From an uncultured Chitinophagaceae bacterium (GTDB lineage: Bacteria > Bacteroidota > Bacteroidia > Chitinophagales > Chitinophagaceae): DNA of 41,744 nucleotides. The notes beneath the pieces are model-generated. The model saw nothing but the letters and a program-made list of their open reading frames with translations. It did no database searches and was not told the DNA's origin. The stretch covers positions 1 to 41,744 of the forward strand of contig CAIRTF010000012.1 in assembly GCA_903881425.1 (NCBI GenBank). The letters are read 5' to 3'. Below, piece after piece: positions 1 through 41,744 of the stretch. The first letter of the stretch is position 1. Every line of letters begins with the position of its first letter. Made by a program: the position numbers and the translations under genes.

Positions 1-456
1 GCCATCACCACTATATGCTAATGAAACTTTTTGTTGCTGATTCAGTTTATATGCTAATGCAACACCATCTGCTACGGCTAATTGCGGACCTAAATGCGAA
101 ATCATTCCGCAGATGAAATGTTCTTTACTCCCGAAATGAAAACTTCTTTCTCTTCCTTTACTATAACCATCCTGATTGCCTTGCCATTGATTGAATAATT
201 TATGCAATGGCATTTTTCGGGTGGTAAAAACACCAAGATTTCTATGCAAAGGCATAATCCATTCATCGGGCTGTAATGCAAGCGTAGAGCCAACTGCAAT
301 GGCTTCTTGCCCTATACCACTAAACCATTTGCTTATTTTACCCTGCCGCAATAACACTAACATTTTATCCTCGATCATTCTTGGTAATAATAATTGCTTA
401 TAAATATGAATGAGTTCGGACTCAGATAAATCTTTGCTGTGCTCTTTGAATTGCAT
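1..456 (-). CDS. 2-oxoacid dehydrogenase E1 component, alpha part (partial, runs off the window)
   Basis: This is the first 152 codons of a minus-strand gene that continues beyond base 1. The product begins MQFKEHSKDLSESELIHIYK and is open throughout. Seen: a GQEAIAVGSTLAL stretch followed by PLHRNLG, which is the substrate/ThDP pocket pattern of alpha subunits of pyruvate and branched-chain 2-oxoacid dehydrogenases. The window ends in SGDG, the start of the GDG(A/S) thiamine-diphosphate/Mg motif. In Bacteroidota this N-terminus usually belongs to a fused alpha-beta E1 of about 660 residues that decarboxylates branched-chain 2-oxoacids; whether it is fused here cannot be seen. The ATG at 454-456 is the only plausible start before the conserved region. 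Pyruvate versus branched-chain specificity is undetermined. Confidence 0.85.
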   Translation of the reverse strand, partial: MQFKEHSKDLSESELIHIYKQLLLPRMIEDKMLVLLRQGKISKWFSGIGQEAIAVGSTLALQPDEWIMPLHRNLGVFTTRKMPLHKLFNQWQGNQDGYSKGRERSFHFGSKEHFICGMISHLGPQLAVADGVALAYKLNQQQKVSLAYSGDG

Positions 457-480
457 GAGAGAAATTATGTACTCAAGTTA

Positions 481-517
481 TAAAAAAATATGGGACAGTT
501 TTTAATTGCCCCATATT
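481..517 (-). terminator. Intrinsic terminator of the BI-1 family gene
   Basis: Arms at 487-494 and 510-517 pair perfectly over 8 bp (AATATGGG/CCCATATT) with a 15-nt loop. Read on the minus strand the hairpin is followed by a run of seven T. It lies just past the stop of the gene at 540 and upstream of the E1 start at 456, so it would separate the two transcription units. Confidence 0.7.
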
Positions 518-539
518 AAATAAAGTATATTAGGAAAGA

Positions 540-1307
540 TTAGTTTCTTTTGGCGAAACGACTTAACAATTTCAATATTTCAATATATAACCAAACAATA
601 GTTACCAACAATGCAAATGCACCATACCATTCCATGAATTTAGGTGCCCCTGATTCTGATCCTTTTTCAATCATATCAAAATCCAGGATCAAATTCAATG
701 CAGCAATAGCAACAATAAATAAACTGATGCCAATACCCAATAAACTTGAATCGTACAAAAATGGCATGCTTACACCAAACATTCTAACGATCATAGAAAG
801 AAAATAAAATATAGCAATGCCAACTGTTGCAGTGATAATAACACTTTTAAATTTTTCTGTTGCTCTAATAATCCTGAAATTATACAACAGGAACATAGCA
901 ATAGCAACACCAAAAGTTAAACCAACTGCTTGCATTACCAATCCGGGATATGTTTTTTGAAAAGCATCATTCATAATAGCAGAAATACCACCAATAAACA
1001 ATCCTTCCAAAATTCCGTAAGCAGGTGCCAAATACGGAGCCCAGTTAGGTTTGAAAGAAATGGCAATGGCTGTTATAAGTCCGCCGAAAATGCCGATCAT
1101 CATCCACATATTCATACTTTGTAATGAACCAGCCTGATACAAGTTCCAGGAATATACGGCACCACCAATTACCATCAGCATCATAAATCCAAACTTATTC
1201 AATGTGCCACGAACACTCATTACACCTTGCAATTCTGCATTGCGTGTTGCTTCTCTGTTAAATATTTTCTGAGAAAGCGTGGGATTGCCTGATTCAAATA
1301 AAGCCAT
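540..1307 (-). CDS. Bax inhibitor-1/YccA family membrane protein
   Basis: The protein has 255 residues with seven hydrophobic segments (about 38-56, 67-85, 91-110, 124-145, 154-178, 190-212, 230-247) and a short soluble N-terminus containing NPTLSQKIF. That N-terminus and the following GTLNKFGF match the BaxI_1 subgroup of the TMBIM/BI-1 superfamily. Members are inner-membrane proteins; eukaryotic BI-1 and the bacterial homologue BsYetJ conduct calcium, but the physiological role of this bacterial subgroup is not established. Acidic residues sit in the last two membrane segments (LILDFDMIEKG and WLYIEIL), where the family places its pH-sensing aspartates. The gene is monocistronic, with a terminator at 481-517. 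The start ATG is at 1305-1307. Confidence 0.88.
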   Translation of the reverse strand: MALFESGNPTLSQKIFNREATRNAELQGVMSVRGTLNKFGFMMLMVIGGAVYSWNLYQAGSLQSMNMWMMIGIFGGLITAIAISFKPNWAPYLAPAYGILEGLFIGGISAIMNDAFQKTYPGLVMQAVGLTFGVAIAMFLLYNFRIIRATEKFKSVIITATVGIAIFYFLSMIVRMFGVSMPFLYDSSLLGIGISLFIVAIAALNLILDFDMIEKGSESGAPKFMEWYGAFALLVTIVWLYIEILKLLSRFAKRN

Positions 1308-1365
1308 AGTTTAAAATTTTTAATGTGTAAAGTTAATACAAGATAAAATTACAATTCCGTTAAAA

Positions 1366-2271
1366 CTATTTCAATTTTTTTAAGTTAGGATAATGGTCCA
1401 CTGTTTCAAAAACATAATTAGGATTACGCTTTAATAAAGTAATGAACTTTTCCAACGAGTCTGTATAGTTCTGATTGCGAAACATTCTGTCGTGTGATAA
1501 GATTACAATATGATTGATGGCATGCGTTTGATTCTTTGCCAAAATAGTATCTACCATAATCGCCATTTTTTCTGCACTTTGCACCGGATTAGCTGTTTTG
1601 CTATTGAAATGCCATTCTAAGTCCCAACCAATGACATTATATCCGGCACTGTCCAATTTTTCGCAAACACTATTCACCAATTTAGTGGATTTGAAAGAAT
1701 TATTGGTGATCCATGAACTGTTTCCGGGTAACCGAATAATTTTAAAAGGCACATGCAAACTTTGTTGTGCCTGAAAAAAATCTTGTTCCGCCATAAAAGG
1801 ATGATGATAAAAATATTTGTACTTATCGTTGGCATGCGTAAAACTGTGGTTGGCCAATAAAGTAGTTGGATAATTATCTCTGATCATATTCACCAATTGA
1901 TGACCATCCGATTTTCTGTCGGCATGTAATCCCACCATAAAAAAAGTAGATTTAACGCCCAATCTATCACACAAATCAAACACTGCCTCTGTTCCGTGTT
2001 GCGGACCATCATCAAAAGTTAAATAAATATATTGTTTGGATGAATCGTACACAATGGGTTCAAAGATGATGGGCATCATGGTATCAACAATCATTGGTCT
2101 GCCATGAAAATTATCTCTTTTTCTACCTGCTTTATTTGCCTGAATAGAGTCTTTTAAGGTGGGGGCAGGCTTCTTTTCTTCAGGGGGCTTTTCATTACAA
2201 CCGACTATTATACAGCAAAAGATCATCATCATCCATCTGCCAAAAACAATTCCTTTCTTATTCATTTTCAT
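1366..2271 (-). CDS. Polysaccharide deacetylase family lipoprotein (NodB homology domain)
   Basis: The product has 301 residues. The N-terminus is a lipoprotein signal ending in IIVGC (Cys25), so it should be membrane-anchored on the periplasmic side. The NodB/CE4 fold is shown by motif 1 TFDDGP (85-90), motif 2 HSFTH (142-146; the H-x3-H metal pair), motif 3 RLPGN and a WDLEWH stretch in the motif 4 region. CE4 enzymes remove N- or O-acetyl groups from peptidoglycan, chitin oligomers or other polysaccharides; the substrate here cannot be told. The linker after Cys25 is rich in Pro, Lys and Glu. A second ATG two codons in (MKM) is an equally possible start. It is divergent from korA across 148 bp that must hold both promoters. 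Confidence 0.88.
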   Translation of the reverse strand: MKMNKKGIVFGRWMMMIFCCIIVGCNEKPPEEKKPAPTLKDSIQANKAGRKRDNFHGRPMIVDTMMPIIFEPIVYDSSKQYIYLTFDDGPQHGTEAVFDLCDRLGVKSTFFMVGLHADRKSDGHQLVNMIRDNYPTTLLANHSFTHANDKYKYFYHHPFMAEQDFFQAQQSLHVPFKIIRLPGNSSWITNNSFKSTKLVNSVCEKLDSAGYNVIGWDLEWHFNSKTANPVQSAEKMAIMVDTILAKNQTHAINHIVILSHDRMFRNQNYTDSLEKFITLLKRNPNYVFETVDHYPNLKKLK

Positions 2272-2419
2272 ACAGGGGTTATATCATATTTTAAATAAAG
2301 ATAAGCGGTTGCAAACAATATGCCGTTCATGTTGCATCAGACAACTGTTTAAAAAATGAATGCCATTGCTGCGCAAGCAATGCAACTGTTACTTAACTTA
2401 GCAGCCACAAAATTTTAAG

Positions 2420-4267
2420 ATGAGTACAACAGACCAAATTTTACAGGATGTAGTGATCAAATTTGCAGGCGATAGTGGTGATGGTATGCAATTGACAGGT
2501 CAGCAGTTTACCAACAATACCGCATTATTAGGAATTGATTTAGCAACCTTTCCGGATTTCCCTGCCGAGATTCGTGCCCCGATAGGAACCTTACCGGGTG
2601 TAAGTGGTTTTCAATTACATTTTTCTTCTAACAAAGTATATACACCGGGAGATATTGCCGATGTATTGGTTGCGATGAATGCAGCTGCATTGAAAGTAAA
2701 TTTAAAAAGTATTAAACCGGGCGGAAAGATCATTGCCAATATTGATGGATTTGATTCGAAGAATTTACGTTTGGCAAATTATCCGGATGGTATCAATCCT
2801 TTAGAAGACGGAAGTTTGGATAGTTATGATTTGATTAAGATTGATGTTACCAAATTAACTCGTGAATCATTAAAAGATTTTACTGATTTAGGGGTGAAAG
2901 AAAGAGACCGGGCCAAGAATATGTTTGTATTAGGTTTTATTTATTGGATGTATAACAGAAGTTTAGAAAACACCATCGAATTCCTAAAAGAAAAATTCGG
3001 GAAAAAAGAAACCATTTTGCAAAGCAATATTAAAGTATTGCAAGCAGGTTATAATTATGGTGATACCACTGAAACATTTACTACCCGATATAAAGTTGAG
3101 AAAGCAAAAATGCCTGCAGGATTGTATCGCAGCATCATGGGTAATCAGGCATTAACATACGGATTGATTGCAGCGAGTGAAAAAAGTGGCTTACCCATTT
3201 TCTTAGGTTCTTACCCTATCACTCCGGCATCAGATATTTTACATGAATTAAGTAAGTATAAAAGTTTTGGTGTTAAAACATTTCAGGCCGAAGATGAAAT
3301 TGCAGCAATTACTTCTGCTATCGGCGCAAGCTATGGTGGTTTACTGGGTATCACTACAACCAGTGGTCCGGGTATGGCATTAAAAGCAGAAGCGATGGGA
3401 TTAGCAGTGATGTTAGAAATTCCATTGGTAATCGTGAACATTCAACGTGGCGGACCATCAACCGGTTTACCTACCAAAACAGAACAGAGTGATTTGATGC
3501 AAGCTTATTATGGCAGAAACGGCGAATGCCCGATGCCCGTGATTGCTTCATCTACACCAAGCGATTGTTTTGAAGTAGCTTATGAAGCATGCAGAATTGC
3601 ATTGCAACACATGACACCGGTTATTTTATTAAGTGATGGATATATTGCCAATGGTGCAGAGCCTTGGCGCTTCCCGACCTCCAATGATTTGAAACCAATC
3701 AATGTAAAATTCAAAACCAGTTTGGATGAAGGCGAAGAAAAATTCATGCCTTATAAAAGAGATGAAAAATTAGTTCGTCCATGGGCCATTCCGGGAACAG
3801 CGGGTTTTGAACATCGCATTGGTGGTTTGGAAAAACAAGATATTACCGGCAATGTAAGCTATGATGCAGATAACCATCAGCACATGGTTAAAACAAGACA
3901 AGCCAAAGTTGATAAGATCGCAGATCATATTCCTTTACAAAAAATGGATAGTGGTGCTGATAAAGGAAAAGTATTGGTACTTGGTTGGGGTTCTACTTAT
4001 GGTGCTATTAAAAGTGCAGTATTAGAATTACAGGCACAAGGCAAATCGGTGAGTCATGCACACATACGTTATATACGTCCTTTCCCTAAAAATTTGGGAG
4101 AAATCATCAGCAATTTTGAAACAGTATTGATTCCGGAAATTAATAACGGACAATTGGTAAAAATTATTCGTGATGAATATATGGTAGATGCCAAAGCCTA
4201 TAATAAAATTATGGGTGTGCCCATTACCAAAGGCGAATTGGTAGATGTGTTGAAGAAGATGTTGTAA
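2420..4267 (+). CDS. korA: 2-oxoacid:acceptor (ferredoxin) oxidoreductase, fused gamma-alpha subunit
   Basis: The protein has 615 residues. Residues 1 to about 190 are the gamma domain, starting VVIKFAGDSGDGMQLTG. The rest is the alpha (pyrimidine-binding) domain with YPITPASDIL (265-274), QAEDE (289-293) and TTTSGPGMALKAEAMGLA. The family oxidatively decarboxylates 2-oxoglutarate or a related 2-oxoacid to acyl-CoA and reduces ferredoxin or another acceptor. This subunit needs a beta subunit (KorB) that carries thiamine diphosphate and an Fe-S cluster. In Bacteroidota korB normally follows directly; here 368 bp of non-coding DNA and then an unrelated amidohydrolase follow. Substrate is inferred from the fused architecture, so 2-oxoglutarate is likely but not proven. 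Confidence 0.9.
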   Translation: MSTTDQILQDVVIKFAGDSGDGMQLTGQQFTNNTALLGIDLATFPDFPAEIRAPIGTLPGVSGFQLHFSSNKVYTPGDIADVLVAMNAAALKVNLKSIKPGGKIIANIDGFDSKNLRLANYPDGINPLEDGSLDSYDLIKIDVTKLTRESLKDFTDLGVKERDRAKNMFVLGFIYWMYNRSLENTIEFLKEKFGKKETILQSNIKVLQAGYNYGDTTETFTTRYKVEKAKMPAGLYRSIMGNQALTYGLIAASEKSGLPIFLGSYPITPASDILHELSKYKSFGVKTFQAEDEIAAITSAIGASYGGLLGITTTSGPGMALKAEAMGLAVMLEIPLVIVNIQRGGPSTGLPTKTEQSDLMQAYYGRNGECPMPVIASSTPSDCFEVAYEACRIALQHMTPVILLSDGYIANGAEPWRFPTSNDLKPINVKFKTSLDEGEEKFMPYKRDEKLVRPWAIPGTAGFEHRIGGLEKQDITGNVSYDADNHQHMVKTRQAKVDKIADHIPLQKMDSGADKGKVLVLGWGSTYGAIKSAVLELQAQGKSVSHAHIRYIRPFPKNLGEIISNFETVLIPEINNGQLVKIIRDEYMVDAKAYNKIMGVPITKGELVDVLKKML

Positions 4268-4271
4268 TTCA

Positions 4272-4298
4272 TGTCAGTCTGAGGCTCTCTGAGACTGA
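4272..4298. repeat. Dispersed imperfect palindrome, copy 1
   Basis: A 27-bp stretch with TCAGTCT (4274-4280) mirrored by AGACTGA (4292-4298) around a GAGGCTCTC core. It matches the copy at 7641-7667 at 20 of 27 positions by direct alignment. It lies five bases after the korA stop, as expected for a REP-like extragenic element. Confidence 0.55.
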
Positions 4299-4310
4299 TC
4301 AATATAATTA

Positions 4311-4353
4311 AATGCCCTTCGGAAGAGAAAAAAATAATCTTCAGAAGGGCATT
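4311..4353 (+). terminator. Long hairpin after korA, probable terminator
   Basis: The 16-nt arms 4311-4326 and 4338-4353 pair at 15 of 16 positions (AATGCCCTTC and its complement plus five more pairs after one mismatch), around an 11-nt A-rich loop. Only a short T run follows (4352-4354), so termination or 3'-end protection is plausible but less certain than a classic T-tailed site. Confidence 0.55.
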
Positions 4354-4517
4354 TTGCTGTTCAGAACGGCATCGTTCGTCTTCTTCACGGTATTAATTAG
4401 CTGTCTCGTGCTGAATTAGGTTGAGTAAAAATCCACCCAAATGGAATTAAAAGATCAGCAATATTGCAGTCATAAATCACAGCTATCCAAAACTTCCGAA
4501 GGATGCCTATCAATAGC

Positions 4518-4556
4518 AAAAGCAAATCATTCTAAGTTTGATTTGCTTTTTTATTT
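4518..4556 (+). terminator. T-tailed hairpin upstream of the amidohydrolase
   Basis: AAAAGCAAATC at 4518-4528 pairs perfectly over 11 bp with 4540-4550 around an 11-nt loop, and T-rich sequence follows. It would stop plus-strand transcripts about 80 bp before the amidohydrolase start. Since korA already has a hairpin at 4311-4353, it could serve a short transcript arising between them. Confidence 0.55.
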
Positions 4557-4635
4557 TCCTTCATTCCTTAAATTCCTTGCAAAAAAGAAATTCTCTTTAG
4601 TATATTCATCTTCTTAATCGCCAAAAACATTTATC

Positions 4636-5940
4636 ATGAGAAAAAAATTATTCTTGCCCATTGGCTTATTGTTGTGCATCATCGTTCATGCACAGGATAA
4701 ACCAATGGCATTTAAAGGTGCCCTCATCTATCCTATTAACGGTACGCCTATTCAAAACGGAACATTGATTGTTCAAGATGGAAAGATCATTGCAGTAGGT
4801 GATGCGAATACAAAAATTCCGGCCGATGCAATCATTACTGATGCAAAAGGTAAAGTGATCATGCCCGGCATTGTGGATACCCATTCACATCTCGGCGGAC
4901 CGGAAGGCGGCGATAATTCTGCTGCATTAAATCCGGATACCAGAGCATTCGATGCCATCAATCCAACAAGTGATGGATTTAAAAAAGCATTGGCAGGCGG
5001 ATTAACTACTTTAAATATTATGCCGGGCAGCGGACACTTAATGAGTGGTCAAACGGTTTATGTAAAAATGCGTGAAGCGAAAGTGATGGAAGACTTAATT
5101 ATTGTAAATGAAAAAGGGGTGTATGGCGGAATGAAAATGGCTAATGGAACAAATCCGATGCGTGGTACAACAGGTTTTCCGGGAACAAGAGCCAAGAGTG
5201 CAGCGATGGACAGAGACTTATTTGTAAAAGCACAGGAGTACAAAAAGAAAATGGAAAAAGCTGTAAAAGATTCTTCTAAAACTTTTGAAAGAGATTTAAG
5301 ATTAGAACCTCTGGTTGAAGTATTGCAGGGCAAACGTGTTGTGCATTTTCATACACATAAAGAGAATGATATTTTAACAGCTATTCGTTTAAGTAAAGAA
5401 TTCGGTTTTAGAGTGGTGTTGCATCATGTAAGTGAAGGATGGAAAGTATATGATGAGATTGCAAAAGCAGGTGTGCCTTGTTCAATCATTGTGATTGAAT
5501 CTCCCGGCGGTAAATTAGAAGCGATGGATTATTCCTCTGCCAATGGTGCTGCCTTATCGAATGCAGGTGTATTAACGGGTTTTCATACAGATGATGGCAT
5601 TACCGATTCTCGTTTACTCATTCGTGCTGCTGCAATGGCTGTAAGAGCAGGCATGAATAAAGACAAAGCATTGGAAGCATTAACCATCAACGGTGCAAAA
5701 ATGTTGGATTTGTCTTCTCGTATCGGTTCATTAGAAAAAGGAAAAGATGCTGACTTTATTATTTTATCCGGCGATCCATTCAGTGTTTATACAAAAGTTG
5801 AACAAACTTGGGTAGAAGGAAAAAAACGTTATGATATTAAAAATCCGGATGACAAAGCATTTTTGTTTGGCGGATTTAAAGTGTATTCAACCGAAAGAGA
5901 AGAATACATGAACCATGATGATGAAATCGGTAATCAATAA
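4636..5940 (+). CDS. Secreted amidohydrolase (imidazolonepropionase-like), catalytic member of a tandem pair
   Basis: The product has 434 residues. The signal peptide MRKKLFLPIGLLLCIIVHAQ points to export to the periplasm. The body is a composite-domain amidohydrolase: an N-terminal beta-sandwich strand set, then MPGIVDTHSHLGG with the first-strand metal ligands His83 and His85, and further histidines at VVHFHTH (237-241), VLHH (263-264) and FHTDD (317-320). These cover the usual metal-site positions of imidazolonepropionase-type and dipeptidase-type amidohydrolases. The C-terminus has SLEKGKDADFIILSGDPF, the typical closing strand. The substrate is unknown; a cyclic amide, dipeptide or N-acyl compound is possible. 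The stop is followed 19 bp later by the start of a divergent paralogue, so the two are very probably co-transcribed. Confidence 0.85.
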   Translation: MRKKLFLPIGLLLCIIVHAQDKPMAFKGALIYPINGTPIQNGTLIVQDGKIIAVGDANTKIPADAIITDAKGKVIMPGIVDTHSHLGGPEGGDNSAALNPDTRAFDAINPTSDGFKKALAGGLTTLNIMPGSGHLMSGQTVYVKMREAKVMEDLIIVNEKGVYGGMKMANGTNPMRGTTGFPGTRAKSAAMDRDLFVKAQEYKKKMEKAVKDSSKTFERDLRLEPLVEVLQGKRVVHFHTHKENDILTAIRLSKEFGFRVVLHHVSEGWKVYDEIAKAGVPCSIIVIESPGGKLEAMDYSSANGAALSNAGVLTGFHTDDGITDSRLLIRAAAMAVRAGMNKDKALEALTINGAKMLDLSSRIGSLEKGKDADFIILSGDPFSVYTKVEQTWVEGKKRYDIKNPDDKAFLFGGFKVYSTEREEYMNHDDEIGNQ

Positions 5941-5959
5941 ATCAATTAAAAAAATTAAA

Positions 5960-7168
5960 ATGAAACATTTATATAAAATAATTAGTTGCTTGTTATTGAT
6001 GCCATTCATCGCACAATCGCAAACAGCTATTAAAGCTGAAACTATTTATACCATCAGCGGTGCACCCATTAAAAATGGTGTTGTTTTAATTAAAGATGGA
6101 AAAATTGAAAGTGTGGGAACTGCAAAAGAAATTTCCATTCCAAAAAATTATACTGTTGTCAATGCAAAAATTGTTACACCGGGATTTGTGGATGCCAGAA
6201 GTGTAGTAGGTTTATCAGGTGCATTGAATATTCCAACAGATCAGGATCAATTAGAAAAATCATCTCCCATTCAACCTGAATTAAGAGCCATTGATGCATA
6301 TAACCCCGAAGAAAAATTAGTGGCTTATGTTAGAGACTATGGAGTTACCACCATGCATACCGGTCATGGCATTGGTGCATTGGTAAGTGGACAAACCATG
6401 ATCGTTAAAACAAAACCCGGAAAGATTGATGCTGTAACATTGGTACCAATGGAAATGTTGGCAATGACAATCGGTTCTTCTGTTCAGGGAAATTTTACCA
6501 GCCCGGGAACAAAAGCAAAACAAATTGCAATGATCAGAACGGAGTTGCTGAAAGCTCAAGGCTACATGCAAAAACAAAATGATAAAGACACATCTAAACG
6601 TCCGGCTACTGATTTAAAATATGAAGCATTAAGTAAATTATTGAAAGGCGAAGTGAAGGCATTGATCACAGTAAATTCTACTAACGATATCATGAATGCC
6701 ATTCGTTTAGCCAAAGAATTTAATTTTAAATTAGTGATTGATGGCGCAGCAGAAGCATACAAATTGATTGATGAAATAAAATCCGCTCATGCAGAAATTA
6801 TTTTACATGCAACGATGGCTCGCAATGGCGGCGATATGGTAAACATGACAAGAGAAAGTGCTGCCATCTTAACTGCTGCGGGCATTCCGGTTAGTATTGA
6901 AACCGGATATGAAGCGTATGTTCCTAAAACGCATGTGTTATTATTTGAAGCTGCATTGGCTGTTACTTATGGTTTACCTTATGAAGAAGGATTAAAAGCC
7001 ATTACATTAAATCCTGCTAAATTATTAGGCATTGATAAAAGAGTAGGCAGTATTGAAAAAGGTAAAGATGCCGATCTGGTTTTATTTGATGGAGATCCTT
7101 TTGAATACTTATCCAAAGTTTGTAAAGTAATGATCGATGGAAATTGGGTGAGTGATAATTGCAAATAA
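5960..7168 (+). CDS. Secreted amidohydrolase-like protein lacking the metal ligands (probable pseudoenzyme)
   Basis: The ATG at 5960 gives a clean signal peptide (MKHLYKIISCLLLMPFIAQS) and a 402-residue protein. A longer in-frame start at 5915 overlaps the previous gene and would bury the signal. The fold is that of its upstream neighbour, with matching stretches TIYTISGAPIKNGVVLIKDG, NAIRLAKEFNFKLVI and SIEKGKDADLVLFDGDPF. The catalytic histidines are gone: DTHSH of the partner reads DARSV here (Arg80, Val82), VVHFHTH reads ALITVNS, VLHH reads VIDG and FHTDD reads IETGY. It cannot build the usual binuclear or mononuclear site, so it is probably a structural or regulatory subunit of its neighbour or has a different activity. 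A T-tailed hairpin at 7183-7217 ends the operon. Confidence 0.82.
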   Translation: MKHLYKIISCLLLMPFIAQSQTAIKAETIYTISGAPIKNGVVLIKDGKIESVGTAKEISIPKNYTVVNAKIVTPGFVDARSVVGLSGALNIPTDQDQLEKSSPIQPELRAIDAYNPEEKLVAYVRDYGVTTMHTGHGIGALVSGQTMIVKTKPGKIDAVTLVPMEMLAMTIGSSVQGNFTSPGTKAKQIAMIRTELLKAQGYMQKQNDKDTSKRPATDLKYEALSKLLKGEVKALITVNSTNDIMNAIRLAKEFNFKLVIDGAAEAYKLIDEIKSAHAEIILHATMARNGGDMVNMTRESAAILTAAGIPVSIETGYEAYVPKTHVLLFEAALAVTYGLPYEEGLKAITLNPAKLLGIDKRVGSIEKGKDADLVLFDGDPFEYLSKVCKVMIDGNWVSDNCK

Positions 7169-7182
7169 AAATCAAACTATAA

Positions 7183-7217
7183 AAAAAGCTGCAAACAAAA
7201 ATTTGCAGCTTTTTATT
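7183..7217 (+). terminator. Intrinsic terminator of the amidohydrolase operon
   Basis: AAAAAGCTGCAAA at 7183-7195 pairs perfectly over 13 bp with 7202-7214 around a 6-nt loop and runs into T-rich sequence. It begins 14 bp after the pseudo-amidohydrolase stop and ends just before the MmcQ/YjbR start at 7230, so the next gene should have its own promoter or depend on read-through. Confidence 0.75.
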
Positions 7218-7229
7218 TTATATTTAATC

Positions 7230-7556
7230 ATGCATATTGAAGAATTAAGAGCATATTGTTTATCTAAAAAAGAGGCAGCAGAAACTTTGCCTTTTGGTCC
7301 GGATACTTTAGTATTTAAAGTAAACAACAAAGCATTTTTATTAACAGGATTAGATCAGCACCCTTTACAATTCAATGTAAAATGCGATCCCGATAAAGCC
7401 ATTGAGCTAAGAGAAGCCTATCCGCAATCTGTTTTACCGGGTTATCACATGAATAAAAAACATTGGAATACGATTATTATTGATGGAGTATTATCCAACA
7501 AACAATTAAAAGAGATGATTGATGATTCTTATAATTTGGTGAAGAAGAAAAAATAA
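7230..7556 (+). CDS. MmcQ/YjbR family small protein
   Basis: The product has 108 residues and begins MHIEELRAYCLSKKEAAETL. Motifs of the family are visible: PFGPDTLVFKV, LTGLD, FNVKCDPDKAIELRE, a PGYHMNKKHWNTI block and a Lys-rich end. Family members have a double-wing DNA-binding-like fold (CyaY-like) and are often called DNA-binding, but a firm cellular role is lacking. The ATG at 7230 is preferred to an in-frame upstream start at 7152 because the extension is read through the terminator hairpin and overlaps the amidohydrolase. The gene stands alone; palindromic repeats follow its stop. Confidence 0.85.
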   Translation: MHIEELRAYCLSKKEAAETLPFGPDTLVFKVNNKAFLLTGLDQHPLQFNVKCDPDKAIELREAYPQSVLPGYHMNKKHWNTIIIDGVLSNKQLKEMIDDSYNLVKKKK

Positions 7557-7566
7557 TTACGCCACA

Positions 7567-7667
7567 CTTCGAGAGCCTCAGTATGACAACGAGAATTTCA
7601 ATGTGACAATGAGAATTTCAGTGCTACAATTTATTTTTTATGTCATGCTGAGGTTCTCGAAGCATGA
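7567..7667. repeat. Inverted pair of the dispersed palindrome flanking a 20-bp tandem duplication
   Basis: The arms 7567-7587 and 7642-7662 are complementary at 19 of 21 positions (GTCATGCTGAGGTTCTCGAA on the right arm), giving a possible long stem with a 54-nt loop. The right copy extends to 7667 and matches the element at 4272-4298. Between the arms, 7585-7604 and 7605-7624 are 20-bp direct repeats sharing GAGAATTTCA. The unit sits between the convergent MmcQ/YjbR and nth genes, where it could also act as a bidirectional terminator or RNA-stabilising stem. It resembles dispersed TTCGACAAGCTCAGCATGA-type repeats I recall from bacterial genomes. Confidence 0.7.
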
Positions 7668-8318
7668 TTAAAGTTTATTCGCAAAATGCTTCTCATAATA
7701 TTTACACGCTTCTTTAATTCCGCAGCTTTCGCATTTAGGATTTCTTGCAATACAAACATAACGTCCGTGTAATATTAACCAATGATGTGCTTTATGAATC
7801 AATGCTTCGGGAATATTTTTAATTAATTGTTTTTCTGTTGCCAATGGAGTTGTGGCATTCGTTGTTAAACCAATTCTTGCACTAACACGAAACACATGTG
7901 TATCAACAGCCATATTCGGTTGTTGGTCAATTACACTGGTAATTACATTCGCCGTTTTTCTTCCAACACCGGGTAATTGTACTAATTCATCAACCGTCAT
8001 CGGCACTTGGCCATTAAATTTATCCAATAACATATTTGCCATGCTAATTAAATGTTTGGTCTTGTTATTGGGATAAGAAATGCTTTTGATAAAAGGAAAC
8101 AATTCTTCAAATGTAGCCGTAGCAAGCATTTGCGCTGTTGGATATTCTTTAAAAATAGCTGGCGTGGTTAAATTAACACGCACATCGGTGCATTGAGCAG
8201 ATAAAATAACCGATACCAATAATTGAAAAGGGCTATCATATATTAATTCTGTTTCAGCATTGGGTGCATGTTGCTGAAAATAATTGATGATGAATTCGTA
8301 ACGTTCTTTCTTGGTCAT
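7668..8318 (-). CDS. nth: Endonuclease III (DNA glycosylase/AP lyase)
   Basis: With the ATG at 8316-8318 the protein has 216 residues, close to the 211 of E. coli Nth. The helix-hairpin-helix reads LVQLPGVGRKTANVI, placing the catalytic Lys at 121, and VDTHVFRV supplies the catalytic Asp139. The C-terminal [4Fe-4S] loop has Cys189, Cys196, Cys199 and Cys205 with the classic C-x6-C-x2-C-x5-C spacing. The enzyme removes oxidised pyrimidines and nicks the resulting abasic site in base-excision repair. An in-frame upstream start at 8351 would add an unconserved MVFICFFALIN and is rejected. The stop lies immediately beside a palindromic repeat. Confidence 0.95.
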   Translation of the reverse strand: MTKKERYEFIINYFQQHAPNAETELIYDSPFQLLVSVILSAQCTDVRVNLTTPAIFKEYPTAQMLATATFEELFPFIKSISYPNNKTKHLISMANMLLDKFNGQVPMTVDELVQLPGVGRKTANVITSVIDQQPNMAVDTHVFRVSARIGLTTNATTPLATEKQLIKNIPEALIHKAHHWLILHGRYVCIARNPKCESCGIKEACKYYEKHFANKL

Positions 8319-8698
8319 ATTTATTAATGCAAAAAAACAAATAAATACCATTCAATATTTTAAAAAATTAAGTGTAAGTGTGTGATATTTTATAAGTACC
8401 TCACACGTCTTTTAAATCACTTTAATCAAGAAAAAAGCCAGTATAAATATCATGCCAAAATTAATTAATCGATCTGCCATATATCATATATACAAAATAC
8501 TAAAGTGTAATCTACTTGTATATAGATGAATTAAAAAATAAGGCTCTAAAATACCGTGTTTTCACGGAGAAAAGCACCGTGTTTTCACGGGAAAAAATAC
8601 CGTGAAAAAATCGAAAGAAATAGATGTTTCTATAATGCAATTTTAAATTTTAGTATTTATGTTTACTTATTATATTTTTAAAATTTAAATAGCTGCTC
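8319..8698. other. AT-rich intergenic region with operator-like repeats
   Basis: About 380 bp with no credible gene on either strand. It holds a short inverted repeat (TATATACAA at 8487-8495, TTGTATATA at 8516-8524, 20-bp spacer) and the three-unit repeat at 8552-8620. It separates nth from the island lipoprotein gene, so it presumably carries the promoters of both. Confidence 0.6.
8552..8620. promoter_or_regulatory. Three 23-bp tandem units, two with a CCGTGTTTTCACGG palindrome
   Basis: Units begin at 8552, 8575 and 8598, exactly 23 bp apart. Units 1 and 2 share the palindrome CCGTG-TTTT-CACGG (8554-8567 and 8577-8590) followed by an A-rich spacer. Unit 3 keeps the left half (TACCGTG, then AAAAAA). 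A period of just over two helical turns puts all sites on nearly the same DNA face, as in co-operative operators. The array lies about 80 bp upstream of the frameshifted lipoprotein start. The half-site (A)CCGT and the spacing are loosely like LytTR-type direct-repeat sites, which is only a suggestion. Alternatively the palindromes act as RNA hairpins in the leader. Confidence 0.6.
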
Positions 8699-8817
8699 AT
8701 GAAAAAATTATTCTACTTTTATTAGTAACAATAAACTTATTTGTTATAAACAGTTGTCGTAAAGAATCGCTTTTAGCTCCGAATAATTTAGCTGCTTCTA
8801 CTCAAGGCAATATTCAA
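8699..8817 (+). pseudogene. Out-of-frame lipoprotein signal peptide of the next gene
   Basis: The only ATG near the expected start (8699-8701) is followed by six A (8702-8707) and reads MKKLFYFY, then TAG at 8723-8725. The frame of the downstream gene is open back to 8689. From 8705 it encodes a hydrophobic run ILLLLVTINLFVINSC with a lipobox-like cysteine, then RKESLLAPNN. One extra A in the A-tract would fuse ATG to this sequence and give a textbook 20-residue lipoprotein signal. No ATG, GTG or TTG exists in the correct frame between 8689 and 8818. The break is a real mutation, a phase-variable tract, or a sequencing or assembly error. Confidence 0.75.
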
Positions 8818-10116
8818 ATGCAAGAAATTATAAGTTGGGGAGATGCGTTCACTAATAGCTTAACCAATCAGCCAATACTTTTATATAATAAAGCGCAACA
8901 AACTAATTTTAAAGGGAAATATATTGTAAGGATACCAGTACAAGATAGTAAAGGATATTTCTATTTAACCAAAACTGATACTGGATTACGTTCTGTTTTT
9001 GTAAGGGCATTTGCTAAAACACCAAATACTTTAAATGGTTATGTTGAGTTTGCTGATTTTCAAAATCAAACATACAAAGTGGTTAGTTATAAAAATAATA
9101 AACACGATTCAATTTATGTTTTAAATAATTGGAACATTTTATATGATCAATTAAAAAATAGCAATCCAATTGTATCAACTATTTTTGTTGCTCAAGGACC
9201 TATTGGATGTCCGCCCCCTGCGAATTCTTCTAGCGGTGGCGGTTTTTGGAATTGGTTAGGTGGTATATTTGGAAGTATCGGAGATTTTTTTGATTGGCTA
9301 TTTGGTGGGAGTGAATATGAGGAAAGTAGTGGAACCGCAGGCAATTCTGGTGATTTACCTATTCCTAGTTATCCGCCTCCAGGTTATAATTTTGGTGGTT
9401 GGAGTCTCAGTGATTTAATAGGAGATGATGGTTCGGGTACATGGAATTTCCTTGTCGGTGGGGGTGGTTCAGGCGGAGTATATGATCCAGCATACGATCC
9501 ACTTCCAGATGCAAATATTATTGATACATATGATGATTCTCCAATTAATTCAAATGATAATGATAATACTCCTATTAACTTTGATTCCAACAATGATCCT
9601 TGGCCAACTATTAATAATGTGATTTCAACTAATCAATGCGTATTATATGATCACAGAAATTGTTTAGTACTTGCAAGAGCCCAAATTGCTAAGAAGGGTC
9701 TTTTAGATCTTGGTTCAGGAGATGTTTATCAAACATTTAAAGCATCAACTGGTTATAACAGTACAGCAGCAAAAAATGGTGTTGATTATATTATCACAAA
9801 ATTGAAATTGGGTTTACCGGTAATTGTCGGAGTAGATAATATACAGGGGTCTCCAGCAGGAAATCCAGATCAAACTACTGACCATTTTGTTGTGATTGTT
9901 GGTTCTGGAACAGATGGGAATGGAAATTATTTTCAATTCTATGATAATGCTTCGCGAAATCTTTCTGGTGCAGCCAACCCTTATAACAGATTATATTATC
10001 AGCCCTCTACTGGAATTATTGGTAAATCGCAAACTGGCTATGCAACTCAACAGGGGCGTCATGATTATATTGTTACTCAAATTAGGAAAAGCAAATCGAC
10101 AATAGTAAATGATTAA
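8818..10116 (+). CDS. Island lipoprotein with Gly/Asn-rich linker and papain/C39-like C-terminal domain (5' end frameshifted)
   Basis: The readable frame from ATG 8818 gives 432 residues; the natural start is probably the out-of-frame ATG at 8699. Residues 1-130 form a beta-rich region with no family I recognise. Residues 131-265 are low-complexity, rich in Gly, Ser, Pro, Asn and Asp, with a Trp/Phe patch (GGFWNWLGGIFGSIGDFFDW, 141-160). The C-terminal 160 residues have the order expected of a papain-like or C39-like hydrolase: NC at 281-282, GLPVIVGVD (332-340), DHFVVIVGSG with His356, and FYDNAS with Asp376/Asn377. Catalysis is inferred from this pattern only. It could be a surface peptidase, an amidase or the toxin domain of an antibacterial effector. 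A secreted-protein gene follows 13 bp after the stop. Confidence 0.65.
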   Translation: MQEIISWGDAFTNSLTNQPILLYNKAQQTNFKGKYIVRIPVQDSKGYFYLTKTDTGLRSVFVRAFAKTPNTLNGYVEFADFQNQTYKVVSYKNNKHDSIYVLNNWNILYDQLKNSNPIVSTIFVAQGPIGCPPPANSSSGGGFWNWLGGIFGSIGDFFDWLFGGSEYEESSGTAGNSGDLPIPSYPPPGYNFGGWSLSDLIGDDGSGTWNFLVGGGGSGGVYDPAYDPLPDANIIDTYDDSPINSNDNDNTPINFDSNNDPWPTINNVISTNQCVLYDHRNCLVLARAQIAKKGLLDLGSGDVYQTFKASTGYNSTAAKNGVDYIITKLKLGLPVIVGVDNIQGSPAGNPDQTTDHFVVIVGSGTDGNGNYFQFYDNASRNLSGAANPYNRLYYQPSTGIIGKSQTGYATQQGRHDYIVTQIRKSKSTIVND

Positions 10117-10129
10117 TATTGTAAATAAT

Positions 10130-10441
10130 ATGAAAAAAATAATTCAAATAATATTCCTTTTTTGTTTGTCTACAACAAATATAAATGGACAAACAAAAAA
10201 AGATACTACATTTTTATTACAAGAATTCCTTTCTGATGGAGCATATCATGTTGTTTTCGTAGAGAATAATCCAAATTCAAATTATTATAAAATGATTCAA
10301 TTACCTAAGATTGATTTCTCAGAATATAAGGGAAACTTAAAAAAAATTACAGATAGTTTTTCAGTGCCGATAAAAAAACATTTATTATATAATATAGCAA
10401 AGGAATGGTATCCTCTTAAATTATATAGAAACAAATATTAA
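10130..10441 (+). CDS. Small secreted protein, N-terminal fragment cut by an in-frame stop
   Basis: The ATG at 10130 gives a signal peptide (MKKIIQIIFLFCLSTTNING) and a 103-residue product that ends at TAA 10439-10441. An in-frame ATG at 10109 overlaps the preceding gene and spoils the signal peptide. Past the stop the same frame remains open for 125 codons with similar composition to the end at 10819, so the protein was probably about 230 residues long. I recognise no domain. Its tight spacing behind the papain-like lipoprotein suggests co-transcription and perhaps a partner or inhibitor function; that is inference. Confidence 0.6.
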   Translation: MKKIIQIIFLFCLSTTNINGQTKKDTTFLLQEFLSDGAYHVVFVENNPNSNYYKMIQLPKIDFSEYKGNLKKITDSFSVPIKKHLLYNIAKEWYPLKLYRNKY

Positions 10442-10819
10442 TTATATATTCCTTCAGATCCGGGGATAAACCCCTGGGTTAAAATAAATGATAGTTCCAT
10501 TAATGAACTGTATTTTGACCCAGGAATAGTAACATCTATTATTAAAAATACTGAAAGGATTGACTCAAATACTATTCAACTAACTGTAGCAAATTTAACT
10601 GTAGGGCAAGTATCATTCAAAGTACATGTGATAAATATCAATAAAGGGCTTGCAATTTTTGAACGCCCATATTCTTCGCCTGAATATAAATACACACTAA
10701 TGATTGAGAAAAGTAAGATTAAAAATTACCCTATTATTGTTAATTACTGTAATGAGAGTAGAGTCGATGAGTGGAAGTTTGATAATCCAGATTTTTTAAC
10801 TCTTTTAAGAAAGAAATAA
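10442..10819 (+). pseudogene. C-terminal remainder of the interrupted secreted protein
   Basis: This stretch is in the same frame as the gene that stops at 10441 and is open to TAA 10817-10819. It reads LYIPSDPGINPWVKIND, then on to a sub-ORF starting MININKGLAIFERPYSSPEY at 10628. No new signal peptide or convincing start is near 10442, and the sub-ORF begins mid-domain. The simplest reading is one ancestral gene with a single nonsense codon at 10439. Read-through or re-initiation at 10628 is possible but unsupported. Together with the lesion at 8702-8707, both genes of the island are broken. Confidence 0.65.
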
Positions 10820-10821
10820 TC

Positions 10822-11058
10822 CTATTTTTTCTTGCCATTATCTTTTGCATATTTTAAAATAGCATCAATACTTTTTTGAGAGGGAGACAAAGGTTTACCT
10901 TTTAATTCTTCCAATTGCTTTTTGGTGCGTTGCAGCAATTTAATTTCTTTCTGAAGATCCATATCGTCCTTCATAGCTGTATCAATGGCAAGTTTTAAAA
11001 TAGGTGATGCATCGCCATAGAGGTATAGCATCAGTTGTTCCTGCGTAAATTTCTGCAT
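10822..11058 (-). CDS. Small hypothetical protein, anti-sigma N-terminus-like
   Basis: The product has 78 residues and begins MQKFTQEQLMLYLYGDASPI, followed by a charged helical segment with Lys-rich ends. It has no signal peptide and no membrane segment. The opening resembles the short N-terminal segments (F-T-x-E-x-L-x-x-Y-x-Y-x-D) found in Bacteroidota anti-sigma-like proteins, but it lacks the zinc-finger histidine/cysteine set and any membrane helix. It is a stand-alone small protein of unknown function, possibly protein-binding. Its stop is two bases from the end of the convergent broken gene. Confidence 0.65.
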   Translation of the reverse strand: MQKFTQEQLMLYLYGDASPILKLAIDTAMKDDMDLQKEIKLLQRTKKQLEELKGKPLSPSQKSIDAILKYAKDNGKKK

Positions 11059-11168
11059 AAATTGGTTGAAAAATGCAATAGTAAATATACTGCTTTCGAA
11101 GGGTAAAATTGTAGGCTTATATTTAAACGCCTTCTTATAAAAATTATTGCAACAAATTATTTTTTAAG

Positions 11169-11462
11169 CTATTTTTTAGAAGGCTCAATGATATAAATAT
11201 CTTCTCCGTCACGTTTCATCATATATTTTTCTCTGGCAAATTTTTCCAATGCATCGGGATTGTTTTGCAGATCGGCTAATTCTTTCTTTGCTTTTTCTAT
11301 TTCTGTTTCGTAATAGTGTTTTTTATTCTCGAGTTCTTTTAATTTTTGTCTTTGATCAGCCACATAAAAGAAATCGCGTTGATCAAAGAATAACATCCAC
11401 ACAATAAAAAAACCGGTGGCAATTAAATATTTATTGGTGATGATGGATGCAAATTTTTTCAT
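11169..11462 (-). CDS. ftsB: FtsB/DivIC-family septum formation initiator
   Basis: The ATG at 11460-11462 gives 97 residues. An N-terminal membrane helix (about YLIATGFFIVWMLFF) is followed by a periplasmic coiled coil (QRQKLKELENKKHYYETEIE) and the conserved C-terminal block LEKFAREKYMMKRDGEDIYI. This is the standard FtsB/DivIC pattern; such proteins bridge FtsL and FtsQ/DivIB in the divisome. The gene lies 86 bp downstream of eno in the same direction, the eno-ftsB order common in bacteria, which supports the call. An upstream in-frame start at 11477 adds only MIISV and is less likely. The intervening DNA has a hairpin (11481-11524). Confidence 0.88.
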   Translation of the reverse strand: MKKFASIITNKYLIATGFFIVWMLFFDQRDFFYVADQRQKLKELENKKHYYETEIEKAKKELADLQNNPDALEKFAREKYMMKRDGEDIYIIEPSKK

Positions 11463-11480
11463 AACAGATATAATCAAAAA

Positions 11481-11524
11481 TGACAGATAACGGAGTGAAA
11501 TTAATCATGCTTCGTTATCTGTCA
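11481..11524 (-). terminator. Hairpin between eno and ftsB/divIC (attenuator or processing site)
   Basis: TGACAGATAACG and its complement form arms at 11481-11495 and 11510-11524 with 14 of 15 pairs and a 14-nt loop. There is no T run on the minus strand right after it, so full termination is uncertain; it could reduce ftsB expression relative to eno. Confidence 0.45.
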
Positions 11525-11548
11525 TCTATAAACTAATTAACAGGATGT

Positions 11549-12892
<1,344 letters not shown>

Positions 12893-12931
12893 CTATAAAC
12901 TAACACAATTTGTATTAAAGGCTACCAAATG

Positions 12932-13630
12932 TTAGTTCGTTAATGAACGAAAAACTTCTTCTAAATTTTTACCTTGTTGCAGGTTTTGCAAACTATCATC
13001 TGCAACAATGGTTCCTTTATTAATAATAATGACCCTATCGCAAATGGCTTCTACTTCCTGTAAAATATGAGAAGAAAAAAGAATGGTCTTATTTTTGCCT
13101 TGTTGTTTGATGACATTTCTAATTTCAATGATCTGATTAGGATCTAATCCGCTTGTTGGTTCATCTAATATCAATACTTCCGGTTCATGTATCAATGCGG
13201 CAGCCAATCCTACTCTTTGCTTATATCCTTTGGATAACTGGCTGATCTTTTTCTTTTGCTCCACTTGTAATCCAACCAATTCAATCACATTTGAAATCCG
13301 AAATGTAGAATTTGGAATTTGATGAATACCTGCCACAAAACTCAAATACTCTTTCACATACATATCATAATACAAAGGATTTGATTCGGGCAGATAACCA
13401 ATTTTTCTTTTCGCAGCAATTGGTTCGCTTTTTACATCAATACCGCAAACTGTTGCCTTACCTGCATCCTGCAATAAATAACCCGTAATAATTTTCATGG
13501 TAGTGCTTTTACCTGCACCATTGGGTCCGAGAAAACCAACAATCTCTCCTTTATTTACAACAAAAGAAATATCATTCACTGCTTTTTGCTCGCCGTATTG
13601 TTTTAATAACCCTTTTACTTCAATTGACAT
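12932..13630 (-). CDS. ABC transporter ATP-binding protein, GldA-like
   Basis: The product has 232 residues. It has Walker A GPNGAGKST (35-43), signature LSKGYKQR (132-139), Walker B LILDEP (153-158), D-loop SGLD and the switch histidine in FSSHILQEVEAICDR. The early part (IGYLPESNPLYYDMYVKEYL) is strongly reminiscent of GldA, the ATPase of the gliding-associated GldAFG exporter of Bacteroidota. GldA is about 300 residues, however, and here the protein stops soon after the catalytic core, at LEEVFRSLTN. No permease gene is adjacent, so the partner must be encoded elsewhere. A general drug or lipid exporter ATPase cannot be excluded. Confidence 0.82.
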   Translation of the reverse strand: MSIEVKGLLKQYGEQKAVNDISFVVNKGEIVGFLGPNGAGKSTTMKIITGYLLQDAGKATVCGIDVKSEPIAAKRKIGYLPESNPLYYDMYVKEYLSFVAGIHQIPNSTFRISNVIELVGLQVEQKKKISQLSKGYKQRVGLAAALIHEPEVLILDEPTSGLDPNQIIEIRNVIKQQGKNKTILFSSHILQEVEAICDRVIIINKGTIVADDSLQNLQQGKNLEEVFRSLTN

Positions 13631-13666
13631 GCGCCCATTATTTGATAATCGAAATTAGTGCAATAA

Positions 13667-13709
13667 TAAAAAAGGCTTTGGATTACTTTCATAAAGAAAA
13701 TCCAAAACC
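13667..13709 (-). terminator. Intrinsic terminator of the MHS transporter operon
   Basis: Arms 13674-13684 and 13699-13709 pair at 10 of 11 positions (core TTGGATT/AATCCAA) with a 14-nt loop, and on the minus strand a run of T follows. It lies 22 bp past the stop of the small membrane protein gene. Confidence 0.7.
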
Positions 13710-13730
13710 AAATTTTAAAAGAAAATTTTA

Positions 13731-13994
13731 TTACAATGGTTTTGCTTCATAATCATCCAATTGAGAACTATCTTCCGGAAGATGATCATAATTTCCTTCC
13801 AAAGCATATAAGCCGAATAAAATAAACCCAATAGCTATCGGATAAAAAACAGTGATAAAAACACCCCATTGAATTTGTGTATCAATACCCGGCTTCTTGG
13901 CCATTTCACTTTTCGCTGTTTGTAACAAATAATGTATCGCTAATGGTCCTAAAATGATCCATAACAAACCGGCATATTTTTTTATTGTATTCAT
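13731..13994 (-). CDS. Small two-helix membrane protein beside the MHS transporter
   Basis: The product has 87 residues with hydrophobic helices at about 7-24 (YAGLLWIILGPLAIHYLL) and 44-64 (WGVFITVFYPIAIGFILFGL), and an acidic C-terminal tail. No signal peptide or known catalytic motif is visible. It starts 10 bp after the stop of the MHS transporter gene and shares its terminator, so it is very likely co-transcribed. A small accessory subunit or modulator of the carrier is the simplest idea, as with other carriers that have a one- or two-helix partner, but this is inferred from context only. Confidence 0.75.
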   Translation of the reverse strand: MNTIKKYAGLLWIILGPLAIHYLLQTAKSEMAKKPGIDTQIQWGVFITVFYPIAIGFILFGLYALEGNYDHLPEDSSQLDDYEAKPL

Positions 13995-14004
13995 AGTATA
14001 AATT

Positions 14005-15543
14005 TTATGCGTTCACTTCTTTGTTTACTTTATTACTAATATAAATTGCACCGATGATCATGCACAGTGTTGCAATGATGATGGGATACATTAATCCAAC
14101 AATTTTATTATCGGTATAAATAGTCGTCAACAATGTTGCTATGAATGGCGTTAATCCTCCAAACACACCATTTCCAATATGATAAGGCAATGACATAGAT
14201 GTGTAACGAATTTTTGTTGGAAACAATTCAACCAAAAATGCAGCGATGGGTCCATACACCATTGTAACATATAAAATCAAAATAAAAACAATAGCCACCA
14301 TTTTCCAGTAATCGCTACTGTTTATTGTTTTGGAAATCGTGACCGTTGGCTTGAGTGTTGTTTTACCGGAAGTTGAATAAGCCGTATCTATTTTTGTTTG
14401 AGTCATACTCATTCCATCTTCGTAAAAAGTTTTTACAGCTACTTTTCGTAAAGTATCGTTTGAGTTTTTTATAACTGCAGTGGTTGTTTTAATTTCTTTC
14501 ATCGCTGTTATTTCAATTCTATCTTTTACATCAGCTATATTATATAATTGAGTGAATAAAAAATTATATGATAACACTGCCAATAACATACCTGCGATCA
14601 TAATCCATTTTCGTCCGATCTTATCACTTAATGATGCGAACACTACAAAGAATGGCGTAGCAAATAATATTGCCCAAATAAGAATGGTGCGTGATTGATC
14701 GAAATCTACTTTGCAAACATTTTCAATAAATGATTGCGCATAAAACTGACCAGTGTACCAAACAACACCTTGTCCCATGGTTGCGCCAAACAAAGCCAAT
14801 AAAACCATTTTCAAATTAGCTTTATGTCCAAAACTTTCTTTTAAAGGATTGATGGATGTTTTGCCTTCGGATTTTAGCTTGGCATACATCGGAGATTCTT
14901 TCATCTTTAATCTGATGTAAATGGAAACGATGACCAAAACAATTGAAATAAGAAAAGGAATCCTCCAACCCCAATCATTAAATTTTGCTATGGATTTTGC
15001 CTGATCGGCATCTAATAAATGACGTGTTAATAATATCACCCCTAAAGAAATAAACAAGCCCAATGTGGCAGTGGTTTGTATCCATGAAGTAAAATAACCT
15101 CTTCTGTTTGCAGGCGCATGTTCTGCAACATAAGTGGCTGCACCACCATATTCTCCACCCAATGCCAATCCTTGAATTAAACGAAGTATCAAAACCAAAA
15201 TAGGCGCTAAAAATCCAATACTATCATAATTAGGAATACATCCAATTAAAAAAGTTGACAACCCCATCAACACCAAGGTTAACAGAAAAGTATATTTACG
15301 ACCAATCAAATCCCCCAATCTTCCAAATACCAATGCACCAAAAGGCCGCACTATAAACCCTGCAGCAAATGTAGCTAAGGTCGAAAGCAAAGCCGCAGTG
15401 GGATTGGTTTTAGGAAAGAATTGATTAGCAATAACAACAGCTAAACTTCCAAAAATGTAGAAGTCGTACCATTCAATTAATGTTCCCAATGATGATGCTC
15501 CAATTACTTTCCAAATTCCTTTAGTAGAAATTTCGTTAGACAT
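14005..15543 (-). CDS. MFS transporter, metabolite:H+ symporter (MHS) type, with long periplasmic loop
   Basis: The protein has 512 residues with about 12 membrane segments. The MHS subfamily is shown by SSLGTLIEWYDFYIFG (18-33), the MFS motif A GRLGDLIGRK (74-83), RLIQGLALGGEYGGA (121-135) and a second DKIGRK (307-312). These carriers import small organic acids or osmolytes with protons (proline/betaine, citrate, 2-oxoglutarate, shikimate types). A hydrophilic Thr/Lys-rich stretch of about 75 residues (334-410) sits between helices 8 and 9, longer than in E. coli ProP or KgtP. The gene is divergent from acs across 119 bp, which suggests acetate or another short acid as a substrate; this is not shown by sequence. 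Confidence 0.87.
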   Translation of the reverse strand: MSNEISTKGIWKVIGASSLGTLIEWYDFYIFGSLAVVIANQFFPKTNPTAALLSTLATFAAGFIVRPFGALVFGRLGDLIGRKYTFLLTLVLMGLSTFLIGCIPNYDSIGFLAPILVLILRLIQGLALGGEYGGAATYVAEHAPANRRGYFTSWIQTTATLGLFISLGVILLTRHLLDADQAKSIAKFNDWGWRIPFLISIVLVIVSIYIRLKMKESPMYAKLKSEGKTSINPLKESFGHKANLKMVLLALFGATMGQGVVWYTGQFYAQSFIENVCKVDFDQSRTILIWAILFATPFFVVFASLSDKIGRKWIMIAGMLLAVLSYNFLFTQLYNIADVKDRIEITAMKEIKTTTAVIKNSNDTLRKVAVKTFYEDGMSMTQTKIDTAYSTSGKTTLKPTVTISKTINSSDYWKMVAIVFILILYVTMVYGPIAAFLVELFPTKIRYTSMSLPYHIGNGVFGGLTPFIATLLTTIYTDNKIVGLMYPIIIATLCMIIGAIYISNKVNKEVNA

Positions 15544-15662
15544 ATTATAACTATTTAATGGCGCGAAAAATAAAAACGATTTTCTAACTTACGCGATAAA
15601 TATCATTCCGCAAAGAACTCAGATACTATTAATTTTATAGCCACTTAAAAAATTTGATTGCC

Positions 15663-17597
15663 ATGTCATATCCTTATCAGATCAAATCATTCGAAGAGTA
15701 TAAAGAACATTATCAAAAAAGCATTGATGATCCCGCTGCATTTTGGAGCAATATTGCTGAACATTTTTTATGGAAGAAAAAATGGAATGAGGTTTGCAAT
15801 TGGAATTTTAAAGAACCAAAAATCGAATGGTTCAAAGGAGCCAAATTAAACATCACAGAAAATTGTATCGATCGTCATTTAAAAACAATGGGTGATAAAC
15901 CCGCTATCATTTGGGAACCTAATAATCCGGAAGAAAGAACAAGAACGGTTACTTATAATCGTTTGCATAAAAGAGTTTGTCAGTTTGCCCAAGTTTTAAA
16001 AAACAATGGCGTTAAAAAAGGAGATCGCGTTTGTATTTATATGGGCATGGTACCCGAATTGGCTTATGCTATTTTAGGTTGTGCCAGAATTGGTGCTATT
16101 CATTCAGTAATTTTTGGTGGCTTCTCTGCGCAAAGTATTGCTGACAGATTATATGATGCACAAGCAGAATTCATTGTAACATGCGATGGTGCATACAGAG
16201 GTGATAAAGTTATTCCATTAAAAAATGTAATTGATGATGCATTGATTGGCAACAGAACAGTAAAAAAAGTAATTGTTTATACCAGAACAAGAACACCCAT
16301 CTCTATGTTGAAAGGAAGAGATGTTTGGTGGGAAGATGAAATGGAATATGCCGAACATCAAGTAGAGAAAGATGGTATAGTAAGTTTTGCTGCAGAAGAA
16401 ATGGATGCAGAAGACCCATTGTTTATTTTGTATACTTCGGGTTCAACAGGTAAACCCAAAGGTGTGGTACACTCCAGTGCAGGCTATATGGTTTGGACCA
16501 ATTATACTTTTGTAAATGTATTTCAGTATCAACAAGGTGATATACATTTTTGTACAGCAGATATTGGTTGGATTACCGGACATAGTTATATCGTTTACGG
16601 ACCATTGAGCGCCGGTGGCACTTCTATAATGTTTGAAGGTGTTCCAACATGGCCTGATGCAGGACGCTTTTGGGATATCATTGATAAATATAAAGTCAAT
16701 ATTTTGTATACCGCACCAACAGCTATTCGTTCTTTAATGGGCTTTGGTACAAAACCATTGGAAGGAAAAGATTTGTCTTCATTAAAAATATTAGGCACCG
16801 TTGGCGAGCCTATCAATGAAGAAGCCTGGCATTGGTATGATGAACATATCGGAAAGAAAAAATGCCCGATCATTGATACCTGGTGGCAAACAGAAACAGG
16901 TGGAATTTTAATTTCAAATTTTGCAGGCATTACTCCTTCAAAGCCAAGCTGGGCAACACTTCCAATGCCCGGTGTTCAACCTTTATTGGTAGATGATAAA
17001 GGCAATGAAGTAACAGAAAAAGAAGATGGATTATTGAAAGGAAATCTATGTATAAAAGCTGCATGGCCATCTATTTTAAGAACCACTTATGGTGATCATG
17101 AAAGATGCAGAACCAATTATTTTGCCACTTATGAAAATTTATATTTTACCGGGGATGGTGCATTGAAAGATGAAAATGGTTTTTACAGAATTACCGGAAG
17201 AGTGGATGATGTATTAAATGTTAGCGGCCATAGAATAGGAACAGCTGAAGTAGAAAATGCCATTAATATGCACGCCGGTGTGGTGGAAAGTGCCGTAGTC
17301 GGTTATCCGCATGATATTAAAGGACAAGGCATTTATGCTTTTGTGATTGATAACAATACACATGGTGATGATGAATTAACAAGAAAAGATATTCTACAAA
17401 CTGTGACCAGAATCATCGGACCAATTGCAAAACCGGATAAAATTCAATTTGTAAAAGGATTACCTAAAACAAGAAGCGGTAAAATCATGCGGAGAATTCT
17501 ACGAAAGATAGCAGAAGGCGAAACACAGAATTTAGGTGATATCACCACATTACTCGATCCCGGTATTGTGGAAGAAATAAAGAATGGCAGAATTTAA
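15663..17597 (+). CDS. acs: Acetyl-CoA synthetase (AMP-forming)
   Basis: The ATG at 15663 gives 644 residues; a TTG three codons upstream is in frame but unlikely. Acs makes acetyl-CoA from acetate, ATP and CoA through acetyl-AMP. Seen: the adenylate-forming P-loop YTSGSTGKPKGVVH (about 257), DIGWITGHSYIVYGPL, DTWWQTETGG, LYFTGDGALKDENGFYRITGR and a C-terminal KTRSGKIMRR whose lysine (about 606) is the residue controlled by acetylation in characterised Acs. The WWQTETGG motif and length match acetate rather than longer acyl substrates. A hairpin with T tail 9 bp after the stop terminates it (17606-17632), inside the convergent gene. Confidence 0.96.
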   Translation: MSYPYQIKSFEEYKEHYQKSIDDPAAFWSNIAEHFLWKKKWNEVCNWNFKEPKIEWFKGAKLNITENCIDRHLKTMGDKPAIIWEPNNPEERTRTVTYNRLHKRVCQFAQVLKNNGVKKGDRVCIYMGMVPELAYAILGCARIGAIHSVIFGGFSAQSIADRLYDAQAEFIVTCDGAYRGDKVIPLKNVIDDALIGNRTVKKVIVYTRTRTPISMLKGRDVWWEDEMEYAEHQVEKDGIVSFAAEEMDAEDPLFILYTSGSTGKPKGVVHSSAGYMVWTNYTFVNVFQYQQGDIHFCTADIGWITGHSYIVYGPLSAGGTSIMFEGVPTWPDAGRFWDIIDKYKVNILYTAPTAIRSLMGFGTKPLEGKDLSSLKILGTVGEPINEEAWHWYDEHIGKKKCPIIDTWWQTETGGILISNFAGITPSKPSWATLPMPGVQPLLVDDKGNEVTEKEDGLLKGNLCIKAAWPSILRTTYGDHERCRTNYFATYENLYFTGDGALKDENGFYRITGRVDDVLNVSGHRIGTAEVENAINMHAGVVESAVVGYPHDIKGQGIYAFVIDNNTHGDDELTRKDILQTVTRIIGPIAKPDKIQFVKGLPKTRSGKIMRRILRKIAEGETQNLGDITTLLDPGIVEEIKNGRI

Positions 17598-17601
17598 CAA
17601 C

Positions 17602-18684
17602 TCAGGCACTTTGCACATGCAAAGTGCTTTTTGTTTCCGGTAGTAAAGAAAATTTTTTCATTTGTTTGTGCATAATATAAAACCAGGCAGGCGGACATAA
17701 ACTTAACAACATCATTCCCGGATAACCTGTTGGCATTTGCGGAGCATCTTCATGATGTCGTAATATTTGATATTTACGAGAAGCTAAATAATGATGGTCG
17801 CTATGCCTGCTTAGTTCAAACAACATTAACCTTCCAATCACATGATCGCTATTCCAACTATGTTGTGGTAAGGCCCGCTCAAATCTACCCATATCAATTT
17901 CCTTTCTTCGCAAACCATAATGTTCTATATAGTTCACTGTTTCTAATAACAAAAAACCAATGGTCGCAGCAGCTAAAAAATATAGTGTAATCTTCCATCC
18001 AAATAATAAATAGATCAATCCAACAAACAATAATTGAATAATTTGAAATAAGAACATTTCATTTCGCAATGATATTACTACATGATTTTTTTTCTTCGCT
18101 TCTTCATTAGAAATATGCCATGCACTTTTATAAGTACCTGAAACAGTTCTTATCCAAAAAGCATAAACACTTTGGCCAAAAGGCGCACTGCTGGGGTCTT
18201 CCGGGGTTGCAACATTTTTATGATGCCCTTTATTGTGCTCAATAAAAAAATGCATATACAAACTGGTAAGCAAGGAAATTTTTGCCAATGTTTGTTCGAA
18301 TAAATTTGTTCTGTGCCCCAACTCATGAGCCACATTAATACCGAATGTGCCACACAATAATCCCATTGTAAAAATTCTTCCGATAATATCTGCATTTGAT
18401 AAGCCAATATCTCTCATACTGAATAGAAAGAAAAACAATGTTGGCACTTGTAAAAAAACAATCAGGTATAGAATATAATCGTACAACTTATCTTTTTTCG
18501 CAAGCTCTTCTTCGGCCGATTCCATATTAGAAGTATCCGGTAAAAGAAATAATTCTATTAGCGGAATAAATATCCACGCATACATCATTGCTAACCAGCA
18601 TTGCCACCCTGTGTTGGTGAAAGAAATGATTGCCAATACGTAAATGATGAGTGGAGATAAATATTTAAACGCTTTAATATTCAT
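17602..18684 (-). CDS. alkB: Alkane 1-monooxygenase (AlkB-type, membrane di-iron hydroxylase)
   Basis: The product has 360 residues with about six membrane helices. The histidine boxes of AlkB are present in order: HELGHR (120-125), EHNKGHH (149-155), the NYIEHYGL motif (251-258) and SRHSDHH (292-298), followed by PQMPTGYPGM. These distinguish alkane hydroxylases from fatty acid desaturases in the same superfamily. Known members insert oxygen at the terminal carbon of medium-chain alkanes, or related omega positions, using electrons from rubredoxin. No rubredoxin or rubredoxin reductase gene is in the window. The final codons also form the acs terminator hairpin. Confidence 0.88.
   Translation of the reverse strand: MNIKAFKYLSPLIIYVLAIISFTNTGWQCWLAMMYAWIFIPLIELFLLPDTSNMESAEEELAKKDKLYDYILYLIVFLQVPTLFFFLFSMRDIGLSNADIIGRIFTMGLLCGTFGINVAHELGHRTNLFEQTLAKISLLTSLYMHFFIEHNKGHHKNVATPEDPSSAPFGQSVYAFWIRTVSGTYKSAWHISNEEAKKKNHVVISLRNEMFLFQIIQLLFVGLIYLLFGWKITLYFLAAATIGFLLLETVNYIEHYGLRRKEIDMGRFERALPQHSWNSDHVIGRLMLFELSRHSDHHYLASRKYQILRHHEDAPQMPTGYPGMMLLSLCPPAWFYIMHKQMKKFSLLPETKSTLHVQSA
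17606..17632 (+). terminator. Terminator of acs embedded in the alkB coding end
   Basis: GCACTTTGC (17606-17614) and GCAAAGTGC (17619-17627) form a perfect 9-bp stem with a 4-nt loop followed by TTTTT. It begins 9 bp after the acs stop. On the other strand the same bases are the last sense codons of the convergent alkB gene (encoding STLHVQS). Confidence 0.8.
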
Positions 18685-18790
18685 ACAACAACAACTTTTT
18701 TTAAAGTTACTGATAAAAAAATTTATCCCGATTGTTTAACTTGTTGAAAAATGAATTACAGATACCATTAGTTTTTATTTTCTTTACATA

Positions 18791-19870
18791 ATGACAGACA
18801 GAAAATATAGCATTGTTCAAATCATTGATACTTTGGAAGCCGGTGGAGCAGAAAAAGTATTGGTAACGCTGTCAAATATATTATTCAATCATGGACATAC
18901 CTTAACTGTTATTACAACATTACAGAAAGGCTCATTGGCATCGCAACTCAATAAAGGAATTGAAATAAAAGAATTGAACAGAAAATCAAAATGGAACTTA
19001 AATGATATGCGCAGATTGGTGCAATGGTGCAAACCTTTTGATATTATTCATGTGCATTCATCTCACAACCTTCGATACGTTTATATTGCAGCAAAAATAT
19101 TTTATCTTAATAAAACTATTTTTTTTCATCATCATTATGGAAATATTGAGACTGACAGATCAGTAAAATGGCATGATAAATTTTTCATGTCATCTGCCAT
19201 TTTAATTGCTGTATCCAGAAAAATTTATGATTGGGCTATTCAATCTTTACAAATGGAACCGCAACGTGTTTTTATGTTACCCAATATTGTTTCTAAACCA
19301 TTATTGCATGAAAGAACAATCAGAACATCCACACTACAATTAGTTTTGGTTTCCAATTTTAGAGCACAGAAAAATATTGGATTTGCAGTTGAATTGATAT
19401 ATAAACTGAAAAACAAAATGAATGTTCATTTAACCATTATCGGTCAACGTGCAGATGAAGATTATTGCAATAGCATCAAAGAAAAAATACAATCTCTTCA
19501 GTTAAATAACTTTATTTCTATTGAACATGATATCACTGATGTATCTTCTGTGCTACATCAATTCGATATAGCCATTCATACAGCAACATCGGAAAGCGGT
19601 CCTTTGGTTTTAATTGAGTATATGGCTGCAGGTTTGCCATTTATTTCTTATCAAACCGGTGAAGTGGTCCATCAAATCAGCGAAGAACTTCCGGAATGCA
19701 TTATTGATAATTTTGAAATAGAAGAATGGATCAACAAGATCGATCATTTACTGAAACTCAATACAGATAAGCTTTCACAAATATTACTAAACACCTACCA
19801 TAAATATTATTCCGAAGAAGCTTATTACACTGCTTGTATAAAAATTTATGAGAAAGGATTACAACCTTAA
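18791..19870 (+). CDS. Glycosyltransferase, GT4 family (GT-B fold)
   Basis: The product has 359 residues. The N-terminal domain starts IVQIIDTLEAGGAEKVLVTL, the donor-proximal glycine motif typical of GT4 enzymes. The C-terminal domain has LVLVSNFRAQKNIGFAVELI and the E-x7-E-like nucleotide-sugar site in TSESGPLVLIEYMAAGLPFI. The family transfers sugars from nucleotide donors with retention to lipids or polysaccharides in envelope or capsule synthesis. No other polysaccharide gene is nearby, so the acceptor is unknown. The stop codon abuts the stop codon of the convergent POT transporter with no base between. Confidence 0.88.
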   Translation: MTDRKYSIVQIIDTLEAGGAEKVLVTLSNILFNHGHTLTVITTLQKGSLASQLNKGIEIKELNRKSKWNLNDMRRLVQWCKPFDIIHVHSSHNLRYVYIAAKIFYLNKTIFFHHHYGNIETDRSVKWHDKFFMSSAILIAVSRKIYDWAIQSLQMEPQRVFMLPNIVSKPLLHERTIRTSTLQLVLVSNFRAQKNIGFAVELIYKLKNKMNVHLTIIGQRADEDYCNSIKEKIQSLQLNNFISIEHDITDVSSVLHQFDIAIHTATSESGPLVLIEYMAAGLPFISYQTGEVVHQISEELPECIIDNFEIEEWINKIDHLLKLNTDKLSQILLNTYHKYYSEEAYYTACIKIYEKGLQP

Positions 19871-21370
19871 TTAAGTCATCATCCTTTTTAGCTTACTTGA
19901 TAATAAAAATAATATTAAAGATGCAATGCCTGCCATCAAAACAAACAACATAAAGAAATCGTGCAGATTATTCATGTGATAACCCAAGAAAGAAGTTGTT
20001 TTTCCATTTTCAGGATACAATGCGCTTAATACACCAGCTACTTTATTACCAAATGCATTGGCAGTGAACCATACTGCCATTAATAAAGAAGAATATTTTA
20101 ACGGCGATAATTGATTCACCAATGATAATCCAATGGGTGACAAACATAATTCACCAACGGTATGTAAAAAATACATTCCCGTTAACCAAATCATACTCAC
20201 TTTTATTCCTGATTGAACATCCTTTACGCCAAATGCAATCCATAAATATCCTAATGCCAATCCAAATAAACCCATGGCCATTTTAAGCGGAGAAGCAGGT
20301 TCTCTCTTTCCCAGCTTCAACCAAAACCATGCAAAAAATGGAGCCAAAATAATAATAAATGTTGAATTTAAAGATTGAAACCAACTTGTTGGCACAGTAA
20401 AAAATCCTAGGTTTCTTTGTGTTTGCTCATCTGCAAAAAAAGTTAATGATGCACCGGCTTGTTCATAAGCTCCCCAAAAAAAGATTACAAAAAAACAAAC
20501 TAAAATAATAACAGCTACTTTTTGTTTTTCATTCTTGGTTAATTTTTTATCTGCAAAAATAATTGCAGGAATAGCAATGATGCAAGCTGTTAACAAATAA
20601 AACAGATAATTATATTTCGAATCAAGATAAAACAATGCAATAAAAATAGTAGATAACAATGCCATCCCTACAACAACAATTACAGGAGATAATAATTTTT
20701 TAGGTGCACTTGCAGGAACAAGACCTAATGGTTTATTTTCCGGATCCAAAACATATTTACGTTGAAATACTTTTTGAACAATGACACTAATTATCATTCC
20801 AATTCCACCTACTAAAAAAGCCCATTTAAAATCAACTGGGTTTCCGGTGTTGCCTACAAGCCCGCAGAGAATTGGTCCGAAAGCACCGCCAACATTTATG
20901 CCCATATAAAAAATAGTATAAGCAGCATCTTTTCTTTTATCGCCATGCGGATATAACTGTCCAACCAAAGAGGAGATATTGGGCTTAAAAAAACCATTGC
21001 CGGTAATCATCAATCCCAATCCAGTAAAAAACAATAGAGAAGAAATTTGTGGAGCTGATTGATATAACGATCCGCAAGAGAACAAGACCAATTCTCCAAT
21101 CGCCATTACAATACCGCCAGTGATGATAGAACGATTATTTCCCCAATATTTATCAGCTATAAAACCACCAATCAACGGTGATAAATAAACCAAGCTTAAA
21201 TAACTGCCATATAGATTTGATGCAAAAACTTTATCGAATAATAATGCTTTGGTCATAAATAAAACCAAAACGGCACGCATGCCATAAAAATTAAATCGCT
21301 CCCACATTTCTGTAGCAAATAAAACATACAATCCTTTGGGATGTCCTTTGGCTGGAATGGTTTGTGACAT
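19871..21370 (-). CDS. POT/PTR family proton-dependent oligopeptide transporter
   Basis: The product has 499 residues with 12 to 14 membrane helices. The N-terminal ExxERFxFYG motif (EMWERFNFYGMRAVLVLFMT), GGFIADKYWG and the FYMGINVGGAFGP block are hallmarks of the POT/PTR2 family. Members import di- and tripeptides with protons across the inner membrane. A C-terminal FLHTVGELCLSPIGLSLVNQLSP stretch is also conserved in this family. It is divergent from purD over 90 bp. No peptidase lies next to it. Confidence 0.93.
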   Translation of the reverse strand: MSQTIPAKGHPKGLYVLFATEMWERFNFYGMRAVLVLFMTKALLFDKVFASNLYGSYLSLVYLSPLIGGFIADKYWGNNRSIITGGIVMAIGELVLFSCGSLYQSAPQISSLLFFTGLGLMITGNGFFKPNISSLVGQLYPHGDKRKDAAYTIFYMGINVGGAFGPILCGLVGNTGNPVDFKWAFLVGGIGMIISVIVQKVFQRKYVLDPENKPLGLVPASAPKKLLSPVIVVVGMALLSTIFIALFYLDSKYNYLFYLLTACIIAIPAIIFADKKLTKNEKQKVAVIILVCFFVIFFWGAYEQAGASLTFFADEQTQRNLGFFTVPTSWFQSLNSTFIIILAPFFAWFWLKLGKREPASPLKMAMGLFGLALGYLWIAFGVKDVQSGIKVSMIWLTGMYFLHTVGELCLSPIGLSLVNQLSPLKYSSLLMAVWFTANAFGNKVAGVLSALYPENGKTTSFLGYHMNNLHDFFMLFVLMAGIASLILFLLSSKLKRMMT

Positions 21371-21425
21371 AGAGTTGTTTTGGTTAAATAGTTTTCAAGG
21401 CCTCAAAATAAGCATTAATTACAAA

Positions 21426-21455
21426 TTGTTAATTGCATTTTGCAAATTACTTTCG
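21426..21455 (+). promoter_or_regulatory. Candidate purD promoter (Bacteroidota -33/-7 type)
   Basis: TTG (21426-21428), a 19-bp spacer and TACTTTCG (21448-21455) fit the -33 TTG / -7 TAnnTTTG pattern described for the Bacteroides primary sigma factor, with one mismatch. The -7 box ends 5 bp before the ATG at 21461, which would give a leaderless or near-leaderless mRNA. Confidence 0.35.
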
Positions 21456-21460
21456 CAATC

Positions 21461-22747
21461 ATGAATATACTTCTTTTAGGCAGCGGCGGACGAGAAAACG
21501 CATTGGCTTGGAAAATAGCACAAAGTCAGCATTGCAATCAATTGTTTATTGCGCCCGGTAATGCAGGCACGTTACAACATGGCACCAATATTAATATTGG
21601 CGTGAACGATTTTGAAGCACAAAAAACATTTTGTATTGAGAATGAAATAAATATGGTTGTTGTTGGACCGGAAGATCCGCTGGTGAATGGTGTATATGAC
21701 TTTTATAAACAGGATGATACATTAAAAAATATTATTGTTGTTGGTCCATCTAAAGAAGCTGCGCAATTAGAAGGCAGCAAAGCTTTTTCTAAAAAGTTTA
21801 TGCAACGCAACAAAATTCCAACAGCAGGTTATGAAGAATTTAGCAATGAAAATTTTGAATCAGGAAAAAAATATATTGCACAACATACATTACCTATTGT
21901 TTTAAAAGCCGATGGATTGGCAGCAGGTAAAGGTGTAGTAATTTGTAATGATTATAACGAAGCATTGCAAGTATTTGAAGAAATGATCATTAACAAACAA
22001 TTCGGCGAAGCCAGCAGTAAAGTGGTGATTGAAGAATTTTTAAATGGCATTGAAGTAAGTGTGTTTGTTTTAACGGATGGAAAAGATTATCAGATCATCG
22101 GTCATGCAAAAGATTATAAAAGAATTGGAGAAGGCGATACCGGTCCAAACACAGGCGGGATGGGCTGTGTAACACCTGTACCATTTATGGATGATGTGTT
22201 TATGCAAAAGGTTGAAACAAAAATTATTAAACCCACTATCCATGGTTTGCAAAAAGAAAATTTAATTTATAATGGTTTTGTCTTTTTTGGATTGATTAAA
22301 GTGAATGACGAACCTTTTGTTATTGAATACAATTGCAGAATGGGTGATCCGGAAACAGAAGTAGTGATGCCAAGATTGCAAACAGATCTGGTTGCATTAT
22401 TTGCAGCAATGGATAATGGAACATTACAAGATGCGAATATTTCTTTTCATGAAAATTATTATGCAACAGTGGTTGCAGTAAGTGGTGGTTATCCTGGAGA
22501 ATATAAAAAGAATATGCAAATAACCGGATTATCAAATGTGCAGATGAAAAATGATTCAATGATATTTCATGCAGGAACAAAAATAAATCCAGAAGGAAAT
22601 TTAGTCACCAATGGTGGAAGGGTATTAGCAATAACATCATCCGAAAAAAATATTACTGAAGCAGTGAATGAATCAAAAAAAATATTGCAACAAATTCATT
22701 TTGATGGCATGTATTTTAGAAATGATATCGGTTATGAATTTCAATGA
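21461..22747 (+). CDS. purD: Phosphoribosylamine-glycine ligase (GAR synthetase)
   Basis: The ATG at 21461 starts MNILLLGSGGRENALAWKIA and gives 428 residues, the usual length. An in-frame TTG at 21440 is not preferred. Seen: VVGPEDPLVNG, the ATP-grasp segments LPIVLKADGLAAGKGVVI and EEFLNGIEVSVFVLTDG, GEGDTGPNTGGMG, and the signature EYNCRMGDPETEVVMPRL. The enzyme joins phosphoribosylamine and glycine with ATP in the second step of de novo purine synthesis. No other purine gene is adjacent. It is followed by 213 bp and then the mre cluster in the same direction. Confidence 0.96.
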   Translation: MNILLLGSGGRENALAWKIAQSQHCNQLFIAPGNAGTLQHGTNINIGVNDFEAQKTFCIENEINMVVVGPEDPLVNGVYDFYKQDDTLKNIIVVGPSKEAAQLEGSKAFSKKFMQRNKIPTAGYEEFSNENFESGKKYIAQHTLPIVLKADGLAAGKGVVICNDYNEALQVFEEMIINKQFGEASSKVVIEEFLNGIEVSVFVLTDGKDYQIIGHAKDYKRIGEGDTGPNTGGMGCVTPVPFMDDVFMQKVETKIIKPTIHGLQKENLIYNGFVFFGLIKVNDEPFVIEYNCRMGDPETEVVMPRLQTDLVALFAAMDNGTLQDANISFHENYYATVVAVSGGYPGEYKKNMQITGLSNVQMKNDSMIFHAGTKINPEGNLVTNGGRVLAITSSEKNITEAVNESKKILQQIHFDGMYFRNDIGYEFQ

Positions 22748-22916
22748 TGAATAGCGTTACCAAACCAAGAAGTGTGCAACGCAACCTAAGCTGATTAAAG
22801 GAATTGCCGCTTACAAACAAATAATTTTCGCCACCCTTTTTCATCGATATTGTTAATTTGGTCAAAACACCTGAAAAATCGGCATTTTTAGCCTTGTTAA
22901 TTCCACTAATTTCGTT

Positions 22917-22924
22917 CACCTTTG
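22917..22924 (+). promoter_or_regulatory. Candidate -7 box of the mreB operon
   Basis: CACCTTTG at 22917-22924 resembles TAnnTTTG in its TTTG half, with a TTG 20 bp upstream (22894-22896). The start of mreB is 36 bp downstream. The match is partial, so confidence is low. The remaining purD-mreB intergenic DNA shows no gene. Confidence 0.25.
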
Positions 22925-22960
22925 CAAACATTGAACAATAAATAAAGATATTAGCCATAT

Positions 22961-23986
22961 ATGGGACTGTTTAATTTTTTTACTCAAGAGATTGCCATTG
23001 ATTTAGGAACCGCCAACACCTTGATTATTCATAATGATGAAGTGGTGGTAAACGAACCTTCGATTGTTGCGTTGGACAGAAATAATCCGAAGAATGTTTT
23101 AGCCGTTGGAAAGAAAGCATTGATGATGCATGAAAAAACGCATGAAAGCATTCGTACTATCAGACCGTTAAAAGATGGCGTGATTGCTGATTTTAATGCA
23201 GCTGAATTGATGTTGCGTGAAATGATCAAAATGGTATATCCCAAAAAACCATTGTTTCCGCCGAGCTGGAGAATGGTAATTTGTATTCCATCATCCATTA
23301 CCGAAGTAGAAAAACGTGCAGTGCGTGATAGCGCCGAACAAGCAGGTGCCAAAGAAGTTTATATGATTCATGAACCAATGGCTGCAGCATTGGGTATTGG
23401 TATTGATGTGGAGGAACCGGTTGGTAACATGATCATTGATATTGGTGGCGGCACAACAGGTATTACTGTGATAGCATTGGCTGGTATTGTTTGTGATCAA
23501 TCCATCAGAATTGCAGGTGATGAATTTACGGCTGATATCATGGAAGCATTACGTCGTTATCATAGTTTATTGATTGGCGAACGTACTGCTGAACAGATAA
23601 AGATTAATGTGGGTGCAGCTTTGAAGGATTTAGATAATCCACCGGATGATTTACCTGTTAACGGTCGTGATCTTGTAACAGGAATTCCAAAACAAGTAAT
23701 GATCAGTTATCAGGAAATTGCCGAAGCTTTAGATAAAAGTATTTTTAAAATTGAAGAAGCTATTTTAAAAGCATTGGAAACAACGCCTCCTGAATTGGCC
23801 TCTGATATTTATAAAAGAGGTTTGTATTTAACCGGTGGTGGCGCATTGTTACGCGGATTAGATAAAAGATTAAGTGCAAAAATTAAATTGCCCGTTCATG
23901 TGTCTGATGATCCATTAAAGAGTGTGGTACGCGGAACAGGATTGGCTTTGAAGAATTATCAACTTTTTCCATTTATCATGAAATAA
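22961..23986 (+). CDS. mreB: Rod shape-determining protein MreB
   Basis: The product has 341 residues, standard for MreB. It begins MGLFNFFTQEIAIDLGTANT, with an amphipathic N-terminus and phosphate-1 loop DLGTANT. It contains VICIPSSITEVEKRAVRDSA, the adenosine region MIDIGGGTTGITVIAL and the C-terminal LTGGGALLRGLD. MreB is the bacterial actin homologue that polymerises under the inner membrane and positions the elongation wall-synthesis complex. It is the first gene of a cluster mreB-mreC-mreD-mrdA-rodA, all on the plus strand, so the organism is probably rod-shaped or filamentous at some stage. Confidence 0.97.
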   Translation: MGLFNFFTQEIAIDLGTANTLIIHNDEVVVNEPSIVALDRNNPKNVLAVGKKALMMHEKTHESIRTIRPLKDGVIADFNAAELMLREMIKMVYPKKPLFPPSWRMVICIPSSITEVEKRAVRDSAEQAGAKEVYMIHEPMAAALGIGIDVEEPVGNMIIDIGGGTTGITVIALAGIVCDQSIRIAGDEFTADIMEALRRYHSLLIGERTAEQIKINVGAALKDLDNPPDDLPVNGRDLVTGIPKQVMISYQEIAEALDKSIFKIEEAILKALETTPPELASDIYKRGLYLTGGGALLRGLDKRLSAKIKLPVHVSDDPLKSVVRGTGLALKNYQLFPFIMK

Positions 23987-24059
23987 TTTAGCTGAACAGT
24001 ACAAGCAACAAATAAAAAAAATCTTCGTTTGTATCTTGTAACTTGAATCTTGTTTTCTA

Positions 24060-24914
24060 GTGAAGAATATTTTTCTTTTCATTCGTGCTTATTTTACTTT
24101 TATCTGCTTTCTTGTTTTGCAGGTATTAAGTATTGTTTTATTAAGCAGCAGCAGCAAATCACACGAAGCTTTCTTTGCATCATCTGCCAATGAAGTGATC
24201 GGCAAAATCAATTCCCAATACAACGAATTCACTTCTTATTTTACATTGAAAGAGATTAATCGACAATTAGCCGAAGAAAACAACAGATTAAAAAATGAAT
24301 TGAAAACAAATTTAGAATGGCCTGACAGTTCTAAAAAAATTATTGTCGATTCATTGAATAGAGACTCTTCTCGTCATTTCAGAAAGTTTACTTTTTTGCC
24401 TGCAAAAGTGGTGGGCAATACGGTTTCTTCTCAAACCAATTATTTGATCCTGGAAAGAGGAAGTAAGCAAGGTGTAAAAAAGGGAATGAGTGTAGTTGGG
24501 CCCGAAGGCATTGTAGGTGTTGTGATTGAAGTGTACGAGAATTATACTAAAGTGATGAGTTTATTGAATCGCAACAGTAAAGTAAGTGCGATGTTGAAGA
24601 ATGATAATGTTTCAGGAAGTATTGAATGGGATGGCGCAGATCCTTCTTATTTGATCTTAAAAAATATTCCGAAAAGTTCTAAGGTTGCAAAGGGTGATTC
24701 CGTTGTTACAAGTAGTTATTCTGCTAATTTTCCTTCGCATTTATTAATAGGAACCATTGCAGCCATTGGTGCAGACCCTGCCGCTAATTTTTATACTTTG
24801 AAAATAAAGACAGCCACTAATTTTTATAGCTTACAATATGTGTATTTGGTTGAAAACGTTTTTTATACTGAACAAATAAAATTAGAAAGCACCCAGCAAA
24901 AATTTAATGAGTAG
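24060..24914 (+). CDS. mreC: Rod shape-determining protein MreC
   Basis: The start is GTG at 24060; the protein then reads MKNIFLFIRAYFTFICFLVL, a typical Bacteroidota MreC N-terminus, and no in-frame ATG precedes the membrane helix. It has 284 residues: one membrane helix (about 10-32), a coiled coil (about 50-80, INRQLAEENNRLKNELKTN), then the periplasmic beta domain with SQTNYLILERGSKQGVKKGM and VVGPEGIVGVVIEV. MreC links MreB to the periplasmic part of the elongasome and activates PBP2-RodA. It overlaps mreD by 8 bp, which indicates translational coupling. Confidence 0.93.
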   Translation: MKNIFLFIRAYFTFICFLVLQVLSIVLLSSSSKSHEAFFASSANEVIGKINSQYNEFTSYFTLKEINRQLAEENNRLKNELKTNLEWPDSSKKIIVDSLNRDSSRHFRKFTFLPAKVVGNTVSSQTNYLILERGSKQGVKKGMSVVGPEGIVGVVIEVYENYTKVMSLLNRNSKVSAMLKNDNVSGSIEWDGADPSYLILKNIPKSSKVAKGDSVVTSSYSANFPSHLLIGTIAAIGADPAANFYTLKIKTATNFYSLQYVYLVENVFYTEQIKLESTQQKFNE

Positions 24915-25437
24915 TCTTTTAAAAAATATTATCCGCTTTATTTTATTTATACTGGTACAGGTGTTTGTATTAGATAAAGTACCGCCGTTACATCAATTCA
25001 TTGTACCATATTTATATTTCTTATTCATCATTTGGTTACCATTTAATATCGGCAGAGTTGGCTTAATGATTATTGCATTTTTATTAGGCATTACATTAGA
25101 TTATTTTACCGGCACACCCGGATTACATGCAGCACCTTGTGTGTTAATCGCATTTATTCGCCCATTCTTATTAAGTTTATTGATACCGCAAGAAACTACC
25201 GAACAGAGTTATGCCGAACCTTCTATCAAAAGCATGGGTGGTGCACCTTATAGTTTATATGTAGCTTTGCTCACCTTCATTCATCATTTTTATTTGGTAT
25301 TAATTGAATGGATGCAGTTTGGCAGCTTCACTTATTTCATCGGGAAGGTATTGGGAACAACGGCCATTAGTTTATTACTTATTTTTATCACAGAACTCAT
25401 CTTTTTTCGAAAAGCCAAGTTTCGCAGTAATGCATAA
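24907..25437 (+). CDS. mreD: Rod shape-determining protein MreD
   Basis: The product has 176 residues with five or six hydrophobic segments. It begins MSSLLKNIIRFILFILVQVF and includes the LDKVPPLHQFIVPYLYFLFI segment and LLGITLDYFTGTPGLHAAPC, which are characteristic of Bacteroidota MreD. It has no soluble domain. MreD is the integral membrane partner of MreC in the elongation complex. The start codon overlaps the end of mreC. The 121 bp before mrdA contain no clear hairpin. Confidence 0.9.
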   Translation: MSSLLKNIIRFILFILVQVFVLDKVPPLHQFIVPYLYFLFIIWLPFNIGRVGLMIIAFLLGITLDYFTGTPGLHAAPCVLIAFIRPFLLSLLIPQETTEQSYAEPSIKSMGGAPYSLYVALLTFIHHFYLVLIEWMQFGSFTYFIGKVLGTTAISLLLIFITELIFFRKAKFRSNA

Positions 25438-25558
25438 TATTATCATTTGCACATGACTGAATAACTTTTTTCAAAACATTATTGTTACATCGAATAAGTA
25501 TCAGCAATTTTGTAGAGTATCATATCCATCAACACAGATTTTATTTCTTACCTAATTT

Positions 25559-27646
25559 ATGTCGGCAAACAACCAAAACAGAAGCAGGGTTATTCAAATT
25601 ATTTTTGCTTCCGTTTTTATCATCATTACTGCACAGTTAATTCATTTGCAAATATTTTCTTCCAAATACAAGCTGGCTGCAGAGAATAATGCCATCTACA
25701 GAAAAATTGTTTACCCTGACAGAGGAATAATCTTTGACAGAAAAAGAAAAGCCTTGCTTCAAAATACTATTTCTTACGATTTAGTAGTAACACCTGTAGA
25801 ATCAAAAGGAACGGATACCTTATCGCTTTGTAATTTATTAGGCATTGATACAGTAGAGTATAAAAGAAGAATGAAAGATATCATCTTTAAAAATACTTCT
25901 GTCCGCCCCAGTATTTTTGAGCCTTTGCTTTCGCAAGAAATGTATGCAAGGTTTTATGAAAACATGTACAAGTTTCCCGGATTTATTTTAAGCGAAAGAA
26001 AAGCCAGAACCTATCCTTACAATATTGGTGCAAACTTATTGGGCTATATTGATGAAGTTGATACGGGATTTTTAAGAAGGCATAAAGATGAAGGATATGA
26101 AATGGGCGATTATGCAGGCAGAGCCGGATTAGAACGCACTTATGAAAAAGTATTGATGGGACAACGTGGTGTAAAGCGTTTTATTAAAGATAATAAAAGC
26201 AGAATTCAAGGTGCATATGAGAACGGCGTATTTGATACATCGGCTATTGCAGGAAAAAATTTATTTACAGGTATTGATGTTGAATTACAAAAATTAGGCG
26301 AAGAATTAATGACCAACAAAGTGGGAGCCATTGTTGCCATTGATCCTAAAACAGGCAGTGTATTATGTATGGTAAGTGCACCCACATACGACCCCAATTA
26401 TTTAACAGGCAATCAAAAATCAAAGCATTATGCTGATCTGGTGTTTGATCCAAGATTGCCTTTTAATAACAGAGCCATAGGTAATATGTATTCTCCGGGT
26501 TCAACTTTCAAAACAGTATCAGGTATTATTGGTTTAACCGAAGGCGTAATTACAGAAAGAACAACCGTCAATTGCCCCGGCTATTTTGAAGGATGCGGAA
26601 CAGGTAAACCAAAATGTTTGGATAAAGGAACTTTTAATTTTAAAGAAGCTATAGCACATAGCGATAATACATATTTCTCAACAGTATATAAAAGAATATT
26701 GGATCAACCAAGATATGATGGAGCAGATAGCGCATTAACTGTTTTCAATTCTTATGCATCTACTTTTGGTTTAGGAAGAAAATTAGGCATCGATCTTCCT
26801 ACTGAACAAAAAGGAAATCTTCCCTCCTCTTCTTTTTACAGAAAAAGATATAAAGGAAATTTTTATTCTTGTAATATTATCTCCAATGCCATTGGTCAGG
26901 GTGAAGTGCAAACCACTTTATTACAATTGGCAAATGTAATGACCATTATTGCTAATAAAGGTTGGTATTATACTCCGCATATTGTTGATTCGATAGATGG
27001 TGGAGATGAATATCATTTGTTAGATACTTTTAAAATAAAACATTTTACAGATAAAAGAATTCCCGATTCGATCTTTGATGCAGTACAAGATGGCATGCAA
27101 GCTGTTGTAGAGTATGGAACTGCTGTTAGATCAAGAATACCCGGGATAGTAATGTGCGGAAAAACAGGAACAGTTGAAAACACTGATCATGGAGTAAAAC
27201 AACAAGATCATTCTTTTTTTGGTGCTTTCGCGCCGAGAGATAACCCTAAAATTGCTATTGCTGTTATTTGTGAAAATGCAGGACAGGGTGCATGGGCTGC
27301 AGCACCTATTGCCAGTTTACTGGTTGAAAAATATTTACGAGACTCGATTGTTGGCAATGAAAGAAAAGCAATGTATGAAGAATTTAAAAACAAAAATCTC
27401 ATTCCTAAACTTATGAGATTACAAATGGCAAAAAGAGATTCTTTAAAACAAATAAAAGATAATCAATTATTACTTCAACAAAGAATAAATAAAGAATCTA
27501 ATGATTCAATTGATGAAGAAAATACAGATCCTGAAATAAAAACCAATACACCCAAAAAAAATAATGCCCCGTCACCTAAAACCAAAAATGTTGTTGCCGC
27601 AGTTTTAGTGAATGATGAAAAAAAATATAAAAAGTATAACCGATAA
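25559..27646 (+). CDS. mrdA: Penicillin-binding protein 2 (elongation transpeptidase)
   Basis: The product has 695 residues. It has one N-terminal membrane anchor (about 11-31), a PBP dimerisation domain including YPDRGIIFDRKRK, and a transpeptidase domain with the active-site S-x-x-K as STFK (Ser315, Lys318), SDN (368-370) and KTG (535-537). The order and the position after mreD identify PBP2/MrdA, the D,D-transpeptidase that crosslinks new lateral-wall peptidoglycan. Compared with E. coli PBP2 the C-terminus carries an extra hydrophilic tail of about 90 residues rich in Lys, Asn and Glu after the catalytic domain. RodA follows 7 bp after the stop. Confidence 0.95.
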   Translation: MSANNQNRSRVIQIIFASVFIIITAQLIHLQIFSSKYKLAAENNAIYRKIVYPDRGIIFDRKRKALLQNTISYDLVVTPVESKGTDTLSLCNLLGIDTVEYKRRMKDIIFKNTSVRPSIFEPLLSQEMYARFYENMYKFPGFILSERKARTYPYNIGANLLGYIDEVDTGFLRRHKDEGYEMGDYAGRAGLERTYEKVLMGQRGVKRFIKDNKSRIQGAYENGVFDTSAIAGKNLFTGIDVELQKLGEELMTNKVGAIVAIDPKTGSVLCMVSAPTYDPNYLTGNQKSKHYADLVFDPRLPFNNRAIGNMYSPGSTFKTVSGIIGLTEGVITERTTVNCPGYFEGCGTGKPKCLDKGTFNFKEAIAHSDNTYFSTVYKRILDQPRYDGADSALTVFNSYASTFGLGRKLGIDLPTEQKGNLPSSSFYRKRYKGNFYSCNIISNAIGQGEVQTTLLQLANVMTIIANKGWYYTPHIVDSIDGGDEYHLLDTFKIKHFTDKRIPDSIFDAVQDGMQAVVEYGTAVRSRIPGIVMCGKTGTVENTDHGVKQQDHSFFGAFAPRDNPKIAIAVICENAGQGAWAAAPIASLLVEKYLRDSIVGNERKAMYEEFKNKNLIPKLMRLQMAKRDSLKQIKDNQLLLQQRINKESNDSIDEENTDPEIKTNTPKKNNAPSPKTKNVVAAVLVNDEKKYKKYNR

Positions 27647-27653
27647 TACATTC

Positions 27654-28994
27654 ATGAGCAAACGAATAAATAGTAATATATCTCAGGGCATTGACTGGAC
27701 AATGATTTGGTTATATGCAGTGCTGGTTTGTATTGGCATCATGTGCATATTTATGGTTGAATACAGACCGGGGGCAGATTGGCTCGCTTCATTTCTTGGC
27801 GGGAAAACCAATTACAGCAAGCAACTAATATTTGCAGGTGTTTGTGCTATCACTGCAACATTTATTTTATTGACAGATAGCAAACTCTTTACTGCATTCG
27901 CCAACATCCTATATGCTTTTGGTATTGTATTAATGCTTGCCACATTTGTAATTGGTAAAAGTATCAATGGTTCTAAAAGTTGGATACCATTAGGTGGTGG
28001 TTTTAATTTACAACCTGCTGAATTGTGTAAGATATTCACTGCATTGGCATTGGCAAAATTCTTATCCCGACAAGAAACTGATTTTACAAAACTTAAATCA
28101 CAGATCATTGGAATTTCAATGGCACTTGCGCCGGCCGTATTATCACACTTTCAACATGAAGATGGATTGGCACTTGCTTACCTTTCTTTTTTTCTGATGT
28201 TATATAGAGAAGGCTTACCTCCTCAAATATTGATTATCGGTGCATCTGTTGGTGTATTAGCAATTGCATCATTAGTAGTTGAACCTAAAATATTAACCAT
28301 TGCATTAACCGTTATTGCGATTGTTCTTTTATTTCTTCTTAAAAAACAATTGAAAAGAAATAAAAGAATTATTACTGTTATCATTGGTGTATGGCTTATC
28401 TGCGTTGGGTTTCAAAGAGTAGCTGTTCCTTTCATTTTTAATAATGTATTCGAATGCTATCAAAGCACTCGTATTTATAGCATGATGGGAAAAGATTACG
28501 ACTGTAATTTGAACAGACATAAAAGTAAATCGGCAGATAAGCCTGTAAAAAAACCGGATGATTATAATGTTAGACAAAGTAAAATTGCCATTGGCTCCGG
28601 TGGCATTACCGGTGCAGGATTTTTAAAAGGCACACAAACAAGAGGTAAATATGTTCCCGAACAACATACCGATTTTATTTTTACTTCACTTGGCGAAGCA
28701 TTTGGTTTTACCGGTTGTTTTATTTTTTTAGCTCTTTATTTGTTCTTGTTATACCGAATCATTCGAATAGCAGAAAGGCAGCGAAGTACTTTCAGCAGAG
28801 TGTATGCATACAGTGTTGCCAGTATCATTTTCTTTCATATAACCGTAAATGTTTGTATGACGATAGGTTTATTTCCTATCATCGGCATACCATTGCCATT
28901 GATCAGTTATGGCGGTTCATCATTACTGACATTTACTATTTTAATTTTTATTTTGATCAGATTGGATGCGGATAGGCAAATGGTCTTGCGCTAA
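27654..28994 (+). CDS. rodA: Peptidoglycan glycosyltransferase RodA (SEDS family)
   Basis: The ATG at 27654 (MSKRINSNISQGIDWTMIWL) lies 7 bp after mrdA. An in-frame ATG at 27612 would overlap mrdA by 35 bp and is less likely. The product has 446 residues, longer than E. coli RodA (370), mainly because of an inserted hydrophilic loop around MGKDYDCNLNRHKSKSADK. SEDS hallmarks include GSKSWIPLGGGFNLQPAELCK, FQHEDGLALAY (catalytic Asp), KIAIGSGGITGAGFLKGTQ, the PEQHTDFIFTSLGEAFGF block and IGIPLPLISYGGSS. RodA polymerises lipid II into glycan chains and works with PBP2. Confidence 0.94.
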   Translation: MSKRINSNISQGIDWTMIWLYAVLVCIGIMCIFMVEYRPGADWLASFLGGKTNYSKQLIFAGVCAITATFILLTDSKLFTAFANILYAFGIVLMLATFVIGKSINGSKSWIPLGGGFNLQPAELCKIFTALALAKFLSRQETDFTKLKSQIIGISMALAPAVLSHFQHEDGLALAYLSFFLMLYREGLPPQILIIGASVGVLAIASLVVEPKILTIALTVIAIVLLFLLKKQLKRNKRIITVIIGVWLICVGFQRVAVPFIFNNVFECYQSTRIYSMMGKDYDCNLNRHKSKSADKPVKKPDDYNVRQSKIAIGSGGITGAGFLKGTQTRGKYVPEQHTDFIFTSLGEAFGFTGCFIFLALYLFLLYRIIRIAERQRSTFSRVYAYSVASIIFFHITVNVCMTIGLFPIIGIPLPLISYGGSSLLTFTILIFILIRLDADRQMVLR

Positions 28995-29003
28995 ATTATT
29001 TTT

Positions 29004-29756
29004 ATGAAAATCATTCCATTATCAGAAGGCTCTTTTACTATCGATCAAACGAAAATATTTGTTCCCTTCAATCATACCAAAGATGAATTACAACATCGCA
29101 CAACAGGAAGTTTATTAGTCGAAGTGCAACCCTTTGTAATTATTACTTCAAAAGATATTTTATTGATTGATACAGGACTTGGTTTTAGCAAAAACAATCA
29201 ATTACAAATTCATTCGAATTTAAAAGCTAACGGGATTGAACCCGAACAAATCACAAAAGTGTTAATGAGCCATTTGCATAAAGATCATGCAGGTGGAATT
29301 AGCAAAAGAGATTCTTTCGGCAATTATCAATTAGCATTTTGTAATGCTGTTTATTATGTGCAGGAAAAAGAATTTCAATTTGCACTCGAAAAAGGTTTCC
29401 CATCTTACATGACTGAAGAAATTGAAGTCCTGCAAAATAATTCGCAGGTAAAATTTTTAAATGGTGACGGAATGATCGATGATTATATTCAATATCACGT
29501 AACCTCTGCGCACAGTCCGTTTCATCAAGTATTTTGGATAAAAGAAAATGAAGATGTTTTGTTTTTTGGTGGAGATGATGCACCTCAACTGCAACAAATG
29601 AAAAGCAAGTTTGTAGCAAAGTATGATTATGATGGAAAAAAATGTATGCAATTAAGACAAGCCTGGTGGCAACAAGCTCAGGAAGAAGGATGGACTTTTT
29701 TATTTTATCATGACATTAAATCGCCAATATTTTGTTTCCATAAAAAAGCCTCTTAA
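29004..29756 (+). CDS. MBL-fold metallo-hydrolase
   Basis: The product has 250 residues with no signal peptide, so it is cytoplasmic. The metal site motif H-x-H-x-D-H reads SHLHKDHAGG (His90, His92, Asp94, His95), with DILLIDTGLGF before it and later TSAHSPFHQV and LFFGGDDAP as further ligand regions. The fold is shared by lactonases, glyoxalase II, ribonucleases and others, and the substrate cannot be assigned. The topology is closest to the AttM/quorum-quenching and YtnP-type hydrolases, with low certainty. It starts 9 bp after rodA, so it may be co-transcribed with the wall cluster, though no functional link is known. Confidence 0.85.
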   Translation: MKIIPLSEGSFTIDQTKIFVPFNHTKDELQHRTTGSLLVEVQPFVIITSKDILLIDTGLGFSKNNQLQIHSNLKANGIEPEQITKVLMSHLHKDHAGGISKRDSFGNYQLAFCNAVYYVQEKEFQFALEKGFPSYMTEEIEVLQNNSQVKFLNGDGMIDDYIQYHVTSAHSPFHQVFWIKENEDVLFFGGDDAPQLQQMKSKFVAKYDYDGKKCMQLRQAWWQQAQEEGWTFLFYHDIKSPIFCFHKKAS

Positions 29757-29765
29757 AAAGAGGCT
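29742..29765 (-). terminator. Terminator of the ECF sigma operon (convergent with the MBL gene)
   Basis: AGCCTCTT (29747-29754) and AAGAGGCT (29758-29765) form a perfect 8-bp stem with a 3-nt loop. On the minus strand six T follow. It lies 5 bp past the stop of the Spy-like gene and overlaps the stop of the MBL gene, so it may end transcripts from both directions. Confidence 0.75.
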
Positions 29766-29770
29766 GGTAT

Positions 29771-30193
29771 TTATGGTTTATTTATTTTCTTTAATTGTCT
29801 ATTCTCCATTTCATTTCTTCGCATCTGTCTTTTTTGCATTTCCTGTCTTAATGTTTGGTTGAAATCTCTTTCTGTATTAAACACTTTGTTACCCCGCTGA
29901 TCTCCTAATGTCTTTTTAAATTCCGGTTCATACTTTTTTTTGACAGCTAAAACAGCTTCATCTAATGCTAATTGATTGTCCTTATTAGTTTGTCGTGCCG
30001 TTTTTAATTCATTAACATAATTAAAATATAAAGGCCAAAATTTTTGCGTCTCTTCTGTTGTGATATTCAATTGCTTGGTAAAATAAGCAATCTTCAATCC
30101 TTGCACATTTGCCATCACATTATCCGGTGGTGGTTGCTGAGCAAAAGAAACAGTTACTATACAAAAAGTTAATATGGAAAATATTTTCTTCAT
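29771..30193 (-). CDS. Secreted Spy/CpxP-like small protein of the sigma operon
   Basis: The product has 140 residues with a signal peptide (MKKIFSILTFCIVTVSFAQQ). The mature part is helical and charged, with LKIAYFTKQLNITTEETQKF followed by WPLYFNYVNELK. That pattern is seen in many Bacteroidota periplasmic proteins related to the LTxxQ Spy/CpxP group. The C-terminus is rich in Arg, Gln, Met and Asn. Spy-like proteins act as periplasmic chaperones or stress sensors; that role here is inferred. It lies 7 bp after the anti-sigma-like gene and is the last gene of the operon. Confidence 0.75.
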   Translation of the reverse strand: MKKIFSILTFCIVTVSFAQQPPPDNVMANVQGLKIAYFTKQLNITTEETQKFWPLYFNYVNELKTARQTNKDNQLALDEAVLAVKKKYEPEFKKTLGDQRGNKVFNTERDFNQTLRQEMQKRQMRRNEMENRQLKKINKP

Positions 30194-30200
30194 AAATTAT

Positions 30201-30920
30201 TTAACTGCCTTGTTTACTATGTTGATGATTTTCTCCATTCTCATTCAAATACTGTTGCAATTCTTCATCACTGATGGATTGCAAGTGCTCATCCAGTTCA
30301 GGTAATTTGCTGCTGCCATTCAATTCTGCTTCATCTCCAAAAGTAACTGTATGTACATTATTGTCAATATAATTCTGTAATTCATCATCACTTATTTTAT
30401 TTACTTCATTAGAAAAATCGTAAGAAGATTTTTTATCAGTAAATAAAAATGCACTGCTTACCAAAATACCTGCTACCATAGCTACAGCTGCATAATTCAA
30501 CCACTTTCTCGCAATAGTGAAAGATACAACTTTCGCGTTTTGCTTTTTTTGTTTTACAACATCAGCTCTTAAATGCTCAAAATAATTTTCAGGAACAGCA
30601 TAAATATTTTTCTTGCTGATAATATTCAAAATTGGCGCAATATCTTCTAATTCACTATAGATCTCACTTTTTTGCTGTGCTTTAACTTTTTCAAAAACAG
30701 TATTGGCAAAATGATCAAAATAGCCCTCCGGTATTTTAAAAGAATTTGTTTTACCGCCAAATTGAAGGTTTTCAGTTTGAATGAAATTCAATAGCTGAAC
30801 CGGCAATTCCTCAAAATAATGGACAGTCACAGCATATAAATTATCATTGCCGATACCGATTAAAAAAGGGCTCACACCTTTTAACTCACTCAATATTTCC
30901 TCTTTTTGTGCCATTTTCAC
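30201..30920 (-). CDS. Membrane protein with repeated YF and ISD-EL motifs, probable anti-sigma factor
   Basis: The product has 239 residues (or 237 from the second ATG at 30914). One membrane helix lies at about 141-161 (LNYAAVAMVAGILVSSAFLF). The cytoplasmic half shows three related units ending VTVHYFEEL (32-39), IPEGYFDHF (63-71) and VPENYFEHL (109-117). The C-terminal half has two copies of ISD-x-EL (ISDDELQNYID at 176, ISDEELQQYLN at 216). It has no zinc-finger anti-sigma motif. Position between an ECF sigma gene and a secreted protein gene, with a single-pass topology, supports an anti-sigma role. This is a context inference; the family is not one I can name. Confidence 0.7.
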   Translation of the reverse strand: MKMAQKEEILSELKGVSPFLIGIGNDNLYAVTVHYFEELPVQLLNFIQTENLQFGGKTNSFKIPEGYFDHFANTVFEKVKAQQKSEIYSELEDIAPILNIISKKNIYAVPENYFEHLRADVVKQKKQNAKVVSFTIARKWLNYAAVAMVAGILVSSAFLFTDKKSSYDFSNEVNKISDDELQNYIDNNVHTVTFGDEAELNGSSKLPELDEHLQSISDEELQQYLNENGENHQHSKQGS

Positions 30921-30949
30921 AACATATGACTATGTCTTATGAACAATGT

Positions 30950-31495
30950 TTAATGATTTTTAATAAATTCTTCAATTTTCTTTGCTGCGTGATGATAGCT
31001 GGCCTTTAAAGCCCCCTCGCTTGTATCCAAAACTCTGCTCATTTCTTCGTATGGCATTTCATCATAATATCGAAGATTGAATACTATTTTTTGTTTTTCC
31101 GGTAGCTGCTGAATAGCCAATTGCAGTTTCCATTCTAATCTGTTGGCATCAAAATTATCATCGGCCTTTACTTTATTGCTCAATCCTTCTTCAATATCAC
31201 TTAAACTAACAGCAGCTTTTCTTTTTTGCTGTTCTAAAAAAGTAAGACATTCATTTGTTGCTATTCGATACAACCAAGTATACAACTGACTATCCTCTCT
31301 AAAATTTTCCAGTCCATTCCAAACTTTGATAAATACATTTTGCAACACATCATTGGCATCATCATGATCAACGACCATTCTACGAACATGCCAATATAAT
31401 TTCTCCTGATACTTTTTTATAATAACAGTAAAAGCACGTTCTTTTAATTGCGGTTGTTTAAATTCAAACAACAATTCTTTATCATCGGGATACAT
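30950..31495 (-). CDS. ECF-type RNA polymerase sigma factor
   Basis: The product has 181 residues. Region 2 is visible as HDDANDVLQNVFIKVWNGLE followed by NFREDSQLYTWLYRIATNEC, and region 4 as LPEKQKIVFNLRYYDEMPYE followed by EMSRVLDTSEGALKASYHHA. It lacks regions 1.1 and 3, as ECF factors do. It starts an operon of sigma, membrane anti-sigma-like protein and Spy-like protein, a layout common in Bacteroidota for envelope-stress or nutrient-signal control. Autoregulation is likely but no upstream copy of a self-promoter can be proven by eye. Confidence 0.93.
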   Translation of the reverse strand: MYPDDKELLFEFKQPQLKERAFTVIIKKYQEKLYWHVRRMVVDHDDANDVLQNVFIKVWNGLENFREDSQLYTWLYRIATNECLTFLEQQKRKAAVSLSDIEEGLSNKVKADDNFDANRLEWKLQLAIQQLPEKQKIVFNLRYYDEMPYEEMSRVLDTSEGALKASYHHAAKKIEEFIKNH

Positions 31496-31580
31496 GCAGC
31501 AGGCAGATTTTCAATAAAATTATGGGTTTGATGAATATAAAACAGAAAGGTTTAATTAATTCACTGCTTAATCTGTTAAT

Positions 31581-32192
31581 TTATTTTTTGATATCAGGTA
31601 CATTGTCTTTCCAATTCCATAAATGTAAACAAGCATAAGTTCTGTAAGGGCTCCATTTTTGAGAGATGCTCAACATTTTTTCTTTCAATTGCTTTTTATC
31701 AGTTTCATGTAATTTGTACAATTTCACCATTGCATTCTTAATGCCAAGATCATCAACAGCAAAAATATCTTCTCTGCCCAAAGTAAACATCAATAACATT
31801 TCAACCGTCCATTTACCCACTCCTTTAATTTGAGTAAGCAATTCAATCACTTCTTCATTCTTCATAGCCAATAATTTTTTATCGGTGATTGTATGATCGA
31901 TACAAAACTGCGCTACATTTTTTACATAACTCACTTTAGCATTAGATAATCCGATAGCACGTAATGATTCGAAAGATGTATCCAACACCTGTTGTGGCCT
32001 GGGTTCTTTGCCTTTATATAAAGTGAGAAATCTTTTAAATATAACTGCTGCAACTCTTGTACTTAATTGCTGGCTCATGATGCTCGCCATTAAACGCACT
32101 GAAATATTCGGATGCAATTTTAAACTATGCACTTCTGCTCCTAATATTTTAGCAAGCTTTTTATCTTTTTGCAAGTGCGTGATGTATTCCAT
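31581..32192 (-). CDS. DNA-3-methyladenine glycosylase II-like HhH-GPD protein (AlkA family)
   Basis: The product has 203 residues. The helix-hairpin-helix reads LLTQIKGVGKWTVEML and is followed by FAVDDLGI, placing the catalytic Asp at 147 or 148. LMASIMSQQLSTRVA is the typical HhH-GPD opening block. There are no Fe-S cysteines, which separates it from Nth and MutY. It excises alkylated purines in base-excision repair. The length is short for E. coli AlkA (282) and lacks its N-terminal domain, matching the compact Bacillus/archaeal type. The ATG at 32190-32192 gives MEYITHLQKDKKLAKILG. Confidence 0.9.
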   Translation of the reverse strand: MEYITHLQKDKKLAKILGAEVHSLKLHPNISVRLMASIMSQQLSTRVAAVIFKRFLTLYKGKEPRPQQVLDTSFESLRAIGLSNAKVSYVKNVAQFCIDHTITDKKLLAMKNEEVIELLTQIKGVGKWTVEMLLMFTLGREDIFAVDDLGIKNAMVKLYKLHETDKKQLKEKMLSISQKWSPYRTYACLHLWNWKDNVPDIKK

Positions 32193-32268
32193 GTATCGAA
32201 TGTAATTGTATTTTTAATTGAATAAACAGTTCATCGCAATTCATCTTATCTTTAATCAAACATTTTAT

Positions 32269-32691
32269 ATGAAACAATATTTATCTATTGCTTTTTTAAT
32301 TTTCTGTTTTCATTCATTCGCTCAAACAAAAGATGAAGTTGCTATTAAAAAAGTAATGAATGATCAAGTAATTGCCTGGAATAAAGGCAATGTTGAAGAA
32401 TTCATGAAAGGTTATTGGAATAATGACAGCATTATTTTTATGGGAAAAGACGGGCCGAATTATGGCTATACCACAACACTGAACAATTATAAAAAAGGAT
32501 ACCCGGATACCGCTGCCATGGGCAAATTGAGTTTTACTTTTGATCTGATGAAAAAGCTATCTGCCGATTATTATTTTATTGTTGGTAAATATTATTTGAA
32601 AAGAAGTATTGGCGATGCCAAAGGTGTATTCACGCTGCTGTTAAGAAAAATAAATGGTGAATGGAAAATAGTGGTAGATCATACCAGCTAA
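32269..32691 (+). CDS. Secreted NTF2-like (DUF4440/SnoaL-type) protein
   Basis: The ATG at 32269 starts a clear signal peptide (MKQYLSIAFLIFCFHSFAQ); an in-frame ATG at 32218 adds an unlikely extension. The product has 140 residues. The mature domain has VAIKKVMNDQVIAWNKGNVE followed by EFMKGYWNNDSIIF, then a beta-rich part ending LLLRKINGEWKIVVDHTS. This is the helix-then-beta cone order of the NTF2-like superfamily, close to DUF4440. The function is not predictable; such domains bind small ligands or act as small enzymes. The SPFH gene begins 62 bp after it on the same strand. Confidence 0.8.
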   Translation: MKQYLSIAFLIFCFHSFAQTKDEVAIKKVMNDQVIAWNKGNVEEFMKGYWNNDSIIFMGKDGPNYGYTTTLNNYKKGYPDTAAMGKLSFTFDLMKKLSADYYFIVGKYYLKRSIGDAKGVFTLLLRKINGEWKIVVDHTS

Positions 32692-32753
32692 TACCATCCA
32701 TTTATTTATATCTATCTTCATCTCCTTATCAAACAATTAAAATCATCCAACAT

Positions 32754-33662
32754 ATGGTACTCATTATTCTTGGCATCATTATTTTCATTGCTGCCTTTTC
32801 TTTAAAAAAATTAAATCACCCCTTACCGCAATATGCTAATGTTGTTCGCAGCATTGGATTAGGTGTAATTGTATTGGGTTTTATTACTTCCTGTATCAAA
32901 CAAATTGACGCCGGACAAATTGGTGTAAAATCTTTATTTGGAAAAGTACAAGATGATGTATTGAGCAGCGGTTTAAATATTGTAAACCCATTGGTAGATG
33001 TAAAATCAATCGATGTTAGAACTCAAAATTATACCATGAGTGGTGTTCACAATGAAGGTGATATCGCAGGTGATGATGCAATTCGTGTGTTAACTGCTGA
33101 TGGATTGGAAGTGGTGATTGACTTAACTGTTTTATATCGTGTACAATCTGCAGAAGCACCAAGAATTGTAAGAGAAATTGGATTAGATTTTAAGAATGTA
33201 ATCGTTCGCCCTATTACCAGAACAAAGATCAGAGATAACGCTGTTTACTATACTGCTGTTGATTTGTATTCAACTAAAAGAGATGAATTTCAATCAAGAA
33301 TATTTAAAACCATCGAACAAAATTTAAAAGAGCGTGGATTGGTTTTAGAGCAATTATTGGTTCGCAACATTACTTTGCCTGCCACAGTAAAAGCATCTAT
33401 CGAAGAAAAAATAAAAGCTGAACAGGAAGCGCAAAAAATGGAATTTGTTTTGCAGAAAGAAAAACAAGAAGCAGAGCGTAAAAGAGTGGAAGCACAAGGT
33501 ATTGCAGATTATCAAAAGATTATCAGCTCCGGATTGGGTGACAAACAATTGCAATACGAAAATTTACAAGTCATGAAAGGTTTAATTACTTCACCCAATG
33601 CAAAAGTGATTATTATGAGCGGTAGTAAAACACCGGTGATATTAGATAGCAAAGGCAATTAA
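32754..33662 (+). CDS. SPFH/prohibitin family membrane protein
   Basis: The ATG at 32754 gives 302 residues; the in-frame upstream start at 32661 overlaps the NTF2-like gene. It has two hydrophobic stretches at 1-16 and about 33-50, then the SPFH core (IDAGQIGVKSLFGKVQDDVL, SIDVRTQNYTM, VLTADGLEVVIDLTVLYRV) and a charged helical tail (SIEEKIKAEQEAQKMEFVLQ and on). The family forms ring-like oligomers on membranes and influences protease or lipid organisation; prohibitin-type members associate with FtsH. No NfeD or FtsH partner is nearby. Confidence 0.88.
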   Translation: MVLIILGIIIFIAAFSLKKLNHPLPQYANVVRSIGLGVIVLGFITSCIKQIDAGQIGVKSLFGKVQDDVLSSGLNIVNPLVDVKSIDVRTQNYTMSGVHNEGDIAGDDAIRVLTADGLEVVIDLTVLYRVQSAEAPRIVREIGLDFKNVIVRPITRTKIRDNAVYYTAVDLYSTKRDEFQSRIFKTIEQNLKERGLVLEQLLVRNITLPATVKASIEEKIKAEQEAQKMEFVLQKEKQEAERKRVEAQGIADYQKIISSGLGDKQLQYENLQVMKGLITSPNAKVIIMSGSKTPVILDSKGN

Positions 33663-33665
33663 AAA

Positions 33666-33896
33666 TCATCGCGGAATATTCAAAGGCTTGCTCCATAAGC
33701 GTATCACCCACCATAAAAACAAGAGCAGGCTTATGATGAACCAGCAATAGAAAATTATATTACTTGTTGTAATGTGATCGTGAATAAATGCATAATCATA
33801 CATGATACCAATGGTTGAATTAACAGCCATCCACAATAGTCCAACAGATAATGTTGTAACGATACGTCTTAAATATGCTGCTACTTCAGGTTCCAC
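33666..33896 (-). CDS. Small two-helix membrane protein
   Basis: The product has 76 residues with hydrophobic helices at about 12-32 and 46-66 (NIIFYCWFIISLLLFLWWVI). It begins MEPEVAAYLRRIVTTLSVGL and ends with a basic tail. No signal peptide or catalytic motif is visible and I do not recognise a family. The stop lies 3 bp from the end of the convergent SPFH gene. It starts 28 bp downstream of the M23 peptidase gene on the same strand, so the two may be co-transcribed. Confidence 0.65.
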   Translation of the reverse strand: MEPEVAAYLRRIVTTLSVGLLWMAVNSTIGIMYDYAFIHDHITTSNIIFYCWFIISLLLFLWWVIRLWSKPLNIPR

Positions 33897-33924
33897 AAAG
33901 AAAAATTTATTACTTTAATAAAGA

Positions 33925-34902
33925 TTAATCAAAACTTTGATTCGCTGCTGCTGCTAATTTCACAATACGATCAAATTGTGCAGGAGTAAGATCACTATAA
34001 AAGTAATAGATCGGATCCACTGCATTACCATCTTTATGTACTTCATAATGACAATGAGGTCCCGTACTTTTTCCGGAACTTCCTACATAACCAATTACTT
34101 CACCACGCTTGATCTGCTGTCCCACTTTCGCTTTTACACGATACATGTGACCGTATAAAGTTTGATAACCATATCCATGGTTGATTAAAACTTTATTACC
34201 AAAACCGTCTCCGCTAAAACCTGATTCTTTAACTACACCATCGGCAGTAGCATAGATAGGTGTGCCGATAGATGCAGTAAAATCAAGTCCTTTATGCATT
34301 CTTCTATCTTTATATACCGGATCAATTCTATAACCAAAACCACTGGCAATTTTATCTAAATTTTTATTACTTACCGGTTGAATAGATGGAATGGCTAACA
34401 ATAATTTTTCTTTATTCTTCACCATATCATCAATCTCGTTATAACTCTTCCCTTGAAAAGATAATCGTAACGACAAATTATTCAATTGATTTTTTAAACT
34501 TGACACCAGATCGTTCTCTCCCATACTCTGCAATAATTTTACCTCTTTCTTGGTTTCAATATCTTTTACACGAGCACTATCCGGAATAGGTGTTGCTTCA
34601 AAAATAGAACGATACACATTGTTATCTCTTCTCTCCAATTCAGTCATTTGCAATTCCAATTGTTTGGAACGTTCTTCTAAAACCGAATAATTTTCTTTCA
34701 GGTCATTATTTTCCTGACGCAATAATTTCTCTTTAGGAGAATCGATATAATTAAAAATGATGAGCACAATAATCATTCCCGTTACTATCGATGCTGCAAT
34801 AAAACCAAATACCTGTAATAACCGCACACGCAAAGGCGTTTCTATCTTCTCGTACCGAAGCGTATGTGTATTAAAATAATATTTGATTTTTTTTATTGCC
34901 AT
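33925..34902 (-). CDS. M23 family metallopeptidase (LytM domain), membrane anchored
   Basis: The product has 325 residues. An N-terminal cytoplasmic stretch is followed by a membrane helix (about 31-52) and a coiled coil (about 58-92). The M23 domain lies at about 185-300 with the zinc ligands H-x3-D (HKGLD, His203 and Asp207), GHMYR (His252) and the H-x-H motif HCHYE (His283, His285). All zinc and catalytic positions of active LytM/DipM-type endopeptidases are present, so it is expected to cut peptidoglycan cross-bridges. The coiled-coil plus M23 layout is that of EnvC/NlpD-like or MepM-like wall enzymes. Its location before alaS is not informative. Confidence 0.92.
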   Translation of the reverse strand: MAIKKIKYYFNTHTLRYEKIETPLRVRLLQVFGFIAASIVTGMIIVLIIFNYIDSPKEKLLRQENNDLKENYSVLEERSKQLELQMTELERRDNNVYRSIFEATPIPDSARVKDIETKKEVKLLQSMGENDLVSSLKNQLNNLSLRLSFQGKSYNEIDDMVKNKEKLLLAIPSIQPVSNKNLDKIASGFGYRIDPVYKDRRMHKGLDFTASIGTPIYATADGVVKESGFSGDGFGNKVLINHGYGYQTLYGHMYRVKAKVGQQIKRGEVIGYVGSSGKSTGPHCHYEVHKDGNAVDPIYYFYSDLTPAQFDRIVKLAAAANQSFD

Positions 34903-34920
34903 AAATCCAAGTTGTGCGTT

Positions 34921-34998
34921 GTAAGTTATAGGTAATGAGTTTTAAAGAAAAAATATAAAAATTTGCTTCTTCACTTATAACTTACTTCTTATAACTTA
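34921..34998. repeat. Short inverted and direct repeats (TTATAACTTA type) upstream of alaS
   Basis: GTAAGTTATA (34921-34930) is the inverse complement of TATAACTTAC (34976-34985), separated by 45 bp, and CTTATAACTTA occurs twice (34974-34984, 34988-34998). The cluster sits between the divergent M23 peptidase and alaS genes. It could be a weak hairpin or simply AT-rich drift. Confidence 0.4.
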
Positions 34999-35012
34999 TC
35001 ACGCTTACCCCT

Positions 35013-35020
35013 TACCTTTG
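35013..35020 (+). promoter_or_regulatory. Candidate alaS -7 box
   Basis: TACCTTTG is a perfect TAnnTTTG match, the -7 element described for Bacteroidota sigma-70 promoters, 61 bp before the alaS ATG. No clear TTTG -33 element is present at the usual distance. Confidence 0.4.
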
Positions 35021-35081
35021 ACGGGCTGCAAAGATAATTTTTATCGGCACAAAACAGATTCTTAAATTTTGATAGTATTTT

Positions 35082-37781
35082 ATGACGAGCGCTGAAATAA
35101 GACAACAGTTTTTAGACTTTTTTAAAAGCAAACAACATCAGATTGTTCCTTCTGCTCCTATTGTGGTGAAGAATGATCCTACCTTATTATTCACCAATGC
35201 CGGAATGAATCAATTCAAAGATTATTTTCTTGGCAACAAAGAACCTCAATATAAACGCATTGCCGATACACAAAAATGTTTGCGTGTGAGTGGTAAACAT
35301 AATGATCTGGAAGAAGTGGGTGTAGATACTTATCATCATACCATGTTTGAAATGTTAGGTAACTGGAGCTTTGGTGATTATTTTAAAAAAGAAGCCATTG
35401 CATGGAGTTGGGAATTATTGACTGAAGTATATAAATTGGATAGAGACAAATTATATGTTACCATTTTTGAAGGTGATGATAAAGAAGGACTACCCAGAGA
35501 CGAAGAATCTTTTAATGAATGGAAAAAAGTAATTGCAGCAGACAGAATTTTATTGGGCAATAAGAAAGATAATTTTTGGGAGATGGGTGATACAGGCCCA
35601 TGCGGACCATGTACTGAAATTCATGTGGATTGCAGAAGCGATGAAGAAAGAAATAAAGTGGATGGAAAAACATTGGTGAATAATGATCATCCGCAAGTAA
35701 TTGAAATATGGAATAACGTATTTATTCAGTTCAATCGTTTAAAAGATGGTTCGCTACAACCCTTGCCTGCCAGACATGTTGATACAGGTATGGGTTTTGA
35801 AAGATTGGTTCGTGTAATTCAAAACAAAACATCGAATTATGATACAGATGTTTTTACAGGAACGATTGATGCAATTAAAACAATTACAAATCAAGTTTAT
35901 CAGCCATTAACAAAAGAAGGTATTGCATTCCGTGTTATTGCAGATCATATTCGTGCAATCAGTTTTACAATTGCTGATGGACAATTACCATCAAACACAG
36001 GAGCAGGATATGTGATACGTAGAATTTTACGAAGAGCTGTTCGTTATTATTCTTCTTATTTATATTACAAACAACCATTGTTGCATCAGTTAGTTCCAGT
36101 AATTGCCAAACAATTTGAAAATGTTTTTCCTGAATTGATTGCACAAAAAGATTTTGTAAGTAGAGTGATTAGAGAAGAAGAAGAAACATTTTTAAATACT
36201 TTAGATAAAGGGTTAAAAAAATTAAATGACCGATTAAGATATGAAATAGATAAAATTCTTGAATGGAGAAAAGCTAATTCTATACATACAGATACACCAA
36301 ATTCCAAAGTAATTATTGATGGAAAGTTTGTTTTTGAGTTATTTGATACTTATGGATTTCCCCTTGATTTAACTAGATTGATACTTTCGGAAAAACCATA
36401 TTCACATGTTGATTTTGGTATTGATGAAGCAGGCTTCGAAGCAGAAATGCAACAACAAAAATCCCGCTCAAAAGCAGCAGCAGTAGTAGATACAGAAGAT
36501 TGGGTAAACGTGCATGAACACAGCATTACTGAATTTGTGGGTTATGATAGCCTGGAAATAAAAAGTAAAATAGTTAAATACAGAAAAGTTAAAGCCAAAG
36601 GCAAAGAAGGCTATCAGATCGTTTTATCGGCTACTCCGTTTTATGCTGAGAGTGGCGGACAAGTGGGTGATACCGGGCAATTGATAATGAATAATGAACA
36701 ATTGACAATTATTGATACTAAGAAAGAAAATAATCTCATCATTCATTTTACCGAATCATTGCCGGATGATGTAACTGCTGAAGTATTTGCAAAAGTGGAT
36801 ATTTCTAAAAGAAAACAAACAGAGATACATCACAGCGCTACACATTTATTACATGCTGCTTTACGTAAAGTATTGGGAACACATGTTGCACAAAAAGGAA
36901 GTTTGGTAAATGATGAACAATTGCGATTCGATTTTTCTCATTTTGCAAAAGTTACGGATGAAGAGATGGCTGCGATTGAAAAAATAGTCAACGAAAAAAT
37001 AAGAGAGAACATTCGAGTGGTAATTAAAGAAATGAATAAAGACGAAGCAGTGAAACTCGGCGCTATGGCTTTATTCGGCGAAAAGTATGGTGATATTGTT
37101 CGTGTGGTCATCATCGATCCGAATTATTCTATTGAATTATGTGGCGGAACACATGTGGGCTCAACAGGTGAATTAGGGTTCTTTAAAATAAAACACGAAT
37201 CTGCTGTGGCGGCGGGTGTTAGAAGAATTGAAGCTGTGAGCGGTATTGCTGCTGAAACTTTTATTATTGAACAATTGAATACCATTCATACCATTCGTGA
37301 ATCGCTAAAAAATCCGAAAGAGATTGATAAAGCAATTGATTCTTTGATTACAGAAAATAATGAACTGAAGAGAAAATTAGAAAGTGTTGAAGCCAAACAA
37401 CTCATCATACTAAAAGAATCTTTGCTGGGCGAACATGTTCCTTTCCCTTTTGCAAACACACAAGGAAAATTTATTGGAAAAGTAGTTGATGTTAGCAATG
37501 CAGATCATTTAAAAAAATTATGTTTCGATTTAAAAAATGATTTAGGAAATGATTATGCAGTTGTATTGGCTGCAAATATTAATGGCAAAGCAAATGTTGC
37601 CATTATGCTATCGGATAGTTTGGTAAATGAAAAAGGATTAGAAGCGCCAAAAATTATTAAAGAATATATTACTACAATTATTAAAGGCGGCGGCGGCGGA
37701 CAAAAAACATTGGCCACTGCAGGCGGACAAGATGCCAATAATTTGCAACAAGTAATTGATGCAGTGAAGTCGCTTTTATAA
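35082..37781 (+). CDS. alaS: Alanyl-tRNA synthetase
   Basis: The product has 899 residues. It begins MTSAEIRQQFLDFFKSKQHQ, and the class II core includes FTNAGMNQFKDYFLG and the GDTGPCGPCTEIH block. The editing domain has HHSATHLLH (about 583) and CGGTHV (about 687). The C-terminal domain ends with a coiled segment and the Gly-rich IIKGGGGGQKTLATAGGQ. The enzyme charges tRNA-Ala and hydrolyses mischarged Ser/Gly. It is slightly longer than E. coli AlaS (876), partly through extra residues around LRYEIDKILEWRKANSI in the region before the editing domain. Confidence 0.97.
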   Translation: MTSAEIRQQFLDFFKSKQHQIVPSAPIVVKNDPTLLFTNAGMNQFKDYFLGNKEPQYKRIADTQKCLRVSGKHNDLEEVGVDTYHHTMFEMLGNWSFGDYFKKEAIAWSWELLTEVYKLDRDKLYVTIFEGDDKEGLPRDEESFNEWKKVIAADRILLGNKKDNFWEMGDTGPCGPCTEIHVDCRSDEERNKVDGKTLVNNDHPQVIEIWNNVFIQFNRLKDGSLQPLPARHVDTGMGFERLVRVIQNKTSNYDTDVFTGTIDAIKTITNQVYQPLTKEGIAFRVIADHIRAISFTIADGQLPSNTGAGYVIRRILRRAVRYYSSYLYYKQPLLHQLVPVIAKQFENVFPELIAQKDFVSRVIREEEETFLNTLDKGLKKLNDRLRYEIDKILEWRKANSIHTDTPNSKVIIDGKFVFELFDTYGFPLDLTRLILSEKPYSHVDFGIDEAGFEAEMQQQKSRSKAAAVVDTEDWVNVHEHSITEFVGYDSLEIKSKIVKYRKVKAKGKEGYQIVLSATPFYAESGGQVGDTGQLIMNNEQLTIIDTKKENNLIIHFTESLPDDVTAEVFAKVDISKRKQTEIHHSATHLLHAALRKVLGTHVAQKGSLVNDEQLRFDFSHFAKVTDEEMAAIEKIVNEKIRENIRVVIKEMNKDEAVKLGAMALFGEKYGDIVRVVIIDPNYSIELCGGTHVGSTGELGFFKIKHESAVAAGVRRIEAVSGIAAETFIIEQLNTIHTIRESLKNPKEIDKAIDSLITENNELKRKLESVEAKQLIILKESLLGEHVPFPFANTQGKFIGKVVDVSNADHLKKLCFDLKNDLGNDYAVVLAANINGKANVAIMLSDSLVNEKGLEAPKIIKEYITTIIKGGGGGQKTLATAGGQDANNLQQVIDAVKSLL

Positions 37782-37902
37782 TTCTCTTTAAATAACTGCT
37801 AAAAAAATTTCACGTCGAGGCACTCAAAACGTTGACAGCTTTTTTTATTACCCTTTACTAAATTTAACATTTCCGAAGTTTTTCGTATTTCGAAGAAACC
37901 CC

Positions 37903-37910
37903 TATATTTG
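37903..37910 (+). promoter_or_regulatory. Candidate -7 box of the PDZ-protein gene
   Basis: TATATTTG is a perfect TAnnTTTG match, 30 bp before the ATG at 37941; TTTC (37881-37884) lies at the -33 distance. The intergenic stretch also has TTCGTATTTCGAA-like sequence that may be part of the control region. Confidence 0.45.
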
Positions 37911-37940
37911 ATCTACCAAAAATTTCGTACTTAAAAAATA

Positions 37941-38984
37941 ATGTTTATGAAATTCAAATTTATTACGCTTGCCATCATTGCCATAACCTTATGCAGCAAG
38001 GCTTTTACGCAAGAAACAAAAAAAGATACGGCATCAAAACAAACCAAAACAATCACCATTCGAAAAAAAGTTTCAGACAATAATCAGAAAATGACCATCG
38101 TAGTTGATGGCGATAATGTTACCATCAATGGTAAGCCCATTGATGCGATGAATGACAGTGATATCCAGGTCATAAAAGGCAATGCAAGAAATCTTGCACT
38201 GATGATTGCACCACAGGCAAAGGGATTGAAAAAAATGCCACCGATGAAAACGCCGAATGGCAATATTATTATTAATAGAAACGAATGGCCGATTAGTGGT
38301 GGCAATAAAGCAGTTTTAGGTGTTACCTCTGAGAAAGATGAAAAAGGTGCTAAAATAAATGATGTGGCAAAAGAAAGTGCCGCTGCAAAAGCCGGTTTAC
38401 AAAAAGATGATATCATTTCAAAAGTGGGTGATAGTAAAATTACTAACAGTGAAGATTTGTATGCGGCTATCGGCAAATATAATCCTGATGATAAAGTAAA
38501 AATTACTTACTGGCGTAATGGAAAAGAGAATACAACCACTGCTACCTTATTAAAAAGCAAAGAGATGATGGTATTTAATTTTAATAATGATGGAGATTTT
38601 AATTTTCAAGAGCCTAAAATTCTTTTAGATCAGCAAGGCCTTCAAAATCAGAAATTATTATTAGATCGGGCTCAAAGAGGATTTTCATACAGCATGCCTC
38701 GCAAACCTAAGCTGGGATTACAAATACAAGATGTTGAAACAGGTAATGGTGTAAAGGTTTTGGATATTGATGAAGATACACCTGCTGCAAAATCAGGATT
38801 AAAAAAAGATGATATTATTATTGCAGTAAATGGAACTGAAGTTAAAAATGTTGACGACTTAAGAGATAAATTAAAAGATATAAAAGATGGTGATGTGGTT
38901 CAAATAAAATACAGAAGAGGCAATAATACCGAATCAACCATTGAAATTAAAATTCCTAAAAAATTAAAAACAGCCGATTTATAA
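37941..38984 (+). CDS. Secreted protein with two PDZ domains and no protease domain
   Basis: The product has 347 residues; a second ATG two codons downstream (37947) is an equal start candidate. The signal peptide covers MKFKFITLAIIAITLCSKAF. Residues about 25-95 form a charged region with VVDGDNVTINGKPI. PDZ 1 is at about 125-205 (VLGVTSEKDE, AAAKAGLQKDDIISKVGDSK), PDZ 2 at about 255-340 (LGLQIQDVETGN, AAKSGLKKDDIIIAVNGTEV). There is no trypsin-like or HtrA triad. PDZ-only periplasmic proteins usually act as adaptors or binding partners for proteases or envelope machines; the partner is unknown. A T-tailed hairpin follows the stop. Confidence 0.8.
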   Translation: MFMKFKFITLAIIAITLCSKAFTQETKKDTASKQTKTITIRKKVSDNNQKMTIVVDGDNVTINGKPIDAMNDSDIQVIKGNARNLALMIAPQAKGLKKMPPMKTPNGNIIINRNEWPISGGNKAVLGVTSEKDEKGAKINDVAKESAAAKAGLQKDDIISKVGDSKITNSEDLYAAIGKYNPDDKVKITYWRNGKENTTTATLLKSKEMMVFNFNNDGDFNFQEPKILLDQQGLQNQKLLLDRAQRGFSYSMPRKPKLGLQIQDVETGNGVKVLDIDEDTPAAKSGLKKDDIIIAVNGTEVKNVDDLRDKLKDIKDGDVVQIKYRRGNNTESTIEIKIPKKLKTADL

Positions 38985-39009
38985 CCCTGTTTTTTCTCAT
39001 GTGCATTCC

Positions 39010-39040
39010 ACCATCCTGATTCTTCAGGATGGTTTTTTAT
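39010..39040 (+). terminator. Intrinsic terminator after the PDZ-protein gene
   Basis: ACCATCCTGA (39010-39019) and TCAGGATGGT (39024-39033) form a perfect 10-bp stem with a TTCT loop, followed by a run of T. It is the clearest rho-independent terminator in the window and isolates the PDZ gene from gatB. Confidence 0.9.
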
Positions 39041-39080
39041 TTTATTTCCATTGCAAAACCCTGCTATCAAAATAAGAACA

Positions 39081-39088
39081 TATTTTTG
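39081..39088 (+). promoter_or_regulatory. Candidate gatB -7 box, next to the start codon
   Basis: TATTTTTG is a perfect TAnnTTTG match only 5 bp before the ATG at 39094. If used, the mRNA would be leaderless or nearly so, as also suggested for purD. No -33 TTG sits at 19 bp; the nearest TTG is at 39051. Confidence 0.4.
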
Positions 39089-39093
39089 CGCCG

Positions 39094-40542
39094 ATGAATA
39101 TTGCAGATAAATATGAAGCAGTGATTGGTTTAGAAGTACATGCACAATTGCAAACCAACAGTAAATTATTTTGTGGCGATAGTATTGCATTTGGTGCTGC
39201 ACCGAATACACATGTTAGTCCGATTACTTTAGGTCATCCCGGCACATTACCAAAAACAAATAAGAAAGCAATTGAATATGCGATTAAAATGGGTTTGGCA
39301 TGTAATTGCGAAATTGAAAAGGATAATTATTTCGCCAGAAAAAATTATTTCTACCCCGATCTTCCCAAAGGATATCAGATCTCTCAACACACAACGCCTA
39401 TTTGCAAAGGTGGATTTGTTACTATTACAATAAACGGTACTGAAAAAAATATTCAACTTAATAGAATTCATTTGGAAGAAGATGCAGGCAAAAGCATTCA
39501 TGATATTTATGATGATTATACCTGCATTGATTTGAACAGAGCCGGCACACCATTGATTGAAATTGTAACAGAGCCTTGCCTGCAAAGTAGTGAAGAGGCT
39601 TATCAATATGTAGGTGAATTAAGAAGATTGGTAAGATGGTTGAATATTTGCGATGGCAATATGGAAGAAGGAAGTTTGCGCTGTGATGCCAATGTATCTA
39701 TCAGATTAAAAGGTGAAAAAAAATTAGGTGTAAAAGTTGAAGTAAAGAATTTGAATTCTATTCGCAATATCAAAAAAGCCATTGATGTAGAGATTGAAAG
39801 AATGATACATCTTGCAGAAAATGGCGGAATCATTACACAACAAACCAGAAGCTTTGATGCAACGAATGATACTACTTTTTCTATTCTGGATAAAGAAGAA
39901 GCCAATGATTACAGATATTTTGCAGATCCCGATCTGGCCCCTTTTCATTTAACAGCACCATTCATTCAAAAAATTCAAACATCACTTCCTGCATTACCGC
40001 AACAACTATCCAAAAAATATCAAAATGAATTGGGCTTGAGCGAATATGATGCATCACAATTATGTGATGAAAAATCCACATCAGATTATTTTCAATCAAC
40101 CATTCAATTCACCAATAACTATAAAGCAGTTGCCAATTGGATCTTAGGTCCTATTCGAAATTATTTGAATGAGGCAAATGCTTCGTTCGAAACAATCGCC
40201 TTATTGCCCGAAACATTAGCCGATTTGATTAAATTAATTGAAGACGGTAAGGTTAACTTTTCTGTTGCGTCTTCAAAGATATTGCCGGTATTAATGAAAG
40301 AAAATAAATCACCGATAACAATAGCACAAGAATTAAATATATTACAAGTAAGCGATACGAATGAGTTAGAAAATTGGGTAAATCAGGCAATTGCATCTAT
40401 GCCGGAAAAAGTGAATGAATATAAAAAAGGTAAAAAAGGTTTGATAGGATTATTTGTTGGTGAAGTAAAAAAATTAAGCAAAGGCAAAGCAGATCCTAAA
40501 ATAGTAACCACATTATTAGAACAAAAATTAAATCAGTCATAA
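39094..40542 (+). CDS. gatB: Aspartyl/glutamyl-tRNA(Asn/Gln) amidotransferase subunit B
   Basis: The product has 482 residues, the usual length. It begins MNIADKYEAVIGLEVHAQLQ, and the family signature LFCGDSIAFGAAPNTHVSPI with GHPGTLPKTNKKA follows. Further conserved parts are ARKNYFYPDLPKGYQISQHT, the EEDAGKSIHD block, NRAGTPLIEIVTEPCL and a C-terminal YqeY-like tail domain. With GatA and GatC it converts misacylated Glu-tRNA(Gln) or Asp-tRNA(Asn) to the amide forms using glutamine. gatA and gatC are not in the window. A lipoprotein gene follows 10 bp after its stop. Confidence 0.96.
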   Translation: MNIADKYEAVIGLEVHAQLQTNSKLFCGDSIAFGAAPNTHVSPITLGHPGTLPKTNKKAIEYAIKMGLACNCEIEKDNYFARKNYFYPDLPKGYQISQHTTPICKGGFVTITINGTEKNIQLNRIHLEEDAGKSIHDIYDDYTCIDLNRAGTPLIEIVTEPCLQSSEEAYQYVGELRRLVRWLNICDGNMEEGSLRCDANVSIRLKGEKKLGVKVEVKNLNSIRNIKKAIDVEIERMIHLAENGGIITQQTRSFDATNDTTFSILDKEEANDYRYFADPDLAPFHLTAPFIQKIQTSLPALPQQLSKKYQNELGLSEYDASQLCDEKSTSDYFQSTIQFTNNYKAVANWILGPIRNYLNEANASFETIALLPETLADLIKLIEDGKVNFSVASSKILPVLMKENKSPITIAQELNILQVSDTNELENWVNQAIASMPEKVNEYKKGKKGLIGLFVGEVKKLSKGKADPKIVTTLLEQKLNQS

Positions 40543-40552
40543 ATAGTTTTTC

Positions 40553-41680
40553 ATGAAAAAAATAACACTCGGATTAATTGCTTTCATTGTAATCAGTGCT
40601 TGTCAGGAAAAAAAATATGGTCCATTTACAGTAAGTGGTAAAATAGAACATGCCACAAGCAATAAGATATTATTGGAAGAATTACCCTTCAGCGGACTAC
40701 AACCCATTGTAGTAGATTCAACCACTTTAAAAGACAATGGCACATTCGAATTAAGAGCATTGGGTAAAGAAGAAGCTTTATACTTATTGAGTGTGCAAAA
40801 CGGTCCGGTGGTTTTATTGGTCAATGACTCAAAAAGTATTCGTGTTACATTAGACGTAAATCAATATAAAAATTATAAAACAGAAGGTTCAGCTGCATCT
40901 GCTTCTGTGCATGATTTTTTTGAGCAATTTGAAATAAATTATAAAGGCATAGCTGATGCAGTTCAACAATACGATTCGTTAAAAAAATCAAATGTCTCCG
41001 ATAGTATTATCGAACTAAAAAAAGCAGATTATGATATTGCAGTGAATAAGACAAAAAAATTCTTTGAGAATTTTATCAATCAATCTAACAGTCCTGCTGT
41101 TCGTTTATTTGTATTAAGCAAAGGTTTGGAAAGTAATATCATCGATGCTTCAGAAGCATTGAACATTACTAATACATCATTAGAGAAATTCGCGAATCAT
41201 TCGGGTTTAACACAAATGAAATCTAAATTGGCTATGCAAATTGCAGCTGATCCAAAATTGGCATTGCTCAACAAACAAGCACCCGAAATAAATTTAGCCG
41301 ATACATCAGGAAAAGCAATTAGTTTAAGTTCATTCAAAGGAAAATATGTGTTGGTAGATTTTTGGGCAAGTTGGTGTGGACCATGCAGACAAGAAAATCC
41401 CAATGTAGTAGCTGCTTATAAAAAGTTCAAGGATAAAAATTTTACCATTCTTGGTGTGTCTTTAGATGATGATAAACAAGCATGGATAGAAGCCATTAAA
41501 GAAGATGGATTAATATGGAATCATGTAAGCGATCTAAAAAAATGGGGAAGTTCAGTAGTAAGTAATTATAAATTTGAAGGCATCCCTTTTAATGTATTGG
41601 TTGACCCGACAGGAAAAATTATTGCTGTTGAATTAAGAGGAAAAGCATTAGACAATAAATTAACCGAAGTACTTAAATAG
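40553..41680 (+). CDS. TlpA-like thiol-disulfide lipoprotein with DUF4369 domain
   Basis: The product has 375 residues with a lipoprotein signal ending ISAC (Cys17). Residues about 23-110 match the DUF4369 domain pattern (GPFTVSGKIEHATSNKILLE), residues about 110-235 are helical, and residues 240-375 are a thioredoxin fold with the redox motif WCGPC (274-278) and LVDPTGKIIAVELRGKAL. Such proteins in Bacteroidota reduce periplasmic disulfides, for example in cytochrome c maturation or envelope redox upkeep. The active-site CGPC is intact. It lies 10 bp after gatB and probably shares its transcript. Confidence 0.9.
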   Translation: MKKITLGLIAFIVISACQEKKYGPFTVSGKIEHATSNKILLEELPFSGLQPIVVDSTTLKDNGTFELRALGKEEALYLLSVQNGPVVLLVNDSKSIRVTLDVNQYKNYKTEGSAASASVHDFFEQFEINYKGIADAVQQYDSLKKSNVSDSIIELKKADYDIAVNKTKKFFENFINQSNSPAVRLFVLSKGLESNIIDASEALNITNTSLEKFANHSGLTQMKSKLAMQIAADPKLALLNKQAPEINLADTSGKAISLSSFKGKYVLVDFWASWCGPCRQENPNVVAAYKKFKDKNFTILGVSLDDDKQAWIEAIKEDGLIWNHVSDLKKWGSSVVSNYKFEGIPFNVLVDPTGKIIAVELRGKALDNKLTEVLK

Positions 41681-41683
41681 AAA

Positions 41684-41744
41684 TTATTTAACAGCATTAC
41701 TATAATTGATGGCGGCTATCCAACCGGCTTCGTCTTTGGCTGAA
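41684..41744 (-). CDS. C-terminal end of an unidentified gene (partial, runs off the window)
   Basis: Only one minus-strand frame is open from the window edge; it reads SAKDEAGWIAAINYSNAVK and ends at TAA (41684-41686), four bases from the stop of the convergent TlpA-like gene. The composition looks like real protein, but 19 residues are too few to identify a family. Confidence 0.4.
   Translation of the reverse strand, partial: SAKDEAGWIAAINYSNAVK

What the first reader, a model, noticed from the sequence alone, without database searches (positions are those of the whole stretch)
8699..8725. One-base frameshift in a six-A tract removes the lipoprotein signal from the island gene
The downstream gene has no start codon in its own frame before 8818, but its frame is open back to 8689 and encodes a perfect lipoprotein signal and lipobox cysteine. 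The only ATG (8699) is out of frame by one base at the A-tract 8702-8707. Adding one A restores MKKIILLLL...NSC. Options are a phase-variable on/off switch by slippage, polymerase slippage during transcription, a recent inactivating deletion, or a read error. The lesion is directly visible; its cause is not.
Basis: partly seen in the sequence, partly recalled or inferred. Interest (0 to 1): 0.65.

Follow-up and report, generated by a model that had tools for sequence, protein, structure and literature searches.

The report
Disarmed toxin from a switchable family
A bacterium carries a toxin-like gene whose membrane-anchoring signal is thrown out of frame by one base, next to a broken protection gene; relatives of this gene carry long DNA repeats at the same spot, which suggests that such weapons are switched on and off by DNA slippage, although this copy looks dead.

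Summary
The lesion is real. The only usable ATG (8699) is one base out of frame with a 1.4-kb gene that is open from 8689 and encodes a lipoprotein signal.

By its relatives the gene is a polymorphic toxin: one lipoprotein N-terminal module carries different C-terminal domains (papain/C39-like here; Tae4, Tox-MPTase3, DUF6973 elsewhere). The next gene matches immunity partners of C39 toxins and is also broken, by an in-frame TAA at 10439. The pair is a 2.5-kb cassette absent from the one congener held; no second immunity copy was found. I read this allele as decayed and locked off, not as a live switch.

Of 28 genes tabulated (window included), 9 carry a long repeat (poly-C, ACTCC or AAAC units) between ATG and lipobox, and all 9 are out of frame as assembled. 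The 18 others besides the window are in frame. Three out-of-frame genes show dN/dS of 0.10-0.14 downstream, so that frame has been used. Repeat-switched lipoprotein polymorphic toxins did not appear in the paper listings I saw, which were capped. Toxicity and within-strain switching could not be tested.

The parts
8321..10813 (.). toxin-immunity cassette absent from the one congener held (limits approximate)
   Evidence: window 7697-8320 and 10814-13709 match G001 contig 185 at 6182-6805 and 3264-6155, with 26 nt between the two matches in G001
8553..8590 (+). two copies of ACCGTGTTTTCACGG, 23 nt apart (a half copy follows at 8599), a shared upstream element
   Evidence: CCGTGTTTTCACGG lies 166-175 nt before the lipobox Cys codon in L018, L042, L043, L044 and L114
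8699..8725 (+). short ORF from the only usable ATG, ends before the lipobox (off frame)
8702..8707 (+). A6 tract at which the frame offset lies
   Evidence: A runs of 6 or more are common in the window
8689..10116 (+). open frame of the toxin (475 codons, no start codon before 8818)
8755..8757 (+). lipobox cysteine codon
   Evidence: invariant in 15 of 15 rows
8800..9213 (+). conserved N-terminal module (approximate limits)
   Evidence: alignments A1, A2
9535..10113 (+). C-terminal papain/C39-like domain; Cys 9661-9663, His 9883-9885, Asp 9943-9945
   Evidence: Cys and His invariant in 11 of 11 rows, Asp in at least 90%; profile match to PDB 9jdd_A, E 6.5e-39; Pfam Peptidase_C39_2 20 bits, cut-off 24
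10130..10441 (+). immunity gene, first half, ends at an in-frame TAA (10439-10441)
10442..10819 (+). immunity gene, second half, same frame, open after the TAA to its own stop
   Evidence: tail matches the genes just after the C39 toxins in L012 (1e-8), L011 (3e-8), L005 (1e-4)

Best explanation
The window holds a decayed copy of a lipoprotein-anchored polymorphic toxin and its immunity gene. In the working form (inferred) the signal peptide and lipobox carry the toxin to the envelope, the N-terminal module handles anchoring or delivery, and the C-terminal papain/C39-like domain attacks a neighbour. In this allele a one-base offset just after the start codon ends translation after 8 codons, so no lipoprotein is made (read from the sequence). 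The immunity gene then picked up a nonsense codon, which is tolerable once the toxin is off (inferred order). A return to the on state would leave the cell without intact immunity, so the allele is most likely locked off. Relatives use the same site as a switch: several carry long slippage-prone repeats there (inferred from comparison).
For: Frame offset and open frame. Lipobox invariant. Same N-module with different C-terminal domains: Tae4, Tox-MPTase3, DUF6973; Tae4, DUF3289. C39-like domain also at the end of L003, which looks like an RHS protein by eye. Immunity homology, with the stop at a position that is Tyr or Phe in 3 of 3 relatives. One match to the immunity profile in the own genome, the broken gene (13 of 19 first-look candidates were scored); of the 9 of 234 genomes with a hit, the 7 others with E below 1e-20 are uninterrupted, the TAA flagged in G065 being that gene's own stop. 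In contrast, 6 of 6 uninterrupted off members have an open frame of at least 100 codons directly after the toxin (not tested as immunity). Cassette absent from congener. A6 after ATG ordinary. The 6 genes grouped with the window in the tree have no long repeat and an in-frame ATG.
Against: The toxin frame is otherwise open over 432 codons after 8818 and keeps its catalytic residues, so decay must be recent. The upstream element is shared with four poly-C genes and L114. One genome only, no reads, no expression data. The truncated immunity protein might still work, or the nonsense codon might be polymorphic. The tree has long branches and a midpoint root.
Confidence: 0.72

Rival explanations
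1. Live phase variation: slippage in the A tract switches this toxin between on and off, and the genome caught it off.
For: 9 of the 28 tabulated genes have long repeats at this site and all 9 are out of frame; dN/dS of 0.10-0.14 in three of them shows the downstream frame has been kept; the window shares the upstream element with that clade.
Against: A6 is short and such tracts after ATG are common here; a relative, L017, has A7 after its ATG and is in frame; the immunity gene is broken and no second copy was found; the genes grouped with the window have no long repeat and are in frame.
Confidence: 0.15
2. Assembly or population-consensus artefact: the real genome has another tract length.
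For: Draft genome of 217 contigs, no reads available; homopolymers are error-prone on some platforms (recalled).
Against: The neighbouring gene has an independent nonsense codon, which is not a homopolymer error; I saw no other broken gene among the large ORFs that tile the window, an inspection and not a test; estimated completeness 99.4%.
Confidence: 0.08
3. The frame is corrected during expression, by RNA polymerase or ribosome slippage on the A tract.
For: The tract lies at the right place; the downstream frame is open.
Against: The repeat-bearing relatives are offset in both ways (one kind in six, the other in three) and have unrelated repeat units, which does not fit one programmed event; a six-A tract at codon 2 is a weak site (recalled).
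Confidence: 0.03
4. No lesion: the gene starts at 8818 and makes a cytoplasmic protein.
For: ATG at 8818 gives 432 aa.
Against: 18 of 18 tabulated genes without a long repeat, the window set aside, have an in-frame ATG before a lipobox; the cysteine is invariant in 15 of 15; 8818 lies inside the conserved module.
Confidence: 0.02

Closest known systems
Polymorphic toxins with constant N-domains in Bacteroidota: APD1/APD2 of Amoebophilus and Microscilla-N (Zhang et al. 2012, PMC3482391; passages seen)
   Same: constant N-terminal part and variable C-terminal effector domains; APD1/APD2 follow a lipobox
   Different: sequences were not compared here; the proteins match no NCBIfam family at E 0.01 in 7 of 7 tried; the Amoebophilus effectors are predicted to act on its eukaryotic host
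Tox-PLC39 papain-like toxin domain (same paper, passages) and the C39-like chains of PDB 9jdd, 9jg8, 9jg9
   Same: Cys, His, Asp; the paper lists RHS and T6SS contexts; profile match to 9jdd_A at 6.5e-39
   Different: sub-threshold to Pfam Peptidase_C39_2; what the PDB proteins do is not known to me; a search for the entry codes gave 11 papers, 5 listed, all unrelated
SitA lipoprotein toxins of Myxococcus (PMC5562445: listing and abstract start; PMC8546572: listing and one find)
   Same: lipoprotein anchor, variable toxin, partner immunity (recalled and abstract starts)
   Different: no SitA or TraA comparison was run; the one mention of phase variation in PMC8546572 is a reference title
Repeat-driven phase variation as in Neisseria, Haemophilus and Campylobacter (listing: titles and abstract starts)
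   Same: repeats that shift the reading frame
   Different: the cases in that listing are mainly surface antigens, receptors and a methyltransferase; here the switched product is a presumed interbacterial toxin's export signal

Membership tests
Polymorphic toxin system | constant N-terminal module with variable C-terminal toxin domains | tested here: met
Polymorphic toxin system | immunity gene directly downstream | tested here: met
   homology to genes after three C39 toxins; interrupted in the window
Polymorphic toxin system | export signal on the toxin | tested here: not met
   lost in this allele, present in relatives; hence a decayed copy, not a working member
Polymorphic toxin system | toxicity relieved by the immunity protein | not testable with these tools
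   needs bench work
Repeat-driven phase-variable gene (window allele) | unusually long repeat at the switch site | tested here: not met
   A6 only; 8 ATG-A6+ sites in the window
Repeat-driven phase-variable gene (relatives) | unusually long repeat between ATG and gene body | tested here: met
   9 of 28 genes; C8+ tracts in four genomes merge to 52 by my count, 4 of them at starts of these genes
Repeat-driven phase-variable gene (relatives) | repeat number differs between similar copies | tested here: met
   between species only: C13, C7, C8, C9 in L018, L042, L043, L044; short tracts in L105 and L114
Repeat-driven phase-variable gene (relatives) | reversible change within one strain | not testable with these tools
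   one genome per species, no reads
Papain-like C39 (Tox-PLC39) | conserved Cys and His, with Asp | tested here: met
   spans the Cys region
Papain-like C39 (Tox-PLC39) | fold | tested here: inconclusive
   AlphaFold model at mean pLDDT 44.7, not used
SitA outer-membrane-exchange toxins | sequence relation and TraA/TraB-dependent delivery | not tested
   no comparison was run

The most novel reading that the evidence does not exclude
Lipoprotein polymorphic toxins of Bacteroidota are armed by DNA slippage: unrelated repeats (poly-C, ACTCC, AAAC) sit at the same site between start codon and lipoprotein signal, so that only some cells export the toxin. Each of the 9 repeat-bearing genes sampled is off as assembled, and alleles left off, like the window's, go on to lose immunity.
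Probability: 0.7. Interest if true: 0.65.

Novelty: new variant of a known kind. Interest (0 to 1): 0.5.

Why it matters
If correct, whether a cell carries this kind of weapon is decided by random repeat slippage, a bet-hedging layer that I did not find described for polymorphic toxins. It also gives a simple route to losing immunity: once the toxin is off, the immunity gene is free to decay, and the window may show an early stage. It predicts mixed populations that can be counted by sequencing one short amplicon. It also suggests that annotation pipelines may call such genes pseudogenes or start them too far downstream.

Tried and rejected
Start at 8818 as the true start: rejected, see rivals. 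The A6 tract as a specialised tract: rejected. A second immunity copy in the genome: none found (13 of 19 first-look candidates scored). Structure prediction of the C39 domain from four sequences: mean pLDDT 44.7, not used. Plasmid relatives: none at 1e-5. Phylum draws: N-module in 1 of 395 genomes, the own one; the F. fryxellicola protein in 7 of 296, own included. Promoter and terminator scan: near chance. Upstream element in the own genome with two mismatches: 6 sites against 3 for the reversed control, so not informative alone. A search for papers on C39-like T6SS effectors listed 12 of 143, none of the 12 holding 'C39-like'; a further one listed 2 unrelated papers.

Limits of the 28-gene table. 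The genes were located by their lipobox peptide, so the table cannot by itself show that every relative has one; what supports that is that all 22 N-module genes with a readable 5' end (window included) do. 'Long repeat' was defined after seeing the data: C runs of 7 or more, or at least four units of 4-5 bases, between ATG and Cys; A runs of 6-7 and T runs were not counted, and some in-frame genes have them (L017 A7, L047 and L050 A6). Left out: loci without a readable 5' end or with another architecture (L002, L003, L004, L011, L012, L016, L019, L021, L033, L038, L039, L040, L041; L039 and L040 were not examined), repeated fetches of the same place, a relic without start (L115), L122 (second part of L114), and two genes that look like unrelated lipoproteins (L116, L117). 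The 28 are not independent: L015 and L034 are near copies from one genome and L050, L052, L121 are near copies, so the Fisher p of 2e-7 (window left out) is too small. Of the 9 repeat-bearing genes L044 and L046 carry further stops and L051 is short. L042 has in-frame TTG and GTG upstream, L006 an in-frame ATG 30 nt before the Cys codon, and others TTG or GTG inside the hydrophobic stretch; I judged these unlikely starts. The single-contig genomes G812 and G831 may be long-read assemblies with less certain tract lengths. In the tree the repeat labels are not clustered beyond shuffles, several branches are long, L044 (too short) and L006 (other N-module) are absent, and the number of origins is not fixed.

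Full report
What was claimed and what is there. This is correct to the base. The ATG frame ends at 8725. The long frame runs from 8689 to 10116 without an ATG, GTG or TTG before 8818, and the lipobox cysteine codon is 8755-8757. The window is the whole of contig 12 of a 2.75-Mb draft genome in 217 contigs.

What the gene is. A search of the family with the protein found relatives in 11 of 394 genomes, own genome included, and a scan of named genomes found Flavobacterium rhamnosiphilum, F. fryxellicola and a Chryseobacterium MAG. The N-terminal part is rare: 4 of 394 family genomes, 1 of 395 in a phylum draw, the own one, but 10 of 61 and 17 of 147 in one genus of the same family; of those 17, two hits look like unrelated lipoproteins (L116, L117) and one is a relic (L115). 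Behind this N-terminal part the C-terminal part changes from gene to gene: Tae4 in L018, L042 and L112, Tox-MPTase3 in L020 and L021, DUF6973 in L017, DUF3289 in L050, and a C39-like domain in the window and L049. For L043, L045, L105 and L108 Pfam gave nothing. The C39-like domain also ends L003, which looks like an RHS protein by eye (no domain search was run on it), and other large proteins (L002, L038). It keeps one cysteine and one histidine in 11 of 11 sequences, and its profile matches PDB chain 9jdd_A at 6.5e-39. Pfam alone gives a sub-threshold hit (20 bits, cut-off 24). This is the layout of a polymorphic toxin. Zhang et al. 2012 (PMC3482391, passages seen) describe a Tox-PLC39 domain and lipobox-bearing constant domains in Bacteroidetes.

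The partner gene. The next gene stops at an in-frame TAA (10439-10441), but its frame stays open to 10819. The second half matches the genes that directly follow C39 toxins in L012 (1e-8), L011 (3e-8) and L005 (1e-4); in all three the residue at the stop is Tyr or Phe. A profile of this immunity family hit 9 of 234 genomes: the own genome once, at this broken gene (13 of 19 first-look candidates scored); seven others with E below 1e-20, uninterrupted (the TAA flagged in G065 is that gene's own stop); and one weak match with stops, G069. Of the six of these loci that I read, five (L126-L130) show no C39 toxin among the frames of 90 codons or more in the flanks fetched. Both genes of the window's pair are thus broken, by unrelated kinds of lesion.

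A cassette. In the only congener held (G001; one search covered 2 genomes of the genus) the flanks lie next to each other: window 7697-8320 and 10814-13709 match with 26 nt between them. The 2.5 kb between is in essence the two genes and their upstream region.

Is the site special? I tabulated 28 genes with a readable 5' end: 22 share the N-module, window included, and 6 are linked through the C39 domain or the F. fryxellicola type of N-terminus. Nine have a long repeat (C run of 7 or more, or at least four units of 4-5 bases; a definition made after seeing the data) between the ATG and the lipobox: poly-C of 7 to 13 in L018, L042, L043, L044, L046, L051; ACTCC units in L108 and L112; eleven AAAC units in L006. 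In all nine no ATG before the repeat is in the open frame of the lipobox. In the 18 others besides the window there is an in-frame ATG. The window is the one gene without such a repeat that is out of frame. Fisher p is 2e-7 without the window, overstated because some genes are near copies. Under random phase nine of nine off has probability 0.026, so off may be favoured. The poly-C copies differ in tract length inside alignable DNA. C8 or longer tracts are rare: I merge the list to 52 tracts in four genomes of about 12.7 Mb in total, and 4 of them sit at starts of these genes; the C13 of L018 is the longest of 16 in its genome; the window's genome has one such tract, elsewhere. Many of the other tracts that I read lie as G runs inside long open frames, a few near the start of other genes.

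Are the off genes dead? For three off genes (L018, L042, L043) the N-module after the repeat has dN/dS of 0.10, 0.10 and 0.14 over 165 codons (synonymous sites are near saturation, so the values are rough). The downstream frame has therefore been under selection, as expected if the genes come on at times. Six of the nine (L006, L018, L042, L043, L108, L112) are otherwise uninterrupted, and each of these six has an open frame of at least 100 codons directly downstream, which I did not test as immunity. L044 and L046 carry further stops and L051 is short.

Back to the window. Its tract is A6, which is ordinary in this genome: ATG followed by six or more A occurs eight times in the window, with in-frame examples at 10130 and 40553, and the relative L017 has A7 there and is in frame. 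The tree groups the window with six genes that have no long repeat and an in-frame ATG, across a supported branch (99/97) from the seven repeat carriers that the tree holds; L044 and L006 are not in it, and long branches meet on the window's side. Against decay speaks that its upstream element CCGTGTTTTCACGG, in two copies, is shared with four poly-C genes and L114, 166-175 nt before the lipobox cysteine codon there and 178 and 201 nt here. Together with the broken immunity gene I take this allele to be locked off and decaying (0.72), with live switching as the main rival (0.15).

What is shown and what is inferred. Shown: frames, repeats, homology, domain variety, the immunity lesion, the empty site. 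Inferred: that the protein is toxic, that it acts on neighbours, the order of the two lesions, and that repeat length changes within a strain. None of these four was testable here.

Novelty. I searched papers for polymorphic toxins with lipoprotein and phase variation (20 of 26 listed), repeats and phase variation with Flavobacterium (20 of 66), phase variation with polymorphic or contact-dependent toxins (15 of 20; 8 of 8), repeats with type VI effectors (6 of 6), and phase variation in these groups (12 of 501, none of them about phase variation). Finds in PMC4287609, PMC8546572 and PMC3848433 showed passages only, none on a repeat-switched polymorphic toxin. No listed title or abstract start describes repeat-switched lipoprotein polymorphic toxins; subscription journals are largely missing, so this is weak evidence of absence. 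Lipoprotein polymorphic toxins and repeat-driven phase variation are each known; their joining at the export signal is what looks new.

Noticed in passing
window 8553-8567 and 8576-8590: ACCGTGTTTTCACGG, a short palindrome-like element, is shared with toxin genes L018, L042, L043, L044, L114 at a near-fixed distance and with the relic L115; degenerate tandem copies about 23 nt apart lie upstream of other genes in the same genome (L024, L025). Possibly an operator or promoter element.
   Followed up: partly
window 10439-10441: In-frame TAA in the immunity gene at a position that is Tyr or Phe in three relatives.
   Followed up: yes
L088 1500-1519 (G806 contig 14): A run of 20 C near the start of a gene that by eye resembles a winged-helix plus nucleotidyltransferase regulator; perhaps another repeat-switched gene in that genus.
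   Followed up: no
L126-L130: Immunity-family genes with no C39 toxin among the frames of 90 codons or more in the flanks fetched, for example after a fabD-like gene in L128 and L129; they look like orphan immunity genes.
   Followed up: partly
L004 from 1563: Downstream of toxin and immunity lies a fragment that by eye resembles the Tox-MPTase3-type end of L020 and L021 without an N-terminus, as expected of a silent toxin cassette.
   Followed up: no
L015, L021, L034 (G085): Closely similar N-terminal modules run into the ends of three contigs, as if several toxin genes with the same start broke the assembly.
   Followed up: no
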